The notes beneath the pieces were generated by a model. The model made no database searches, was not told the origin of the DNA, and worked only from the letters and a program-made list of their open reading frames with translations. From Desulfovibrio sp. (lineage in GTDB: Bacteria > Desulfobacterota > Desulfovibrionia > Desulfovibrionales > Desulfovibrionaceae), in the NCBI GenBank assembly GCA_031287575.1, contig JAITSV010000069.1:1-64000 (forward strand): a stretch of 64,000 nucleotides of DNA. Reading direction: 5' to 3'. The position numbers and the translations under genes were made by a program. Positions within the stretch are counted from its first letter, which is position 1. Every line of letters begins with the position of its first letter. Below, one piece after another: positions 1 through 64,000 of this stretch.

Positions 1-1
1 C

Positions 2-253
2 GGTTTCACGAAATCACAACCTGTTGACGTGATGGAGGCCGCGCTGAAGGAACATTACGAGGTGACGCCCGAGGCGCTGAAGGAACTGGCCACCGCGCGG
101 GCCAAGGCCGTGCGCGACAGGCTGCTGGAGCTTGACCCGGCGCTGGGCGAGCGGGTGTTCCTGTCCGGGGCCAAGGTGGCGCCTGCCGCTGGCGGGGACG
201 GTGGGGCTGGCGCCAAGGGCGGGGGGAGCAGGGTTAATCTGGGGTTGCAGTAG
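2..253 (+). CDS. C-terminal fragment of a DUF748-like (AsmA-related) envelope protein, partial
   Basis: The frame is open from the window edge (codons from base 2) to a stop at 251-253, so only about the last 83 residues are seen. The visible part reads as an amphipathic helical tail with the pattern VTPEALKELATARAKAVRDRLLE, typical of the extreme C-terminus of large DUF748 proteins, where a helix of the form LAxARAxAVRDxL precedes a low-complexity end. Here that end is a Gly/Ala-rich stretch. DUF748 proteins are large AsmA-like envelope proteins thought to span the periplasm; the rest of the gene lies upstream of the window. The assignment rests on this short motif only. An internal start at 29 or 32 would give an implausibly small independent protein. 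Confidence 0.6.
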   Translation, partial: GFTKSQPVDVMEAALKEHYEVTPEALKELATARAKAVRDRLLELDPALGERVFLSGAKVAPAAGGDGGAGAKGGGSRVNLGLQ

Positions 254-292
254 CAGGGGGGATGGAGAAGGGGGAAGAGAAGAGGGGAGAGG

Positions 293-572
293 TTGTGCGT
301 GGTTGCAACCGGCTTCTACGAAGACACGCCAGAGCTGTTGAATACGCTCGATTTCGTTATGCCTCCGGCGGGCAGGGGGGCCTTTAGCGAGGCCCCCCTG
401 CACCCCCGCGCTCCAGGGGGGCTCCGCCACCCCTGGACCCCCAACGCTTCATGCACCGCGTTCCTTCCGTCGTCAGCTTCCCTTCGGCGCGGGGCGCCTT
501 CGGGTGATCTGCCGACGGGAACGCGAATGTGCGCAAGGCTCCCGCTGGCAGGGCAAAGCGAGTGTGCTATTA
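293..572 (+). repeat. Structured intergenic repeat, copy A
   Basis: First of four related copies in the window (others at 879-1144, 50486-50762 and 51195-51352). In order it holds a conserved lead (CTTCTACGAAG and TTTCGTTATGCCTCCGGCGG); hairpin 1 with arms 372-382 and 391-401 and loop TTTAGCGA; a second G-rich/C-rich hairpin around 411-436; and a longer region where CGTTCC pairs with GGAACG near 459-522. Stem sequences differ between copies but keep pairing. No protein-coding signal. Confidence 0.8.
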
Positions 573-589
573 CCCACGGGCATCATGCA

Positions 590-735
590 CTGCATTCCTG
601 CGTCGCCAGCTTCCCACCGGCGCAAGGCGCCTCCGGGTGATCTGACGACGGGAGTGCGATGTGCGCAAGGCTCTCGGTGTCATGACGAGGCGAGAGGCTC
701 TACCTTCGCCCCCGTTGTGACGCGTATGTAACATG
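590..735 (+). repeat. Partial, degenerate copy of the 3' part of the structured repeat
   Basis: This stretch repeats the second half of copy A: the CCAGCTTCCC, CGCCTCCGGGTGATCTG and GTGCGCAAGGCTC blocks recur in the same order and orientation as at about 470-550. The lead segment and hairpin 1 are missing, so this is a truncated tandem copy. Confidence 0.6.
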
Positions 736-878
736 GTCGCTGAACAATAACGGTATCTTGCAGTCGTCCGACCAGTTCCGTACCGATGCGCGTCCTTCGC
801 CTGAACGCAAAAAACTTTGCGCGGCGGAAGCTCCGGCGTCGCGGATGCGCGCCGCAGGAAGTGTGGAATAAAAGGCAC

Positions 879-1144
879 CCACCTTTTGCCATGCCAGCGG
901 GAGCATTGCGCACATTGCATTCAGCCGGGCAGATCGCCCGAGGCGCGCCAGCGCCGCAGGGAAGCTGCCCGGCGTAAGAATGCGGTGCAGGACAACCTGG
1001 GGGGACCAGGGGGGCAGCGCCCCCCGGAGCGCGGGGATGCAAGGGGCCGCCGCTTAGCGGCCCCTTGCCCGCCGGAGGCATAACGAAATCGAGCGCAATC
1101 AACAGCGCACGACTGTCTTCGTAGAAGCCGCACCCAACAGGGCA
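879..1144 (-). repeat. Structured intergenic repeat, copy B (inverted relative to A)
   Basis: Read on the minus strand this matches copy A from CTTCTACGAAG through the CCCGCTGGCA block. Hairpin 1 has 12-bp arms at 1039-1050 and 1057-1068 around a 6-base loop that reads TAAGCG on the minus strand. The arms (GCAAGGGGCCGC) differ from those of A but pair perfectly. Copies A and B face each other across about 300 bp. Confidence 0.8.
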
Positions 1145-1363
1145 CGACTCCTCCCTTCCCCTCTTGCCTTCCCTGTTCCCCCCACCTTGACGCCACCAAA
1201 CAAAAGGGACCACCTTGCGGCAGCCCCTGTCAATCAATCCCCATGCCCCCGCGCGGGCTGTTGCGCGTGTCCCCAATGCCGTGAAGCCCTGCCAGCATAT
1301 GGCGGCCATTCCGGGCATGGGCAACCCCGGTGACTGGCCGCTTCCATCGCGGGGCAGACACTC

Positions 1364-1405
1364 ACGCCCCCCGGAAAGGCGTTCTTTCCGGGGGGCGTCT
1401 TTCTG
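1364..1405 (+). terminator. Strong GC hairpin with T-rich tail
   Basis: ACGCCCCCCGGAAAG pairs with CTTTCCGGGGGGCGT (arms within 1364-1398) and is followed on the plus strand by CTTTCTGTT. It lies 50 bp beyond the selenoprotein stop codon and between two converging transcription units. The T-rich side fits plus-strand termination; the stem could also stop minus-strand transcripts. Confidence 0.6.
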
Positions 1406-1455
1406 TTCACGGCCGCCTGGCGGCGGGCGCGCGGATCATTGCGCCATGTGTGGCG

Positions 1456-3225
1456 TCATTCGACTATCCTGACCGAGACAGGCCTGACCACTTGCGTGAA
1501 GGGCACCCAGAATTGGGACTGCTTGCCAGGGCCGCCGGACACAACGAACTTGACGGATTCCGGCAAGGCAAAACGGGGGATGAGGGTGTTTGCGTCGTAC
1601 GGGCCGAATTCCTTGGGCGGCACGCAGATGCTCTTTGCGTAGAGCTTGAAGGGAAGCGCCGCGTTCTTCGCCACGTATTCCTGCATCGCCCGCTTGGTCT
1701 TGAAGTCGCGGATCGCGGTCTTGGCGTGTTCCGGGCACACGACGGCAATGACGTAATGGCAGCGATTCTGGGCATTGTTCGGCATGCTGCCAAAGGGATT
1801 CTTCGCGGGGTCGTAGATCGTCATGCAACTGGTAATGCCAGAAGCCGCCCCCGCGATGCCGAGGCTGAAAGTGTTCAGCAGGTCCGAACTGTCCACGCTT
1901 TCGTGGTCCACGTTGGCGTTGGGCAGATAGGAGGTGGAGATGGTGATGATGCTGTCTTGCCTGGTAAAGCCCTGCTCCTCGGCGAACGTCTGTTCCCAGG
2001 GCGTTTCCCTGGCGTTTTCGCAGATCACGTTGGCCACGAGGTCGAACGAGGTGCCCTGCGTGCTTTTGTCGATGTTCGGGGGAACGGAGCCGCCTACCAC
2101 GTCACCCACGAGGTTGACGAAGTACCCGAGGGCATTGGTCACGGGGTTCTCGCCGCCTGCGGTTCCCGTGCCGGCATTGAGTCCCAGCTTGTCGACGATG
2201 GGGCCGCTGATGATGAAGAGAGGGGCCGTGGGGGCCGTGGTGGTGGAGGTTCCACGCCAGGAGGCTTCGGGGGCTTTCATCGCGTCAACGGTGGCGAGCA
2301 GCAGGGGCATGTGTTCGGGCTTCGCGCCCGCCATGACCCCGAGGGTGGCGACCAGTTCGACGGTGAGCATGCCCTGGCGCGGCGGAACGACCCAGACGAC
2401 TTCCGCGGGGTTGCGCCTGGTGCCCTTCAGCATGGCCGCAACGCGCTCGGGCGTGGGCGGAATGATGGGCAGGGACAGCGACCACTTGCGCTTGGCGTAC
2501 AGTTCGTTGATTTCGGCGTCGGTCCCTTCGAACGTGAACCGCTTGGCGGGGTATGGGGCTTCCGCCTTGGCGTTGGTGTCCTTCTTGGGGGACCATTTCG
2601 TGGCGGCCTTGATGATGTCGTCGAAGGCTGCGTCAACTTTCGCGAATACTTCTTCCCGGGGGAGCATGCCCACGGGATGCGGCACGATGACGAAGCTCAT
2701 GTCCGTCAGCCCCTGGCTTTCCTGGGTGCTGCGGGCAAGGTTGATGAATGCGTCGGTGGCGATGGTGACGGTGGGGATGCCGGCTTTTTCCGCGTTGGAC
2801 TGGTCAACTACCAGCCATGAGGTGCACGATCCTCAGTCCGCCTGCGCGGCGATGATGAGGTCCGGTTTCATCGCTTGCAGGGCCGAGGTTATCTTTTGCG
2901 ATGTTTCCACGGTGCCGGAAATGATGTTCAGCGTGGTGTCCCGTTCGTAGGACTTGATCACCGTGGTCTTGGGAAGGCGCTGCGCCATCAGTTCGGCCAG
3001 GCGATCAAGGAAGACGTTGCCGTTGTTTTTGCTGTTCCAACGCAGGACGACAGTCTTGCCTTCAAGGCTGGACAGCCGTGCGGCAGGTGCGATGACCGCT
3101 TTTTCAATGACTCCAGTGGGGTTGACGAGTTCCCATTTACGGGGAGCTTCAGCTGCCAGGGCAGGCAGGGCGCCCAGCGCGAGCATGAGGGACAGGGCCA
3201 GCAGTCGAACCGATTTGAATGTCAT
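1456..3225 (-). CDS. UGSC-family selenoprotein with signal peptide and fused C-terminal domain (Sec131 encoded by TGA)
   Basis: One gene of 590 codons interrupted by an in-frame TGA at 2833-2835. Read as selenocysteine, the TGA gives the signature U-G-S-C at residues 131-134 (following codons GGA TCG TGC). The frame stays open on both sides. Upstream: a signal peptide (about residues 1-25, hydrophobic core ending ALAA) and the family's N-terminal pattern (LVNPTG near 33-38, GKTVVLRWNSKNNGNVFLDRL near 57-76). Downstream: TSWLVVDQSNAEKAGIPTV, TDAF, and VVPHPVGML-type sequence without a start codon until 2700. A second domain of about 370 residues follows (IIPPTPERVAAML, VVPPRQGMLTVE, GVMAGAKPEHMPL, TTTAPTAPLFIISGP), a module I recall beside UGSC domains in longer homologues; its function is unknown. 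The start at 3225 has GAGAGG upstream and directly precedes the signal peptide. A Sec-UGA hairpin follows the codon. UGSC proteins are presumed thiol/selenol redox proteins; the substrate is unknown. Usual gene calling would give two broken ORFs. Confidence 0.9.
2796..2835 (-). promoter_or_regulatory. Sec codon (TGA) and candidate bacterial SECIS hairpin
   Basis: The Sec TGA is at 2833-2835. Fifteen nucleotides further on the minus strand is a hairpin: TGG-CTGGT, loop AGTTG, ACCAG-T-CCA (2796-2817), with a bulged U in the 3' arm and a G-U dinucleotide in the loop. Position, size and loop agree with the apical SECIS stem-loop recognised by SelB in bacteria. The pairing is read directly; the function is inferred. 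Confidence 0.7.
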
Positions 3226-3880
3226 GGCGAACCTCTCAATGGTTATGGATGAGCAATGGCTATCCCACAGACAATTGTACAACGTGAAACCGCTGGGAAT
3301 GTCTGATATTCCGGTGATCCAAGAAAAGGATAGGGCCGCCATGTAAGGCTTGTGTATGCAGGAAGTATTTTTTTGTAAAAGAATGTAGGAGAATGTTTTA
3401 GGGCGAGAGTGAAGCCTCTGAAATAAGATGCATATGATTCTAAAAAAATAGTCATGCTACAATGCAATGCATTATAGAAATGTATTGCTCTGGTGTTGCG
3501 CTGCAGAAGGGCGGTCATCAGGGCGCGGTTGCACGGCGTTCTGTTCCGGGAGGCTTGGCATGTGTTGCCGAGTCGGTAAGGCAGGGCGCAAAGGGCGGAA
3601 GCACGGAGGCGGCCACCGGTCGAGCGCCTGCGCCAGCCCTGCGGATGACGGCTGCAGGGCAATGCCTTGCCTGCCGGATGCACACGCCCTCTTGGGCCGC
3701 GCTGCGGAGCGCAACTGCCGTCGTAACGCCCAAGCGAACGAAGACCGTCCCCAATGGCCTGGCGTCGCACATTTTGGCCGACAAAAAGCGGGGCTGCCTT
3801 CCGGCAGCCCCGCGACGCTCTTCTTTCCTTCCCTTGGTCGTTCCAGCGCGCTCCGTCTGGCGCGCCCGCGTCATCCCCAA
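3226..3880. other. AT-richer leader/promoter region of the selenoprotein gene and gene-free stretch
   Basis: No credible gene. From about 3340 to 3480 the sequence is markedly AT-richer than its surroundings. On the minus strand it contains a perfect TATAAT (3471-3476) about 245 bp upstream of the selenoprotein start, although no good -35 was found at the right distance. The rest (3500-3780) shows only low-complexity frames. The dnaB terminator lies at 3782-3813. Confidence 0.5.
3782..3813 (-). terminator. Rho-independent terminator of the rpsF-rpsR-rplI-dnaB operon
   Basis: GCGGGGCTGCC pairs with GGCAGCCCCGC (3788-3813) around a short loop. On the minus strand the stem is followed by TTTTTGT (3782-3787). 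It lies about 70 bp beyond the dnaB stop codon and is a textbook intrinsic terminator. Confidence 0.85.
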
Positions 3881-5365
3881 CTAATCTCCATACCCTTCCG
3901 AGGGCGGCGGCGGGACGAACGTCAAATCCTCGAACGCGGTGTGCGAGGGCAGGTAGGCAAGCTCGGCAACGCCCACGGGACCGTTGCGCTGCTTGCCGAT
4001 GATGATTTCCGCGATGCCCTTGCGCGGGTTGTCGTCGCGCTTGTTGTAGGCGTCGTCGCGGTAGATGAACATGATCACGTCCGCGTCCTGCTCGATGGCG
4101 CCCGATTCGCGCAAGTCCGAAAGCATGGGGCGCTTGTTGGTGCGCTCTTCCACCTTGCGGTTCAGCTGCGACAAGGCAATGACCGGGATGTACAGTTCCT
4201 TGGCCAGGGCTTTGAGCGAACGCGAGATTTCCGAAATTTCCAGTTCGCGAGAATCCACCCGGCGGGCGGAGCGCATCAATTGCAGGTAGTCCACCATGAC
4301 CAGGCCCACGCCGCGTTCCGCCTTCAGGCGGCGAGTGCGGGCACGCAGTTCCAGGGTGGTGATGGCCGGGGTGTCGTCGATGTAGATGGGCGCCTGCGAC
4401 AGCACGTCGGCGGCATGGTACAGGCGTTGCCAGTCCTCGTCGTCCAGGAAGCCCTTGCGCACCTTGGTCAGGTCTACCTTGCCCAGCGTGCAGAGCATGC
4501 GCATGACCAGCTGCTCCATGGACATTTCCAGCGAGTACACGGCCACCGGTGTGTTCTGGTTCACGGCGGCGCGCAGGCACATGTTCAGGGCGAAGGCGGT
4601 CTTGCCCATGGAGGGGCGCGCGGCCACGATGATCAGGTCCGACGGTTGCAGGCCCGAGGTCATCTGGTCCAGCTGCACGAAGCCGGTGGTGACGCCGGTG
4701 ACCACTTCCTTGCGGTCGCAGCGCTTCACCAGGTCTTCGAAGACCTTGTTCACCAGTTCCTTGGCGCTGCGGAACATCTTGCCGCTGACCCGCTCGGAAA
4801 TGGCGAACACCGCCTGCTCCGATTCGTCCAGCAGCTTCTGCACCTCGCGCGAGGCGTCGTAGCAGTTGCTGATGATCTCGGAACCGGCGCCGATCAGCGA
4901 ACGCAACAGCGACTTGTCGCGCACGATGGTGGAATAGTGCTCGGCGTTGGCGGCGCTGATGGTGGACTGGGCCAGTTCCGCCAGGTACACGGCCCCGCCC
5001 ACCCCTTCCAGGCGGCTCTGCGATTGCAGGTATTCCGCCATGGTCACGAGGTCGATGGGGGCGTTGCGCCGGTACAGTTCCAGGCACGCGTCGTAGATCT
5101 GCTGGTGGGCGGGCAGGTAGAAGTCTTCCGGGCGCAGCGTGTCGACCACGGAGTGCAGCACGGAGTTGCGAAGCAGAATCCCCCCGAGCACGGCCTGTTC
5201 GGCTTCGGTGCTGTGCGGGGGGACTCGGCGCAACAGATCGGCGGAAGCGCGTTCCGTCGGATCGGGAGCGCCGCCCCCGCCCTGATAGGCGGAGGCGGCG
5301 TCGGAATCGGAGTGGCTATTCGGCCGGGGTTTCCGGCTCGGCTTCCACGACGGGTTCTGCGGCAT
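3881..5365 (-). CDS. dnaB: Replicative DNA helicase DnaB
   Basis: Hexameric 5'-3' helicase that unwinds DNA at the replication fork. The 494-residue product has the two expected parts: an N-terminal domain (about 45-150, VPPHSTEAEQAVLGGILL) that contacts primase, and a RecA-like C-terminal domain with Walker A ARPSMGKT (near 228-235), Walker B VMVDYLQL, the SQLNRxVE segment and the SDLRESGAIEQDAD block. The first 40 residues are Pro/Ser-rich and non-conserved. This start makes the gene overlap the end of rplI by 50 bp, so translational coupling or a later start is possible. Last gene of the rpsF-rpsR-rplI-dnaB operon, a common arrangement. Confidence 0.97.
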   Translation of the reverse strand: MPQNPSWKPSRKPRPNSHSDSDAASAYQGGGGAPDPTERASADLLRRVPPHSTEAEQAVLGGILLRNSVLHSVVDTLRPEDFYLPAHQQIYDACLELYRRNAPIDLVTMAEYLQSQSRLEGVGGAVYLAELAQSTISAANAEHYSTIVRDKSLLRSLIGAGSEIISNCYDASREVQKLLDESEQAVFAISERVSGKMFRSAKELVNKVFEDLVKRCDRKEVVTGVTTGFVQLDQMTSGLQPSDLIIVAARPSMGKTAFALNMCLRAAVNQNTPVAVYSLEMSMEQLVMRMLCTLGKVDLTKVRKGFLDDEDWQRLYHAADVLSQAPIYIDDTPAITTLELRARTRRLKAERGVGLVMVDYLQLMRSARRVDSRELEISEISRSLKALAKELYIPVIALSQLNRKVEERTNKRPMLSDLRESGAIEQDADVIMFIYRDDAYNKRDDNPRKGIAEIIIGKQRNGPVGVAELAYLPSHTAFEDLTFVPPPPSEGYGD

Positions 5366-5819
5366 CGCTCACCTTGTCTTCGGCAACAACCTTGACGTTC
5401 AGGGTGGCCACCACGTCGGCATGCAGGCGGACGCGCACTTCGTGCGTGCCCAGGGTGCGGATGGCGGCGTCGAGCAGAATGCGACGACGGTCGATGTCCA
5501 CGCCCTTCTCGGCCAGCGCAGCGCCGATGATGGCGGTGGTGACGGAACCGTAGAGCTTGTCGTTTTCGCCCACGCGAACGGGGATCACCAGTTCGGTGGC
5601 CGCGATCTTGGCGGACAGGTCGGAGGCTGCGGTGCGCAGGGCGTCCATCTTGGCCTGAAGCTTCTTGCGCTCCAGTTCGAACGCCTTCAGGTTGGCATCG
5701 GAGGCCAGCATGGCCAGGCCCTGCGGCAGCAGGAAGTTGCGGCCGAAACCGGGCTTCACGGTGACGACGTCGCCGAGGCGGCCCAGGTTTTCAACGTCTG
5801 CACGAAGGATCAGCTTCAT
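5316..5819 (-). CDS. rplI: 50S ribosomal protein bL9
   Basis: Structural protein of the large subunit that helps maintain reading frame. The 167-residue product begins MKLILRADVENLGRLGDVV, the N-terminal rRNA-binding domain with GFGRNFLLPQG-type motif (24-36), followed by the long connecting helix and C-terminal domain (VGENDKLYGSVT, GVDIDRRRI). An acidic tail after about residue 145 (AEPVVEAEPETPAE) extends beyond the usual ~150 residues, and its last codons overlap the dnaB start. AGGAGG upstream supports the start. Third gene of the S6-S18-L9 operon. Confidence 0.97.
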   Translation of the reverse strand: MKLILRADVENLGRLGDVVTVKPGFGRNFLLPQGLAMLASDANLKAFELERKKLQAKMDALRTAASDLSAKIAATELVIPVRVGENDKLYGSVTTAIIGAALAEKGVDIDRRRILLDAAIRTLGTHEVRVRLHADVVATLNVKVVAEDKVSDAAEPVVEAEPETPAE

Positions 5820-5828
5820 CCCATCCTC

Positions 5829-6092
5829 CTAGATCTGGCTCTTTTTCTTGACGTCGCTGGAGTGGCCCGCGGTGTAGAACAAGAGGGCCATCTGGCGGGC
5901 GCGCTTGATTTCACGGGTGAGCAGACGCTGGTGATGGGCGCAGGTGCCGGTGATGCGGCGGGCGATGATCTTGCCGCGCTCGGTGATGAAGTCGCGCAGG
6001 ATGTCGGCGCGCTTGTAATCGAGGGGCAGGTCCTTGTCGGCGCAGAAGCGGCAGAACTTGCGGCGCGGAGTGAACTTCTTCTTGAAGGCCAT
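5829..6092 (-). CDS. rpsR: 30S ribosomal protein bS18
   Basis: Small-subunit protein that binds 16S rRNA as a heterodimer with bS6. The start at 6092 ([17 protein letters not shown]) is preferred over one three codons upstream because GGAGG precedes it at normal distance. The 87-residue product has the conserved [36 protein letters not shown] and [18 protein letters not shown] blocks. It sits between rpsF and rplI with a 9-bp gap to rplI. The paired cysteines suggest a zinc-binding form. Confidence 0.97.
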
Positions 6093-6093
6093 G

Positions 6094-6399
6094 TTATGCA
6101 ACCTCCTCGACCGCGTCGGCCAGCTTGACGGTAACGAACTTGAAGATGCCGTCGGAGATGCGGATGTTGCGTTCCACTTCGGCCACGGCTTCGCCGGGGG
6201 CGAGGTATTCGAAGCGCACGTAGTAACCGCGCATGTGCTTCTGCACGGGGTAGGCGAGATCGCGCATGCCCCAGTGGTCGGCAGTTACCATCTTGCCCTG
6301 TTCACGCTCAATGACGCCGGTGAGGGTGCCAAGCAGCGCCTCGCGGGCATCCGCGGCCAGCTCCGGGGAAAGGAGCAGCAGCGTTTCAAACTTCCTCAT
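6094..6399 (-). CDS. rpsF: 30S ribosomal protein bS6
   Basis: Small-subunit protein that partners bS18 on the platform. The start at 6399 ([12 protein letters not shown]) has a perfect AAGGAGG eight bases upstream; longer frames upstream are not conserved. The 101-residue length is normal. Motifs: [11 protein letters not shown] at the first strand, [18 protein letters not shown], and [13 protein letters not shown], the single-stranded RNA-binding sheet. First gene of the operon, behind a strong promoter, with only 1 bp between its stop and the rpsR start. Confidence 0.97.
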
Positions 6400-6456
6400 G
6401 GGATTCCTCCTTGTGGGCTTTGGCCCGCCCCACACGTGGGGGCGAGCAAGGCAGAA
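6400..6456 (-). promoter_or_regulatory. 5' leader of rpsF with hairpin, possible S6:S18 autoregulatory site
   Basis: Between the predicted transcription start (about 6456) and the rpsF ribosome-binding site the transcript can fold CCCCAC/GTGGGG near the middle of the leader, followed by GGGC..GCCC. In many bacteria the S6:S18 complex binds a structured rpsF leader and represses the operon. I see a hairpin in the right place but did not confirm the family's consensus bulge, so the regulatory role is inference. Confidence 0.3.
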
Positions 6457-6462
6457 ACAGGG

Positions 6463-6491
6463 TCTATAGTCGCAGGGGGGCCGGGTGTCAA
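6463..6491 (-). promoter_or_regulatory. Near-consensus sigma-70 promoter of the rpsF operon
   Basis: On the minus strand a perfect -35 TTGACA (6486-6491) is separated by exactly 17 bp from -10 TATAGA (6463-6468). Transcription would start near 6456, 57 bp upstream of the rpsF start codon. This is the strongest promoter I found in the window, as expected for ribosomal protein genes. Confidence 0.85.
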
Positions 6492-6605
6492 CACCCCGGT
6501 TGGCGGCGCCGGGCAAGGCCTTCCGGGCGTGCCCGCCCGCGTGTAGCGGCGCGCATCGGCGCCCGGCAGCGGGAATCGGCATGCGCCGGGGCGCGGTGTC
6601 CGGGC

Positions 6606-7724
6606 CTATTCCCGGTGGGTGCGCGGGTTCATGCCCAGCAGGCACAGCACTTCATAGGATATGGTGCCCCACTGGTCGGCCAGGTCGTCGGGCGTCAGGG
6701 CCTCGCCGGGTCCGCCCAGCAGGTAGGCGTCGTCACCGGCGGCCACGCCGGGCACGCCGGTCACGTCCACGGCGGTCATCTGCATGCACACCCGGCCCAG
6801 GATGGGCACGCGGCGGCCATGCACGGTCATGGCGCCCTTGCCGGAAAGCCCCCGGCTGTAGGCATCGGCGTAGCCGGTGGCCACGATGGCCACGGTCATG
6901 TCGCGCGGGGCGGTGAAGGTGCGGCCGTAGCTGATGCTGCGTCCGGCGGGCAGGGGGTGCACCTGCAGGATGGGCGCGGCCACGTCCATGGCCGGTTGCA
7001 GCCCGTCGCCCAGGTGCTCCCGGGCGGTGCCGCGCAGCGGGTTCGACCCGTACAGGGCGATGCCGGGCCGCTGCACGTCGAAGTGCAGTTCCGGGTGCGC
7101 CAGCAGCGCGGCGGAGTTGGCCAGCGAACCCTGCGCGGCGGGCCAGTCGGCACGCACCCCGGCCAGGATGCGGCCAAAGGTTTCGCCCTGCTGCCGGGTG
7201 AAGTCGGCCCGCGAAGGATCGTCGGACACGGCCAGGTGCGACATGACCAGCACCGGGCGCAGCATGGGCCGGGCGTGCAGCCGGTCGAGCAGGGCGGTCA
7301 GGTCGGCTTCGGTAAAGCCCAGGCGGGCCATGCCGGTATCGAACTTGAGGGCGATGTCCACCTGCTGGCCGGGGGCGGCCCGCCCCGCCAGCAGTTCCAG
7401 CTGGTCGGCGGAATACACGGCGGGCACGATGGACCGGGCGACGCAGCATTCGGCGTCGGCGGCGTCCGTGGCGCCCAGCAGGGCCACGATGCGGCCGGGA
7501 ATGCCGCCGTCGCGCAGTTGGGCGCATTCACCCACGGTGCCCGCGGCAAAGGCGTCGGCCCCGGCGGCTTCCAGGGTGCGCGCCACGGGCAGCAGGCCGT
7601 GGCCGTACGCGTCGGACTTGATCACCGGCATGGCGGCGGGGGCCATGCGGCGCAACATCTCGAAATTGCGGCGCAGCGCGCCCAGGCGCACGCGGACGGC
7701 TATCTTGTTGTAGGCAATGGTCAT
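6606..7724 (-). CDS. alr: Alanine racemase
   Basis: PLP-dependent cytosolic enzyme converting L-alanine to D-alanine for peptidoglycan. The start at 7724 gives 372 residues, the family norm; the longer upstream frame is Pro/Arg-rich and unconserved. PLP-binding lysine K36 lies in VIKSDAYGHG. The opposite catalytic tyrosine is Y285 in ATGYADAYSRG. Also present: KFDTGMARLG, RPGIALYG, and the C-terminal beta-domain motif RVPILGRVCMQMTAVDV. The ribosome-binding site is weak. It follows the rpsF operon region but is separated by its own gap and the rpsF promoter. Confidence 0.95.
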   Translation of the reverse strand: MTIAYNKIAVRVRLGALRRNFEMLRRMAPAAMPVIKSDAYGHGLLPVARTLEAAGADAFAAGTVGECAQLRDGGIPGRIVALLGATDAADAECCVARSIVPAVYSADQLELLAGRAAPGQQVDIALKFDTGMARLGFTEADLTALLDRLHARPMLRPVLVMSHLAVSDDPSRADFTRQQGETFGRILAGVRADWPAAQGSLANSAALLAHPELHFDVQRPGIALYGSNPLRGTAREHLGDGLQPAMDVAAPILQVHPLPAGRSISYGRTFTAPRDMTVAIVATGYADAYSRGLSGKGAMTVHGRRVPILGRVCMQMTAVDVTGVPGVAAGDDAYLLGGPGEALTPDDLADQWGTISYEVLCLLGMNPRTHRE

Positions 7725-8017
7725 GCGGGGGGCTCCATGGTCGGGTCCGGCTGGGGAGTCGGGGGCGGTTTCGGCCGGGAAAGGGGCGGGCGTCGGGATG
7801 GGCTGCGACCTGCGGCTTTTCCTACCGGGAAAGTTGTGGTAAACGACTGCGGTCCCGGTATTGTGCAGGGAGCGGTTGTACCCCCTCGCGCCGTGACATT
7901 CAACATCTTCGACACCCCGCCGCGCGCCGATGCGAGTGCCGTGTGCCGCGCGCCGGGGGGCCGGAATTCCACGTGACTTCATAAACCGGGCTCAGGCCCG
8001 GACGATCCGGACCGCGC

Positions 8018-10360
8018 ATGACAGACGGCAGACTCCGCCCGCTCGCCGGGTTCGCGGCATATGTGTTCCTGCTGCTTTCCGGCATCCTGTTCGCGGGCGG
8101 GGCGTACGCCCAGCAGCCGCAGCCCAACGTGTTGCAGATGCGCACGGAGGACGACCGCGAGGTGACCTGGAACCTCACGGCCGATACCGTCACGTCGCAG
8201 AACGACAGCAAGATCATCGAGGCCGAGGGCCGCGTGGCCCTGCGGCGCGGCCAGGACTACCTGAAGGCCGACTACATCCGCTATTATTCCGCCACCAACT
8301 GGGTGTACCTGAAGGGCAACGTCGAGGTGCACTTCGGCAAGGACGACATCGCCGCCGAGGAAGCGGAATTCGACCTGCGCAGCCGCACCGGCTGGATGAA
8401 GAACGGCCGCATCTTCATGGGCGAACCCCACGCCTATTTCGCGGGCGAGCGCATCGACAAGAACTGGGGCGACCTCTACACCTTCACCAACGCCAAGATC
8501 ACCGTGTGCGACGGCGATACCCCGGCCTGGTCGCTGACCGCCGAGGAAGCCGTGGTCGAGATCGACGGCTACGCCCGCCTGTGGCGCTCGAACTTCCAGG
8601 TGAAGAACAACGACGTCGCCTATTCCCCCTATTTCGTCATGCCCGCCAAGCGCACCCGCCAGTCGGGTTTCCTGATGCCGCAGTACGGCATCAGCTCGCG
8701 CGACGGCTTCTTCTACAACCAGCCGTACTACTGGGTGCTGGACGAGACCAGCGACGTGACCCTGAACGAGTACTTCATGTCCGAGCGCGGGTTCATGCAC
8801 GGGGTGGAGTACCGCTCGCGGCCCACCACGGACCAGACAACCTGGCTGCGCTTCGACTGGCTGTACGACAACCAGGTGGTGGACAGCGAAGGCGACGACC
8901 CCATCGACGGCGGCGACGGCCTGATCCGCACCAACCACGAGCGGTACTGGCTGCGCGGCATGTTCGAACAGCGCCTTGGCGACCCGCGCTGGCGGCTCAA
9001 GGGCGACCTGGACTACGTATCCGACCAGAACTACCTGCGCGAGTTCAAGCGGGGGCTCGGCGGGTTCGGCGATTCGCGCGACAACCTGTTCGGGCTGTTC
9101 GGCCGCGACATCAACGAACGCGACCGCTACCGCACCAGCCAGGTCATGCTGACCCGCGACTGGGACCGCGTTTCCGTGGCCCTGGGCGGCCGGTACGACC
9201 AGGACCCGGATCTGGGCAACGGCAACCATCCGTATTCGTCGGATTCACTGCCCCAGCGCCTGCCCGAGGCCGACGTGTACCTGCACCGGGGCGCCCTGTT
9301 CGAAGGGCTGCCGCTGGAAGTGCAGGCTTCCGCGCAGTCGGTGTACTTCCACCGCCGCAACGGCACCCAGGGCGCCCGGCACGACGTGCATCCGCAGGTG
9401 GTGCTGCCGGTGAACGGCAAGTACGGCTCGGTGATTTCCTCCGTGGGCCTGCGCCAGACCGTGTACGACACCGAGCGCCGCGAAAGCCTGCCCGGCGACG
9501 GCGGCGATTCCTCGGGCGAGTCCCGTACCCTGCCCGATTACAACATCGCGGCATCGACGGAAGTTGCCCGTGTCTACCGCGTGGAAAGCGCGCCGCTTAC
9601 CCTGACGACCGAGAATGTCGGGCAAAGCCGCTGGACCGGCATCCGCCATGCGGTGCAGCCGCGCGTGGAGTACAACAACCTTCCGCTGCTGGATCAGAAC
9701 GACAACCCCCGTTACGACGGCGACGACCGTATCGGCGCACGCAACGAGATGGTCTACTCCATCACCAACGTCTTCACGCGCAAGCGCGAAATGGTACGCA
9801 TGAAGGCCAACGACGAAGGAACGCCGGTGCCGGATCTGGGCACCGACTACCTGGAGTTCCTGCGGGTCAAGCTGCAAACCGGCTACGACATCCGCGAGGC
9901 CAACCGCGACGACGAACTCGATACCTACGAGCGCCGCCCGGTGCTCGACTACCGGGCCGAGGTGGAATACTTCCCGGTGGCGTGGCTGGGCTGGCACAGC
10001 ATTACCGCATGGTCGCCCTATACCGGCGATGTCACCCAGCACGACCACGGCCTGTCCCTCATCGACCCCAACAGGGGGCAGCTGACCCTGGGCTACAACT
10101 GGCGCTCGAGGCTCGACGAGTACAACAGGCAGCGCGACTACGACATCAACGCACTGTACCTGCGCGGTGAAGCTTCGGTGTGGGGGCCGTGGAGCGTGGG
10201 GGGCGAGTACCGCGTGGACATCGAAAACGGTCGCGATCTGGAGCGGATTTTCGACATCATCTACACGCACCAGTGTTTCAAGCTTATCGGTCGAACCACC
10301 GTGGACCGGGAGGAAGAACGCTACGAGTTTCTGGTGGTTTTGCCAGGCCTCAGCGATTAG
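8018..10360 (+). CDS. lptD: LPS-assembly protein LptD
   Basis: Outer-membrane beta-barrel that, with LptE, inserts lipopolysaccharide into the outer leaflet. The 780-residue product has a signal peptide (about 1-31, ending AYAQQ), an N-terminal OstA-like jellyroll domain (about 45-160: TADTVTSQNDSKIIEAEGRVALRRG, DYLKADYIRYYSATNWVYLKGNVE), then the LptD plug/barrel domain (from about 200: PYFVMPAKRTRQSGFLMPQYGISSRDGFFYNQPYYWVLDETSDVTL). Cysteines are few (one in TVCDGD, one near the C-terminus in HQCFKL), so the disulfide network described in E. coli looks reduced. Its presence shows a diderm envelope. The stop codon directly abuts a TIR-like repeat (10361-10396). Confidence 0.93.
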   Translation: MTDGRLRPLAGFAAYVFLLLSGILFAGGAYAQQPQPNVLQMRTEDDREVTWNLTADTVTSQNDSKIIEAEGRVALRRGQDYLKADYIRYYSATNWVYLKGNVEVHFGKDDIAAEEAEFDLRSRTGWMKNGRIFMGEPHAYFAGERIDKNWGDLYTFTNAKITVCDGDTPAWSLTAEEAVVEIDGYARLWRSNFQVKNNDVAYSPYFVMPAKRTRQSGFLMPQYGISSRDGFFYNQPYYWVLDETSDVTLNEYFMSERGFMHGVEYRSRPTTDQTTWLRFDWLYDNQVVDSEGDDPIDGGDGLIRTNHERYWLRGMFEQRLGDPRWRLKGDLDYVSDQNYLREFKRGLGGFGDSRDNLFGLFGRDINERDRYRTSQVMLTRDWDRVSVALGGRYDQDPDLGNGNHPYSSDSLPQRLPEADVYLHRGALFEGLPLEVQASAQSVYFHRRNGTQGARHDVHPQVVLPVNGKYGSVISSVGLRQTVYDTERRESLPGDGGDSSGESRTLPDYNIAASTEVARVYRVESAPLTLTTENVGQSRWTGIRHAVQPRVEYNNLPLLDQNDNPRYDGDDRIGARNEMVYSITNVFTRKREMVRMKANDEGTPVPDLGTDYLEFLRVKLQTGYDIREANRDDELDTYERRPVLDYRAEVEYFPVAWLGWHSITAWSPYTGDVTQHDHGLSLIDPNRGQLTLGYNWRSRLDEYNRQRDYDINALYLRGEASVWGPWSVGGEYRVDIENGRDLERIFDIIYTHQCFKLIGRTTVDREEERYEFLVVLPGLSD

Positions 10361-10396
10361 GGGCTGTCTCGAAATTGTCTTTTCGTCCGTTGGCAG
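10361..10396 (-). repeat. Solitary arm of the long-inverted-repeat family at the lptD 3' end
   Basis: Immediately after the lptD TAG the sequence GGGGCTGTCTCGAAATTGTC and then TTTTCGTCCGTTGGC closely matches the terminal arms of the elements at 40116-40261 and 42277-42420. No matching opposite arm or apical hairpin was found in the next 150 bp, so this looks like a decayed or half element. Confidence 0.55.
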
Positions 10397-10502
10397 ACCG
10401 ACCCGAAGGGCGCGTAGCGCGAGTCTTACGGGCATCGAGAGCAGAGCTGTCAAACCTCTGTTGACCTCGCCACGCCTCCATCAAGTGATCAGGAACAAGC
10501 GA

Positions 10503-10533
10503 CGCCGCCGGGGCATCCCCCGGCGGCGTTTTT
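10503..10533 (+). terminator. Rho-independent terminator between lptD and queF
   Basis: CGCCGCCGGGG pairs with CCCCGGCGGCG (10503-10528) around a short loop and is followed by TTTTTG on the plus strand. It ends the lptD transcript. queF converges from the other side and may share the stem. Confidence 0.85.
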
Positions 10534-10563
10534 GTCTTCTGCCGTCTGTGGTCAGGCGCGGTG

Positions 10564-11130
10564 CTACACCGTATGCCGCCCGCTTTCGCGTTTCCACTCC
10601 GATACCATCTCGCGCACCATGGCCGCGCGCGGTTCCTCCACCTGCTTGAAGCGCTCGGCGAACACGTGCAGATGGGTGCCGCCGCGCGGGGTGAACAGCC
10701 CCTTCACCCGGCACCACAGCGGGTCCAGGGCCTCGGTCATGTGGTCGAGCACGGTGTTGGTGATGGTCTCCATGAACGACTGGTGGTTGCGGTAGGCGAA
10801 CATGTACAGCTTGAAGCTTTTGGACTCCACGCACCGTTGATCGGGGATGTATTCGGTGACGATGGTGGCGAAGTCGGGCTGGCCGGTCACCGGGCACAGC
10901 GAGGTGAATTCCGGAAAGGCGATGCTCACGATGTACGGCCGGTCCGGGAAGTTGTTGGGGAAGGCTTCCAGAATGTGCGGGCCGGGACCCGCGTGGGGAT
11001 ATTCGGCCTTCACGCCCAGCGTGCGCAGGTGCCCGGTCTGGTCCTGGCTGCGGGTATAGGTGGCGTCGGCGGTGCCGGAAGCGTTGAAAGGCGCGGTACC
11101 GGACGCGGGGGATGCGGTCTTCTTGGTCAT
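10564..11130 (-). CDS. queF: NADPH-dependent 7-cyano-7-deazaguanine reductase QueF
   Basis: Reduces preQ0 to preQ1 in queuosine biosynthesis. The 188-residue product is the short, single-domain (YkvM-like) form. The catalytic cysteine is in FTSLCPVTGQPDFATI; the substrate/NADPH-binding ESKSFKLYMFAYRNHQSF motif follows; FTPRGGTHLHV is near the end. The first ~35 residues are unconserved. It is transcribed divergently from the glutamate dehydrogenase and converges on lptD. The same window holds folE2, which catalyses the first step of folate and queuosine synthesis. Confidence 0.95.
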   Translation of the reverse strand: MTKKTASPASGTAPFNASGTADATYTRSQDQTGHLRTLGVKAEYPHAGPGPHILEAFPNNFPDRPYIVSIAFPEFTSLCPVTGQPDFATIVTEYIPDQRCVESKSFKLYMFAYRNHQSFMETITNTVLDHMTEALDPLWCRVKGLFTPRGGTHLHVFAERFKQVEEPRAAMVREMVSEWKRESGRHTV

Positions 11131-11251
11131 GCGGTGCTCTCCCGTGGGAATATGATGCCGTCATTGTCGCCGCTGGGGGCGGGCTTGGCAAGCGGCGTGC
11201 GCGTGGACCATGGTGGTACTTGCGGCAACTACTCCGGGCGCCAGAAAACGG

Positions 11252-11279
11252 TTGCCACGGCGGGCCATTGCGCTATCCT
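11252..11279 (+). promoter_or_regulatory. Candidate sigma-70 promoter of the glutamate dehydrogenase gene
   Basis: TTGCCA (11252-11257), 16-bp spacer, TATCCT (11274-11279), 34 bp upstream of the start codon. The match is moderate but the position is right and no alternative is better. Confidence 0.45.
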
Positions 11280-11312
11280 GTGCGGCAAACCGTCCGCCAC
11301 GGAGGATGTCCC

Positions 11313-14300
11313 ATGGCCGAGTCCCATGCCAAAGGAGTGGAAGAAGCGCTCTCGCTCGTCAAGGGCGGGCTTGGCGGCATTGCCGATCAGGTGGTGCCGT
11401 GGTTTTTTGCCAACATGCCGGATTATTACCTGCGCACCCATTCGGTGACCGAGCAGGTGCAGCATTTGCAAGCCATCATTTCGGGTCGGGTGGTCACGGA
11501 CAACCACGCGGTGCGCCTGGCCAGTCCGGATGGCCGCAAGATCACCTACATTTCCCCCTCCGCATCGCGCGATCTGCACGGCATTCTGGCCGGTCTGCTG
11601 GGCGAGCACATCGAAACCGCGCGCATCTACACCACGGCGGACGGCCAACTGGGATTGAACGAATTCCTGCTGGCCCCGCAGCCCCGCGCGGGCAGCCTGC
11701 GCACCGCCGAAGGCAACGACCTGTTCAGCGCCGCCCTGGACGCCATGCGCGCCAGCGGCGAGCTGCCGGAAACGGACATGCCTCCCTTCGCCGCGTTTCT
11801 GGCCGCCGCCAATGCGGAATACGTGGAAAAGTTCGACCCGGTGCGGGCCGCCCGCCACTTCCGGCTGCTGCGCGAGATAGGCGGCGGCGACGACACCGGG
11901 CTGCTCATCGAGCAGTGCTCGGCCCCGACCGTACCCTCCGCGCCCGAAGGGATGGGGGCAGCCGGGGCCGCGTTGTCGGCGGAACCCTGCGACATCCGGC
12001 GCGAAACGCGCATCGTGGTGGCCATGCGCCACCCCCCGGCCACGGGCCTGCTGCTGCAGATCGCCCGGATCATGCGCCGCCTGGACATCACCGTGCACCG
12101 CTCCTACGCGGACACCTTCGCCGACGAGTCGGGCGAGACGGCCATCATGAGCTTCTACGTGTCGCACAAGGGCGACCTGATCCTGGACGATTCCGCCCTG
12201 TGGCAGAACCTGCGCAAGAAGCTGCGCCTGGTGAAGTGGTTCGCCCCGCACGAACTGGAAATCCTGGCCGACGAGGAATCCTGGCCCATCAAGCGCATCA
12301 TGCTGTTGCAGGCGGCCTGCGGCTTTGCCCACGTGTTCCTGGCCAAGGACAACCAGTGGGCCTTCAGCACCCAGAACGTGGTGCGCATCGTGCTGGCCCG
12401 CCGGGCCGAAACCGCCGCGCTGGTGGACTGGTTCGAGGCCCGCTTCGACCCCACCCTGGGCGACCGCGAGGCGACGGCGCGCAGGCTGGAGGCCGACTCC
12501 ACCGATGCCGTGAACGCGGTGGCCGACGAGCGCGAGCGCGCCGTGCTGCTGATGATCCAGCGCTTCTTCCGCCACGTGCTGCGCACCAACTATTTCCTCG
12601 ATACCATCTACGGCCTGTCCTTCCGGCTGGACCCGGAATTCCTGCCCCCCGCCTACCGCTACGAGGGCGAGGAACTGCCCTTCGGCATCTTCTTCTTCCA
12701 CGCGCCGGGGGGCCTTGGCTTTCACATCCGCCACCGCGACATGGCGCGCGGCGGCGTGCGCGTGGTGCCCACCCGCACCCAGGAGCAGTTCGAACTGGAA
12801 TCGAACCGCCTGTACGACGAGGTGAAAGGCTTGGCCTACGCCCAGCAGGTCAAGAACAAGGACATCCCCGAGGGCGGGGCCAAGGCGGTCATCCTGCTGG
12901 GGCCGCTGGGCGACGTGGGTCTGGCCGTGGCCTCGGTCATCAACTCCTTGCTGGACGTGGTGCTGCCCGGCCAGGATACCCCGGCCCTGCCCGGCGTGGT
13001 GGATTACCTGGGCCGCGAGGAAATCATCTACTGCGGCCCGGACGAGAACATCCAGCCCGCGCACATCGCCTGGATGGTGGAACGCGCCCGCCAGCGCGGC
13101 TACCGCTGGCCCTCGGCGTTCATGAGCTCCAAGGCCGGGGCGGGCATCAACCACAAGCAGTACGGCGTCACCAGCATCGGGGTGATGGTCTTTGCCGAGG
13201 AAATGCTGCGCCACCTCGGCATCGATCCCTTCACCCAGCCGTTCACGGTGAAGCTCACCGGCGGCCCCAAGGGCGACGTGGCGGGCAACCTGATGCGCCT
13301 GATGTTCGTGGCCTACGGCGACAATGTCCGCATCGTGGCCGTCAGCGACGGGCACGGCGGGGCCTGGGACCCGGACGGGCTGGACCAGGCCGAACTGCTG
13401 CGCCTGGTGGATGCGCAGCGCAGCATCAGCGCCTTCGACCCGGCCCGGCTGCGCGGCGAGGGGGCGTGGGTGGCCGCGTCCGACACCCCGGAGGGGGTGC
13501 GCCGCCGCAACACCCTGCACAACACCGCCCACGCGGACATCTTCATCCCCGCCGGGGGGCGGCCCGACACCGTCAATACCCGCAACTGGCACGACTTCTT
13601 CGACCGGGGCGGGGTGCCCACGGCGCGCGCCATCATAGAAGGGGCCAACCTGTTCGTGGCGCCGGAGGCGCGCAAGCGCCTGGCCGAGCGGGGGGTGCTG
13701 GTGGTGCACGGTTCGTCGGCCAACAAGACCGGGGTCATCTGCTCCTCGTACGAGGTGCTGGGCGGGCTGGTGATGACCGACGAGGAGTTCATCGCCCACA
13801 AGGACCGCTTCGTGGCCGAGGTGCTGGACATCCTGCGGGTGCGGGCCCGCGACGAGGCGCGCCTGCTGCTGGCCGAAATACGCCGTTGCGACGGCTGCAA
13901 GGCCCTGCACGAGATTTCCGTGGACGTCTCGCTGGAGATGAACGCCGTGGCCGACGCGCTGTACGCGGCGCTGGTGGCGCGCGGCGAACCGGTGGAGGCG
14001 GACCCCGCCCTGCGTCAGGTGTTGCTGGGCTATCTGCCCCCGGTGCTGGTGGAGCGCTTTCCCGAGCGGATATTCGAACGCATCCCGCTGCGCCACCAGT
14101 ACGCGCTGGTGGCCGCGCACACGGCATCGCGCATCGTCTACGCAGAGGGGGCGGGTTGGCTGGCCCCGCTGGCGCGCCAGCGCGACGCCGAAAGCGTGGC
14201 CCGGGCCTGGCTGCGCGAGGACGGGCGCATCCGCGACCTGATCGCGGCGGTGTCGCGCAGCGGGCTGCCGGAAGCCACGGCCGTGGTGCACCTGCTGGAA

Positions 14301-14348
14301 CGCGGCGCGCGCAAGCGGGCCACGGAAGAAGCACTGGGGCTGGAATGA
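11313..14348 (+). CDS. Large NAD-specific glutamate dehydrogenase
   Basis: Catalyses NAD-linked oxidative deamination of glutamate to 2-oxoglutarate. The start at 11313 (MAESHAKGVEEALSLVKGG) follows GGAGGA at good spacing; upstream in-frame codons are non-conserved. The 1011-residue product belongs to the large GDH class rather than the 50-kDa class. A long N-terminal regulatory region (about 1-480) includes an ACT-like segment near 230-300. The catalytic core has HIRHRDMARGGVRVVPT, the lysine-containing DIPEGGAKAVILLGP, and a Rossmann segment with EGANLFVAPEARKRLAERGVLVVHGSSANKTGVICSSYEV. The C-terminal helical domain is typical of the class. Monocistronic behind its own promoter, with a short zinc-ribbon gene downstream. 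Confidence 0.93.
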   Translation: MAESHAKGVEEALSLVKGGLGGIADQVVPWFFANMPDYYLRTHSVTEQVQHLQAIISGRVVTDNHAVRLASPDGRKITYISPSASRDLHGILAGLLGEHIETARIYTTADGQLGLNEFLLAPQPRAGSLRTAEGNDLFSAALDAMRASGELPETDMPPFAAFLAAANAEYVEKFDPVRAARHFRLLREIGGGDDTGLLIEQCSAPTVPSAPEGMGAAGAALSAEPCDIRRETRIVVAMRHPPATGLLLQIARIMRRLDITVHRSYADTFADESGETAIMSFYVSHKGDLILDDSALWQNLRKKLRLVKWFAPHELEILADEESWPIKRIMLLQAACGFAHVFLAKDNQWAFSTQNVVRIVLARRAETAALVDWFEARFDPTLGDREATARRLEADSTDAVNAVADERERAVLLMIQRFFRHVLRTNYFLDTIYGLSFRLDPEFLPPAYRYEGEELPFGIFFFHAPGGLGFHIRHRDMARGGVRVVPTRTQEQFELESNRLYDEVKGLAYAQQVKNKDIPEGGAKAVILLGPLGDVGLAVASVINSLLDVVLPGQDTPALPGVVDYLGREEIIYCGPDENIQPAHIAWMVERARQRGYRWPSAFMSSKAGAGINHKQYGVTSIGVMVFAEEMLRHLGIDPFTQPFTVKLTGGPKGDVAGNLMRLMFVAYGDNVRIVAVSDGHGGAWDPDGLDQAELLRLVDAQRSISAFDPARLRGEGAWVAASDTPEGVRRRNTLHNTAHADIFIPAGGRPDTVNTRNWHDFFDRGGVPTARAIIEGANLFVAPEARKRLAERGVLVVHGSSANKTGVICSSYEVLGGLVMTDEEFIAHKDRFVAEVLDILRVRARDEARLLLAEIRRCDGCKALHEISVDVSLEMNAVADALYAALVARGEPVEADPALRQVLLGYLPPVLVERFPERIFERIPLRHQYALVAAHTASRIVYAEGAGWLAPLARQRDAESVARAWLREDGRIRDLIAAVSRSGLPEATAVVHLLERGARKRATEEALGLE

Positions 14349-14520
14349 CCGCCGGGGGCGGCGCCTTGCGGGAGGCGCACGCGAATCCGCACTGCCGCCG
14401 CGGGGACGGCTGTCGCACTTGCGGGCTTGATTTTTCGCGGGGGCTCGCCCAATATGCCGGTCCGTTTCCGGGGGCGCGGGCAGGCGTGCATTGTCCGGAG
14501 GCGGGAAGGAGGTTGCTGCC

Positions 14521-14709
14521 GTGAACAGGGAAGGACAACACAAGGACGGTCCGTTGAAGGACCGTTACAGGCGCGGTTTCGTCGAGGTCATGTGCCCCAA
14601 GTGCCGCACCACGCGCATCATCGTGGTGCCGGAAGAGCCCATGCCGCGCTGCGAGACGTGCCGCGTCGAGATGATCGTCAAGGAAGTGCTTACGGAAGGA
14701 AAGTATTAG
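14521..14709 (+). CDS. Small zinc-ribbon protein of unknown function
   Basis: A GTG start at 14521 is chosen because AAGGAGG (14506-14512) sits 8 bases before it; an upstream in-frame ATG at 14491 lacks a site. The 62-residue product has two Cys-x2-Cys pairs (CPKC and CETC, about 18 residues apart), the geometry of a rubredoxin-like zinc ribbon, on a basic background. Short conserved proteins of this type occur in Desulfovibrionaceae; no function is known to me. Confidence 0.75.
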   Translation: MNREGQHKDGPLKDRYRRGFVEVMCPKCRTTRIIVVPEEPMPRCETCRVEMIVKEVLTEGKY

Positions 14710-14934
14710 TCCTCGCCGGGGCTTCCATCCTTCGGGGCATTGTTCGCCCGGAGAACGAAACTCCTGCCGTGCGCACAGGATGCCCCAGGCATCCACGAAA
14801 TTTCAATGCGGGCTCCCGTGGGGTCCGCGCCGCGCCCCGCGCGTTTTGGGCGGATTGCCGACGCCCGCCGTGCGTCGGGGCGCGGCATCGCGTTGCCGGT
14901 TGTGGTTTTTCAACGATATCCGATGGAGGAACGC

Positions 14935-15753
14935 ATGAAACTGTTCAAACTGCTGGCCGCCATGCTGCTGGCCCTGCTCGTCGCCGCGCCCGCCATGGCC
15001 GCCGACATCGAGCTGGCCAAGAAGTCCACCCTCAACGAAATCGTGGCGCGCGGCGAACTGCGCGTCGGCTTCGACGCGGGCTACATGCCCTTCGAAATGA
15101 CCGACAAGAACGGCAACTACGTCGGCTTCGACATCGACCTGGCCAAGGAACTGGCCAAGGCCATGGGCGTGAAGTTCGTGCCCGTGAACACCGACTTCGA
15201 CGGCATGATCCCGGCCCTGCTCAGCGACAAGTTCGACATCATCATCAGCGGCATGACCGTGACCCAGGAGCGCAACCTGCGCATCAATTTCGCCAACCCG
15301 TACATCGTGGTCGGCCAGTCGGTCATCGTCAGCAAGAAGCTTGAAGGCAAGGTCAAGACCTGGGAAGACCTGAACAAGCCCGAATACACCGTGGTTTCGC
15401 GCCTTGGCACCACCGGCGAGGAAGCCGCCAAGCGCATGCTGCCCAAGGCCAAGTACAAGTCCTTCGAAAAGGAAGCCGACGGCGCGCTGGAAGTCATCAA
15501 CGGCAAGGCCGACGCCTGGGTGTACGACATGCCCTTCAACGTGGTGTTCATGGCCGAGCAGGGCAAGGGCAAGGCCATGCACCTGGACAAGCCCTTCACC
15601 TACGAGCCGCTGGGCTTCGGCATCAAGAAGGGTGACCCCGACTTCCTGAACTTCCTCGACAACTTCCTGAGCCAGATCAAGAACGATGGCCGCTACGACC
15701 GCATCTACGGCAAGTGGATGAAGTCGACCGAGTGGCGCGCCCAGGTGCAATAG
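14935..15753 (+). CDS. Amino-acid ABC transporter, periplasmic substrate-binding protein
   Basis: Periplasmic receptor of the polar amino-acid uptake system encoded by the next two genes. The start at 14935 follows GGAGGA and leads straight into a signal peptide (MKLFKLLAAMLLALLVAAPAMA, cleavage near residue 22). The mature part is an SBP_bac_3 (cluster 3) protein: RGELRVGFDAGYMPFEM, GFDIDLAKELAKAMGVKF, TDFDGMIPALLSDKFDIIISGMTVTQER and the C-terminal GFGIKKGDPDFL. The R in TVTQER and D in the second lobe fit amino-acid alpha-group binding. Specificity cannot be read from sequence; glutamine, glutamate or a cationic residue are possible. Confidence 0.93.
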   Translation: MKLFKLLAAMLLALLVAAPAMAADIELAKKSTLNEIVARGELRVGFDAGYMPFEMTDKNGNYVGFDIDLAKELAKAMGVKFVPVNTDFDGMIPALLSDKFDIIISGMTVTQERNLRINFANPYIVVGQSVIVSKKLEGKVKTWEDLNKPEYTVVSRLGTTGEEAAKRMLPKAKYKSFEKEADGALEVINGKADAWVYDMPFNVVFMAEQGKGKAMHLDKPFTYEPLGFGIKKGDPDFLNFLDNFLSQIKNDGRYDRIYGKWMKSTEWRAQVQ

Positions 15754-16014
15754 AGGCCCAATAGTCGGATAGTCTCGGCAGGGGCGGGCACCCGCCCGCC
15801 CCGCCTTGCTCCGGCTGGCCCGCGTCCCCACGGTTTCGCGCGGGCGCGGTTCCCTCGTTGCTGCCCCCTCGTCGGGGAAGGGCAGGGAACCGCCCCCGCG
15901 CGAAGCCATGCGGCTTTCGCCGTGCCTTGGCGCGGCCATCTCCCCGGCGCTTTCGCCGTCCGCAGGGTTTCGCACCCGTGCCGGGCGCGCGGCCGCGCCG
16001 CAAAAGGAATCACG

Positions 16015-17028
16015 ATGACGCAGTACAGAGGGCTGGACAAGCCCAAGGGCAGGAGCTTCTTCCTGTTCTGGAAAGCCATGTTCGTGGCGGCCATGCTGGC
16101 GCTGGTGGCGTTCTTCTGGGTCGCCTCCTCGTCGGTGGAATACATCTGGCGCTGGAACCGCGTGCCCCAGTATTTCTGGGTGAACGAGGCGGCGGACGTG
16201 CGCGCCGAGGCGGAAGGCGACGTCACCATCATCGACCGCCAGGGCAACGAACAGCGCGTGGTGGTGCGCGACGCCTCCGGCGAGGAGCACACCCACCTGC
16301 TGCCCGGCGAGGGCAAGGTGCTGGTGTCTTCCGGCGACTTCGCCTACCGGGGCGACGTGCTGGGCCGCTATCAGCTGAACAAGCCCGGCATCCTGCTGGA
16401 AGGGCTGTGGGTAACCCTTGAAGTCAGCGTGCTGGCCATCATCGGCGGCATCGTCATCGGGGTGGTAACGGGGCTGTGCCGCATCTCCATCAACCCCATG
16501 CTGCGCTGGGGCGCCATCGCCTACATCGAGATCATCCGCGGCTCGCCGCTGCTGGTGCAGATATTCCTGTGGTATTTCGTGGTGGGCACGCTCATCAACG
16601 CGCTGCTGGAGCACGTGGGTCTTGGGGGCATATCTCCCCTGTGGTACGGCGTCATGGCGCTGGCCCTGTTCACCGGGGCCTACGTGGCCGAAATCGTGCG
16701 CGCGGGCATCCAGTCGGTGCACCGGGGGCAGATGGAGGCCGCGCGCTCGCTGGGCATGAGCTACGCCCAGGCCATGCGCAAGGTCATTCTGCCCCAGGCC
16801 TTCCGGCGCATCATGCCGCCGCTGGCCGGGCAATTCATCAGCCTGATCAAGGACTCGTCCCTGCTCGGGGTCATCGCCATCCGCGAACTGACCAAGGCCA
16901 CGCGCGAGGTGGTCACCACCTCGCTCCAGCCGTTCGAGCTGTGGATCGTCTGCGCGGTGCTGTACCTCGTGCTTACCTTCACCCTTTCGCTGTTCGTGCA
17001 GTACCTTGAACGCAGGGCCATCCGATGA
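16015..17028 (+). CDS. Amino-acid ABC transporter permease with large periplasmic insertion
   Basis: Inner-membrane permease of the polar amino-acid importer (HisM/GlnP type). The 337-residue product is well above the usual ~220. After the first transmembrane helix (about 20-42) comes a hydrophilic segment of roughly 80 residues (about 45-125: [38 protein letters not shown]) that should lie in the periplasm. The normal core follows: [32 protein letters not shown] and the EAA loop [22 protein letters not shown] that contacts the ATPase. Start chosen at 16015 with AAAGGAA upstream. Its TGA overlaps the ATG of the ATPase gene (ATGA), so the two are translationally coupled. Confidence 0.93.
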
Positions 17029-17756
17029 TCAACGCCACCAACGTCCACAAGTTCTTCTACACCCCCGACAAGCTGCACGCCCTGCGCGGCGTTTCGCTGT
17101 CCGTCGCCCCCGGCGAGGTGGTGGTCATCATCGGCCCCTCCGGCTCGGGCAAGAGCACCTTCCTGCGCTGCCTGAACCGGCTGGAATACGCCGATGAAGG
17201 CGCCATCCGCATCGAGGGCCGTGACATCCTGGACCCCGACTGCGAGATCAACGAGGTGCGGGCCGAGGTCGGCATGGTCTTCCAGTCGTTCAACCTGTTT
17301 CCGCACCTGACCGTGCTGGAGAACCTGACCCTGGCCCAGACCACCGTGCGCAAGCGCGGCAAGGCCGAGGCCGAAACGAAGGGCATGGAACTGCTGCGCA
17401 AGGTGGGCATTGCCGAAAAGCACAACGTCTACCCGGACCAGCTTTCCGGCGGGCAGCAGCAGCGCGTGGCCATTGCGCGGGCGCTGGCCATGGACCCCAA
17501 GGCCATGCTGTTCGACGAACCCACCAGCGCCCTGGACCCGGAAATGGTGGGCGAGGTGCTGGACGTCATGAAGAATCTGGCCCGTGAGGGCATGACCATG
17601 GTGGTGGTGACCCACGAGATGGGCTTTGCCCGTGAAGTGGCGGACCGCGTGGTGTTCATGGACCAGGGCAGCATTCTGGAAGTGGGGTCGCCGGACAAGT
17701 TCTTTACCGCGCCGGAGCATGAGCGGACCAAGCTGTTCCTGAGCCAGATATTGTAG
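17025..17756 (+). CDS. Amino-acid ABC transporter ATP-binding protein (GlnQ-like)
   Basis: Cytoplasmic ATPase that powers the transporter. The 243-residue product is complete: Walker [10 protein letters not shown] (39-47), Q-loop [20 protein letters not shown], signature LSGGQQQR, Walker [15 protein letters not shown], and H-loop [10 protein letters not shown]. It is very close to the GlnQ/HisP family. The start overlaps the permease stop by 4 bp. A short palindrome (GGGGCAT..ATGCCCC, about 17923-17949) downstream could serve in termination. Confidence 0.95.
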
Positions 17757-18092
17757 GTTCGGTCAGGCCGCGTCCTTTTGCCGCCCGGTCGCCCTCCGGC
17801 CATCGTGGACAATGCGGCGGATGTCTCGCCGGAGAACGAAAAACCTGCGGCCTGACACAGCCTGGCGCGACCCGGCCTGGCCTCTGAAAGGCAAAGCCCC
17901 CGAGTTCCTCGCAGGCAACTTCCGGGGCATTCCATGCACTGGATGCCCCGGTTGTCTTCACGGCGCGTCCCCCTTTGGGGGGGATACCCCCTGTTGCTCC
18001 CGTGCGGTGTAACGGGTAGAGTCGCGCCCAACCGCTGATCGCCTGGTGGCGCGTCTGGTGATGCGTCGGGGCTTGCGGTGCGAGGGTTTGCC

Positions 18093-18839
18093 GTGAATCA
18101 TGAATTTCTGGCCTTTCTGGGGCTGGCCGCGCTGCTGGTGATAACCCCCGGTCCGGATACCATGCTGGTGGTGCGCAATGCACTGCGCGTGGGGGCGCGG
18201 GGTGGCGTGGCCACCACGCTGGGCTGCGTGTCGGGGCTGTTGGTGCATGTGGTGTGTTCCGGCCTTGGCGTCTCCGCCGTGCTGGTGCATTCCGCCGGGG
18301 CCTTCCATGTGGTGCGCCTTGTGGGGGCCGCCTATCTGGTGTGGCTGGGCGTGCGCGCCCTGCACGGCGCATGGAAGGGCGGTCCCGATGCGCCGGTTGC
18401 GCATGGCGCCCCGGTTGCGCCCGGCGTGTGCGAAAGGGCAGGCACCGAGACTGTCGGCCCGGCCCCCTGGCGCGCGTACCGCGCGACCTCGCGCGGCATG
18501 CTGCGCCGGGCGTGGGTGGAAGGTTTTCTGAGCAACGTGCTGAACCCCAAGGTGGCCGTGTTCTATCTGGCCGTGTTGCCCAACGTGGTGGCCGCCGGGG
18601 GCATGGCTGACGGTGTGGCCGCCTCCGGGGTGGCCGCGCTGGGCGGCGCCTTTGTCCGGGCCTGTCTGTTCGGCGGCATGCAGGCCGTGGTGGCCGTGCT
18701 GTGGTTTTCGTTCCTGTCGGTTTCCGTGCATCGGGCGCGCGCCACGCTGCTGCGCCCCGGCGTGCAGCGGGCGTTGGAAGGCGGCGTGGGCGGGTTGATG
18801 GTGGGCTTCGGCCTGCGTCTCGCCCTTGACCGCAATTGA
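18093..18839 (+). CDS. LysE/RhtB-family amino-acid exporter
   Basis: Inner-membrane exporter. The GTG start at 18093 (MNHEFLAFLGLAALLVITPGPDTMLVV) has GAGGG upstream; another GTG 15 bases earlier is less likely. The ITPGPDTMLVVRN motif near the N-terminus defines the family. About six hydrophobic helices are visible, with an N-half, a polar central loop (about 95-135, longer than usual and Ala/Pro-rich) and WVEGFLSNVLNPKVAVFYLAVLP, the second family signature. 248 residues versus ~205-210 typical. No neighbouring regulator. Confidence 0.88.
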   Translation: MNHEFLAFLGLAALLVITPGPDTMLVVRNALRVGARGGVATTLGCVSGLLVHVVCSGLGVSAVLVHSAGAFHVVRLVGAAYLVWLGVRALHGAWKGGPDAPVAHGAPVAPGVCERAGTETVGPAPWRAYRATSRGMLRRAWVEGFLSNVLNPKVAVFYLAVLPNVVAAGGMADGVAASGVAALGGAFVRACLFGGMQAVVAVLWFSFLSVSVHRARATLLRPGVQRALEGGVGGLMVGFGLRLALDRN

Positions 18840-18849
18840 CCGCCTTGGC

Positions 18850-18898
18850 CGGAACTGACCGGGGCTGACCGGGGCTGACCGGGGCTGAATTGTCCGGT
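18850..18898. repeat. Degenerate decamer tandem repeat
   Basis: Three exact copies of GACCGGGGCT plus flanking degenerate copies, in the gap just upstream of the lipoprotein gene. One of several similar arrays in intergenic regions of this window. Confidence 0.7.
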
Positions 18899-18985
18899 CC
18901 ATCTGGTTCATTTGGCCTTTTTTGGCCTTACTTGCGCATGACCACGCACGGCCCACGTCGTGCGGCAGCTTCAACGGAGGTTTCC

Positions 18986-19411
18986 ATGCGGCGAATTGCC
19001 ATGCCGGTTTCCGCTCCGGCCGCCCTCATGCTGGCCCTCGTCCTGGCCCTGTCGCTTGCCGGGTGCGGCGGGCGCGGCGGTCTGTCGCACGTGGTCACCG
19101 ATCCTTTGATGGGGGCCTGCCAGAAGCGTTGCCAGCAGGACGACGAGTACGGCGTGCTCACGCGCAATGGCTGCATGCGCGGGTGCGAGGCCACGCAGGT
19201 GCGTTTTCCGCTGCGCGGCAGCCATTACCTGTCCGAGGAAGCCTGCGTGAAGGGCGTGGATGCCCTGAATGTGGACGAGCAACTGCGCGCCATGGACACC
19301 TACTGTGAAGACACCTGGGTGAACATCCACTCCCGCAAGGGCTGCAAGGATGCCGCGCGGGCCTTCTACGACGCGATGGGTGAGCATCTTTGCCGCCCCG
19401 ATGCCCGGTAG
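18986..19411 (+). CDS. Cysteine-rich putative lipoprotein, unknown function
   Basis: The 141-residue product begins with a basic n-region and hydrophobic stretch ending LSLAGC (lipobox, lipidated Cys near residue 27), after GGAGG at 18976-18980. The mature part has many cysteines (GACQKRCQQDDEYG, GCMRGCEATQ, EACVKGV, YCEDTW, GCKDA, HLCRP), the CxxxC spacing suggesting disulfide-stabilised helical hairpins in the envelope. No match to a named family that I recognise. It is anchored to the inner or outer membrane if processed. Neighbours (LysE exporter and MoaB-like protein) give no functional hint. Confidence 0.75.
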   Translation: MRRIAMPVSAPAALMLALVLALSLAGCGGRGGLSHVVTDPLMGACQKRCQQDDEYGVLTRNGCMRGCEATQVRFPLRGSHYLSEEACVKGVDALNVDEQLRAMDTYCEDTWVNIHSRKGCKDAARAFYDAMGEHLCRPDAR

Positions 19412-19490
19412 CGTTCGTCCGTCCCGTTTGCTCCTCCGGGGGAAAGTCCGAATCATGTCCAAGCCGCACAACGCATGCAGGGAGGCCGCC

Positions 19491-20306
19491 ATGGGCGACG
19501 ACCGCGTGATGCTTGACGTTGCCACCATGCCCGTCCCCAAGGGGGGCATCATCGCGCTGGCCGCTGGCCCGGTGGGGCTGCCGGGCGCGTTGCCCGCGCT
19601 GGCCGCCGTTCAGGCCGACGTGGTGCTGGGGCTGGCCGTGGGCGCCACCCTGCATGACGCCCTGCTGGACCCCATGGGCGATCCGCTGTTCCAGGTGGTG
19701 GGCCGCACCCTGCTGCCCCGTTCCGGCTCGGCGCATGCCGGGGCCTGCGTGTTCGTGGAGGCCCTGCGCGACGAACCGGGCGGCCGGGTGCTGCACCTGC
19801 TGGCACGGCGCCAGGGGCGCGCCCTGGCCTGGGTGACCCTTTCCGACAAGGGCGCGGCCGGGCTGCGTCAGGACGCCAGCGGCCCCACCATCGCCGAGAT
19901 GGTGCGCGGGGCCATGCCCCTGTGCATCGAACGCGGCTACCTGCTGCCGGACGACGGCCAGCGCCTGCGTGCCCTGCTGGTGGACCTGGCCCTGACCCAG
20001 GGCTACGACCTCATCCTGACCACCGGCGGTACCGGCATCGGCCCGCGCGACGTGACGCCGGAAGCCACCCTGGCGGTCATCGAACGGCGCCTGCCCGGCT
20101 TCGAGCAGGCCATGATGGCCGCTAGCCTGGCCAAGACGCCCAACGCGGTCATTTCGCGCGCGGTGGCGGGCACCCTGGGCGGGGCGGTCATCGTCAACCT
20201 GCCCGGCAGCCGCAAGGCCGTGGCCGAAAATCTTGCCGCCGTGCTGCCCGCACTGGCCCATGCGCTGGACAAGCTGCAAGGGGATCCGGCCGAGTGCGGC
20301 GGGTAG
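19491..20306 (+). CDS. MoaB/MogA-like molybdopterin-binding protein with unusual N-terminal extension
   Basis: The C-terminal ~155 residues are a MoCF-biosynthesis (MoaB/Mog) domain: VTLSDKGAAGLRQDASGPTIAEM, then LILTTGGTGIGPRDVTPEATLAVIERRLPGFEQAMMAASL and GGAVIVNLPGSRKAVAE. Such proteins adenylylate molybdopterin during cofactor assembly. The first ~115 residues (GIIALAAGPVGLPGALPALAAVQ, GRTLLPRSGSAHAGACVFVEAL) are an extra domain I cannot name; they resemble a small beta-barrel more than a second Mog domain. The start at 19491 is preferred for its GGAGG five bases upstream; an in-frame ATG at 19455 would add 12 residues. Sulfate reducers make several molybdo- and tungsto-enzymes, which fits. 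Confidence 0.85.
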   Translation: MGDDRVMLDVATMPVPKGGIIALAAGPVGLPGALPALAAVQADVVLGLAVGATLHDALLDPMGDPLFQVVGRTLLPRSGSAHAGACVFVEALRDEPGGRVLHLLARRQGRALAWVTLSDKGAAGLRQDASGPTIAEMVRGAMPLCIERGYLLPDDGQRLRALLVDLALTQGYDLILTTGGTGIGPRDVTPEATLAVIERRLPGFEQAMMAASLAKTPNAVISRAVAGTLGGAVIVNLPGSRKAVAENLAAVLPALAHALDKLQGDPAECGG

Positions 20307-20468
20307 AGCCACTGGGATTGGTGCGAGTTTCCGCATGCCGGGGGCATGCATCACGGCAACCATATCCAACAATCAGCCGGCACCGCAGTTGCCGGAGCGA
20401 AAGGAAACGGACATCGCGCATTTCGGGGGAAAGCGCGGTGGGCCGTCCGTCCCGTCAGAGACACACTC

Positions 20469-21758
20469 ATGCAGCAGCCTTTGCAAGTCAGGCTCATCGA
20501 CCTGACCGTGGCCTTTTCCCGTGCGCTCGACCTGGTGAGCCCAGCCGTGGCCGCGCATCACGTGCACGTGGGGTTCATCGCCGCGCGGCTTGCCGAGCGC
20601 CTTGGCCTGCCCGACAGGGACCGGTGCGAACTGCTGCTGGCCTCGCTGATGCACGACGCGGGGGCCGTGCCGCTGAAGGCGGCGCTGGAAGGGCTGGTCT
20701 TCGAACAGGACATGGATTCGCACTCCCGCGCCGGGGCCGTGATGCTGGGTACCTGCCCGCGTCTGGCCGAGGCCGCGCGCCTGGTGCGCCATCACCATGC
20801 GCCGTGGTGCCACGGCAGGGGTGAGGACGGCGTTCCCGCCATCGCCCATCTCATCCACCTGGCCGACAGGCTGGACGTGCAACTGCGGCGGGGCGAAGAT
20901 CCGGCCCGCCAGTTTCCGCGCGCCATGGAGCGGCTGGAGCGGGGACGCTCCATCCTGTTCCGGCCCGATGCGCTGGATGCCCTGTACGACCTGACCGCCG
21001 ACCGGGACTTTGCCGCCGGGCTGCGCGCGCCGGAATGCCATCTGCACACCGGTGCGGGCCGCAGGCTGGAAGGCGAGGTCCTGGATGCCGACGGGGTGAT
21101 CTCGTTTTCCGCGCTGTTCTCGCTGGTCATCGACTCGCGCAGTCCCTTCACGGCCACTCACTCCAGCGGCGTTGCGGAAACCGCGCGGCTGCTGGCCCGC
21201 TGGGCCGGGTTCGACGGCCCGCAGGGCAAGGCCCTGTATGTGGCGGGGCTGCTGCACGACATCGGCAAGCTGGGCGTTCCGCTGGACATCCTGGAAAAGC
21301 CGGGCCGCCTCGACGACCTGGAAATGGCGCGCATGCGCCGCCATGCGGAGCACAGCATGGACATTCTGGCCTCGGTGCCGGGGTTCACCCAGGTGGCCAC
21401 CTGGGGCGCCCTGCACCACGAACGCATGGACGGCAGCGGCTATCCCTATGGCCTCGTGGCCGACGACCTGCCCCTGCCCGCGCGCATCGTGGCCGTGGCC
21501 GACGTGTTCACCGCCATTGCGGAGGACCGGCCCTACCGGGGCGGCATGCCGCCCGAGGCCGCCCGCGCCGTGCTGCGCGACCAGGCCCGCGACAACAAGC
21601 TGGATGGCGAGCTTGTGGACCTGCTGCTCTCGCGCTACGAAGAAATGGACGACGCGCGCCGTCAGGCCCAGGAGCGGGCGCGTCACGAATTCGGGCTGGT
21701 GCGCGCAGCACTGGCGCACGAGCCGGATGATGCCGCGTGCCGCGAATCGGCGGCCTAG
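20469..21758 (+). CDS. Tandem HD / HD-GYP domain phosphohydrolase
   Basis: Probable cyclic-di-GMP phosphodiesterase or related nucleotide hydrolase. The 429-residue product contains two HD-like modules. The N-terminal one (about 20-200) has AAHHVHVGFIAARLAERLGL, LLLASLMHDAGAVPL, HSRAGAVML and VRHHHAPW. The second (about 215-400) is a clear HD-GYP: FTATHSSGVAETARLLARW, YVAGLLHDIGKLGVPLDILEKPG, RRHAEHSMDIL, HHERMDGSGYPYGL and ADVFTAIAEDRPYR. No transmembrane or receiver domain, so it should be cytosolic. The ribosome-binding site is weak; an in-frame ATG at 20346 would add non-conserved residues. Confidence 0.9.
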   Translation: MQQPLQVRLIDLTVAFSRALDLVSPAVAAHHVHVGFIAARLAERLGLPDRDRCELLLASLMHDAGAVPLKAALEGLVFEQDMDSHSRAGAVMLGTCPRLAEAARLVRHHHAPWCHGRGEDGVPAIAHLIHLADRLDVQLRRGEDPARQFPRAMERLERGRSILFRPDALDALYDLTADRDFAAGLRAPECHLHTGAGRRLEGEVLDADGVISFSALFSLVIDSRSPFTATHSSGVAETARLLARWAGFDGPQGKALYVAGLLHDIGKLGVPLDILEKPGRLDDLEMARMRRHAEHSMDILASVPGFTQVATWGALHHERMDGSGYPYGLVADDLPLPARIVAVADVFTAIAEDRPYRGGMPPEAARAVLRDQARDNKLDGELVDLLLSRYEEMDDARRQAQERARHEFGLVRAALAHEPDDAACRESAA

Positions 21759-21782
21759 GTCCGCAAGAACCCACCGGACCAT

Positions 21783-21846
21783 GCCACACCGTACCATGCC
21801 ATACCGTACTGAATCGAACTGAACCGTACTGAACCTGACGGAACCG
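21783..21846. repeat. Degenerate tandem array (CCGTACTGAA-type)
   Basis: Imperfect 10-11-bp copies of the pattern CCGTACTGAAC / GAATCGAACTG run up to the prenyltransferase start. Non-coding and similar in layout to arrays at 27236, 28296 and 38700. Confidence 0.6.
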
Positions 21847-21859
21847 GACCGGACGCCAC

Positions 21860-22720
21860 ATGAATCCCTTTTCGCGCATCGCGGCCATCTGCCGCATGAT
21901 CAAGATCGAACACTCGGTGTTCGCGCTGCCCTTTGCCTATGCCGGTGCCTTTCTGGGCGCCGGGGGCTGGCCGGGCCTGGTGCCCCTGCTGGTGCTTACC
22001 GTGGCCATGGTGGCCGTGCGTTCGTTCGCCATGGCCTTCAACCGCCTGGTGGACCTGAAGTACGACCGGCTGAATCCGCGCACCGCGGGCCGCCCGCTGG
22101 TCACCGGCGAAATTTCCGTGGCCTGGACCTGGGCCTTCACCGTGTTCATGGCCGTGCTGTTCGTGGCCGCCTGCGCCGGGCTGAACCGGCTGTGCCTGTA
22201 CCTTGCGCCGCCTGCGTTGCTGATGGCCGCCTCGTACAGCCTGCTGAAGCGCTTCACCTGGCTGTGCCATTTCTTTCTGGGCGGCGTGCTGGGTCTGGCC
22301 CCGGTGGCCGGGTGGATCGCCGTGGACCCGCAGTTCACCGTGCCCGCCGTGCTGCTGTTCTGGGGGGTGCTGTTCTGGGTGGCCGGGTTCGACATCCTGT
22401 ATTCGTGCCAGGACATCGAGTTCGACCGGTCCATGGGCCTGCACGCCGTGCCCGCCCACTTCGGCCTGCCCACCGCGCTGGTGGTTTCCGCCTTCTGCCA
22501 TGCCAACGCGGCCATCTTCCTGCTGCTGGCGGGCTGGTCCGCCTCGCTGGGCTGGCCGTGGTACGCGGTGTGGGCGGTCATCGCCGGGGTGCTGGCGTGG
22601 GAGCACCGCATCATCAGCCCCGACGACATGTCGCGGGTGAACATGGCCTTCTTCACCCTGAACGGCGTCATCGCCTTCATGGTGCTGGGGGGGGCGTTGC
22701 TGGGCCTGTATTTCGGCTAG
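21860..22720 (+). CDS. mqnP: UbiA-family prenyltransferase, likely menaquinone (MqnP type)
   Basis: Integral-membrane enzyme that attaches the polyprenyl tail to the quinone ring. The 286-residue product has about eight hydrophobic helices and the two Asp-rich prenyl-diphosphate/Mg sites: NRLVDLKYDRLNPRTAGRPL (about 54-73) and YSCQDIEFDRSMGLHAVP (about 186-203). The N-terminal MIKIEHSVFALPFAYAGAFL matches the 4-hydroxybenzoate/1,4-dihydroxy-6-naphthoate branch. Desulfovibrionaceae make menaquinone by the futalosine pathway, which uses MqnP; that choice is from taxonomy, not sequence. UbiA is the alternative label. Confidence 0.9.
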   Translation: MNPFSRIAAICRMIKIEHSVFALPFAYAGAFLGAGGWPGLVPLLVLTVAMVAVRSFAMAFNRLVDLKYDRLNPRTAGRPLVTGEISVAWTWAFTVFMAVLFVAACAGLNRLCLYLAPPALLMAASYSLLKRFTWLCHFFLGGVLGLAPVAGWIAVDPQFTVPAVLLFWGVLFWVAGFDILYSCQDIEFDRSMGLHAVPAHFGLPTALVVSAFCHANAAIFLLLAGWSASLGWPWYAVWAVIAGVLAWEHRIISPDDMSRVNMAFFTLNGVIAFMVLGGALLGLYFG

Positions 22721-22784
22721 AGCGGGCGCCACCGGCGCCCTTGGGCCCTGGCTGTCTTCGGTTTTCACCGCCGGGAGGTCTTCC

Positions 22785-23267
22785 ATGCGGCTGACCATGG
22801 CGCAGGAATACAACCGCCGCAGGGTGCAGGCCATGTATGGCTGGCAGGTTGCGGTTCCCGTACCGTACGACGGCATCGGCATGGACGGCGAGGCGGCGGC
22901 GCGGCTGCGCGAAGCCGCCGCGCAGGTGGCCACCGATGCGGGCGTGCCCGTGGCGCTGGTGGCCCGGCGGCTGTTCGACTACGCCTACCGGCTGGAGCCC
23001 ACCGGTACTTTGGTGCTGCTGGTGGGGGTGCCGGAGCGGGGCGTGGAACTGTTCGTGGAGATGGGCGCCCAGCACTGGCGGCCCGTGCGGCCAGAAGATC
23101 AGGCGCCTGAGGGAACGGCATCGGAGGATGACGCTGATGCCAGCACGCCAGACGGCCCCCCTGAAAGCCCCGCGATCCGCGACAGCGTTTCCGATGCGCC
23201 CGCAGGTGCCCATGGCCTGCCGGTGATGGATATTTCCGACCTGATGGGCGGCCCGCGCCGCCGGTAG
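22785..23267 (+). CDS. Hypothetical protein
   Basis: 160 residues behind GGGAGG at good spacing. The first ~95 residues look folded (MAQEYNRRRVQAMYGWQVAVPVPYDGIG, a helical EAAARLREAAAQVATDAGVPVALVARRLFDYAYRL, then TGTLVLLVGVPERGVELFVEMG). The rest is an acidic, Pro/Ser/Asp-rich linker ending in a basic tail (MDISDLMGGPRRR). I do not recognise the family. It lies in the same direction as mqnP (65 bp upstream) and darP (135 bp downstream), so it may be co-transcribed with either. Confidence 0.7.
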   Translation: MRLTMAQEYNRRRVQAMYGWQVAVPVPYDGIGMDGEAAARLREAAAQVATDAGVPVALVARRLFDYAYRLEPTGTLVLLVGVPERGVELFVEMGAQHWRPVRPEDQAPEGTASEDDADASTPDGPPESPAIRDSVSDAPAGAHGLPVMDISDLMGGPRRR

Positions 23268-23401
23268 CCCGACACGACGGCGCAGCCACCGGCTCCGCGA
23301 CCTGGCGGACGACCGGCGCAGCCGTTGGGGCGCCCCTTCCGCCCGTTCCCGCAACTTCGGGGACCGGTCTCATTCACGCATGGACAACAAGGAGAACGCG
23401 C

Positions 23402-23941
23402 ATGGCGCGACGCAGGATACCCGACGCCCTGCCCCCGTCCGGGGTGGCGACAGACAACGACATACGCGACGTGAGCCGCTCGCAGAAAAAGCGCGAAAGC
23501 AACGCCATGCAGACCCTGGGCCAGGAACTGGTCCGCCTGCCTGCCTCCAGGGTGCGGTCCCTGGGCCTGCCCGACGAGTTGGAGCGGGCGGTGCTGGAAT
23601 GGCACGCCATGTCTACCCACGAGGCCAGACGGCGCCAGTTGCAGTACATTGGCCGGGTCATCCGCGAAGGGGACTGGGAGGCCGTGTCCGCGCAGATGGG
23701 CGAGGTACGCGCCGTGAAGCAGACCGAGGACGACGAGTTCCACCGCATCGAGGAACTGCGTGAGCAACTGCTGGCCGTCGGGCCGGACCGCCTGCAACCC
23801 TATCTGGAAGAGTGGCCCGACGTGGACCCGCGCCATTTGCGCCTGCTGGTGCGTGATGCGTTGGCCGAACGCGCGGCGGGCAAGCCACCCCGCGCCGGGC
23901 GCGCCCTGTTCCGGCTGCTGCGCGACGTGGCCGAGGAATAG
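23402..23941 (+). CDS. darP: Ribosome biogenesis factor DarP / YjgA (DUF615)
   Basis: The 179-residue product matches the DUF615 family, whose E. coli member associates with late pre-50S particles. Motifs: RSQKKRESNAMQTLGQELVRLP near 25-48, LEWHAMSTHEARRRQLQYIGRVIRE, and the C-terminal PHLRLLVRDALAERAAGKPPRAGRALFRLLRDV-like helix. The start has AAGGAGA upstream. A bidirectional terminator follows. Confidence 0.9.
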   Translation: MARRRIPDALPPSGVATDNDIRDVSRSQKKRESNAMQTLGQELVRLPASRVRSLGLPDELERAVLEWHAMSTHEARRRQLQYIGRVIREGDWEAVSAQMGEVRAVKQTEDDEFHRIEELREQLLAVGPDRLQPYLEEWPDVDPRHLRLLVRDALAERAAGKPPRAGRALFRLLRDVAEE

Positions 23942-23964
23942 CCGCGCCGTTCCTGCCGCTTTGC

Positions 23965-24008
23965 AAAAAGACGCGCCGGGTGCTTCCGCATCCGGCGCGT
24001 TTGTCGTT
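23965..24008. terminator. Bidirectional terminator between darP and the REC-TPR gene
   Basis: ACGCGCCGG..CCGGCGCGT forms a stem (about 23971-24001). On the minus strand it is followed by CTTTTTGC and on the plus strand by TTGTCGTTT. It lies between converging genes and can serve both. Confidence 0.75.
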
Positions 24009-24028
24009 TGGCTCGCAAGGGGTTGTTT

Positions 24029-25531
24029 CTAGATGCCTGCCTGGCGCCACACCTTCAGGGTGTGCCGGGCCACGGTGACCACGTCGTGCAACACCGTGCC
24101 GCCCAGCAGGCGGTCCAGCAGTCCGGCGGGTTCTTCGTGGCCGTCCACGTCGATGCGCAGCGCCGTGCCGAAGCGGCCCAGCATGCGGCGGTGCAACTGG
24201 GTGCCCAGTTCCGGGTCCGCGCCGGACAGGGCGCGACACACGGCGGCGGCGGTGCGTTCCGGTGCGCTGGTGAACTGGCAGGCGCGGGCCACGTGCTCGT
24301 GCAGGGGGGCGCCGGGGGTCAGTTCGCGTCCGGCCAGCAGCGCGGCCGCCGCGTCGTCGATGCGCCCATCGCGCAGCAGGCGCGCGGCCTCCACCAGCAG
24401 AGGGTTGGGCGTATCCGGGGGCGCGTCGGCCAGCAGTTCGGCGAATATCTTCTGGGCGCGCCGCCACTGCCGGGCGCGGGCATATATTTCGCCCGCGCGG
24501 CTGCGGAATTCGCGGCTCTTGTCCAGGTCGCCCTTGCCGCGCCAGGCATCGGCCAGCCCCAGGCAGGCATCGGCGTGCAGGGCATTGTAGCGCAGGGTGC
24601 GGTTGAAGGCGGTGATGGCCGCGTCCCACTGCTCGCGCAGCAGGTGGGCCGTGCCTTCCAGGAAATGGGCTTCGGCCTCGTCGGCGGCCTCGGTTGCCGC
24701 GTTGGCGAACCGTTCCAGGGCCTGGTCGAATTCTTCATCCGAGAGCATTCGCGCGCCTTCGGCCACGGTGTGTGCCGTGCGCGATGCCAGCGCGCGCCGG
24801 GCGCGCAGCAGCTGCCCGTCCAGCGTGTCCACGGTGTAGGGGCGCCCCAGAAAGCCGCTGCATCCCGCACCGACGGCGGACAGCACCGCCTCGCGCGTGG
24901 CCGCGCTGGACACCACCAGCACCGGCAGGTCGAGCAGGCGCGGGTACGAACGCAGCAGTTGCAGAAGGTCGACGGCGGTCATGTCCGCCAGTTGCTCGTG
25001 GCAGAGCACCACGTCGACAGGAGGGACCGCGTCGCCAAGGGAACGGGCCGCGTCGCGTTCCCCGGCGGGGTTGCGGTGCTGCCGGGCCAGCTTGCGCGCG
25101 GCGGCGGCACCGGAGGTCAGCACCGCCACGTTGCGGATGCCCGTCTGGCGCAGCGCGCGGCGATCCACGGCACTCAGGTCCTCGCGCGGAGCCAGGATCA
25201 GCGCGCTGGCGAACCCGTGCGCGGGGGCGGCATCCATGCGCGGCACGGCGGCCCACGGCGTTTCGGCGCGCACCGCTTCCACCAGGTCGGACAGGCTGGC
25301 CGCGCCGCGCCCGGCCATGCGCATGGTGGGCGGCACGCCAAGGGCCGCGAGGCCGGTGGCGGTAACGCCGTCGAGCGGCCGAGGCGGATTTGGCTGACGG
25401 GCCGGACGGGGTTCCCTGGGCGCCTTGGGCCGCGCGGCCGATTCCACGGACTGGAGCGCCCGGGCCGCCGTGGCGGCAAGGCTGTCGGGGGCGCGGTGGG
25501 ACGGCGTGGCGTGTCTGGCTGCGGACTGCAT
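24029..25531 (-). CDS. Receiver-like domain plus TPR protein
   Basis: The 500-residue product starts at 25531 behind GGAAGGAAGG. Residues 1-120 are a Pro/Arg/Ala-rich linker. About 120-250 resemble a response-regulator receiver fold (LAPREDLSAVDRRALRQTGIRNVAVL, DVVLCHEQLADMTAVDLLQLLRSYPRLLDLPVLVVSSAATREAVLSAVGAGCSGFLGRPYT-like order), ending with the GCSGFLxKP-type element where K is R. From about 270 to 480 come TPR helices (DEEFDQALERFANAA, EAEAHFLEGTAHLLREQWDAAITAFNRTL, ADACLGLADAWRGKGDLDKS). No output DNA-binding domain. Probably a signalling scaffold in the cytosol; partner kinase not visible. Confidence 0.75.
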   Translation of the reverse strand: MQSAARHATPSHRAPDSLAATAARALQSVESAARPKAPREPRPARQPNPPRPLDGVTATGLAALGVPPTMRMAGRGAASLSDLVEAVRAETPWAAVPRMDAAPAHGFASALILAPREDLSAVDRRALRQTGIRNVAVLTSGAAAARKLARQHRNPAGERDAARSLGDAVPPVDVVLCHEQLADMTAVDLLQLLRSYPRLLDLPVLVVSSAATREAVLSAVGAGCSGFLGRPYTVDTLDGQLLRARRALASRTAHTVAEGARMLSDEEFDQALERFANAATEAADEAEAHFLEGTAHLLREQWDAAITAFNRTLRYNALHADACLGLADAWRGKGDLDKSREFRSRAGEIYARARQWRRAQKIFAELLADAPPDTPNPLLVEAARLLRDGRIDDAAAALLAGRELTPGAPLHEHVARACQFTSAPERTAAAVCRALSGADPELGTQLHRRMLGRFGTALRIDVDGHEEPAGLLDRLLGGTVLHDVVTVARHTLKVWRQAGI

Positions 25532-25643
25532 GTGGGGCCTTCCTTCCGGGGGATCGCCCCCGTGTACCGGTTTCATCGGCGGCAGCGGGGGAAACTTTAG
25601 CGTGGCCGGTGCAGGGCGGGCATTTCCGGCATCCGGAACGGAG

Positions 25644-25675
25644 ACGGCCCGCTCCCTTGCGGGAACGGGCCGTCG
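25644..25675 (-). terminator. Hairpin after the zinc-ribbon protein gene
   Basis: GACGGCCCG..CGGGCCGTC forms a strong stem 18 bp beyond the stop of the gene at 25693-26280. The T-tract is poor, so termination is likely but not certain. Confidence 0.5.
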
Positions 25676-25692
25676 ATGCATGCGGATGGTGG

Positions 25693-26280
25693 CTATTTCA
25701 CGAAAGGCAGCAGCTTGCCGACGCGGGCGGGGCGAACGGACTGCACACCAAGCGGGGGGGGATCGGGCGCCAGATCGTCGCCCGCGCCAAGGCTGGCGGC
25801 CCGTCCCGTCCTGTTGGCCTGGTCGGCCCTGCCAGCCATGCTGGCAAGGTCGGCAAGCCCGGCCAGGGCGGTACGCCCGGCGTCATGGGCCGTGGCCAGC
25901 GCCGCGCCCAGGCCGAAGCCGGGCGCGGGCATGCCGTAGCGCTGCTCGCGGTCGTGCACGGTGCCGCAGGTGGCGCACTGCCACGTGCCCTCATGGGCGG
26001 TCAGGCGAACCAGAACGCCATCGCGGTTGTAGCAGCTCTGGCAGAACGGCCCCTGCTTGATGTTGCCGGTGATGAGCCAATAGCAGAACCCGTCAAAGAC
26101 AAGATTGCGCGACAGGTAGAGGATGTCCTCGAATTCCTGCACCTGCATTTTCAGCATGGTGTTTTCGTCGCACAGGGAAACGTAACGCGACTGCATTTCC
26201 ATCAGTACGTGCCGCGCTTCCTCGGTCTTGCCTTTCATGAACAGGTCGTGGATTTCCTTGAATCTGTAATAGTCGAGCAT
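25693..26280 (-). CDS. Hypothetical protein with coiled coil and zinc-ribbon pair
   Basis: The 195-residue product starts at 26280 (MLDYYRFKEIHDLFMKGKTEEA). An N-terminal helical/coiled part (about 1-60, MEMQSRYVSLCDENTMLKMQVQEFEDIL) is followed by GFCYWLITGNIKQGPFCQSCYNRDG and TWQCATCG, two CxxC pairs that likely bind one zinc. The last ~70 residues are Ala/Gly-rich with a degenerate repeat. The helical-plus-ribbon layout appears in Desulfovibrio hypothetical proteins; no function known to me. Confidence 0.75.
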   Translation of the reverse strand: MLDYYRFKEIHDLFMKGKTEEARHVLMEMQSRYVSLCDENTMLKMQVQEFEDILYLSRNLVFDGFCYWLITGNIKQGPFCQSCYNRDGVLVRLTAHEGTWQCATCGTVHDREQRYGMPAPGFGLGAALATAHDAGRTALAGLADLASMAGRADQANRTGRAASLGAGDDLAPDPPPLGVQSVRPARVGKLLPFVK

Positions 26281-26435
26281 GGCCGCACCTCTGCGGGATG
26301 GGGAACCGACGGCCGGACAGCCGCGGCACATGGTTCCCATCGGCAGTTCGGGGCGGAACTTTAGGCCGGGGTGCGATGCGGTACGCGAAGGGGATGGGGC
26401 GGAAGAGTAAGATGGAACAGCCCCAGGGGCGGTCC

Positions 26436-27095
26436 CTAACGGGCGGCGCGCACCAGCCGCTCCACCAACTGGCGCTGGGCCTGTTCGGCGGCGTCTATCT
26501 CGGCCGGGGCAAGGCCCGCGCCCAGGGCCACGGCGCGGCGCTTTTCGGCGGACACGAAGTCTTCCTTGCGGTGGGCGTCGTTGTTGATGACCAGCCGGGC
26601 ACCCGCCGCGCGGGCGGTGATGGCCACGTGGCCGTTGGACAGCCCGTGCGAGGGGCGGGTGGTTATTTCCAGCAGCACCCCGCGTTCGGCGGCGTAGGCG
26701 GCGTCCTCGGGCGTGAGCAGGCCGGGGTGGGCCAGCACGTCCGCGCCGCCCTCGATGGCGGCGAGGTTGGTGCCCGTCTCCACCACGTCGGCCAGCGACT
26801 GGCCGTGCACCACCACCAGTTGCGCGCCCAGCGCCCGCGCCTCCTTGATGGCGTCGGGAATGAGGGCCGGGGGCACGTGGGTCAGTTCCACCCCGGCAAA
26901 GACCTCTATGCCCGCGTACAGCCCGTACTGGCGGGCCATGGGCAGCACCTGGCGCAGGATGAGGTCCATGTTCGATCCGTCGGCATGGTCGGTGAGGGCC
27001 ACGGCGCGATACCCCGCAAGGCGCGCGAAGCGTACGGCGGTGGCGGGCGTCATGGTGGAGTCGCTGAAGCAGGTGTGCACGTGCAGGTCGATCAT
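26436..27095 (-). CDS. PHP-domain metal-dependent phosphoesterase
   Basis: The 219-residue product starts at 27095 with MIDLHVHTCFSD, the first PHP motif; upstream in-frame codons are Pro/Arg-rich. Further metal-site motifs: ALTDHADGSNM, GIEVFAGVELTHVPP, DVLAHPGLL, and VINNDAHRKEDF at the C-terminus. The family includes histidinol-phosphatase and 5'-3' nucleases; the length and the TNLAAIEGGADVLAHPGLLTPEDA segment resemble the stand-alone histidinol-phosphatase-like group. Substrate unknown. Preceded by a 464-bp gap. Confidence 0.88.
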   Translation of the reverse strand: MIDLHVHTCFSDSTMTPATAVRFARLAGYRAVALTDHADGSNMDLILRQVLPMARQYGLYAGIEVFAGVELTHVPPALIPDAIKEARALGAQLVVVHGQSLADVVETGTNLAAIEGGADVLAHPGLLTPEDAAYAAERGVLLEITTRPSHGLSNGHVAITARAAGARLVINNDAHRKEDFVSAEKRRAVALGAGLAPAEIDAAEQAQRQLVERLVRAAR

Positions 27096-27559
27096 GGGGT
27101 GGCTCCGGAGGTGGCGCGCGGGTATCGGCGGGGCGGGCATCCGCCGCGCGCAGTGGGGGGCTGGTCACGCACGCGGGCAGGGGTGCCGGTCGGACATGCA
27201 GACCGTGCACGGCGGTCGCCCGGCTTCGCCCGGTTCACCCGGTTCTGTTTGATTCTGTTTGGTTCTGTTTGGTCGCGTGGGAAATGGTGGGCCACCGGTA
27301 CACTACGGGCGCAACGGACGCAACCCGGAGCCCGGTGTGCCGGACGGGTGCGGACGCCGGAATTCGTGGTGAAAGCGGGGGGGGGCGGAAGGCAGGGGCG
27401 GAAGGGGAGCAGGACACGGGAGGGCAGGCGGAAACGCGTCCGCCGACGAGGATGGTCGACCGGCGGAAACGGCCTGTCGGCACGCGAACACCACGCCCCG
27501 GCGGGGCGCCGGATGGCCCGGATGGCAATGGCGGCCCGGCGATGCGGGCACCTGCCGCG
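27096..27559. other. Intergenic region with a short tandem repeat
   Basis: No gene. A tandem array at 27236-27286 (TTTGATTCTG, TTTGGTTCTG units) is the only clear feature. The remainder has no conserved frame or recognisable signal. Confidence 0.6.
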
Positions 27560-28258
27560 CTACATGCGGTACTTGGTTTCCGGGTCCAGCGAGCGCAGCA
27601 GTTCCGCCAGTTGCTCTTCCAGATCGTGCGGGTCGCGCGGGTGGTCTGCTGCCTGGTCCGCCGACTGGCCGGTGTCTTGGTTCGCGGCGTGCTGCTCTTC
27701 CACGGCCTCGCGGACGCGGGAAATCTGCTCCACGTTGATGGGGCTGCCCGCTTCGCCGTCGGCCCACGGGGGCTGGCCCGCCTTGCGGCGCACATCGCGG
27801 GCCATGGCCGACGCGGCGTCGGTGGGGCGGCGGGCGGCGTTTTCGTCCAGGTTGGGGCGCAGGCGGTCTTCGGCGGCGCGGCGCAGCACGTCCTCGCTGA
27901 CGAAGATGGGCACGTCGGCCCGCAGGGCCAGGGCAATGGCGTCGGAGGGGCGGCAGTCCACGCGGGTGCGCGAACCGTTCAGCAGGATGTCCAGTTCGGC
28001 GAAGTAGGTGCCGTCGCGCAGGTCCACCACGTCCACGGCCACCAGTTGCGCCCCCAGCGAGCGCAGGGTGTTCAGCAGCAGATCATGCGTGAGCGGGCGC
28101 GGCACGTCCACGCTGTTGAGTGCGATGGAGATGGCCATGGCTTCCATGGCCCCTATCCAGATGGGCAGCAGTTCCTCCCCGGCCTCGCGGCGCAGGACGA
28201 GGATCGGCGCCTTGGTGGCGTCGTCCAGCGACAGCCCCACGACCTTCATCTCTATCAT
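27560..28258 (-). CDS. Bifunctional nuclease (BFN/DUF151) family protein
   Basis: The 232-residue product begins at 28258 with MIEMKVVGLSLDDATKAPILVLR and contains the whole BFN core: LLPIWIGAMEAMAISIALN, RPLTHDLLLNTLRSLGAQLVAVDVVDLRDGTYFAEL, RVDCRPSDAIALALRADVPIFVSEDVL. BFN domains have been linked to nuclease activity and occur widely in bacteria with unclear roles. After about residue 140 a Glu/Asp/Gln-rich tail follows. It lies 180 bp beyond miaB, with a tandem array between. Confidence 0.9.
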   Translation of the reverse strand: MIEMKVVGLSLDDATKAPILVLRREAGEELLPIWIGAMEAMAISIALNSVDVPRPLTHDLLLNTLRSLGAQLVAVDVVDLRDGTYFAELDILLNGSRTRVDCRPSDAIALALRADVPIFVSEDVLRRAAEDRLRPNLDENAARRPTDAASAMARDVRRKAGQPPWADGEAGSPINVEQISRVREAVEEQHAANQDTGQSADQAADHPRDPHDLEEQLAELLRSLDPETKYRM

Positions 28259-28295
28259 GGGATACCTGCCTGTGCGCCCCTGCGGGCGTTTTCGC

Positions 28296-28412
28296 ATGGT
28301 GCCCGGGCCTGCCCGGCCTGCCCGGTCTGTCTGATCTGCCCAGTCGGCCCGATCAGCCCGATCAGTCTGACCAGCCTGACCAGCCTGACCAGTCCGGCCA
28401 GTACGGCCTTGC
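28296..28412. repeat. Degenerate decamer tandem array between miaB and the BFN gene
   Basis: About eleven imperfect copies of the 10-bp pattern CCTGACCAGC / CCCGATCAGC / CCTGCCCGGC fill the gap. It is non-coding. The copy-to-copy drift suggests slippage followed by mutation. Confidence 0.75.
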
Positions 28413-28437
28413 GGGCCGATGCGGCGCCGGAAGCGGA

Positions 28438-29901
28438 TCATGCCCTCAGTACTCCGCGCAGCGAATGCTTCTTGGCCTCGACGATGGTCACCGGCACGAT
28501 CTGGCCCAGCCAGCCTTCCGGCCCACCTTCCGAACGGGCGGGCATCACCACGTTGACGGGCTGGCCGTAGGGGTCGCGCCCCTGCCAGCTTTCGCCGCCG
28601 GGTTTGCCCGCAACGTCGTCATGCACGCCTTCATGCATCTCCGTGGGGGCCATGCCGGGCTTCCTGCTCATGCCGTCCAGCAGCACCATTGTGTGCAACC
28701 CTACCATGTTCCGCAAGCACTGTTCAGTATAATCATTCTGCCATGCCTGCAGGCGGGCCAGGCGGGCGGCCTTTTCGGCGGCGTCCAGCTTGCCGGGCAG
28801 CATCTCCGCGCGGGTGCCCGGCCTGTCGGAATAGCAGAACGAGAAGCTGGCGGCAAAGCCCACGGCCCGCATGGCGGCCAGGGTGTCCTCGAAGTCCTGC
28901 TCCGTCTCGCCGGGAAAGCCCACGATGATGTCGGTGGAAAGCTGGATGTCCGGTCGGGCCGCCTTCAGCCGGTGCACGATGTCCATGTACCGGGCCATGT
29001 CGTACTTGCGGCCCATGGCCTTCAGGATGCGGTCCGACCCGGATTGCATGGGCAGGTGCAGGCGCGGGCACAGGTTGTCCAGCGTGCCGAAGGCGTCGAT
29101 GACTTCCGGCGCGATGTCCTTGGGGTGCGGCGTGACGAAGCGCAGCCGGGCCAGGCCGGGCAGGGCGGCCACGCGGTGCAGCAACTCGGCGAAGGTCACG
29201 GCCTTGCCGTCACCCTCCATGGTCGCCATGGTCGCCATGGCCGCCATTGTCGCCTGCCGGGCGGCTTCCGCGTCCTGTCCGTAGGAATTGACGTTCTGGC
29301 CGAGCAGGGTAATTTCCCTGGCGCCACGCCGCACCAGTTCAGCGCATTCGCGCACCACCGCGTCGGCCCCGCGCGACTTCTGGCGGCCCCGCGTGTACGG
29401 CACGATGCAGTAGGCGCAGAAGTTGTCGCACCCCTGCATGATGTTCACGAAGGCGGAAGGCGGCACCGGCCCGGAGTCCAGTTGGGCGTCGCGCTCGGGA
29501 TATTCCTCGGAAAAGTCCAGCAGCGAGACGCGCAGGCCCGGTTCCGCGCACAGCCGTTCGATGGCCTGCGGGGCCATGGACGAGCCGTCGCCGCCGAACA
29601 CCAGGCGCACCTGCGGAAAACGGGTGAAGAACCCGGAGCCGATCTGCTGGGCCACGCAGCCGCCCACCACGGCAAAGGCGTCGGGCAGCTTGCGGGTGGC
29701 CTGGCGGATGCGCCCGAGCACGCTGTACACCTTCTGCTCCGGCTTGTCGCGCACCGAGCAGGTGTTGACGATGTTCACGCGGGCCTTGCCAAGGGGGGCT
29801 TCCGTAAAGCCGCGCGCCACAAGAGCCCTGGCCAGCCAGTCGGAATCGTTGACGTTCATCTGGCAGCCAAAGGTCAGGATATGAAAGGTACGGTCGCTCA
29901 T
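28438..29901 (-). CDS. miaB: tRNA-2-methylthio-N6-isopentenyladenosine synthase MiaB
   Basis: Radical-SAM methylthiotransferase that thiomethylates i6A37 in tRNAs. The 487-residue product has the N-terminal UPF0004 domain with three cluster cysteines (FGCQMN, NTCSVRDKPEQK, VGGCVAQ), the radical-SAM motif GCDNFCAYCIVPYTRG (about 156-171), and a C-terminal TRAM domain (about 420-487, with a His/Asp/Gly-rich insertion of repeats). Between the second and third parts is an odd insertion RQATMAAMATMATMEGDG, encoded by tandem CATGGTCGC units at 29218-29250. The start at 29901 has no strong Shine-Dalgarno but begins the conserved sequence. Confidence 0.94.
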   Translation of the reverse strand: MSDRTFHILTFGCQMNVNDSDWLARALVARGFTEAPLGKARVNIVNTCSVRDKPEQKVYSVLGRIRQATRKLPDAFAVVGGCVAQQIGSGFFTRFPQVRLVFGGDGSSMAPQAIERLCAEPGLRVSLLDFSEEYPERDAQLDSGPVPPSAFVNIMQGCDNFCAYCIVPYTRGRQKSRGADAVVRECAELVRRGAREITLLGQNVNSYGQDAEAARQATMAAMATMATMEGDGKAVTFAELLHRVAALPGLARLRFVTPHPKDIAPEVIDAFGTLDNLCPRLHLPMQSGSDRILKAMGRKYDMARYMDIVHRLKAARPDIQLSTDIIVGFPGETEQDFEDTLAAMRAVGFAASFSFCYSDRPGTRAEMLPGKLDAAEKAARLARLQAWQNDYTEQCLRNMVGLHTMVLLDGMSRKPGMAPTEMHEGVHDDVAGKPGGESWQGRDPYGQPVNVVMPARSEGGPEGWLGQIVPVTIVEAKKHSLRGVLRA

Positions 29902-29975
29902 GGTCCGGTGGTATGCTGGTGGAAGGCCGGGATGCCCCGGCACGGGTGGATGAAAAGGGAAGCGGCGGTCCCGGG

Positions 29976-30269
29976 CTATTCGGAGCCCTTGCCGTCGGCG
30001 GGGGCCTGGGCCTGTTCGCGACCCGATTGTGCGCGCCCCGTCTGTGCGCGCCCCGTCTGTGCGTGCTCTGTCCGGGTGCGTGCATCCTCGCGGCCGCTGT
30101 GTACGCCCGCCAGGTAGAACAGGGCGATGGGTGCGATCAGGCAGGCCGTGCACCACAACAGGGGGTTGCGGCCCTGCCGTCGGGCCAGGACCGCCGCGCC
30201 AATGCCCACGCACGCCCAGATGAGCGCCATGTAGACGTAGCCGGAAGTGGTGAAGTCCAGTTCAAGCAT
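29976..30269 (-). CDS. Small membrane protein with repetitive C-terminus
   Basis: The 97-residue product starts at 30269 (MLELDFTTSGYVYMALIWACVGIGAAVLA). Two hydrophobic helices (about 10-30 and 38-55) are visible, separated by a short basic loop (RRQGRNPLLW). The tail is polar and made of in-frame repeats (TEHAQTGRAQTGRAQSGREQ). I know no function. It is divergent from the HMA gene, and the repeat tail is encoded by decamer-like units as in nearby intergenic arrays. Confidence 0.6.
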   Translation of the reverse strand: MLELDFTTSGYVYMALIWACVGIGAAVLARRQGRNPLLWCTACLIAPIALFYLAGVHSGREDARTRTEHAQTGRAQTGRAQSGREQAQAPADGKGSE

Positions 30270-30447
30270 GGGGGTGCGGGGGTTGCGGTGCAGGGGAGGG
30301 CGGATGGCGTCACCGGCCGCGTTGCCGTGGGCTGGGGGCCGCCCGGTGCCTGCCGTTTGGCGACTGCCGGAAAACATCCGCGAAACATCGCCACGGTTCG
30401 GCGGTTCCTTGAGGTAAGGCATTCACGGGGGGTGCGCAAGGGGTCAA

Positions 30448-30482
30448 ATCCTACTTGCACAGTAGGATAAAAGCGGTATAGT
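30448..30482 (+). promoter_or_regulatory. Promoter with overlapping palindromic operator upstream of the HMA gene
   Basis: -35 TTGCAC (30455-30460), 16-bp spacer, -10 TATAGT (30477-30482). A perfect inverted repeat, ATCCTACT then TGCAC then AGTAGGAT (30448-30468), straddles the -35. A dimeric repressor bound there would block polymerase. The regulator is not in view; metal control is a guess from the downstream gene. Confidence 0.7.
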
Positions 30483-30590
30483 CTCGGCATTGAAGACGAA
30501 GTGTCGTCGCGCGCCGGTGGCTGCCCCGGCGTTTCCCTTCACATCGTGCGCCGCGCCTGCGGCATACCGCCCACGCGGGGAGGATTTCCC

Positions 30591-30800
30591 ATGAAGAAGT
30601 ACAAGGTGAAGGGGCTGCAAAGCCCGGACTGCGCCGCCACCGTGACCACTTCCATCCAGACCAGGGCCGGGATCGAGGAAGTGAACGTGAACCTGGCCAC
30701 CGGCGAAATCACCTACGGACCGGCGGTGTGCGTGGATACGCGCATGCTGCGCGAAGCCGTGGAAAGCGCCGGGTACACGCTGGAGGAAGAAGAGGCGTAG
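30591..30800 (+). CDS. Heavy-metal-associated (HMA) domain protein lacking the second metal Cys
   Basis: The 69-residue product is a single HMA ferredoxin-like fold: MKKYKVKGLQSPDCAATVTTSIQ, GIEEVNVNLATGEITYGPAVCVDTRMLREAVESAGYTL. The usual metal loop M-x-C-x-x-C is SPDCAAT here, with one cysteine, so copper-chaperone function is doubtful; another Cys (AVC) lies elsewhere. GGGAGGA precedes the ATG. Monocistronic behind its own promoter, with a hairpin about 60-90 bp downstream. Confidence 0.85.
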   Translation: MKKYKVKGLQSPDCAATVTTSIQTRAGIEEVNVNLATGEITYGPAVCVDTRMLREAVESAGYTLEEEEA

Positions 30801-30859
30801 CCGCATCCATGCGCGGTGCGTGCCGGATGGCGGGCACCACGGTGCAGGTTTTGCTTCGC

Positions 30860-30893
30860 ATGAAGGGGCGGGGGCACGGGCCCTCGCCCCTTC
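30860..30893 (+). terminator. Hairpin downstream of the HMA gene
   Basis: GAAGGGGCG..CGCCCCTTC forms a stable stem about 60 bp beyond the stop codon, with a weak T-tract (GATCGTTTG). Probable terminator. Confidence 0.5.
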
Positions 30894-30945
30894 GATCGTT
30901 TGCGGTAATGGGGAGCGGCGCTGGGGCCGCGTGCAGCCGTGGCCG

Positions 30946-31971
30946 CTACTGTTCCTGCGCCGCCGGTTCTGCCGGTTCCACCGGATCAGGGCCATCCTTG
31001 ACCAACTGGTAGTAGGGCAGGATATCCGCCCCGAAGCTGAGCTTGAACCAGCCCCGGCGGGGGCTGTTCACCCCTTCCAGGTCCACCTCGGTCACGCCCG
31101 CGCGGGCCAGCTGGCCGAAGGCATCCCACAGCACGGCGGTGCCGCAGGGGGTGTTGCGCAGGTGCGGATCGCCCGCGCCGAACAGGTAGTAGGCACGCTT
31201 GCCGTCCATGCCGAACAGGGCCATGGCCGCCAGTTCGCCTTCCGGGGTGCGGGTGGCGAACAACCGGCCGAAGCCCCCTGCCAGCACGGCGGCGGCCAGG
31301 TCGCGCAGTTCGTCCAGCCGTTCGCGCTCCACCTCGATGCCCTGGCGGCCCATGGTCAGGGCGTAGAAGGCGGAAAGGTCTTCGGGCGTGGCGTCTTCGG
31401 TGGTGCGCACGCCGGTCTTCAGCGCCTTGCGCACTTCCTGGCGGCGCGAATAGGAAATTTCCGGAAACAGGGGCACGTCTTCCGGCGCGGCGGCATCGGC
31501 AAAGCCCGCCAGGCTGGCGTAGGCGGTGTAGCGCACCTCGGCCACGTAGCGGGGGGCGTCGTCCCTGCCGTAGTTGTGCCACAGGAAGGGCCGGATGTCG
31601 GTGACCTGCGGCGACAGGGCCAGTTCCACCCGCTGGTAGCGGCGCGACAGGGCGGCGGCCACGTCCGTGGCGATCTCGAACCGCTCCGACAGCACCGTGG
31701 AACGGTTCTGCTTGTTGGCGGGCGGCGCGAACAGGATGCCGTTGTGGATGACGAAATCGTGCTGCACCGCGCACGACCCGTCCGCCGATTCGGTGACGGC
31801 CACGGCGGCGCGGCGTTCGTTGCCGTTCAGGCACCAATACAGGCGGCTGGGCTGGCGCACGGCGGCAAGATACGCGGACAGCGAGAAGATGGTGCCGTTG
31901 GGAGATGCCTCGACAAAGGCGTCCCACTGGGCGCCGGGGGTGGTCTCTTCGAGACGGTATTGCGTGGTCAC
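30946..31971 (-). CDS. FemAB/GNAT-like acyltransferase
   Basis: The 341-residue product starts with GTG at 31971 (GGAG nearby); the longer upstream frame is Arg/Pro-rich. Two GNAT-like halves are visible: the first with SPNGTIFSLSAYLAAV and HDFVIHNGILFAPP, the second with EISYSRRQEVRKALKTGVRTTEDATPEDLSAFYALTMGRQGIEV and AYYLFGAGDPHLRNTPCGTAVLWDAFGQLARAGVTEVDLEGVNSPRRGWFKLSFGADI. The order and the SRR..RKALK and E-GVNSP...KxxFG motifs fit the FemAB/methicillin-resistance fold, which in Gram-negatives often acts in cell-surface glycan or exopolysaccharide acylation. Substrate unknown. Confidence 0.8.
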   Translation of the reverse strand: MTTQYRLEETTPGAQWDAFVEASPNGTIFSLSAYLAAVRQPSRLYWCLNGNERRAAVAVTESADGSCAVQHDFVIHNGILFAPPANKQNRSTVLSERFEIATDVAAALSRRYQRVELALSPQVTDIRPFLWHNYGRDDAPRYVAEVRYTAYASLAGFADAAAPEDVPLFPEISYSRRQEVRKALKTGVRTTEDATPEDLSAFYALTMGRQGIEVERERLDELRDLAAAVLAGGFGRLFATRTPEGELAAMALFGMDGKRAYYLFGAGDPHLRNTPCGTAVLWDAFGQLARAGVTEVDLEGVNSPRRGWFKLSFGADILPYYQLVKDGPDPVEPAEPAAQEQ

Positions 31972-32201
31972 GGGGGCTCCGTTGCATGGCGCGGAAAGGC
32001 TGCCGGGCCGCGCGCAACGCGCGGCGCACCGGTGGGCGCGGGAGCGTCGTCCGCGCCGGGCGAAAAATGACACCGCTGCCGCCCGCCGTCAATATGCGGG
32101 GCCACTCGTGCCGGAAGGTACAAGGTGGGGGCTGCCGCAATGGGGCGGTGCGGGAAACTTCCGACACCGAGCAAAATCTGGTGACCTGCGCCGGGGCGGC
32201 T

Positions 32202-32329
32202 GGCGCAAGAGGGGTTTTTGTCTTCTGCCGAGGAAGAACGCCTTTTTATGGAGGGAGCGTACTCTTGTTGTACGTGACCGGAGTAAAAAGGCGTTCTGAC
32301 GACGGCAGAGGCAAAAAGACCCTTGCGCC
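32202..32329 (+). repeat. Long inverted repeat with conserved apical hairpin, copy at memo 3' end
   Basis: Arms of about 50 bp (GGCGCAAG, TTTTTG, TCTGCCG and GAACGCCTTTTTA blocks) pair across 32202-32329. At the tip lies GGAG (32254-32257), stem CGTAC/GTACG (258-262, 270-274), loop TCTTGTT, then TGAC. It begins 7 bp after the stop codon of the memo gene. The tip matches those at 40176-40200 and 42336-42360 even though the arms do not. Confidence 0.8.
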
Positions 32330-32335
32330 TACCAG

Positions 32336-33184
32336 TTACGCAACAAGCACGCCCGCATACCCCACCACCCGCTGCATATCCCCGCTGACCTCGCCGGAGG
32401 TCGCATAGGCCACCACCCGCGCGGTCTGGGCGCCCAGGTCCAGCGCGGCCAGCAGCCCCAGGGTGGCGGGCAGCACCCCGCACATGGAGATGCCCCGGTC
32501 GCGCACGGTGGCGTACAGGCCCAGGGGGTCCAGCGCCTTGATGCGGGCCAGGGCCAGGCGGTCCAGCCGTGCGGCATCGGCGTGGGTGACGTAGTGGCTC
32601 ATGTCCGAGGACACCACCATGGCCACCCGCCGTCCGGCGGCCTCCAGGCGGCGCAGTGCCCCGGCCAGTGCCTGCGATGCCTCGCGCAGGGCCTGGGGAT
32701 GCGGCTCGGCCACGGCCACCGGCACGATGGCGAGGTCGGGCGTGTATTCCTGCAGGAAGGGCAGGACCACCTCTATGGAATGCTCGCGCACGTGGGCGGC
32801 TGTATCGCGGGTGAAGCCCGCGTCCGATTCGGCCAGGGCGTCGGCCAGTTCCTCGTCCACGGGCACCGGGCCGAGGGGGGTGTGCCAGTGGCCGCCCGGC
32901 CAGACGGACAGCGGCGCGCCAAGCCCGGTGTGGTTGGGACCCAGCAGCACGATGGTGTCGGGCAGGTTGGCCGCGCCCAGGGTCTGCCCGGCCACCTCGC
33001 CGGAATAGACGTAGCCCGCGTGGGGCACCATGGCCAACAGGGTGGGGGCGGCGTCGCGCGGGGCGGCGGCAAGGTGTTCGCGCACGGTGTGGCGCAGCAG
33101 GTCGGGGTCGTCCGGGTAGAACATGCCGGCCACCACGGGATTGCGGTCGATGGCGTGTCCGGTGTCCAGATGCCTGTCGTGCAT
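32336..33184 (-). CDS. MEMO-family protein (AmmeMemoRadiSam system protein B)
   Basis: The 282-residue product starts at 33184 behind GGAGG. Motifs: NPVVAGMFYPDDPDLLRHTV, LLAMVPHAGYVYSGEVAGQTLG, IVLLGPNHTGLGAPLSVWPGGHWHTPLG, EHSIEVVLPFLQEY, MVVSSDMSHY and HADAARLDRLALARI. The fold resembles non-heme-iron LigB dioxygenases, and the conserved His residues are kept. In many prokaryotes memo sits with a radical-SAM gene and an AMMECR1-like gene; neither partner lies in this window. Function is unresolved. A long-inverted-repeat element follows directly. Confidence 0.93.
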   Translation of the reverse strand: MHDRHLDTGHAIDRNPVVAGMFYPDDPDLLRHTVREHLAAAPRDAAPTLLAMVPHAGYVYSGEVAGQTLGAANLPDTIVLLGPNHTGLGAPLSVWPGGHWHTPLGPVPVDEELADALAESDAGFTRDTAAHVREHSIEVVLPFLQEYTPDLAIVPVAVAEPHPQALREASQALAGALRRLEAAGRRVAMVVSSDMSHYVTHADAARLDRLALARIKALDPLGLYATVRDRGISMCGVLPATLGLLAALDLGAQTARVVAYATSGEVSGDMQRVVGYAGVLVA

Positions 33185-33479
33185 GGCGGCCTCCTGCGGG
33201 TAGCGGCGGACATACGGAAAGGGAAAAGGGGCAGCCTGTCCGGTGGTGTCCGGTAGCCTGTCCGGCGGGAATCTCCGGCGGGCTGTCCGGTCGAATATCG
33301 GGGCAATCCGCACGGACTCGGAACCACGTCCGTGGGTCCGTACCCGATCTATGCCAGATGCGCGGAAAAACGGAAACAGCGGAGATGGGGGCGACGGTAT
33401 CAGCACCGGGATGGGGCCGGAGCCAGGGCCGGGTTGGCCGCTGCATCTGCCCGCTGCCTGCCTGCTGGCGAATGGGGGG

Positions 33480-36400
33480 CTAGGGCTGTGCGCCGCCAGT
33501 GAACCCGGAAAGCCCCTTGGTCACGTCGGTGGTACGCAATTCGGACGCGGCCATGCGGCCGTACAGCGACTGCGGGTCGCGCCGGGCCAGGTCTTCCAGG
33601 GTGGCCTTCCAGGCGTCCACGTTGCCCATCTTGCGCTGCAGGCGCGCCACGCGATAGCGCATGGCCGCGTAGCCGGGGTCGGAATCGGGCACGTACTTGG
33701 CGTACTGATCGGTCCAGTCCAGCGATTCGCGCAGGCGGCCCGCCGCCTCGGTGATGTCCATGAGCGAGAGCAGGCATTCCTTGATGCGCGGCGTGTCTTC
33801 CTTTTCCGGGCTGGCCTGGGCCACGGCAAGGAAGTCGGACAGGGTCTCGCGGGTGAGCAGGTAGGCCTTTTCCAGTTCGCGCTTGCGCTCGGCGTCGCGC
33901 GACAGGAAGTAGCCCACGTAGGCGCGCTGCTCCTGGGGCAGGTCCTTGCGGTCGTACAGGCGCTGCCACAGGGGCACGGCCAGGTCCGGGTGCCCCAGGT
34001 TCTCGTGGGCCAGGGCCAGCGCGTAGTCCGCCTGCTTCTGCACCGGGTCGGACAGGCTCCACCCGGACACGCCCTGCATCACGTCGGCGATGCGCTGCCA
34101 GTTCTGGGTTTCCAGATACACCTTGAGCGCCAGGGTCAGCACTGTTTCGCCGTGTTTGGGATCCTTCGGCCCCTTCAGGAAGCCGTCCAGCATCTCCAGC
34201 GCCTTCTGGGGCTGCCCGGTGTTGGCGTAGCTGAGGGCGATGGCCACATGGGTGTCCACCGACAGGTCCTTCTCGTTCTCCTGGATCAGCGGGTACTGTT
34301 CCCATAGTTGCAGGATGCGGTCATAGTTGCCGTCGGCCACCGACTCGGCCACCATCTGGGTGAAGCTTTGCAACGCGATTTCGCGCACCTTGGGCAGCAT
34401 GTCGCTGCCGGGGTGGGCCTGGGCGAATTCCACGGCGGATGCCAGGGCCTCGGGGAACTGGCGGTTCCACAGGTACCACATGGTCAGCTTCAGCCGGGCC
34501 AGCGGCACCAGCGGGCTTTGCGGATGGCCGGAAATGATGGTGGTGTACGCCTGCACCGGGCGGGTGTTGTCCGGCCTCTGGAACACCGAGACCATCTCGG
34601 CGATGCTCGGCGCATCGTGGATGCCTTCCTCCGCGAGGCGCATCAGCGAAATGAGCCCGCCGTCCTTGTCCGGGAAGCGGCGCACCGCCTCTTCGTAGAG
34701 CACCCGGGCGGCCTCGGGCTGCTTCTGCCTGGCCAGGATGTCGCCCTGCCGGGCCAGCACGGTGTCGATGTCGTCCGCGTCGGGATTGAGGTTGTAGTAC
34801 AGCCAGTAGTTGGCGCGGGCATCGTCCAGCTTGCCCAGGTGGTCGGACACGTCGGCGGCCACGGTGAGCAGTTGCGGGTATTCCAGGTAGAAGCGGCCCC
34901 AGCGCTTGTCCACGAAGTCGAGGATGGATGCGGCCTGCTGGTAGTACCCCATCTTGTACAGGGTGCGGGCCAGGCTGACGGAGCCTTCGCGCACGTACTT
35001 GCTTTCCGGAAAGTCCTGCACGATGGACTGGAACTTGTCCGCGGCCTTTTGGTAGTCGCCGCGTTTGTAGGCCTCTTCGCCCGCGTAGTACATGGCAAGG
35101 GCGGCGTTTTCGTCGTGCGGGTACTGGCGCCGCAACAGGTTGAAGTAGCCTTCGGCCTCCTGCGAATTGCCGATGCGCGTGTTCAGCAGTCCGAGGCGCA
35201 GCAGGGCCTGCGGCACCCGGTGCGACTTCAGGTTGTAGTTCATGGCCTCGTTGGTGGCCGTGATGATCTTGTCGAAGGCGGGAAGGATGTTGTCCTTGTT
35301 CTGCGCGTAGAGCACGTCGCCGATGAGGTACAGCACCTCCTCGTACATGTCCCTGGGGGTGTCGCGCAGGCCCTTCAGGATTTCCAGCAGCTCCATGGCC
35401 TTGGGGTAGTCGGCGTTGACCATGAAGGTCTTGGCCTGCTCCAGCAGTTCTGCCGGGACCGGCGGCGGGGGAACGGGGTTGCCCTTTTCGTCCACGTACA
35501 CCACCTGGGTGGCGTTGGTGCCGTTTGTCGCGGCCTTGCCCGCGACTTCGGCCTGCTTGGCCTGTGGCGAGGTGGCGTTGCCGGTGACCGGGGGCGTGGG
35601 CTGGCCGTCGGGCTGCGGGGGCGGCGTGGGGCCTTCGGGGCGGGGGGCCGAGGACTTGCGCGCCTCGCCCTGGTCCTTGGCAGGATCCTTGGCAGGGTCC
35701 TTGGCAGGATCCTTGGCCTGATCGGGCTGCCCCGTCTGGCCTGCCTGGTCGGGCTGCCCGCTCTGCGCGGGCGCCTGGGCCACGGCCTGGGGTGCGGCGG
35801 ATTGGGCCTCCTGCCTGGCCGTGGCGGCGGGGCCGGCCTCGCCGCGCGAGGGCACTGGTGCGGGTGCCGTGGCCTGGGCGGACGCCGCCGCCTCTTCCGG
35901 CCAGTCGGAAGGGCCGCCGGGATTGATGCGCGCCCGGACGGAATAGGGCACGGCAAAAAAGTTGCGCTGTTGTTCGGACGGCTGTGCGCCAGTCTGTCCG
36001 GCAGTTTGGGCGGCGCCGGGTTGCGGCTGGGCCGGGGGCGTGGCTCCGATTTGTCCGGTGACCTGCGCCGGGGGCGCCGTACCCGGCCCGGAGGAAAGCT
36101 TGCCGGTGACCCCGTCCGTGGGCGCGGTCTGGGGGGGCTGGGTCTGGCCGGTGGTGTTGGCGGCCTCGGTACCGTCGGTGAGGGCGCGTTCGACGACGCG
36201 CGGCTGCCGGGCGCCGTTCTGCGCCGGTGGGGGCGTCGCGGGCGTTGCCGCCGGTGCGGGTTGGACCGGCCGGGGGGGCAGTTCCGCAGTGGCGGCGGGC
36301 GTTGCCGGGGGCGTTGCCTGCCCTGCCTGTCTTGTCGGTTGGGTCGATGGGGCCGATTGGGCAGTTGGCTGGCCACCGTCGGAGGCTGTCCATCGTTCGC

Positions 36401-36782
36401 CCATGGGATCGCGGAAGATGTCCACCACCACCCTGTCGGGGGCGGGACGGGTGACCACGTAGCCGAACCCCGGCGTGCGCGTGTCGATGCGCAGCCCGCC
36501 GGGCTGCGGGGCAACCTCGCCCACCAGCGCGGCGCCTGCCGGATCGGCCCCGCCCATGCGCGCGGGGGCCGCGCCCACGGCGCGCGACGTCAGCGAAAGG
36601 GTCTGCCGACCGGTGCGGGCCACATCCACGTCGCCGGGCCGGTCGAGGGTGATGGTCACCCGCTCGCGGTCGGGCAGGCCGCTCCACTGCCACGAGGCCG
36701 CGTGCGCGGCCGTGGCGGGCGGCCCGGCAAGGGCCGCGATGAGGAGCAGCCGGGCAAGACCGGCGGCGGAGGGTCGTTTCAC
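33480..36782 (-). CDS. Large secreted TPR-repeat protein with Pro/Ala/Gln-rich linker
   Basis: A GTG start at 36782 is preferred because it leads straight into a signal peptide (KRPSAAGLARLLLIAALAGPPATAAHA); a 20-residue longer ATG form would bury it. The 1100-residue product has an N-terminal AMIN-like beta domain (about 28-130: WQWSGLPDRERVTITLDRPGDVDV, LRIDTRTPGFGYVVTRPAPDRVVVDIFRD), a long low-complexity linker (about 135-440) with four in-frame 4-residue KDPA copies at 35680-35720, then some 600 residues of TPR-type helices. A periplasmic scaffold, perhaps for envelope or motility structures given the FleQ-like neighbour. Exact role unknown. Confidence 0.85.
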   Translation of the reverse strand: MKRPSAAGLARLLLIAALAGPPATAAHAASWQWSGLPDRERVTITLDRPGDVDVARTGRQTLSLTSRAVGAAPARMGGADPAGAALVGEVAPQPGGLRIDTRTPGFGYVVTRPAPDRVVVDIFRDPMGERWTASDGGQPTAQSAPSTQPTRQAGQATPPATPAATAELPPRPVQPAPAATPATPPPAQNGARQPRVVERALTDGTEAANTTGQTQPPQTAPTDGVTGKLSSGPGTAPPAQVTGQIGATPPAQPQPGAAQTAGQTGAQPSEQQRNFFAVPYSVRARINPGGPSDWPEEAAASAQATAPAPVPSRGEAGPAATARQEAQSAAPQAVAQAPAQSGQPDQAGQTGQPDQAKDPAKDPAKDPAKDQGEARKSSAPRPEGPTPPPQPDGQPTPPVTGNATSPQAKQAEVAGKAATNGTNATQVVYVDEKGNPVPPPPVPAELLEQAKTFMVNADYPKAMELLEILKGLRDTPRDMYEEVLYLIGDVLYAQNKDNILPAFDKIITATNEAMNYNLKSHRVPQALLRLGLLNTRIGNSQEAEGYFNLLRRQYPHDENAALAMYYAGEEAYKRGDYQKAADKFQSIVQDFPESKYVREGSVSLARTLYKMGYYQQAASILDFVDKRWGRFYLEYPQLLTVAADVSDHLGKLDDARANYWLYYNLNPDADDIDTVLARQGDILARQKQPEAARVLYEEAVRRFPDKDGGLISLMRLAEEGIHDAPSIAEMVSVFQRPDNTRPVQAYTTIISGHPQSPLVPLARLKLTMWYLWNRQFPEALASAVEFAQAHPGSDMLPKVREIALQSFTQMVAESVADGNYDRILQLWEQYPLIQENEKDLSVDTHVAIALSYANTGQPQKALEMLDGFLKGPKDPKHGETVLTLALKVYLETQNWQRIADVMQGVSGWSLSDPVQKQADYALALAHENLGHPDLAVPLWQRLYDRKDLPQEQRAYVGYFLSRDAERKRELEKAYLLTRETLSDFLAVAQASPEKEDTPRIKECLLSLMDITEAAGRLRESLDWTDQYAKYVPDSDPGYAAMRYRVARLQRKMGNVDAWKATLEDLARRDPQSLYGRMAASELRTTDVTKGLSGFTGGAQP

Positions 36783-37026
36783 GCAAGAATCCTGTGCAAG
36801 TGCGCGTACATGGGCATGCGAAGGGAACGGCATGCCGCCCGGCATGGCGGCGGGAAAAAACCGACGCGGGCACTAACCCTTAGCAAAAAACGTGCAACGG
36901 CGGACACCTGCGCCTTGTCCATTCCGCCGCGCCCGGCGTACCGGGCGCGTGTGTCGCGTTCGGCGCAAACCGCCCGCCCCTCGACTGTACCCTCCGCGTT
37001 CCGGCGGGCAGGGTGGGGCGTGGCGG

Positions 37027-38079
37027 TCATGAGTCGGCGCGTTTCTTCTTCAGCTTCTCGATGAGCGTGGTGCGCTTGATGCCCAGGATTTCCGCCGCCT
37101 GGTTCTTCACGCCCTCGGCCAGGGTCAGGGCCTCGTCCAGCAGGCGTTCTTCCACCGTGTCCAGAAAATCCTTCAGGTTCATGCCCTTGTCGCGCAGGTC
37201 GGTGATGGTGGGCCAGCTGAAGCCCGCGGGCGCGCCGCCGGATGCGGCGCCCCCGGCCACGGGCAGCGGATCGGGCGGGGTCGGCTCCGGCAGGGAGACG
37301 ATGTCGCCCACCTCGTCCAGGATTTTGCGGGGCAGGTCGGCGGGGGGCACCACGTCCTCATCGGCGAGGATGCTGAGCCGCTCCATGAAGTTTTCCAACT
37401 CGCGCACGTTGCCCGGCCACGAATAGGCGGACAGCACCTTGCGCGTGTCGGGCGCCAGCGCCAGGCAGCGGCGGCCCTTGCGCTCGCAGAAGCGGCGCAT
37501 GAAATGTTCGGCCAGCACCAGGATGTCGCCGCCGCGCTCGCGCAGGGCGGGCAGGTGCAGGGGGATGACGTTGAGGCGGTAGTACAGGTCCTCGCGGAAG
37601 CGCCCGGCGGATACCTCGCGCTCGAGGTCGCGGTTGGTGGCGGCCACGATGCGCACGTCCACCTTCTTCACCCCCGCGCCGCCCACGCGCTCGATTTCCT
37701 TCTCTTGCAGCACGCGCAGGATCTTGACCTGCAAGGTCAGGTCCATCTCGCCGATTTCGTCCAGGAAGATGGTGCCGCCGTCGGCCAGTTCGAACCGGCC
37801 GGGCCGCGAGCGGATGGCATGGGTGAAGGCGCCCTTCTCGTGGCCGAAGAGCTCCGATTCCAGCAATTCCTTGGGGATGGCACCGCAGTTGATGGGCACG
37901 AAGGGCATGGACCGGCGCTGGCTGTTGCAATGCAGCGCGCGCACCAGAAGTTCCTTGCCGGTGCCCGATTCGCCCGTGACCAGCACGGTGCTGTCGGTGG
38001 GGGCCACTTTGGCCAGAATGCGGAAGACGTCCCTGAGCGATGTGCTTTGGCCAATGATGCCGCTGGTGTCGAGATCCAT
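37027..38079 (-). CDS. Sigma-54-dependent activator without receiver domain, FleQ-like
   Basis: AAA+ enhancer-binding protein that would open sigma-54 promoters. The 350-residue product starts at 38079 behind GGGAGAGGG. It has Walker A GESGTGKE (36-43), the sigma-54 contact loop reading GAFTHA (83-88) instead of GAFTGA, Walker B GGTIFLDEIGEMD, arginine-finger region RFREDLYYRLNVIPLHLPALRERGGD, SWPGNVRELENF, and a C-terminal Fis helix-turn-helix (KNQAAEILGIKRTTLIEKL). No receiver or GAF sensor at the N-terminus. The HTH most resembles the FleQ/FlrA flagellar group. It lies near a flagellar rod-like gene and the secreted TPR protein. Confidence 0.88.
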   Translation of the reverse strand: MDLDTSGIIGQSTSLRDVFRILAKVAPTDSTVLVTGESGTGKELLVRALHCNSQRRSMPFVPINCGAIPKELLESELFGHEKGAFTHAIRSRPGRFELADGGTIFLDEIGEMDLTLQVKILRVLQEKEIERVGGAGVKKVDVRIVAATNRDLEREVSAGRFREDLYYRLNVIPLHLPALRERGGDILVLAEHFMRRFCERKGRRCLALAPDTRKVLSAYSWPGNVRELENFMERLSILADEDVVPPADLPRKILDEVGDIVSLPEPTPPDPLPVAGGAASGGAPAGFSWPTITDLRDKGMNLKDFLDTVEERLLDEALTLAEGVKNQAAEILGIKRTTLIEKLKKKRADS

Positions 38080-38879
38080 TCCCTCTCCCGGAAGGCTCGC
38101 TGAATGTGTCCCGCTTCCCCCCGTGCCACCCGATGCGCGCCCGGCCCGTTGTTCGCCAGTCCGGCCCGTTGTTCGCCAGTCCGGCTCGCTGGCCGCCACG
38201 CCCGTCCGTCGCACGGCGCCGATTCGCCCCGGACTTCCCTGATTCGCCCGGACGTCACGGGGCTGGCCCCGAACTGGCCCCCGGCCATGTCTCCGGACAG
38301 GTACCTGGGCACGTGCGTGTACGGTCCGTAAGCCCCGGCGGCCCATGCGTCCGCAGTGCGGAGCACGGGCGGCATGGCACGTCTGGCTTCATCAGTGTCA
38401 ATTCGCTGACGCGAAGTCAAGTATAGGGGCGAAAAAAGCGGCTTCCGCGCGTCGGTCCGGGGTACGCGCCGTCTGTGCGGCACTCGCGGGCACCCCGTCT
38501 TCCATGGATGCTCTCGTGTGTGCGCGCCCGCACGCACGGAATACGGGACGGAAGGGGGAACGGAGTCCGTGACGAAGGCGTGCGGGCGGGGCAGGGACTC
38601 TTCCGGCAGCAGGCGGGATGAACAGGACGGGATGGTATCCGGCAGGTGCGTATCTTGCCCGTGTGGCCACGCCGCCGTATGTTCGGGGGAGTTCCACCCA
38701 TCGGCAATCGTTGCGGCGCATTCGGGCCTGCCCGGGCCTGCCCGGGCCTGCCCGGACCGGCCCGGATCTGCCCGGACCTGCCCGGACCTGCCAATATCTG
38801 CCAACGGCTGCCAAAAGCAGCCAAGGTCCGCCAAGGTCCGCCAAGGCCGGGCGGTCACGAATCCGCCTGGGAGTTTGCC
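38080..38879. other. 800-bp divergent intergenic region with tandem arrays
   Basis: It separates the sigma-54 activator from the AEC transporter. Contents: a 20-bp direct repeat (GGCCCGTTGTTCGCCAGTCC, near 38151-38190), a small palindrome TTCGC-TGAC-GCGAA (38402-38415), and the array at 38700-38860. Frames across it are Pro/Arg-rich and not credible genes. Confidence 0.6.
38700..38860. repeat. Degenerate tandem array upstream of the AEC transporter
   Basis: More than ten imperfect 10-bp units (CGGGCCTGCC, CGGACCTGCC, then CAAGGTCCGC) run to within 20 bp of the start codon. The units drift gradually from one consensus to another along the array. Confidence 0.75.
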
Positions 38880-39893
38880 GTGCTCGACATTCTTTCCGCC
38901 CTGGTCCCGGTGTTCGGCATCATCGTGCTGGGCATGTGCGTGGAGCGCATGGGCAGCCTGCCCAAGGGCACCCCCGCCGCCCTGAACCAGTTCGTGTTCC
39001 GGGTTTCGCTGCCCGCGCTGCTGTTTTACGCCGTGGCCCGCAAGACGCCGGAGGAACTGGCGCGCGGCGGCTTTGCCGCGGGCACGGTGGCGGGCATGCT
39101 GCTGGCCTTCGCGCTGGGGTATCTGCTGTGTTCGCGCGGGGGGCGGCGCCATGGCCCGGAGGTGGCCGTGCTGGCCCAGGCCGCCAGCTTTCCCAACAGC
39201 GCCTTTCTGGGGCTGCCCATCGTGACCTCGCTGGTGCCCGGCAATGACGACGCGGTGCTGGCCGGGGGGATGGTCTCCGTGCTGTGCCTTGCCGTGCTGT
39301 TGGTGACCATGGCCCGGCTGGAGGCCATCCGCAGGGGCGGCGGCCTGTCGTGGCGGGTGCTGCGCGAGGTGGCGGCGGCCCTTGGACGCAACCCCATCCT
39401 GCTGGCCTCGGTGGCCGGGGTGGCGGTGAGCCTTTCCGGACTGGGGCTGGCCCGGCCGGTGGCCGCCATGGCCTCCATGCTGGGGGCCACGGCCTCTCCG
39501 TGCGCGTTGTTCGGCATCGGCATGGTGCTGGCCGCGCAACTGACCGCCGAGGGCGCGGGCTGCCCGCCCGAGGGGATGGGGGATGGCAGCGGCGAATGCG
39601 ACCCGCAAGCCCTTTCGCCGCTGGCCCGGCAAGTGGCGGTGAACGCGGTGAAGCTGTTCGCCCACCCGGCGCTGACCTGGCTGTGCCTGTGGGCGTTCGG
39701 GGTGCGCGGGCAGTGGCTGGGCATGGGGGTGCTGTTCGCGGCCATGCCCACGGCGGCGGTGGCCTACGTGGTGGCGGAAAGCTACGGCGCGGGCACGCGC
39801 GACACCTCGCGGGCCATCGTGGTAAGCACCATGCTTTCCGCGCTGACGCTGTTCGGCATCGTGGTACTGCTGCGGCATCTGGAATTGTTGTAG
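38880..39893 (+). CDS. AEC-family (auxin efflux carrier) transporter
   Basis: Inner-membrane carrier, often exporting or importing malate or other organic acids in bacteria. The 337-residue product begins with GTG at 38880 (GGGAG nearby), MLDILSALVPVFGIIVLGMCVER. About ten hydrophobic helices are seen in two halves, with ALNQFVFRVSLPALLFYAVARK in the first and AASFPNSAFLGLPIVTSL, the family's conserved NxxFxGxP region. The second half contains AVKLFAHPALTWLCLWAFGVRG and AAMPTAAVAYVVAESYGAG. A hairpin downstream (about 39932-39965) can end the transcript. Confidence 0.88.
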   Translation: MLDILSALVPVFGIIVLGMCVERMGSLPKGTPAALNQFVFRVSLPALLFYAVARKTPEELARGGFAAGTVAGMLLAFALGYLLCSRGGRRHGPEVAVLAQAASFPNSAFLGLPIVTSLVPGNDDAVLAGGMVSVLCLAVLLVTMARLEAIRRGGGLSWRVLREVAAALGRNPILLASVAGVAVSLSGLGLARPVAAMASMLGATASPCALFGIGMVLAAQLTAEGAGCPPEGMGDGSGECDPQALSPLARQVAVNAVKLFAHPALTWLCLWAFGVRGQWLGMGVLFAAMPTAAVAYVVAESYGAGTRDTSRAIVVSTMLSALTLFGIVVLLRHLELL

Positions 39894-40115
39894 CGGCCAC
39901 CCCCAGAAGACGGGAGAAAGGCGAAAAAGAAGCGCGCCGCATACCCTTTCGGGTGCGCGGCGCGCATGTTGCCTTGGCTCTGCCCGGCGCGTGCGCCGGT
40001 GGATTGCGGGGCGATGCCCCTCGGTTGCGGCGGCCTTCCGTTCTCTTGCCTTTCCTCTTTTCCTTTCTTTCAGGATAAGCACGGTCCCGTTGGCGGGCAA
40101 GGGCACCGGAAGCCA
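39894..40115 (+). terminator. Downstream region of the AEC gene with GC hairpin
   Basis: GCGCGCCGC..GCGGCGCGC (about 39932-39965) forms a strong stem 40-70 bp after the AEC stop codon. The rest of the gap up to the inverted repeat is featureless. T-tract weak. Confidence 0.45.
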
Positions 40116-40261
40116 GGGGCTGTTTTCCAAATTAGGATTTTCGTTCGTTGGCGAGGAAAACAAGCCCGCCATGAGGGAGTATACTCTTATCGTATTTGAC
40201 AGAAATGGCGGGTGAAGTTTGACGATGCCAACGGGCGAAAGGACAATTTGGAAACAGCCCC
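40116..40261 (+). repeat. Long inverted repeat with conserved apical hairpin, copy at flagellar rod gene 3' end
   Basis: Terminal arms of about 37 bp (GGGGCTGTTTTCC..CGTTGGC; its partner reads GGGGCTGTTTCC..CGTTGGC on the other strand) enclose a second pairing block (CCCGCCAT/ATGGCGGG) and the tip: GGAG (40176-40179), TATAC/GTATT, loop TCTTATC, TGAC (197-200). The right end touches the stop codon of the flagellar gene. Closely matches 42277-42420. Confidence 0.85.
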
Positions 40262-40677
40262 TACACGAAGCGGTCGACGAGTATCCCCGTCATCTCGTCC
40301 CTCGCGCGCACCACGGCGGCGTTGGCCTCGAAGGCGCGCTGGTCGGTGATCATGTTCACCATTTCCTTGGCCACGTCGGTGTTGCTGCCTTCGACGATGC
40401 CCTGTTCCACGGATACGGAGCCGTCTTCATGCACCACGCGGCGCAGGTCCATGCGCAGGGGGCCTTCTGTGGTGCTCTGGCGGATTTCCGCCACCTGCAC
40501 GCCCTGCTCCTGCCCGTTCTGGACCTGTCCACCCTGTTCCGGGGGACCGGTTTGCAGGCGCACGTCGGACGCACGGAATTCGTCCGTGTTCATGTTCGCC
40601 ACGTTGTTGGCCGTGACGGCCATGGACGTGCCGAAGGCATCCAGTGCGCCGAGCGATGTGCCGAATCCTTCGATCAT
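40261..40677 (-). CDS. Flagellar basal-body rod-family protein (short)
   Basis: The 138-residue product has the N-terminal rod signature (LDAFGTSMAVTANNVANMNTDEFRASDV) and the C-terminal rod domain (TDVAKEMVNMITDQRAFEANAAVVRARDEM). Both ends form the coiled-coil packing surface shared by FlgB/C/F/G proteins. The middle is only about 60 residues and Gln/Gly-rich, so the protein is near FlgC in size, but the sequence is closer to stray FlgG/FlgC paralogues than to the canonical gene. No other flagellar structural gene flanks it. It would be exported by the flagellar secretion system. Confidence 0.85.
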   Translation of the reverse strand: MIEGFGTSLGALDAFGTSMAVTANNVANMNTDEFRASDVRLQTGPPEQGGQVQNGQEQGVQVAEIRQSTTEGPLRMDLRRVVHEDGSVSVEQGIVEGSNTDVAKEMVNMITDQRAFEANAAVVRARDEMTGILVDRFV

Positions 40678-40881
40678 GGCGTGTCTCCCGTACGGGTGCG
40701 CGGTCGCGCTCTCCCCCCGTATCCAGTCCCCGTCCCCGTTACAGATACTAAAACCGATCACGCCGTCTGTCACGGGGGGGGCGGAGGGGGGCACGGGGGC
40801 CGGGGGGCGCGGAAGGCGGGAAGAAATCGCGCCCGTGACGGCGCGGCGGTTTGCTGTCTGCGCGCGGGCGCGCGAATAAAG

Positions 40882-40913
40882 GCGCCCCCGGCGGTTGATT
40901 GCCGGGGACGCCT
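40882..40913 (-). terminator. Terminator of the nikR-folE2 operon
   Basis: GGCG-CCCCGGC..GCCGGGG-CGCC pairs (40882-40913). On the minus strand it is followed by TTTATTC. It lies about 75 bp beyond the folE2 stop codon. Confidence 0.6.
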
Positions 40914-40986
40914 GGGGTGCGGACGGATTGGACAATGTGCTGCGAGCCAGAGGCGGCGCTAAAATCGTGCCCGGCGGCGGGGGCGG

Positions 40987-41766
40987 CTACCCCTTGCGCA
41001 CCTCGCGCTCTATGCTGGCGAAGGCGTTGTGGCAGTGGATGGATTCGAAGCTTTCCACCTCCACCCGGAACCAGGCCACGTGCGGATGGCCTTCCAGCCG
41101 CTGGGCCGCCGCGCGCACCACGTCTTCCACAAAGGTGGGATGGGCGAAGGCGTCCTCGGTGACGTACTTCTCATCCTCGCGCTTCAGCAGGGTGTACACT
41201 GGCGACGAGCCCGCAGCCTCGGCCAGGTCGATGAACTCTTCCATCCAGCTGAACCCGGTCATGCGGATGGACATGCGCACCACGGCGCGCTGGCTGTGCG
41301 CCCCTTCGTCGCTGATGGCCTTGGAGCACGGGCACACGGTCATCACCGGCACTTCCAGTTCCAGCAGGAACGAGGGCTTGCCGTCGCCAAGCTCGCCGGT
41401 CAGGCGGCATTCGTACCACACAAGGCCCGAACTGCCCGTGGCGGGCGCACCCTTGCGCATGAAGTAGGGAAAGCGGAACAGCGCGTAGGCCTTGCGGGCG
41501 TGCAGCCGTTCCTTCACGTCTTCGAGCAGGCGCTTCATGGAGTTGTAGTCCAGTTCCTCGGACCAGTTCTCCAGCGCCTCGACGAAGCGGCTCATGTGGG
41601 TGCCCTTGAATTCGGCGGGCAGGTCCACGCCGATGTCCACGGTGGCCACGGTATGCTGGCTGCCCTGTGCCCGGTCGCGGACCACCAGGGGCAGCTTGAG
41701 GTTCTTCACGCCCACGCGGTCGATGGGCATGGCCACCTGCGCCGGGCTGTTCTGTACGTCTTCCAT
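40987..41766 (-). CDS. folE2: GTP cyclohydrolase FolE2 (type IB)
   Basis: Converts GTP to 7,8-dihydroneopterin triphosphate, the entry to folate and to queuosine. The 259-residue product is the metal-flexible type IB enzyme: active-site [22 protein letters not shown] (about 142-163, with the key Cys), the glutamate segment [16 protein letters not shown], and HCHNAFASI near the C-terminus. FolE2 is used by bacteria under zinc limitation or instead of FolE. It is co-directional with nikR (18 bp apart), so the pair is likely one operon. With queF also in the window, a queuosine role is plausible. Confidence 0.95.
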
Positions 41767-41784
41767 GTGATGCCTGAAAAATCC

Positions 41785-42204
41785 TTAGGTGAGGTCTTGT
41801 CCGGTGGTCGTAAGCGAAAGCTTGCCGTGCTTCACGCCCTTGGTGGAGATGAGCCGCTGCGACAGGGTGCGCACGTCCGCGCCGGGGCCCTTCAGCACCA
41901 GCACCTCAAGGCAGTTGTGGTGGTCCAGGTGCACGTGCAGCGAGGTGATGATGATGCCGTGGTGGTCGTGCTGGATTTCGGTCAGCCGCTGGGCCAGATC
42001 GCTCTTGTGGTGGTCGTACACGATGGTCAGGGTACCCGCGATTTCGCGGTCCGTGTCTTCCCATTCCTGCTGGACCAGGGTGTTGCGGATCAGGTCGCGG
42101 ATGGCTTCCGACCGGGTCTGGTAGCAGCGGTCGTCACACAGGGCATCGAATTTTTCGAGCAGGTCGGAATCGAGGGAGACGCCGAAGCGGATGGTGCGGC
42201 CCAT
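41785..42204 (-). CDS. nikR: Nickel-responsive regulator NikR
   Basis: Represses nickel uptake genes when nickel is bound. The 139-residue product has an N-terminal ribbon-helix-helix ([37 protein letters not shown]) and the C-terminal ACT-like domain with the nickel ligands His-x13-His-x-His-x5-Cys (HHKSDLAQ.., [17 protein letters not shown]). Complete and normal in length. It sits in front of folE2; no nickel transporter gene is adjacent, so its targets must lie elsewhere. Sulfate reducers need nickel for [NiFe] hydrogenases. I found no clear NikR box upstream. Confidence 0.95.
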
Positions 42205-42276
42205 AACGGCTCCTGTGGTTGCGGTGGCGGTGTCCTGCGGGAAGTTGGATGAAATCCTGAATAGAGGCGAATTTCT

Positions 42277-42420
42277 AGGGCGAACTCCAAATTAGGACTT
42301 TTGCCCGTTGGCAAGGAAAACAAGCCCGCCATGAGGGAGTATACTCTTATCGTATTCGACCGATATGGTGGGCGACGTTTGACGCAGCCAACGGGCAAAA
42401 GGACAATTTGGAGAAGCCCT
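42277..42420 (+). repeat. Long inverted repeat with conserved apical hairpin, copy between nikR and the methyltransferase gene
   Basis: Arms start with AGGGC and ACTCCAAATTAG (left) and AGGGCTTCTCCAAATTG (right, minus strand), continue to TTTTGCCCGTTGGC, and enclose the tip GGAG (42336-42339), TATAC/GTATT, loop TCTTATC, CGAC. The right end touches the stop codon of the methyltransferase gene. Over 80% of positions match the element at 40116 by eye. Confidence 0.85.
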
Positions 42421-43201
42421 AGGTGCGCGGGGGACGCATCTCCCAGATGTATACGGTGACACGTTCGGCCTGCCGGTACAGCGCGTCCACCTGCATGGTG
42501 CGGGCGCAGCGCGTGGCCCAGCCACGGGCCTCCAGGGTTTCGCGGAACGTAGCGTACACGTTTCTGCCCGGTTCCGCCACCCAGACCACCCCGTGGCGTG
42601 CCACGGAATAGTCCAGAAAGTCGCTGACGGGTGCCACGAACCGGCGCTCGTACATGATGTCGCCCGCCCAGACCATGTCCAGCGAGCGGGCGGCCACGGC
42701 GGGCACGCGCCAGTCCATCACCGTCCACAGGGGCTGCGCCACGCCGTTGCGCGCGGCGTTCAGCCGGGCAAAGCGCAGGGCCTCTTCCTCGTAGTCCATG
42801 CCGATGACCCGCGCGCCCAGCCACTGCCCGACAATGGCCGTAAGCCCCAGCCCGCAGCCCAGGTCCAGGCAGCGGCGGCCTTGCAGCGCGGCGTGGTTCT
42901 CGGCCAGCCATTCCGCAAGGCCAAGGCTGGCGGGCCACAGCTCGGTCCAGTAGGGCAGGCGCTCGTCGTCCACGAAGGCGGCGCGGGCGGCGTTGGCCGT
43001 GCCGGTGGTAGCTGCAACGGGGTTGGGGGTATCGCAGGCGGCCAGTTCTTCCCACAGCGATTCGAGGTCGGCGTGGCGCTCCAGTGTCCAGGCGCGGCCA
43101 CAGGCATGCACCTCGACCACGGGAGCGTACGTGTCGGGGCGGCAGGGAGTGGATGCCGGTCCGGACGAGGAACCGGACGCGGAAGATGGCGGGGTGGACA
43201 T
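42419..43201 (-). CDS. Class I SAM-dependent methyltransferase (METTL21-like)
   Basis: The 260-residue product has a weakly conserved N-terminus (about 1-80) and a Rossmann methyltransferase core: DLGCGLGLTAIVGQWLGARVIGMDYEEEALRFARLNAARNGV, the motif I/II region, and MVWAGDIMYERRFVAPVSDFLD. The order, the YWTELWPASLGLAEWL segment before motif I, and the WAGDIMYE post-motif II fit the METTL21/ETFB-lysine methyltransferase-like family, which methylates protein lysines. Target unknown. Ends exactly at the inverted-repeat element. Confidence 0.85.
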   Translation of the reverse strand: MSTPPSSASGSSSGPASTPCRPDTYAPVVEVHACGRAWTLERHADLESLWEELAACDTPNPVAATTGTANAARAAFVDDERLPYWTELWPASLGLAEWLAENHAALQGRRCLDLGCGLGLTAIVGQWLGARVIGMDYEEEALRFARLNAARNGVAQPLWTVMDWRVPAVAARSLDMVWAGDIMYERRFVAPVSDFLDYSVARHGVVWVAEPGRNVYATFRETLEARGWATRCARTMQVDALYRQAERVTVYIWEMRPPRT

Positions 43202-43652
43202 GGGTGTTTCGGATAGCAGGGTAGCATGCCCTCGTCCAGCACCGGTATGGAGCGGGTAGGGGCGTGATGCCGCGTCCGGCGGCGCCGTCCGCTTGCGTCG
43301 TGTACCAAAGAGTACTCTCCGGTCACGGTCGGTATGGAGCGCGGAGAGGCGTGATGCCGCGTCCGGCGGCGCCGTCCGCTTCCGTCATGTACCAAAGAGT
43401 ACACTCCGGTCGCGGCCAGCATGCCTTCCTTGCCTGACGCCCCTCCGCGCTTCATACCGTCAGTGCGCGGGCGTCGGGTGGGGGAAAACCGAAAGACAGG
43501 GATTCGCTGGCAAGGGCAGGGGCGCGCCCGGTCAGGTGCGAGCCGCGATCACTGCCGCGCTGCCTCCGCGCCTCTCGTTGACCGGCGCGGGCCGTGGCCC
43601 TATGTTGCGGGCGCACACCACAACCTCGCGCGGACGCGCGGACGGGAGACAC
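43202..43652. other. Divergent region between the methyltransferase and bioY with 87-bp tandem repeat
   Basis: No gene. Most of the first half is the two-unit tandem repeat (43244-43417). From 43450 to 43652 I see nothing specific beyond a generic upstream region; no biotin-repressor box could be confirmed. Confidence 0.6.
43244..43417 (-). repeat. Two-copy 87-bp tandem repeat carrying the apical hairpin motif
   Basis: Units 43244-43330 and 43331-43417 are near-identical. Each contains, on the minus strand, the motif GGAG + TAC stem + TCTTTG + GTA stem + GAC (43297-43320 and 43384-43407). In the second unit the stem is TGTAC/GTACA, a perfect 5-bp pairing. An outer pair (GGTATGGAGCG near 43244 and its complement near 43446) suggests the block itself is part of an inverted repeat. 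Confidence 0.8.
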
Positions 43653-44222
43653 ATGCACGACGCCCCGCTGGCGGGCCTGCACCGCCTTGTCTGGACGGCC
43701 CTGATGGCCGCGCTCATTGCCGTGGGGGCCATGGTCATGCTGCCCGTGGGGCCGGTACCGGTAACCTTGCAGACGTTGTTCGTGGCCTTGGCCGGGCTGG
43801 TGCTTGGCCCCGCGCGCGGTGCCGGGGCCATGCTGCTGTACGTGCTGGCCGGGGTGATGGGGCTGCCGGTGTTTTCCGGCGGCAAGGCAGGGTTTGCCCA
43901 TTTGCTGGGCCCCACCGGGGGCTATCTGTTCGGGTTCGCCTGCATGGCCTGCATCGCCGGGTTGGGGGGGCTGAGAGGGCGTGAAGCACGAGGCCTCACC
44001 ATCCGTCCGTCCCGTGTCGCGCTGGCCCTGTGCTGCTGCCTTGTCGGGCTGGCCGTGGCCTATCTGGCGGGCGCGGCCCGGCTGATGCAGGTGCTGGACA
44101 TTGATGCCGCGCGCGCCTTGGTCGTGGGTGTGCTGCCCTTTCTGCCCGGCGATGTGGTGAAGGTTGTGCTGGCCGTGGCTGCATGGCGGTTTCTGGCCGT
44201 GCGAAGGCTGTTGCCCCGATGA
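43653..44222 (+). CDS. bioY: Biotin transporter substrate-binding subunit BioY
   Basis: The membrane S-component that binds biotin in ECF transport. The 189-residue product has six hydrophobic helices. Motifs: RLVWTALMAALIAVGAMVMLPVGPVPVTLQTLFVALAGLVLGPARGA (with the PVPVTLQT core), FSGGKAGFAHLLGPTGGYLFGF and PFLPGDVVKVVLAVA. GGGAGA lies upstream. It overlaps the ATPase gene by 3 bp (ATGA), so both come from one message. Confidence 0.93.
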   Translation: MHDAPLAGLHRLVWTALMAALIAVGAMVMLPVGPVPVTLQTLFVALAGLVLGPARGAGAMLLYVLAGVMGLPVFSGGKAGFAHLLGPTGGYLFGFACMACIAGLGGLRGREARGLTIRPSRVALALCCCLVGLAVAYLAGAARLMQVLDIDAARALVVGVLPFLPGDVVKVVLAVAAWRFLAVRRLLPR

Positions 44223-44974
44223 TCGTCGCCAAGGGCTTGCGCTACACCCATCCCGGCACCCCGGCGGGAACAGGCCCCGCTTTGGACGGGGTGGAATTTT
44301 TCGTGCCGCCCGGCGCGCTGCTATGCCTGTGCGGGGTTAACGGCAGCGGCAAGTCCACCCTGCTGCAATTGCTGGCCGGACTGCTGCGGGCGGACGACGG
44401 CACGCTGGACGTGGCCGGGCACAAGTGCCCCGGCGCGGAAGCCGCCTTGCGCCGCCATGCCGCGCTGGTGTTGCAGGATGCGGACATGCAGATGCTGGGG
44501 GCCACGGTGGCGGAAGACTTGCTGCTTACCGCGCCGCCCGCGCACACCCCGCAAGGCGCGGTTGCCCTGGCCGCCGCGCGCGAGGCGGCGGGCCGGTTCG
44601 GCCTTGCCGCGCACTGGGACAGCCCGGTGCACACCCTGTCTTACGGGCAGAAGCGCAAGCTGTGCCTGGCCGCCGCGCTGCTTGCCGCGCCGGGGCTGTT
44701 GTTGCTGGACGAGCCGTTCAGCGGGCTGGACCATCCGGCGGCGCTGGAACTGCGCGACATCCTGGCCCGCAACCGGGCCGCCGGGCTGACCCAGGTGGTC
44801 TCGGTGCACGAACTGGAGCCGGTGGTGGACATGGCCGACCTGATGCTGGTGCTGGACGGGGGGCGCCAGGTGCTGTTCGGCCCGCCCGCCGCCGTGCTGG
44901 ACCGGGTGCGCGCCCATGGCATCCGTCCGCCCTGTTCATGGACGGCACGGCGCGAGATCGTTTCCTACGAATAG
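44219..44974 (+). CDS. bioM: ECF-type ATP-binding protein BioM
   Basis: ATPase of the biotin ECF transporter. The 251-residue product is complete: Walker A GVNGSGKST (39-47), Q-loop VLQDADMQMLGATV, signature LSYGQKRK, Walker B GLLLLDEPFSGLDHP, H-loop VVSVHELEPVV. The start overlaps the bioY stop. No bioN transmembrane gene is next to it in this window (the next gene is on the other strand), so BioN is supplied from elsewhere or BioMY works alone. A bidirectional hairpin follows. Confidence 0.9.
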   Translation: MIVAKGLRYTHPGTPAGTGPALDGVEFFVPPGALLCLCGVNGSGKSTLLQLLAGLLRADDGTLDVAGHKCPGAEAALRRHAALVLQDADMQMLGATVAEDLLLTAPPAHTPQGAVALAAAREAAGRFGLAAHWDSPVHTLSYGQKRKLCLAAALLAAPGLLLLDEPFSGLDHPAALELRDILARNRAAGLTQVVSVHELEPVVDMADLMLVLDGGRQVLFGPPAAVLDRVRAHGIRPPCSWTARREIVSYE

Positions 44975-45044
44975 GGGCGGTCTGGCGAAGGCCCGTTGGT
45001 TTATTTTTTCCCACGACACGGCGTGCGTTCGAAAAATCACACGG

Positions 45045-45082
45045 GGCGCGAAGGCATCACCTTCGCGCCCCGCTTTCGCATC
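45045..45082. terminator. Bidirectional terminator between bioM and the EamA gene
   Basis: GGGGCGCGAAGG..CCTTCGCGCCCC pairs (45045-45073). On the minus strand GTGTGATTTTTC follows and on the plus strand CTTTCGC. Lies between converging genes. Confidence 0.75.
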
Positions 45083-45098
45083 GGGAGTGTCAACGGAT

Positions 45099-46145
45099 CT
45101 ACCTGCTGCGCCCGGTGCCCAGCCCCACGCCCACCATGACGACGACGGCGGCCAGCATCTGGGTGGCGTTCAGGGTTTCGCCCAGCCACAGCCAGCCGAA
45201 CCCCACGGCGGTCACCGGCACCAGGTTGATGAACGCGCCCACGCTGCTGGCGGGCAGATGGCTGGTGGCCCAGTTGAACAGGCCGAAGGCTCCCAGCGAG
45301 GCTCCGGCGCCCAGATAGATCACGGCCAGCAGCACGTCGGCGGGCCATTGCCCGGCACCGGCAAGCACGGCGTACGCTCCCGGCGCGAAGAACAGCGCCC
45401 CGGCCAGGGTCTGCAATGCCGTGAGGGTCCACGGGTTCCAGCGAAAGCTCCCGAGTCCCCCATGAGCCGACAGCTTGCGCACCAGCACCATGTTGCCCGC
45501 CGCGCAGGCCATGGCCAGCAGTTCCAGCAGGTTGCCCAGAAGCGGGTCGGGCGCGGCTTCGGTGCCCGCTCCGCCGGACAGGGTCAGCCAGGCCACCCCC
45601 GCGCACGAGAACGCAACCCCCAACCACAGGCGGGGCGAAGGCCGTTCGCCCAGGAACAGCCACGCCCCCGCGCCCACCAGCAACGGCACAGAGGCGGAAA
45701 TGACCCCCGCCTGCGAGGCCGTTGTAAGCTGCATGGCATTGGATTCGCACAGGAAGTACAGGCAGGGCTGCAACAGTACCGTGGGCAGAAGCAGCAGTTT
45801 GTGCCGCCGGGGCACGCCGCTCCAGAACCCGCGCCGCACCAGCGTACCCGATGTGGCCACGGCCACGGTGCGCGAGGGGAACAGCCGGGCAGTGAAGGGC
45901 GCCAGCAGCGCCATGGCCACCATCGTGCGCGCCCACATCAGCGGCATGGGGCCAAGGGCCTGCACGGCCACCTTCATGGCCGGAAAGGACAGGCCCCACA
46001 GGGTTACCGCAGCCAGGGCCGCCAGGGCGGGCAGCAACAGCGTGGCGCGGGGTGGAGTGGCGTCGGCGATATCGGCGCCATCAGCGACATCGGCGCCATC
46101 AGCGACATCGGCAGCAGGGGCCACACAGGGGGCGGAATCGGACAT
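45099..46145 (-). CDS. EamA-family (DMT) exporter
   Basis: Drug/metabolite-type inner-membrane carrier with two EamA halves and ten predicted helices. The 348-residue product starts at 46145; residues 8-30 are a low-complexity ADVADGADVADGADIADA run from an in-frame repeat. Core: LAAVTLWGLSFPAMKVAVQALGP, SNAMQLTTASQAGVISASVPLLVGAGAWLFLGERPS (first half end), and NWATSHLPASSVGAFINLVPVTAVGFGWLWLGETL (second). A 16-bp site also found upstream of the adjacent araC-type gene lies about 80 bp ahead, so the regulator probably controls it. Substrate unknown. Confidence 0.9.
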   Translation of the reverse strand: MSDSAPCVAPAADVADGADVADGADIADATPPRATLLLPALAALAAVTLWGLSFPAMKVAVQALGPMPLMWARTMVAMALLAPFTARLFPSRTVAVATSGTLVRRGFWSGVPRRHKLLLLPTVLLQPCLYFLCESNAMQLTTASQAGVISASVPLLVGAGAWLFLGERPSPRLWLGVAFSCAGVAWLTLSGGAGTEAAPDPLLGNLLELLAMACAAGNMVLVRKLSAHGGLGSFRWNPWTLTALQTLAGALFFAPGAYAVLAGAGQWPADVLLAVIYLGAGASLGAFGLFNWATSHLPASSVGAFINLVPVTAVGFGWLWLGETLNATQMLAAVVVMVGVGLGTGRSR

Positions 46146-46219
46146 GAACGGCGTCTCCGTCGGTTATGGTGTGCGCCGGATGTACCGCAGTGCAAGGCGG
46201 TGCGTCTTGCACGGAGTTT

Positions 46220-46235
46220 TTGCAGGAAATTGCGG
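46220..46235 (-). promoter_or_regulatory. Candidate AraC-family operator upstream of the EamA gene
   Basis: TTGCAGGAAATTGCGG, identical over 16 bp to 47297-47312, located 75-90 bp upstream of the EamA start. Same orientation relative to the downstream gene in both places. Likely the binding site of the AraC-type regulator encoded between them. Confidence 0.6.
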
Positions 46236-46350
46236 TGGCAACAGGGGAGAGGGCAGGCGGGGATGGCGGAGCCGGGTGCACGCGAAGGCCAAGCGCGGCA
46301 CGCGCGCAGTCTGGCCATTCGCGCCGGGGGGGGGGCGGTGGCAGGGAGCC

Positions 46351-47175
46351 TCAGCGCGACAGGTACTGCCCCGGCGTGGCGCCCACATAGCGGCGGAAGG
46401 TGTTGGCGAAGTGGCTCTGGTCCACGAAGCCGGTTTCCTGCGCGGCGTCGGCCATGGCCCAGCCCCGGCGCAGCAGCAGCTTTGCCCGGTCCACGCGCAG
46501 TTGGGTATGGTAGGCGTGCGGGGTCATGCCCGTGGCGTCGCGAAACACCCGCAGCATGTGGAACCGGCTGAGGCCGGTGGCCTCGGCCAGGTCTTCCAGC
46601 GAGACCTTGTGCGCCAGGCGTTCGGCAAGGTAGGCGCGCACCCGGCGCACGGCGGCATTGCCGTCGCGGGCGGTGACGGCTTCGGGCCGCACCCCGCCGT
46701 GGCGGGCCAGCACCAGCGAGAAGGCCCCAACCATGGCCGACTGGCGGGCCAGCAGTTCCGCACCGTCGGCCACCAGGTCGCTGAGGCGCAGAAAGGCGCG
46801 CAGCACGTCGGCATCGGGCACGATGAGCCTGCGGAAGTCTGGCGGGCCGGCATCGCGCCCGCCCAGTTCCACGGCCACGCGGTGCAGCCAGTGCGGGTCT
46901 GCGTAGAACATGCGGTAGGTGGCGGGCACGCCGCGCTCCGGCTCGCCGCTGTGCACCTCGCCGGGGTTGAACAGGCAGACCTGCCCGCCCACCACCACGG
47001 AACTGCGCCGGGAGCGGCCATGACAGTAGTTGGCCCCTTCCTCCATCAGGCCCACGGCGTACTGGTCGTGGGTGTGCTTGGGGAAGGTGTGCGCGCTGCG
47101 GAGCACCCGGTTGGTTTCCAGGCCGTCCAGGTCGTCGCTGCGCCAGTAGCGCACGTTTTCAAGGGGCTGTCGCAT
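46351..47175 (-). CDS. AraC-family transcriptional regulator
   Basis: The 274-residue product has an N-terminal cupin-like AraC ligand domain (HTFPKHTHDQYAVGLMEEGANY, LFNPGEVHSGEPE; about 30-90) and a C-terminal two-HTH domain (VSLEDLAEATGLSRFHMLRVFRDATGMTPHAYHTQLRVDRAKLLL, MADAAQETGFVDQSHFANTFRRYVGATPGQYLSR). This layout is typical of amino-acid or drug-response regulators paired with an exporter. It lies directly upstream of, and in the same direction as, the EamA gene, with identical 16-bp sites ahead of both. Confidence 0.93.
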   Translation of the reverse strand: MRQPLENVRYWRSDDLDGLETNRVLRSAHTFPKHTHDQYAVGLMEEGANYCHGRSRRSSVVVGGQVCLFNPGEVHSGEPERGVPATYRMFYADPHWLHRVAVELGGRDAGPPDFRRLIVPDADVLRAFLRLSDLVADGAELLARQSAMVGAFSLVLARHGGVRPEAVTARDGNAAVRRVRAYLAERLAHKVSLEDLAEATGLSRFHMLRVFRDATGMTPHAYHTQLRVDRAKLLLRRGWAMADAAQETGFVDQSHFANTFRRYVGATPGQYLSR

Positions 47176-47296
47176 GCCGGGGTCCGTGGTTGCGCGGCGG
47201 TTCGTTGGGGGGCGTGAACGTTGCGGGCTGTCCTTGCCGCCGCAAAAGGGAAATCTTGCCTGTAGCTGGAGTCTGCCGGGTTCCGCCAGTGGGGTA

Positions 47297-47312
47297 TTGC
47301 AGGAAATTGCGG
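47297..47312 (-). promoter_or_regulatory. Candidate AraC-family operator upstream of the regulator gene
   Basis: TTGCAGGAAATTGCGG, identical to 46220-46235, about 125 bp upstream of the regulator start. Autoregulation is likely if this is the binding site. Confidence 0.55.
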
Positions 47313-47385
47313 CTGGGGTGGGGCCGTCGGCCCTGACGAATGCTGGTCCGCGGCCGCCCAGTCGCCTTTCTTCCCCTTGTCTCCC

Positions 47386-48567
47386 CTAGCGGTAGGCCTT
47401 CTCGAAAATCGCGATCACCGCATCCTCGCGCAGGTCCACCGGGGTGACGGCGAACAGCCCGCCCATGGTTTCGCGCGCGTTGCGGGCCAGGGCGGGTATC
47501 TCGTCGCGGGTCACCCCGTAGTCGGACATCTTCAGGCCATCCAGCCCCACGGCAGCGATGAGCTTGCGCAGCGCCGTGACAAGGGCCAGCCCCTGCTCGC
47601 GCAGTTCCATGCCCTCGATGTCCTCGCCCATGGTCACGGCAAGGTCCGCGCAGCGCTTGGGCTGGAAGCGGGCCATCACCTCGAAGTAGGGCAGGGACAG
47701 CATGACCAGCCCGGCGCCGTGCGGCATGGCCGGATGGTGGGCCGACAGGGCGTGCTCCAGCGAATGGTGCGAGATGCACGACGACAGCGACTCGCACAGC
47801 CCCGCCGCCGTGGACGCCCACGCCAGCATGGTGCGCACCTGCACCGAACTGCCGTCCTGCACGGCCTGCGGCAGGAACTGGGAAATCAGGCTGACCGCCT
47901 CCAGCGCCAGCAGGTCGCTGGAGGGCTGGCGCGCCGTGGAAAGGTACGCCTCCGCCGCGTGGAAGAAGGCGTCCATGCCGGTCATGGCCGTCACCGCCGG
48001 GGGCACGCTGACCATCAGCATGGGGTCCACGATGGACAGCGCGGGGAAGGTGGAATCGTCGCCCCAGCCGATCTTTTCGTTGGTGTCCTCGCGGGTGATC
48101 ACCGTCCACGGGTCGGCCTCGGTACCGGTGCCCGCCGTGGTGGGAATGGCCACCACCGGCAGGGCCGGGCGCTCTGGCCGCTTGCGCCCGCCGGTGCCGC
48201 TCTGGATGTAGTCCCAGTACGAGCCGGGGTTGGCGGCGGCCAGGGCGATGGATTTGGCGGAATCGATGGTGCTGCCCCCGCCAAGGCCCAGCACGAAGTC
48301 GCAGCCTTCGGTGCGGGCCAGCGCCGCCCCCTCGTCCACGTGGGTCAGCACGGGGTTGGGCTGGATCTTTTCAAAGAGTACCGTGGTGCAGCCGCTCTGT
48401 GCCAGCAGGGCAAGCACCTTGTCCAGATGCCCGGTGCGGCGCATGGAGCCGCCCGCGCTGATCACCACCAGCGCCTTGCGGCCCGGCAGGCGGGTGCGGC
48501 CAAGCTCGGCCAGCCTGCCCGCACCGAAGATGATACGGGTGGGCATGTGGAAGGTGAAGTCGAGCAT
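47386..48567 (-). CDS. Iron-containing alcohol dehydrogenase family protein
   Basis: Group III (Fe-ADH) NAD(P)-dependent oxidoreductase in the cytosol. The 393-residue product starts at 48567 (MLDFTFHMPTRIIFGAGRLAELG) behind GGAGA. It has GGGSTIDSAKSIA (cofactor), PTTAGTGTEAD, PAVTAMTGMDAFFHAAEAYLS, and HHSLEHALSAHHPAMPHGAG with the metal-binding histidines. The C-terminal MSDYGVTRDEIPALARNARETMGGLF-type end is complete. Substrate may be ethanol, butanol or lactaldehyde-type; sulfate reducers use several. Upstream is a short decamer array. Confidence 0.9.
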   Translation of the reverse strand: MLDFTFHMPTRIIFGAGRLAELGRTRLPGRKALVVISAGGSMRRTGHLDKVLALLAQSGCTTVLFEKIQPNPVLTHVDEGAALARTEGCDFVLGLGGGSTIDSAKSIALAAANPGSYWDYIQSGTGGRKRPERPALPVVAIPTTAGTGTEADPWTVITREDTNEKIGWGDDSTFPALSIVDPMLMVSVPPAVTAMTGMDAFFHAAEAYLSTARQPSSDLLALEAVSLISQFLPQAVQDGSSVQVRTMLAWASTAAGLCESLSSCISHHSLEHALSAHHPAMPHGAGLVMLSLPYFEVMARFQPKRCADLAVTMGEDIEGMELREQGLALVTALRKLIAAVGLDGLKMSDYGVTRDEIPALARNARETMGGLFAVTPVDLREDAVIAIFEKAYR

Positions 48568-48862
48568 GGCGGTCTCCTGGGGCTGTGCGCGGGGGGCGCG
48601 GTGGTGGGGCGGCCTGATGTTGGTCTGATCTTCGGGCGATCCCGGCGTGATGCCAGCCAACGGCTCGCCAGATGCTCGCCAGACGCTCGCAAGACGCTCG
48701 CCGGACGCGCGGCGGTCGGGCTGATGGCCGGTCCGCAGTCAGGGGCAGGCCCGGCAAGCCGAGGGGAAAAACGTCCGCGCGCCGGTCCGTATCGGTTTCG
48801 CAAGCCTTCTTTCGGGGCAAGGCGACCGGCGCGCGGGATGGATGTGTCGTCGTGGCGTGCGG
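48568..48862. other. Intergenic gap with short tandem repeat
   Basis: No gene seen. A degenerate CTCGCCAGACG-type repeat lies at about 48663-48705. The rest is featureless. Confidence 0.5.
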
Positions 48863-50326
48863 CTATTTTTCCAGAAATGCCGTGTAGGCAAGGCGCGTGG
48901 CGTACAGGTCGGCCACGCTGGCGAGTTCGAACGGGCTGTGCATGGACAGCACTGCCGGGCCGAAGTCGATGATGTCCATGCCGTAGGCGGCCAGATACAT
49001 GGCCACGGTGCCGCCGCCCCCGCCGTCCACGCGGCCCAGTTCCGCCATCTGCCACGGAATCTTGCGCCCGTTCAGCACGCCGCGCAGCCAGCCCACGTAT
49101 TCCGGGTGGGCGTCGTTTGCCTCGTACTTGCCCCGGTGCCCGGTGAACTTGCAGAAGCACGGGCCGTGGCCGATGACGGCGGCGTTGAGTTTTTCGTGCA
49201 GTTCCTGCCAGTCGGGGTCGATGGCGGCGTGCACGTCGGCGGACAGGGCGCGGGTGGCCAGCATCACGTCGCTGAAGCGGGCGGCGGGCTGCCACGCGGC
49301 GATGAGGTCTTCGATGCAGTATTCGAAGAAGCGCGACTTGGCCCCGGTGGAGCCTTCCGAGCCGATTTCCTCCTTGTCCCAGAACAGCACGCACTGCGGC
49401 TGCTGCGGGTTGTCCGCCGTCAGCAGGGCTTCCAGCGAGGCGAACACGCAGATGCGGTCGTCCTGCCCGTAGCCGCCGACGAGAGAGCCGTCCAGCCCCA
49501 CGTAGCGGGCAGGACCGGCGGGCACGGCCTGCAATTCGGCGGAGTACAGGTCTTCCTCGCGGATGGCGTACTTTTCGTGCAGCAGGGCCAGCATGCGCGC
49601 CTTGATCGGGTCCTTGGGGGCGTCCTTCTTGGCGGTACTGTCGGAGGAGGTGGCGTTGGCGGCTTCGGGCGCGGTGGCCGCATCGGCAGGGGCGTCGGCA
49701 TCACCGGCGGTTTTTTCGGTCACCGGCTTCGGCATGGGGCGGTGCCCCAGCACTATGTTCAGCTTCTCGCCCTCGAAGGCGTCGGCGATGGTCTGCCCGG
49801 CCTGCTTCTGGGCCAGATGGGGCAGCAGGTCCGCGATGGTGAACACCGGTTCCGCCGGGTTTTCGCCCAGGGTGATGCGCACCGATTCGCCGTTTTCCTT
49901 CACCACCACGCCGTGCAGGGCCAGCGGACGCGCCAGCCACTGGTACTTGCGGATGCCGCCGTAATAGTGGGTCTTGGCTTGGCCAATGCCCGCCTGTTCC
50001 TGCAACGGGCGCTGCTTCAGGTCGAGGCGGGGCGTGTCCGCGTGCGCGCCGATGAGCCGCAGCCCCTGCGACAGCGGGACGCGACCCTTCTGGGCGATGA
50101 ACACGGTCTTGCCCTTGAACACCCGGTAGACCTTGTCGTGGGCGAAGTTTTCCGTATAGCCCGCCGCGCGCAGGCGCGTGACCACGTAGTCCACGGTTTC
50201 GCGCTCGGTCTTGCAGCGGGACAGGAAGTCCACGTAACGGTCGGCCAGTTCGCGCATGGCGGCCTGGTGTTCGTCGCTGGCGTAGGCTTCCCAGCAACTG
50301 GTGGTCTCGAAGTCCAGTTTGTCCAT
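48863..50326 (-). CDS. M18-family aminopeptidase
   Basis: Metal-dependent aminopeptidase removing N-terminal residues from peptides in the cytosol. The 487-residue product starts at 50326 (MDKLDFETTSCWEAYASDEHQAAMRELADRYVDFLSRCKTERE) behind AAGGAA. Metal ligands: LIGAHADTPRLDLK (His/Asp), DKEEIGSEGSTGAKS (Glu pair), FHSPFELASVADLYAT-type end with the last His. Between about 210 and 245 is an Ala/Asp-rich insertion (DADAPADAATAPEAANATSSDST) not typical of the family. The length with this insert is slightly above the ~430-460 norm. Confidence 0.92.
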   Translation of the reverse strand: MDKLDFETTSCWEAYASDEHQAAMRELADRYVDFLSRCKTERETVDYVVTRLRAAGYTENFAHDKVYRVFKGKTVFIAQKGRVPLSQGLRLIGAHADTPRLDLKQRPLQEQAGIGQAKTHYYGGIRKYQWLARPLALHGVVVKENGESVRITLGENPAEPVFTIADLLPHLAQKQAGQTIADAFEGEKLNIVLGHRPMPKPVTEKTAGDADAPADAATAPEAANATSSDSTAKKDAPKDPIKARMLALLHEKYAIREEDLYSAELQAVPAGPARYVGLDGSLVGGYGQDDRICVFASLEALLTADNPQQPQCVLFWDKEEIGSEGSTGAKSRFFEYCIEDLIAAWQPAARFSDVMLATRALSADVHAAIDPDWQELHEKLNAAVIGHGPCFCKFTGHRGKYEANDAHPEYVGWLRGVLNGRKIPWQMAELGRVDGGGGGTVAMYLAAYGMDIIDFGPAVLSMHSPFELASVADLYATRLAYTAFLEK

Positions 50327-50485
50327 GAAGGTTCCTTTCGGGGGAAATGCCCGTATGTGATGCGGCGTGGTGCCGCGAAGGTGTCGCAAGGGGCGTTGGG
50401 TTTGGCAACGCGGCGAAGGACTAGGTAATATCTCTTGCGGCGGGGGGCAACAGTGGGGTGGCCTGTCGGCGGGGGGATGGGGAAA

Positions 50486-50762
50486 GTTGTGCGCGGTTGC
50501 AACCGGCCTTTACGAAGTCAGTCGTGCGCTGTTGATCACGCCCGATTTCGTTATGCCTCCGGCGGGCAGGGGGTGTTGTAACGAACACCCCCTGCACCCC
50601 CGCGTTCCAGGGGCTCCGCCCCTTGGAACCCCGTGTCATCTTGCGCCGCGTTCCTTTCGTCGGCAGCTTCCCTCGGCCAAAGCGCCTTCGGGCGATCTGC
50701 CTCCGGGAACGCGAATGCGCGCAATGCTCTCGCAACCACGGCTATGCGCGGGTGCCTTTACC
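50486..50762 (+). repeat. Structured intergenic repeat, copy C
   Basis: Same order of blocks as copy A at 293-572: TACGAAG lead, TTTCGTTATGCCTCCGGCGGG, hairpin 1 with arms GCAGGGGGTGTT (50566-50577) and its complement (584-595) and loop GTAACG, then a TTCCA-GGGGC stem-loop and the CGTTCC..GGAACG region. Arms of hairpin 1 differ from copies A, B and D but pair fully. Confidence 0.8.
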
Positions 50763-51194
50763 CATGCCCTCGTTGCGACGCATGTGCCGCCGCCAAAGCC
50801 CGGCGTCACACGCTTCTACGCACGCCACCTCTCCTTTGATCCAGCCCCACAATCAAAACATCTCACATTCACGATGGCGGAAGCCTCAACTTTACGGGTA
50901 GGTGCCGTAGAAGCCTTGCAGGCTTTTGCGTTCCCACCATCCTTAACCCCATATCCGCGCACGCCCCTCGCGTGTGATGCAACCGCCACTATGGCGGTGG
51001 CAACCTGCATGCGGCGATATGCGTCCGCAGCCGGAGATCGCCGCCGGAGGCCTTGCGACGGTGGAAGCTCCGGCGTTGCGGATGCGCGCCGCCGTGTCCG
51101 TGGGACCGGGGTGCCCATGCGGCGTTCGAGGAAAACGAGATGCGCGTAGAAGCGTGTGACGCCGGGCTTTGGCGGTGGCACATGCGCCGCGGCG

Positions 51195-51352
51195 AGCGCC
51201 GGGGGACCAGGGGGCGGAGCCCCCGGAGCGCGGGGATGCAAGGGGCCGCCGCTATGCGGCCCCTTGCCCGCCGGAGGCATAACGAAATCGAAAGCGGTCA
51301 AAAGGGCAGGACTGTTTTCGTAGAAGCCGCACCCAACAAAGCACAACCCCTC
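51195..51352 (-). repeat. Structured intergenic repeat, copy D (inverted relative to C)
   Basis: Minus-strand copy with lead CTTCTACGAAA, hairpin 1 arms at 51238-51249 and 51256-51267 (GCAAGGGGCCGC type as in copy B) and loop ATAGCG. The third domain present in A-C is truncated or absent. Confidence 0.75.
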
Positions 51353-51373
51353 TTCAGTCTTCCACCGAAAGGG

Positions 51374-52366
51374 CTATACCTCTGCCCCTTCCTCCCGCCG
51401 CGATCTCAGCAACCCCTCGAAATACGCCACGGTCTTCCGCAGTCCCTCTTCCATGCTCACGCGCGGCTCCCAGCCCAGCTTTTCGCGCGCCTGGCTGATG
51501 TCCGGGCGGCGGCGACGCGGGTCGTCCTGCGGTAGCGGGCGGAAGTCAATGGTCGAGCGCGAGTTGACGAACTCGATGATGATTTCGGCAAGGTTCAGGA
51601 TGGTGCGTTCCTCGGGGTTGCCAAGGTTCACCGGCAGGTGGGTGTCGTCCGGGGCGTGCATCAGCGCGGTCAGGCCGTCCACCATGTCGTCCACGTAGCA
51701 GAACGAGCGGGTCTGGCTGCCGTCGCCGTAGATGGTGATGGGCTTGTCCTGCAAGGCTTGCAGGATGAAGTTGCTGACCACCCGGCCATCGTTGGGGTGC
51801 ATGCGCGGGCCGAAGGTGTTGAAGATGCGCGCGATGCGGATGGGCACCCCGTGCTGGCGGTGGTAGTCGGTGAACAGGGTTTCGGCGCAGCGCTTGCCCT
51901 CGTCGTAGCACGAGCGCGGGCCGATGGGGTTCACCCGGCCCCAGTAGTCTTCGGTCTGGGGATGGGTTTCCGGATCGCCGTAGACCTCGCTGGTGGAGGC
52001 TTGCAGAATGCGCGCCTTGACCCGCTTGGCCAGCCCCAGCATGTTGATGGACCCGTGCACGCAGGTCTTGGTCGTCTGCACCGGGTCGAACTGGTAGTGG
52101 ATGGGCGATGCCGGGCAGGCCAGGTTGTAGATTTCGTCCACTTCCACGTAGAGCGGAAAGGTGATGTCGTGGCGCAGCAGTTCGAAGCGCGGGTGGTCCT
52201 GCATTTCCTGCACGTGGTCGCGCGAGCCGGTGAAGAAATTGTCCACGCACAGCACTTCCGCCCCCCGGTCCAGCAGGCGGCGGCACAGGTGCGATCCGAT
52301 GAATCCCGCGCCCCCGGTGACCAGGATGCGCTTGCGGGCCAGTTCCTTGAATTCGCCTTGCTGCAT
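51374..52366 (-). CDS. UDP-glucuronate decarboxylase-like NAD-dependent epimerase (UXS family)
   Basis: Short-chain extended dehydrogenase acting on nucleotide sugars; most likely forms UDP-xylose from UDP-glucuronate for surface glycans. The 330-residue product has the Rossmann [15 protein letters not shown] near the N-terminus, [30 protein letters not shown], the catalytic [10 protein letters not shown] and the YDEGKR Tyr-x3-Lys, then [22 protein letters not shown] and [20 protein letters not shown]. Start at 52366 with the product normal in length. It lies between the repeat block and selA, 65 bp from selA, in the same direction. Confidence 0.9.
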
Positions 52367-52431
52367 GGGGGCTCCTGTGCCGTCGGGCTGAGGGGAGGGC
52401 GGGAATATGGGCTGGGTCGTGCGGGAATGCG

Positions 52432-53970
52432 CTAGCCGCGCTTTGCGCGTGGCGTCCGTTTTCCAGACCGGGCCGCATTGGGTGAGCCGGGCAGGCCCAG
52501 CGCCAGCGCCAGCGCGGCGGCCACCAGGGGGAATTCCGCATCGTCCAGGGTGCGCGGGTCCAGCCGGAAGGTGTCGTCTTCCAGCCTGCCGACCAACGGG
52601 AGGGCGGGCGGTGCGACATCAAGCAGCCGTTCCTTCAGCGCGGTGGCGGAACAGCCCGCCGGGGCCACGCTGACCAGCGTGGTGGGCAGGTCGCGCTCCG
52701 GAAAGGAGCCGCCCCCCACCCGCGACACGCCGGGGGCAAGGCCGATGGCGGCCGCATCGCCCAGCGCGGCGCGCAGCCGGGTGGCCAGTTTGCGCGCCCG
52801 CCGGGCCAGTTCGTCCGCCGGGGCGGTCATCATGCGCAGGGTGGGCACCTTGTGGCGGGCCAGTTCCGGGTCCAGGTACAGGCGCAGGGTGGCTTCCAGC
52901 GCGGCCAGGGTCATCTTGTCGATGCGCAGCGCGCGGTTAAGCGGGTTGCGCTTGATGCGCGCGATGATCTCTCGCCGCCCCACGATAAGCCCGGCCTGCG
53001 GGCCGCCCAGCACCTTGTCGCCCGAAAAGCTGACCACGTCGGCCCCGTCGGCCACCACCTCGCGCACGGTGGGTTCGCCATGCAGGCCCCACGGGGTGAA
53101 ATCCAGAAAGCTGCCGCTGCCAAGGTCCTCGATGACCGGCAGGTTGCGCGCCCGGCCCAGGGCCACCAGTTCCGCCAGGGGCACTTCCTTGTGGAAGCCG
53201 GTGATGCGGTAGTTGGAGGTGTGCACCTTCAGCAAGGCCACGGTGTGCTCGTTGATGGCGTTTTCGTAGTCGCGCAGGTGGGTGCGGTTGGTGGCGCCCA
53301 CCTCGCGCAGCACCGCGCCGCTTTTTTCCATGACTTCCGGGATGCGGAAGCTGCCGCCGATTTCCACCAGTTGCCCGCGCGAAACCACCACCTCGCCGCC
53401 CTTGCACAGGGTGTCCAGCACCAGCAGCACGGCGGCGGCGTTGTTGTTGACCACAAGGCCAGCCTCTGCCCCGGTGACCTTGCACAGCAGTTCTTCCACG
53501 TGGGAATAGCGGCTGCCGCGTTCGCCGGTGGCCAGGTCGAATTCGAGGTTGGAGTAGTTGGCGCAGGCCTCGGCCACGGCGGCGGTGGCTTCTTCCGCCA
53601 GCAGGGAACGGCCGAGGTTGGTGTGGATGACCACGCCCGTGGCGTTGAGCACGCGGCGGAAGTGCGGGCGCGCCGCACGCAGCACGTGTGTCATGAGCGC
53701 GGGCAGCAGCGCCTGCGTGGAGAGGGCGGCGGCGTCGGTGATTGTTCCGGCCCGGATGGCCTCGCGGCACTGGTCGAGGAAGGCGTTGACCAGGTCGCGC
53801 AGCAGCGGGCGCGGCAGTGCGGCCAGGTGGGCCACGTCGGACTGTGCGAACTGTGCGAACTGTGCGGCCAGGTCGGATGCGGCGGACGTTGTCGGTCCGG
53901 CCTGTTCCGGATGTGCCAGGGCGGTGAGCAGGACGTCCATGGAGGGCAGGGACCGGAACAGGTTCGACAC
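52432..53970 (-). CDS. selA: L-seryl-tRNA(Sec) selenium transferase SelA
   Basis: PLP enzyme that converts seryl-tRNA(Sec) to selenocysteinyl-tRNA(Sec), the step that makes Sec available. The 512-residue product has the PLP lysine K319 in [36 protein letters not shown] (about 109-128), [36 protein letters not shown] and [21 protein letters not shown]. The N- and C-terminal domains are present, with a short Arg/Lys-rich tail. selB and selC are not in the window. Its presence supports decoding of the in-frame TGA at 2833 as Sec. Confidence 0.95.
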
Positions 53971-54014
53971 GTGGGGCTCCTTGCTGGCGTGCGGCGAATG
54001 CGGGGCGCGGCCTG

Positions 54015-55514
54015 TCAGTTTCCTGAATGCGGCGGGCCGTGCGGTGTTTCCGGGGCGTCGTCAGGATGTGTGTCCGGATGTACACCCGGATTTGCGTCCG
54101 GTGACGCGGCGGGGGAGCCATGCGGACTGGCTTCCGGAGAATTCACGGGCACCTCGCAGGTGCCGCCAGCACCCCGCGATTCCAGACAATCGGGCCGAAG
54201 TGTAAAGAATTCGCCGAGCAAATACAAGGAGCCGCACAACAGCACCGGACCTTGCGGGGCAAGGGCGGTGGCCTCGGCCAGCGCGGCGGCCATGTCCGGC
54301 ACGGCGCGGGCGGCGGGGCCCAGCAGGGCGGCCAGGTCTTCACCACGCGCGGCGCGGGCGTTGTCCCGGATGGTGGGCACCAGCACGGGCGCGTCACCGG
54401 CCAGGCGGCGCACCTCTTCGGCCACGGCCACAAGGTCCTTGTCGGCCAGGCACGAGAAGATCACCACGGCGGGGCGCGCGCACTGGTCGGCCAGGGCCGC
54501 GCGCAGGGCCGCCAGCCCGTGCGCGTTGTGGGCGCCGTCGATGACCAGGCGCGCGGGCAGGGGGGGCATGTCAGACATTTCGGGAACTTCGGGCGCTTTG
54601 GGCGCGTCCGCTCCGTCCGCTCCGTCTGCCCCGTACGGTTCGGCGGCTGGGCGTTCCACCCATTGCAGGCGGCCGGGAATCCACGCCTCCGACAAACCTT
54701 GGCGCACGGCGTCCTCGTGCGATTCCCACTCGTTGGCCTTGGCCAGGGTGGTCCATGCGGCCAGGGCCAGCAAGGCGTTGATGCGCTGGTGTGGTCCGGC
54801 CAGGCCCAGTTCGGCCTTGGCGGGCAGCCTAGCCACGTCGTCGGCCTCGTGCAGGGTGGCACCGCAGGCGTCCGCCGCCGTGCGCAGTTCGTTCATGGCG
54901 TCCGATGGCTGGGGCGCGGTGACGGCGGGCACGCCGGGCCGTAGCGCCCCGGCCTTGTCGGCGGCGATGGCGGCGATGGTGGCACCCAGCACGTTTTGGT
55001 GATCTAGCCCGATGGGCGTCACGCAGACCACGTCGGCGGCCACGGCGGTGGTGGCGTCGTGCGCGCCGCCAAGGCCCGCCTCCAGAACGGCAAGCTGTAC
55101 GCCCGCCTCGCGGAAGGCCAGCAGGCCGAGCACGGTGAGAAACTCGAAATAGGTCAGGGCATCACCGCCGGCCGCCATGATCCGGTTGGCCAGGACTGGC
55201 CACTGGCTGGCGGCCAGCATGGCCCCGTCGATGCGGATGCGTTCGCGCGGGGTGACGAAGTGCGGCGAGGTGTACAGCCCTGTGCGCAGCCCGTGCGCCG
55301 TGCCGATGGCGGCCAGAAAGGTGGACGTGGATCCTTTGCCGTTGGTGCCCACCACCTGGGCCACGGCGAAGGGCGGCGCGGCAAGGGACAGCGCATCCAG
55401 CACGCGCTCCATTCGGCCAAGGCCAAGGTCCATGTGGAACATGCCCAACCTGTCCAGATGGGCCTGCACGTCGTCGTAGGTGGCGAAGGGAGATGCGGCG
55501 GAAGCGTGTGTCAT
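54015..55514 (-). CDS. folC: Dihydrofolate/folylpolyglutamate synthase FolC with long C-terminal tail
   Basis: ATP-dependent ligase of folate synthesis and polyglutamylation. The 499-residue product starts at 55514 and has the P-loop VVGTNGKGSTSTFLAAIG (about 53-70), TSPHFVTPRERIRIDG, VLEAGLGGAHDATT, TPIGLDHQNVLG and IDGAHNAHGLAALRAAL. The family averages about 420; here a Pro/Asp/His-rich tail of roughly 45 residues (ASPHGSPAASPDANPGVHPD) and an Asp/Gly-rich insert (GADGADGADAPKAPEVPEM near 305) make up the difference. Last gene before the tRNA; 44 bp upstream of selA in the same direction, so possibly co-transcribed. Confidence 0.92.
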   Translation of the reverse strand: MTHASAASPFATYDDVQAHLDRLGMFHMDLGLGRMERVLDALSLAAPPFAVAQVVGTNGKGSTSTFLAAIGTAHGLRTGLYTSPHFVTPRERIRIDGAMLAASQWPVLANRIMAAGGDALTYFEFLTVLGLLAFREAGVQLAVLEAGLGGAHDATTAVAADVVCVTPIGLDHQNVLGATIAAIAADKAGALRPGVPAVTAPQPSDAMNELRTAADACGATLHEADDVARLPAKAELGLAGPHQRINALLALAAWTTLAKANEWESHEDAVRQGLSEAWIPGRLQWVERPAAEPYGADGADGADAPKAPEVPEMSDMPPLPARLVIDGAHNAHGLAALRAALADQCARPAVVIFSCLADKDLVAVAEEVRRLAGDAPVLVPTIRDNARAARGEDLAALLGPAARAVPDMAAALAEATALAPQGPVLLCGSLYLLGEFFTLRPDCLESRGAGGTCEVPVNSPEASPHGSPAASPDANPGVHPDTHPDDAPETPHGPPHSGN

Positions 55515-56074
55515 GGTGAGCGTGCCTGTAGAAGGAGCGGAAGCGCACCCGGCATCCGGACATGCGGAAGGGGTGCATCTCCTTCGGTAGGACGCCGGGC
55601 CGGGCGCGTCAAGCGGGGGAAGGGATTGCATGCGGAAGGTGGTGACGGTGCGAGGGTGAAGGGTGACGCACGAAGCGGGCAGGTGGTGCAATTCGAACGG
55701 GAAGGGGCGGGCGCGGGTGCTGGAACGGACGCCGACGAGGCTTGCGCGGGGGAGCGCGCCAGAGGCGCGCAGGTGCATTGTGTTGGGCGGTTCAGGTGGC
55801 AAACGGCGATCCGATGCGCCAGTGGTACGCTGATGACGCGCTGGTGGGAGGGCGGGTGTGCGCTGGGAGTGCGACGGAGGTGCCGGAGCAAGAGACGGAT
55901 ACTGGTCGTGGCGGTCTTGCTGTTCGTATTCCGGCGTAGTCCTGATTGGGGCCCGGCCTGCCCCCCCCACCATACACACCACCACACACGCAGGCACCGA
56001 GTTGCCCAACGGTTGCCCCACGGTTGCCCTTGACCGGCGGCAGCGGCTCGGCTAGAAAAATCCCCTCTCGTCAC
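55515..56074. other. Upstream region of tRNA-Arg with no other gene
   Basis: Only a promoter for the tRNA was found. The remainder (55515-55990) carries no convincing frame; a short GGTTGCCC tandem (CAACGGTTGCCC, CACGGTTGCCC) precedes the promoter. Confidence 0.6.
56030..56058 (+). promoter_or_regulatory. Promoter of tRNA-Arg(TCT)
   Basis: TTGACC (56030-56035), 17-bp spacer, TAGAAA (56053-56058). The tRNA starts 17 bp after the -10. Confidence 0.65.
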
Positions 56075-56151
56075 GCGCCCGTAGCTCAGGTGGATAGAGC
56101 AGGAGCCTTCTAAGCTCTTGGCCGGGGGTTCGAATCCTCCCGGGCGCACCA
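56075..56151 (+). tRNA. tRNA-Arg (anticodon TCT)
   Basis: A 77-nt cloverleaf with encoded CCA: acceptor GCGCCCG/CGGGCGC, D-arm GCTC..GAGC, anticodon stem GGAGC/GCTCT with loop CTTCTAA (anticodon TCT, reading AGA), T-arm with GTTCGAATCC. Its own promoter lies upstream and a strong hairpin terminator at 56274-56315. Confidence 0.95.
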
Positions 56152-56192
56152 AAATGAAATCAAGTGGTTGGATGATAAAAAGGGCTTTCCAG

Positions 56193-56224
56193 AATAGGGT
56201 TGGGAAAATTTTTCCAACCCTATT
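56193..56224. repeat. Near-perfect 32-bp palindrome
   Basis: AATAGGGTTGGGAAAA faces TTTTTCCAACCCTATT with a single mismatch. It lies 40 bp after the tRNA-Arg 3' end. Possible protein-binding or termination hairpin. Confidence 0.6.
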
Positions 56225-56273
56225 TCCAACCTTGGGGATGTGAATAGAAATATTCTGGTGGCAGTCCAGGTGA

Positions 56274-56315
56274 AAGCAGAGGGCGCGGAGCTTGTTCCGC
56301 GCCCTCTGCTTTTTG
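56274..56315 (+). terminator. Rho-independent terminator after tRNA-Arg
   Basis: AAAGCAGAGGGCGCGG pairs with CCGCGCCCTCTGCTTT and is followed by TTTTTGCG. Perfect stem, clear T-run. Confidence 0.85.
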
Positions 56316-56872
56316 CGTGCGCGGACGTCTATCGTCGTCGGAGTGGCTCTTTGGAGCAAGGTAGCCCACCAAAATAGCCAGAGGCTTGTGGCGTTCACTG
56401 CAAGCTCTCGAATTTTCGTCATTGCGGAAAGGGGGGGGCTCGCCACTCCCCCCTCTCTCTACACGCCCCGCATGCGGGCAAGGCAGTGGGTTCGTCCCCG
56501 CGGTATGTCGTGGGGAATGCCATCTTTATGATGGCAGCATCTGTCGTCGGCTTCCGCCACCATGCCAAGTATGTCCACGAACGGTTGTCTGTATACATGT
56601 GTCATGGCGATGTTGTATTCTTGTAGATGGGAATTGGGAATGAGTTCGGCGAATGTATCGTTGTTATTGGTCGAAATTGTGATTCCTTTTGTTTTTTAAT
56701 TTTAAATGCTGTAAAATATTAAACAATTTATTCTAAAGAAGGAAGACAGTGAAGAAGTTGTATTAATCTTCAAATGCGTGTGCCAGCGCACAGACGAAGT
56801 GGACGAGTCTTGCAAATATGATGGTCCAGCCCCTCGCGATGTCGCGAGAAAAGAATTCATCAGGAGGACATC

Positions 56873-57340
56873 ATGCGTACACCTACAAAACAAGAATTGT
56901 CCGTAAACATTCAGAAAAGGGTCAAGTCATTCAGGGAGCAAGCAGCCGGAAACAGGGCGCCGCCAAGACCCTTGCCGTTGCCCGTGGGGGAGTGTCCTCA
57001 GGTCACCCCCGCAGGCAAATTCCCTGAGGCGTCAAGACAGATCGACATGGACAGCGCGTTGAGAGATTTGCTGGGTGCTGCCAGAGGGGAAGTTCTCGTT
57101 GTTAAAACTGCGCGGGCGGGCGACACGTTCAAGGCCAGCAAGGACAAGTTTGCGAGGAGGTGGCAGCGGCGGCTTGGCGCAGCCAAGATCGCCTGGGGCA
57201 AGCTGACCGAAGATGAACTGGTCCAGTCCGAAGGGCATGCCCTGACACTGGTGGGCTTGATACAGGAAAGATACTCCGTCACGCGTGGCGAGGCGGTGGA
57301 GCAGGTCAAAAGCTTCTTCGCCAGAACCAGTTGGATCTAA
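56873..57340 (+). CDS. CsbD-like stress-response protein
   Basis: The 155-residue product, behind CAGGAGG, has a CsbD-like C-terminus (about 95-150: ARRWQRRLGAAKIAWGKLTEDELVQSEGHALTLVGLIQERYSVTRGEAVEQVKSFF) in which the GKLTEDEL..EG..LVGxIQERY motif of the family is clear. Residues 1-90 are an unrelated, Pro/Arg-rich extension. CsbD proteins are small general-stress (sigma-B type) proteins of unknown mechanism. First gene of the accessory cluster after tRNA-Arg; composition less GC-rich than flanking core genes. Confidence 0.8.
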   Translation: MRTPTKQELSVNIQKRVKSFREQAAGNRAPPRPLPLPVGECPQVTPAGKFPEASRQIDMDSALRDLLGAARGEVLVVKTARAGDTFKASKDKFARRWQRRLGAAKIAWGKLTEDELVQSEGHALTLVGLIQERYSVTRGEAVEQVKSFFARTSWI

Positions 57341-57459
57341 GTATTCGATGCCTGTCGTTTTGCCAGGGGGCGCGGCAGGCATCGTCGGCGTGCTCCCTTG
57401 GCATGGAAATGGCCATGCACCATCCGGGAGCATTCAAAATGCAAATGACGGAGACCTAC

Positions 57460-58292
57460 ATGTACAAGCAATGCCGCAATTATCTCCTCGTGGCGGCCAT
57501 CGCGCTGACCATGGTTGCGCCTGTCGGCGCGATGGCGACCGAGGCTGTATCCCAGAATGTCACCGACGCCCGGCAAGAGGCCAGATCTGGACAACGTATG
57601 CCCTCAGCCCGTACCTGCGCGCCAGCACCATAAACGTGGCGGTGCAGGACGGCAAAGTCACGCTGACCGGGTACGTTGCAGAAGACGTCACCAAGGAGTT
57701 GGCACGGGAAATAGCCATGGGCGTTACCGGCATTCGAGAGGTGGACAACCGGATAATTGTCCAGTTCGGCTATTTTCCGCCCGAGTCGAATTCGACACGC
57801 GGCTACGGTGACGTGATCGACGATGCCAACATCACGACCTCGATCAAGTCGAAGCTGCTGTGGAGCAGGCACGCGGATGGTTTGGCAACCAGCGTGGTTA
57901 CAGAGCGGGGCAAGGTAACGCTGCGTGGCAATGCCGACAACATGGCCGCCAAGAATCTCGCCGGTCGCCTGGCCGTAAACACGCCGGGTGTCGTGTCCGT
58001 GGATAACCAGTTGGTGATCGGCAACGTCAGGCCGACAGGTGTTGAAGTTGCCAAGGACACCGCGCCTGAGGCTGGAACCGAGATCGCCGACAGTTGGATC
58101 ACGACGAAGGTGAAGTCCACCTTCCTGTACTCCAGCAATGTTGCCGGTTCCAACATCACGGTGAACACCAGCAAGGGCGTCGTCACGCTCAGCGGCAAGC
58201 TGAGCAGCGGCGCGGAACGTGCCCTCGCCGTCGAACTCGCGCAGAACGTGCGCGGGGTCAAGAGCGTCAAGTCGAAGGGCCTTACGTTCTGA
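57460..58292 (+). pseudogene. Triple-BON periplasmic protein with apparent frameshift
   Basis: Frame 1 (ATG 57460, CGGAGAC upstream) gives a signal peptide (YLLVAAIALTMVAPVGAMA) and VSQNVTDARQEA, then runs into a stop at 57633. The continuing homology (QIWTTYALSPYLRA..) lies in the next frame from about 57573. One missing C in the GAGGCCAGATC region restores VTDARQEA-QIWTTYAL. The rest carries three BON domains: about 57610-57770, 57820-58020 and 58080-58290 (IADSWITTKVKSTFLYSSNVAGSNITVNTS and GVVTLSGKL). BON domains bind membrane or periplasmic partners. Either a real frameshift mutation, a sequencing error, or programmed shifting. Confidence 0.8.
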
Positions 58293-58501
58293 TGGCAGGG
58301 GTTTGGTCGAAGGTCGCCGCGTGGCATGAACATGATGCGCGGTGATCTTTTTAGTGGTGCTGGTGCTTTTTCGTCTTTCGGCAGGGAGCTTGCGCCCGCC
58401 CGTTCTCTGATGCTGTTCAGGCGAGGATGCGCGCGACACGCTGCGGGACTGGCCTGACGGGATATCGCTTTTGATGACAGCCGGTTGTCCCTAGGCGAGC
58501 G

Positions 58502-59197
58502 TCATCGCACAGGCACCAGCTTGTCTCTGTAGCATTCGCAGGATGCCGCCTCCAGCCCGGTGCGGTTCAGGACGTGGATGTGGCCGCGTGTGTAGTGGAT
58601 GAGCGCCTTGGCCTGCAATTCCCCTGCAGCAACAGTGATCCCGCTTCTGCGTACCCCCAGCATGTCGGCAAGCGATTCGTGCGTGAGGTAGAAATTGTCG
58701 GCGTGCGCACGGTCCTGCGCCAGCAGCAGCCAATAGGCCAGCCGCTGTTCGATGGGGTGAAACCGCGTGCACAACGCAGTTTTCGACAGATCATCTATTG
58801 TCGTTGCCAGGTGCATCTGGAGAACATGAAGCAGGCGAGATTTGGCGTGCATGGCACGGAGAAAGTGCATCGTGCTCATCTTCAAGGCGCTACCCGCACC
58901 GGAAACAATGGATTTCATGGATGAAGGGTGACTTCCAAGGATCAATGTCGCGCCCAGCATGCCTTCGTTGCCGACCAGGCCGACAGCCATGCGCTGGTGT
59001 TCGCCCTGTGTCGCGATCAGCGAGATGAATCCGGCAAGGGGGAAGTACACGCACTGGTAGCGCTGGAACGGCTCATGAAGAACCGTGCCCAGAACCATAT
59101 CCACGGTGTCGCAATCTTTAATGATCTTGTTGCGTTCGCTGGGCGTCAGGCTCTCGATCAGGCAGTTGACGCCTGGGTGGGGAAGGGCGGCGGACAT
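58502..59197 (-). CDS. Crp/Fnr-family transcriptional regulator 1
   Basis: The 231-residue product starts at 59197 (AAGGAT upstream), beginning MSAALPHPGVNCLIESLTPSERNKI. It has a cyclic-nucleotide-like sensor domain (about 20-140: FPLAGFISLIATQGEHQRMAVGLVGNEGMLG) and a C-terminal winged HTH (HPIEQRLAYWLLLAQDRAHADNFYLTHESLADMLGVRRSGITVAAGELQAKALIHYTRGHIHV). No Fe-S cysteines as in Fnr. Next to another Crp/Fnr gene with similar architecture (59363-60091); these may be paralogues that control the adjacent stress genes. Confidence 0.9.
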   Translation of the reverse strand: MSAALPHPGVNCLIESLTPSERNKIIKDCDTVDMVLGTVLHEPFQRYQCVYFPLAGFISLIATQGEHQRMAVGLVGNEGMLGATLILGSHPSSMKSIVSGAGSALKMSTMHFLRAMHAKSRLLHVLQMHLATTIDDLSKTALCTRFHPIEQRLAYWLLLAQDRAHADNFYLTHESLADMLGVRRSGITVAAGELQAKALIHYTRGHIHVLNRTGLEAASCECYRDKLVPVR

Positions 59198-59362
59198 GCG
59201 CGTATCCTTTGGCACAAGGCAGCCAAGGAACGGCACGAGAAAGGTGCCAGCAATCTCGATGCCCCAACATGGATGGTCATCGGGCGGTTGTCTGTGCGCC
59301 ACGGCACGGTGGATGACGGCTACCGATGCCGCAAGGGACGTCGTCTGCCACCTGTTTGTCTG

Positions 59363-60091
59363 TCAGCCCCTGCGCGGAGCCGTAATGTACGGAAGAAGGC
59401 GGTCGGTTTCCTTCTTCACGACAGCATAGCACTCACAACTCAATTCTTCAAGCTTGGGTCTGTCAAGGACTGTTATTCGTCCGCGACTATATTCTATGAC
59501 GCCAAGTTTTTGCAGTTTTCCTGCAGCCTCGGTAACACCTTCGCGGCGGACGCCAAGCATGTTTGCGATGAGTTCTTGCGTCATGGTCAGCTGGTTGCTT
59601 GGAAGGCGGTCAAGAGAAAGAAGAAGCCATCTGCACAGTTGCTGGTCTATCGAGTGGTGGCGGTTGCAGACGGCAGTCTGGGACATCTGCGTGATCAGCG
59701 ATTGGGTGTAGCGCAGCATCAATTGCAGCAGCTCGCCATGGCGGTTGAATTCATCCTTCAGGATTTGCCCCTGCAGCTGGTAGGCGTGTCCTGCGCTTTG
59801 CACAATGGCCCTGCTGGGTGTGCTCTCCCCCCCCATGAAAACGGCTACCCCGATGAGCCCCTCGTTGCCGACCACGGAGATTTCCGCCGACGCCCCGCTT
59901 TCCATCACGTACAGCAGGGACACGATGGCGTCGGTCGGAAAGTAGACGTGGCGCATGGCGTCGCCGGATTCATACAGCACTTTGCCGAGCGGCATCGGCA
60001 CCAGTTCCAGATGGGGGAACAGACGTTCCTGAACGTTGTGGGGCAGCGCAGCCAGAAGGTGATTCTGGCGGGGTGAGGGTGTCTCCTGCAT
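59363..60091 (-). CDS. Crp/Fnr-family transcriptional regulator 2
   Basis: The 242-residue product starts at 60091 behind AAGGAGG. Sensor domain (about 15-135: LVPMPLGKVLYESGDAMRHVYFPTDAIVSLLYVMESGASAEISVVGNEGLIGVAVFMGGE) and HTH (SIDQQLCRWLLLSLDRLPSNQLTMTQELIANMLGVRREGVTEAAGKLQKLGVIEYSRGRITVLDR). It shares the VGNEG and HTH pattern with the neighbouring gene and is about 40% identical in the HTH by eye. A divergent Lmo0937-like gene lies 250 bp upstream. Confidence 0.9.
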   Translation of the reverse strand: MQETPSPRQNHLLAALPHNVQERLFPHLELVPMPLGKVLYESGDAMRHVYFPTDAIVSLLYVMESGASAEISVVGNEGLIGVAVFMGGESTPSRAIVQSAGHAYQLQGQILKDEFNRHGELLQLMLRYTQSLITQMSQTAVCNRHHSIDQQLCRWLLLSLDRLPSNQLTMTQELIANMLGVRREGVTEAAGKLQKLGVIEYSRGRITVLDRPKLEELSCECYAVVKKETDRLLPYITAPRRG

Positions 60092-60337
60092 GCCAGCCTC
60101 CTTGATGGAATGGCAGTCTCGTCGGAAAGAATGCGTCAACTGGCGCAGCCTATCTGTACGGTAGCGCACATTGCGCCTGTCCGTCAGCCCTTCGTGCCGT
60201 ATCATCCGCACCACGCGCCGGTCAGCGCAAGATGAAAAACCCTATGTGCGCCATCGAACGGAAGATATCCGTAAAGGGGCTACATTGGATGTGCTGGGAA
60301 TTGCCCTGAACGCCAACGGGAGCCGGGTGTCGCTGAC

Positions 60338-60484
60338 ATGCTTGAACTTGTTGCAGTCGTGCTCGTTGCCGTGTGGCTGATGGGGCTGGGGGCCTCATCT
60401 CCCATGACCGGATTCATCAATTTCCTTCTGGCCGTGGGGGTAGTTGTGGTCGTTGTCAGGATCATCCAGCGCAGGCGGTTGTAA
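60338..60484 (+). CDS. Lmo0937-family small membrane protein
   Basis: A 48-residue protein below common length cut-offs. The sequence MLELVAVVLVAVWLMGLGAS, PMTGFINFLLAVGVVVVVVR, IIQRRRL matches the family pattern: a helix with AVWLMGL, a GGFI-like turn and a second hydrophobic helix ending in basic residues. Two transmembrane segments; function unknown. Such genes often sit beside GlsB/YeaQ and BON genes in stress clusters, as here. The ribosome-binding site is poor (GGGAG about 13 bases upstream). Confidence 0.7.
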   Translation: MLELVAVVLVAVWLMGLGASSPMTGFINFLLAVGVVVVVVRIIQRRRL

Positions 60485-60588
60485 TCCCGGCGTGCATGCG
60501 GAGCGCATGGTGGCGCGGGGATGTTCGTCCGGGTGTCCCAATTCTTAGACGGACAACTCAAAGTTCGACACAGTTGCAGGAGCGCAAT

Positions 60589-60834
60589 ATGGAAAACTTG
60601 CTTTGGTTTCTTATCATCGGCGTGGTGGCGGGTTGGCTGGCAGGCACCCTGATGAAAGGGGGCGGGTTCGGCCTCGTGGGTGACCTCATTGTCGGCATTG
60701 TCGGCGCGGTGATCGGTGGTGTCGTGTTCGGCGCCCTGGGCATTGGCGGGGGCGGGCTGTTGGGGGCGATCCTCATGGCTACCGTTGGCGCGGTCATCCT
60801 GATTCTCTGCCTGCGTCTGCTCAAGCGTGCATGA
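60589..60834 (+). CDS. GlsB/YeaQ/YmgE-family stress-response membrane protein
   Basis: The 81-residue product, behind GCAGGAG, begins MENLLWFLIIGVVAGWLAGTLMKGGGFGLVGDLIVGIVGAVIGGVVFGALGI, the hallmark of the family (two or three helices with Gly-rich packing and the GDLIVGIVGAxIGG motif). Members are induced by stress or acid in several bacteria. In the stress cluster with the Lmo0937-like and BON genes. Confidence 0.9.
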   Translation: MENLLWFLIIGVVAGWLAGTLMKGGGFGLVGDLIVGIVGAVIGGVVFGALGIGGGGLLGAILMATVGAVILILCLRLLKRA

Positions 60835-60988
60835 TCGACGTACACCGAACCAGACCCTGACGTTGTCGATGATGCGGGGACATGCGCCGACGCCTGCTTC
60901 CCTGCACGACGACAGGAGCGACACGGTTTGGAGGAATGCGGCGGCTGCCGCAGCAACCCTGCATCATCGTTTACACAGGAGTATTTCT

Positions 60989-61306
60989 ATGAAGTTTCCC
61001 AAAATCATGACGCTGTTTCTCACAATCGTCATGGCCCTTGCCCTCGGTTGCGCATCGACATCGACCTCCGAAGGAACAGGCGAATACATTGACGATACCG
61101 CCATCACCGCCAAGGTGCAGACGGCCATTCTTCAGGAGCCGTCCCTGACGTCTGCCGAGATCAACGTCGAAACCTTCAAGGGTGTGGTGCAATTGAGCGG
61201 CTTTGTCGGATCCCGGGCCGAGATCAACACCGCCGTCCAGGTGGCGCGCAAGATCCAGGGCGTGAAGTCCGTCCGCAACGACATGCACGTCAAGGGGCAA
61301 CAGTAA
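60989..61306 (+). CDS. BON-domain lipoprotein
   Basis: The 105-residue product, behind ACAGGAG, starts with a lipoprotein signal (MKFPKIMTLFLTIVMALALGCAST; lipidated Cys near residue 21) followed by one BON domain (DDTAITAKVQTAILQEPSLTSAEINVETFKGVVQLSGFVGSRAEINTAVQVARKIQGVKSVRNDMHVK). Periplasmic and membrane-anchored, similar to OsmY-type osmotic-stress proteins but single-domain. Two hairpins follow (61340-61372 and 61415-61446). Confidence 0.9.
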   Translation: MKFPKIMTLFLTIVMALALGCASTSTSEGTGEYIDDTAITAKVQTAILQEPSLTSAEINVETFKGVVQLSGFVGSRAEINTAVQVARKIQGVKSVRNDMHVKGQQ

Positions 61307-61339
61307 CGGGGCGTAACTGCCCGCCCGCATCTGTCCGTT

Positions 61340-61372
61340 GGCCGTGCTCCTTGCCTCTGGAGGGGCACGGCC
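61340..61372 (+). terminator. Hairpin downstream of the BON lipoprotein gene
   Basis: GGCCGTGCTCC pairs with GG-GCACGGCC across a short loop (61340-61372). No T-run; may act as a Rho-independent-like stem or a processing site. Confidence 0.4.
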
Positions 61373-61542
61373 CGACGCGGTTCCCGCCGCGTGACGTTTG
61401 TTTGCCACACTGCCCCGTTCCCTCTCCCGCCAGGAAGAGGGAACGGTGCTGCGCGGCCCCCTGCGTCACTGGCGCCATGCGCAGGTTCGCGTTTTTGCCT
61501 TGGACCCGCTGTGATTCCGCCTTTGCGAAAGGAGACTCAGGA

Positions 61543-64000
61543 ATGGAGGAGGAAACCAATACCGCACGCGGTGTCCTTGCGCGTGCATGGATGCGTTGGC
61601 GTGGGCGGAAGCAGGCGTTGCAGCCGGACGAGAGCGAACTGCCGCTCCGCTCGGAACTGCTCAGTGCCGACCAGATGGAGGAGCGGGGCAAGATCCTGGC
61701 GGAGATGCACGGCCTGCGACCGGGCCGGTCGCGTGAGCGCCTGCTGGACAGGCTGGCCGAGAACGAACGCCTGTTGCTCAATGTGCATGGCCTGCTGACG
61801 GAAGACATCAGGGCGGAACAACGGATTTCGCCCGCCGGGGAATGGCTGCTCGACAACTTCTACGTGATCGAGGAGCAGATACGCACGGCCAACCGTCACC
61901 TGCCCAAGGGGTACAGCCGGGAATTGCCGTATCTTGCCACCGGTCCTTCGGCCGGGCTTCCCCGGGTGTACGACATGGTGCTGGAGACGATTTCGCATGG
62001 CGACGGAAGGGTCGACCCGGAAATCATCCATCGCTTCGTAACCGCCTACCAGACGGTTACCCCACTGAAGTTGGGGGAACTGTGGGCGATTCCCATCATG
62101 CTGCGCCTGGCGTTGATCGAGAACCTGAGGCGCGTCGCCGCGCGCATTGCCATGCACAGGTCGGAACGGGCGCATGCCGACCATTGGGCCGACCTGCTGA
62201 CAAGGACTGCCGCCAGGGAGCCGCGCAGCCTGATTCTGACCATTGCCGATATGGCTCGTTCCGCACCGCCCATGACGGGTTCCTTCGTGGCCGAGCTGAC
62301 CCGTCGGTTGCAGGGGCAGGGGCATGCGTTGGCCCTGCCGCTTACGTGGATCGAGCAACAGCTGTCGGAATCGGGTCTGACCATCGAGCAACTGGTGCGC
62401 TACGAAAACCAGCAGCAGGCGGCTGATCAGGTAACGATGAGCAACAGCATCGGCAGCCTGCGGACCCTTGGTGCACAGAATTGGCGCGGATTCATCGAGG
62501 CGATGAGCATTGTCGAGCGGATACTGGGTGAAGACCCCGCCGGTGTTTACGACAGCATGGATTTCGCAACCCGTGACCGGTACCGCCATGTTGTGGAAAA
62601 GGCGGCCAGGCGCAGCCGGCTTTCGGAAGGCGAGGTGGCCCGGAAGGCGGTGGAACTGGCAGGCGAAGCGGCGGCCCGGACCGGCTGCGACGACCGCGCC
62701 GCGCATGTGGGGTTCCATCTGGTCGATGCGGGGATGGCCCGGTTCGAGCGGGCGGTGGGCATGCGTTTGTCGGCCGCGGCGCTGCTGCGCAGGGCAGGGC
62801 GCAAGGTTCCCTTGCTGGCTTACGCTGGCGGCACCGTGGCCATGACGGCGTTCTTCGCGGTGTGCCTGGTGGGCAGGGCGCGCGCGGACGGGCTGGACGG
62901 CTGGGGGCTGGGGCTGTTCGCCGTGCTCGCGGTCCTGTGCGCCAGCCATCTGGCGGTGGCTCTGGCGAACTGGCTGGGCACACTGTTGGCCACGCCGCGA
63001 CCGTTGCCGCGCATGGACTTTTCAAAGGGGATACCGTCAAGCGCGCGGACGCTGGTCGTCGTGCCGACCATGCTGACCAGCGCGGACGGCATCGACGCCC
63101 TTGCCAAGGCGCTTGAAGTCCGCTTTCTGGCCAACAACCACGCCCACCTGCACTTCGCCCTGCTTACCGACGTGCGCGATGCCCCCGAAGAGGCGACGCC
63201 GGAGGACGAACCTCTGGTGCTGCTTGCCCGCCAACACATAGAGGCATTGAATGCGCGATACCCCGGCGCCGATGGCGATGTGTTCTTCCTGTTCCACCGT
63301 CCCCGGCGGTGGAACCCCCAGGACAGGGTTTGGATGGGGCATGAGCGCAAGCGCGGCAAGCTGGCCGACCTGAACGCCTTTCTGCGGAAAGGGGATACGG
63401 GCGGGTTCGCGCTCGTAGTCGGTGAAACGGCGCCCCTGTCCGGCGTGCAGTACGTCATCACGCTGGATACCGACACGCAACTGCCCCGCGATGCTGCCTG
63501 GCGGTTCATCGGGGCCATGGCGCACCCGCTCAACCGGCCCCGCTACGACGGGCATCGCCAGCGCGTCACTGCCGGGTACGGCATCCTGCAGCCACGCGTC
63601 ACTGCCAGCCTGTCGGGTGCCAACCGGTCGCGGTACGGGCGCATGTGCGCAAGCGAGATCGGCATCGATCCGTATACCCGTGCCGTTTCCGACGTGTATC
63701 AGGATCTGTTCGGCGAAGGCTCGTTCATCGGCAAGGGCATCTATGATGTCGACGCCTTCGAGCAAGCCTTGGGAGGGCGCTTTCCCGACAACCGGATACT
63801 CAGCCACGACCTGTTGGAGGGGTGCTACGCCCGCGCGGGACTGATGAGCGACGTGCAGGTGTACGAGGACTACCCCTCGCGCTACGGTGCGGACGTGAAC
63901 CGCAGGCACCGCTGGATTCGGGGGGACTGGCAGATTGCCCGCTGGCTGTTTCCGGGCATCCCCGGCCCGGATGCGCGCATGCGCAGGAACCCGCTTTCGG
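61543..64000 (+). CDS. Cyclic beta-1,2-glucan synthase-like (NdvB-type) membrane glycosyltransferase, 3'-partial
   Basis: The frame is open from ATG 61543 (AAAGGAG upstream) to the window end: 819 codons, with the rest beyond the window. Residues 1-420 are a helical N-terminus (ELLSADQMEERGKILAEMHGL, LLNVHGLLTEDIRAEQRISPAGEWLLDNFYVIEEQIR, LPYLATGPSAGLPRVYDM) seen in NdvB-type proteins of about 2800 residues. A membrane pair follows (about 425-480: YAGGTVAMTAFFAVCLV), then the GT84 domain with LTDVRDAP, YVITLDTDTQLPRDAAWRFIGAMAHPLN and HDLLEGCYARAGLMSDVQVYEDYPSRY. It would make osmoregulated periplasmic glucan, which fits the osmotic/envelope-stress cluster. Confidence 0.88.
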   Translation, partial: MEEETNTARGVLARAWMRWRGRKQALQPDESELPLRSELLSADQMEERGKILAEMHGLRPGRSRERLLDRLAENERLLLNVHGLLTEDIRAEQRISPAGEWLLDNFYVIEEQIRTANRHLPKGYSRELPYLATGPSAGLPRVYDMVLETISHGDGRVDPEIIHRFVTAYQTVTPLKLGELWAIPIMLRLALIENLRRVAARIAMHRSERAHADHWADLLTRTAAREPRSLILTIADMARSAPPMTGSFVAELTRRLQGQGHALALPLTWIEQQLSESGLTIEQLVRYENQQQAADQVTMSNSIGSLRTLGAQNWRGFIEAMSIVERILGEDPAGVYDSMDFATRDRYRHVVEKAARRSRLSEGEVARKAVELAGEAAARTGCDDRAAHVGFHLVDAGMARFERAVGMRLSAAALLRRAGRKVPLLAYAGGTVAMTAFFAVCLVGRARADGLDGWGLGLFAVLAVLCASHLAVALANWLGTLLATPRPLPRMDFSKGIPSSARTLVVVPTMLTSADGIDALAKALEVRFLANNHAHLHFALLTDVRDAPEEATPEDEPLVLLARQHIEALNARYPGADGDVFFLFHRPRRWNPQDRVWMGHERKRGKLADLNAFLRKGDTGGFALVVGETAPLSGVQYVITLDTDTQLPRDAAWRFIGAMAHPLNRPRYDGHRQRVTAGYGILQPRVTASLSGANRSRYGRMCASEIGIDPYTRAVSDVYQDLFGEGSFIGKGIYDVDAFEQALGGRFPDNRILSHDLLEGCYARAGLMSDVQVYEDYPSRYGADVNRRHRWIRGDWQIARWLFPGIPGPDARMRRNPLS

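Follow-up and report, generated by a model that had tools for sequence, protein, structure and literature searches.

A gene interrupted by an in-frame UGA in a 64,000-nucleotide stretch of Desulfovibrio sp. DNA (hereafter, the window) almost certainly encodes one exported, selenocysteine (Sec)-containing enzyme of the UGSC family, in which the Sec-bearing domain is fused to a large C-terminal domain (CTD). The best explanation overall, to which we assign a probability of roughly 0.6, is a single secreted selenoprotein whose UGA is read as Sec, whose CTD binds the substrate, whose Sec would perform chemistry like that of GrdB, and which would be re-reduced by a thioredoxin-like protein. The UGSC protein itself is of a known kind; the export, the operon and the link to GrdB are what is new. 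The features of the window discussed below are as follows:

1456..3225, minus strand: gene of 589 codons, followed by a final TGA stop and with one internal TGA (codon 131), for the exported selenoprotein, a UGSC-CTD fusion
2833..2835, minus strand: the in-frame TGA, codon 131, taken to be read as selenocysteine in the context D-U-G-S-C-T
3154..3225, minus strand: residues 1-24, forming the signal peptide, with the cleavage site placed by eye
2599..3129, minus strand: UGSC domain (Pfam PF24696), residues 33-209, predicted to be Rossmann/flavodoxin-like and, from profile comparison, related to the Sec-bearing domain of GrdB and PrdB
1459..2559, minus strand: CTD, residues 223-589, with no Pfam match and encoded elsewhere as a separate gene
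3232..3237, minus strand: GAGAGG, resembling a ribosome-binding site, 6 nt upstream of the ATG
2798..2816, minus strand: SECIS-like hairpin, 7-bp stem GGCUGGU/ACCAGUC and loop AGUUG, starting 16 nt past the UGA
1364..1398, strand not given: perfect 15-bp inverted repeat resembling an intrinsic terminator, 57 nt past the end of the UGSC-CTD gene
52510..53832, minus strand: selA (609.6 bits), encoding selenocysteine synthase, which belongs to the Sec machinery needed
1250..3780, strand not given: segment missing between dnaB and a DUF748 gene in four congeners, with a right edge at 3780-3882 depending on the genome

The reading frame and its internal UGA

Under translation table 11 the minus-strand frame yields two open reading frames (3342/3225..2833 and 2700..1456), the broken pair around an in-frame TGA that an earlier note on this DNA had described; when the TGA is read through, they become a single frame of 589 codons that starts at 3225 and ends at a second TGA (1456-1458). 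The rest of that description is also borne out: the internal TGA (2835-2833) is followed directly by GGA TCG TGC, giving U-G-S-C, the earliest start codon beyond it is the ATG of codon 176 (position 2700), leaving about 130 nt without a start, and a signal peptide is evident at the N-terminus (MTFKSVRLLALSLMLALGALPALAA). GC content by codon position is coding-like on both sides of the TGA (0.61/0.44/0.72 and 0.57/0.47/0.83), and the 458 codons downstream remained open in none of 20,000 shuffles. An alternative genetic code was dropped because the only in-frame TGAs are codon 131 and the final stop, and a programmed frameshift because the frame is the same on both sides of the TGA. An Rfam scan of window positions 1000-3600 returned chance matches only.

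We regard insertion of Sec at UGA 131 as very close to certain. The earlier note had set three observations against its own reading: homologues that end at the UGA, the lack of Sec or Cys at the aligned site, and the lack of selB and selC from the genome. Instead, homologues continue through the site and carry Sec, or rarely Cys, at the position aligned with codon 131; and the genome encodes, together with selA, a tRNA-Sec with anticodon TCA (83.6 bits; ARAGORN), SelB (359.8 bits) and SelD, whose gene itself contains a TGA. A paralogue on another contig (C52), 53% identical, has a TGA at the same codon, as do all 16 of the full-length Desulfobacterota fusions that were aligned; relatives occur in 37 of 395 Desulfobacterota genomes. 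A scan of GTDB species genomes gave candidates of which 534 were confirmed as relatives, and the fused frames read there have TGA in 63 of 71 cases and Cys in two (Actinobacteria), with the motif unreadable in six. The scan was not biased towards TGA, since one of its patterns demanded Cys codons and the other was a stretch of the CTD. In two alignments (A1, A3), the (U/C)-G-S-C motif is in register with the homologues, and position 131, G132 and C134 are invariant.

The actinobacterial fusions at L090 6998-8644 and L103 6980-8638 read CGSC, Cys replacing Sec, and offer a natural comparison by which to judge what Sec contributes. Within this window, some 50 kb separate selA from the UGSC gene, and SelA and SelB genes are also found near UGSC fusions in other bacteria. 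A 2006 list of the selenoproteins of Desulfovibrio vulgaris has no UGSC entry (PMC1794560).

A SECIS-like hairpin is present close downstream of the UGA, as had been proposed, starting 16 nt after it rather than 15. Its closeness to the UGA and the G/GU in its loop are what is expected of a bacterial selenoprotein gene, and the 43-nt stretch that holds it folds at -15.4 kcal/mol (z -2.24; 4 of 200 shuffles equally good). Across 79 genes, the stretch from +9 to +45 folds on average 3.9 kcal/mol better than stretches elsewhere in those genes and falls in the best quarter for 71% of them. Three stem types recur at fixed places, namely GGCUGGU/ACCAGUC, a GUCGUGGA/UCCACGAC-like pair, and GCCCGC/GCGGGC; together they cover 55 of the 79 genes, compared with 2.8% of the other in-frame positions that served as controls, although relatedness of the genes inflates the hairpin counts over this set. 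That stems of differing sequence occupy the same place speaks for conservation of the hairpin structure.

Were the UGA a true stop, the locus would give two products, a secreted peptide of 130 residues and a C-terminal protein with its own start, or would be a pseudogene, or the TGA would be a sequencing error for TGC. The two table 11 frames agree with a stop, and a CTD-only paralogue does exist as an independent gene on C52. However, coding signal and family similarity run unbroken across the TGA, including the 130 nt without a start, and a fragment begun at ATG 2700 would start within the UGSC domain, not at the CTD. Given that independent genomes and the C52 paralogue, on a separate contig, have their TGA at exactly the same codon, that a hairpin lies downstream and that the genome has the Sec machinery, we consider termination or error at this codon extremely improbable.

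Family, fusion partner and descent

Searched with the TGA as U, the read-through protein passes both curated cut-offs of the UGSC family (NCBIfam NF041046, 132.5 bits vs 125; Pfam PF24696, 1.1e-36, 127 vs 25, residues 33-209). It shares with these families the UGSC motif, with Sec at the defining site, whereas the models do not cover its signal peptide or the fused CTD of about 365 amino acids. The earlier description of a UGSC protein with a signal peptide is right as to family and export signal, but the protein is not small: it is a two-domain fusion. UGSC proteins are a known, abundant and functionally uncharacterised selenoprotein family (PMC2398784; PMC13188914). According to the 2008 survey of the GOS metagenome, few selenoproteins are commoner in aquatic metagenomes (PMC2398784). 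That survey also lists a UGSC/Unknown_1 fusion (PMC2398784) which, compared by description only, resembles the window protein in joining a UGSC selenoprotein to a domain of unknown function; it is described there as likely Trx-like, and the passages on it mention neither export nor an operon.

The CTD (residues 223-589) has no Pfam match, no invariant Cys and no invariant Cys/His cluster, and the exported clade has lost D250, N295 and R368, which are among the residues that cytosolic forms conserve. In haloarchaea and Roseovarius, UGSC and CTD are encoded by adjacent separate genes, and the two therefore very likely form one functional unit. One Chloroflexi MAG, JACPQD, is unusual in its expansion of paralogues, with over a dozen UGSC-CTD selenoprotein fusions (L067, L077, L079, L087, L104, L105, L113, L119, L131, L132).

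A tree of 80 fusions, with signal peptides of its members judged by eye, places the window protein in a clade of nine (SH-aLRT 100) made up of Desulfobacterota and one Nitrospirota. All nine carry both Sec and a signal peptide. Some lineages apart from this clade have signal peptides too, and the export label requires at least four changes on the tree. The earlier note had called a signal peptide unusual for UGSC proteins; the protein is indeed exported, but in this it is not unique, as its whole supported clade is.

Within its own order, the fusion was found in this genome only, among 150 sampled. Between dnaB and the DUF748 gene, four congeners lack window positions from about 1250 to 3780/3882, and the most likely history is a single-gene acquisition behind dnaB, the gene having come in alone within an insertion of about 2.5 kb at the dnaB terminator. 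The insertion is flanked by a 29-nt imperfect copy of the dnaB terminator, phage records gave no match, and no partner genes lie beside the window copy. The intergenic DNA at window positions 254-1250 contains many G+C-rich direct and inverted repeats, which are found again behind dnaB in four congeners, in a rearranged order.

Relationship to GrdB and PrdB

An AlphaFold2 model built from 64 sequences has a pLDDT of 88.8 and a pTM of 0.89. Structure searches with its UGSC domain list Rossmann/flavodoxin-like chains over residues 50-215 (Foldseek E 4e-4; VIA Z 10.7, rmsd 3.3, 148 aligned); thioredoxins are absent from the list of matches, which excludes nothing. The domain is thus predicted to have a Rossmann/flavodoxin-like fold, a common arrangement, and the model does not lean towards the Trx-like fold guessed at in 2008. 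A PDB sequence search returned nothing. The CTD model alone gave matches at noise level against the PDB (best Foldseek E 6e-3, to a two-subunit fumarate hydratase, then cyclic amide hydrolases; best VIA Z 5.2), and for this domain we claim no fold, a missed match being possible.

Profile comparison ties the UGSC domain to the Sec-bearing domains of GrdB and PrdB, and so to the active-site domain of glycine reductase. The UGSC profile matches the GrdB C-terminal domain with an hhalign probability of 96.5% (E 9.6e-10), Sec aligning on Sec and Cys on Cys, and that of PrdB at 86.7%, again Sec on Sec. Controls gave 0.1-12% (at most 12% for reversed profiles, less than 1% for column shuffles), and the GrdB match still stood at 86% with the four CGxC motif columns masked. 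The aligned elements of GrdB (PF07355/TIGR01917; glycine/sarcosine/betaine reductase selenoprotein B) and of PrdB are the U-G-x-C motif, the alpha/beta half that follows it and a P-H-P-x-G type motif. Against the GrdB and PrdB models (PF07355, TIGR01917, TIGR04483), the window protein nevertheless scores 12.8 and 13.7 bits, far under the cut-offs of 602.2 and 300, and unlike GrdB it lacks the N-terminal half, is exported and has another partner domain.

The annotated genes around the second copy include no GrdE/PrdA-type pyruvoyl partner, the CTD matches GrdE at 0.3% by hhalign, and the CTD shows no relation to the N-terminal part of GrdB, the GrdB C-terminal domain or UGSC. The mechanism would therefore be at most analogous to that of GrdB. 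For a GrdB-like operon, reduction of fluoroacetate with Sec as the attacking nucleophile has been proposed (PMC10838667). In a search of largely open-access literature, we found nothing tying UGSC to GrdB. The same genome also encodes a cytosolic GrdE-GrdB pair (L168 4751-7384, contig C83), with apparent ABC oligopeptide-type transporter genes nearby.

Gene neighbourhoods and proposed chemistry

The second copy, on contig C52, lies in an operon (L022 1050-5210) with genes for a Tat-signal molybdopterin oxidoreductase, an NrfC/TtrB-like Fe-S protein and cytochrome b561, followed after the UGSC fusion by a CTD-only paralogue with a signal peptide, a DUF6282 protein with a Tat signal, a thioredoxin-like gene broken after its CxxC, and an integrase; for regulation there are a divergent response regulator and kinase. 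With the broken thioredoxin-like gene and the phage-type integrase behind it, the operon is perhaps a decaying mobile island, or else shows an assembly error. Desulfovibrio UBA6079 (L062) holds in one stretch a UGSC fusion, an intact TlpA-like gene, a CTD paralogue, a response regulator, a kinase, a molybdopterin oxidoreductase and an Fe-S protein, and a molybdopterin oxidoreductase adjoins the fusion in three further Desulfobacterota (L143-L145). Beside the fusion in five of eight exported-clade loci is an exported CPxC thioredoxin-like gene; in Roseovarius, trxB lies adjacent, and DUF6282, on which we found no literature, stands beside UGSC and CTD also in Natrinema, Natrialba and others. 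For 141 genes of the wider family, with neighbours called by a simple script, the most frequent are TctC receptors (31 of the 141), SBP_bac_5 (12), SelA (4), CoA-transferase III (4) and SelB (3).

On an IncP plasmid of Acidovorax sp. T1, a UGSC-CTD fusion with a TGA (L027 7980-9515) lies near IS1071, IS91-type transposases and apparent catabolic genes, which suggests that this conjugative-plasmid locus is a mobile degradation module.

For the Desulfovibrio protein we propose the following scheme. Its first part has good support from the sequence: SelB and tRNA-Sec decode UGA 131 as Sec, aided by the downstream hairpin, and the mature exported protein consists of a Rossmann-like UGSC domain bearing Sec131-Gly-Ser-Cys134 and of the CTD, which in other organisms is a separate partner subunit. 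Beyond this, a small organic substrate may be bound by the CTD, and Sec131 could act on it as nucleophile or reductant, like the homologous Sec of GrdB and PrdB; Cys134 would then close a selenenyl-sulfide, presumably re-reduced by a periplasmic thioredoxin-like (TlpA/redoxin) protein. To GrdB-like selenol chemistry with re-reduction by a periplasmic thioredoxin we give about even odds. Counting against the scheme are the missing partner genes beside the window copy, the missing pyruvoyl partner, the residues lost from the CTD of the exported clade and the break in the thioredoxin-like gene of the second operon. The broader suggestion of the earlier note, periplasmic selenol/thiol action, is plausible and is supported by the neighbouring exported thioredoxin-like genes. 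For the second copy, this chemistry probably has as coupled partners the exported DUF6282 protein and a membrane-bound complex of molybdopterin oxidoreductase, Fe-S protein and cytochrome b; the window copy probably borrows the same set.

A thioredoxin-type thiol:disulfide oxidoreductase or peroxidase, using a UxxC redox motif for envelope thiol homeostasis or peroxide removal with the CTD as docking or substrate domain, would share the UxxC spacing and the trxB and exported thioredoxin-like neighbours, and would agree with the Trx-like fold guessed in the 2008 survey (PMC2398784). We think it rather unlikely: a Rossmann/flavodoxin-like fold is predicted, the profile comparison points to GrdB and PrdB, and the solute-receptor (TctC, 31 of 141; SBP_bac_5, 12) and CoA-transferase neighbours elsewhere fit catabolism of specific compounds better than general thiol repair. 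A third reading is a role in periplasmic selenium or metal handling, in which Sec and Cys would bind soft metal or selenide species without catalytic turnover. Export and soft ligands are in keeping with such a role, as is the weak similarity that the UGSC domain shows to Pfam Peripla_BP_2 (E 0.03), but the neighbours are organic-solute transporters and oxidoreductases rather than metal genes, just one conserved Cys accompanies the Sec and the CTD has no invariant Cys/His cluster, and we judge it improbable.

The GrdB-like reading of a secreted enzyme can be carried further, to a periplasmic respiratory selenoenzyme system in which the exported GrdB-related selenol enzyme with its substrate-binding domain, DUF6282 and a thioredoxin-like reductant would be coupled through molybdopterin, Fe-S and cytochrome b proteins to the quinone pool; this extension is tentative and, in our estimate, doubtful.

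Standard annotation would split the fused homologues at the UGA and leave the larger half without a Pfam model. For UGSC proteins, an abundant aquatic family, the link to GrdB and PrdB offers a concrete hypothesis of mechanism, selenol attack and reductive cleavage, and the exported operon names candidate partners in the thioredoxin-like reductant, the molybdopterin oxidoreductase and the DUF6282 protein. If the respiratory reading were true, reductive cleavage of the glycine reductase kind would take place outside the cytoplasm.
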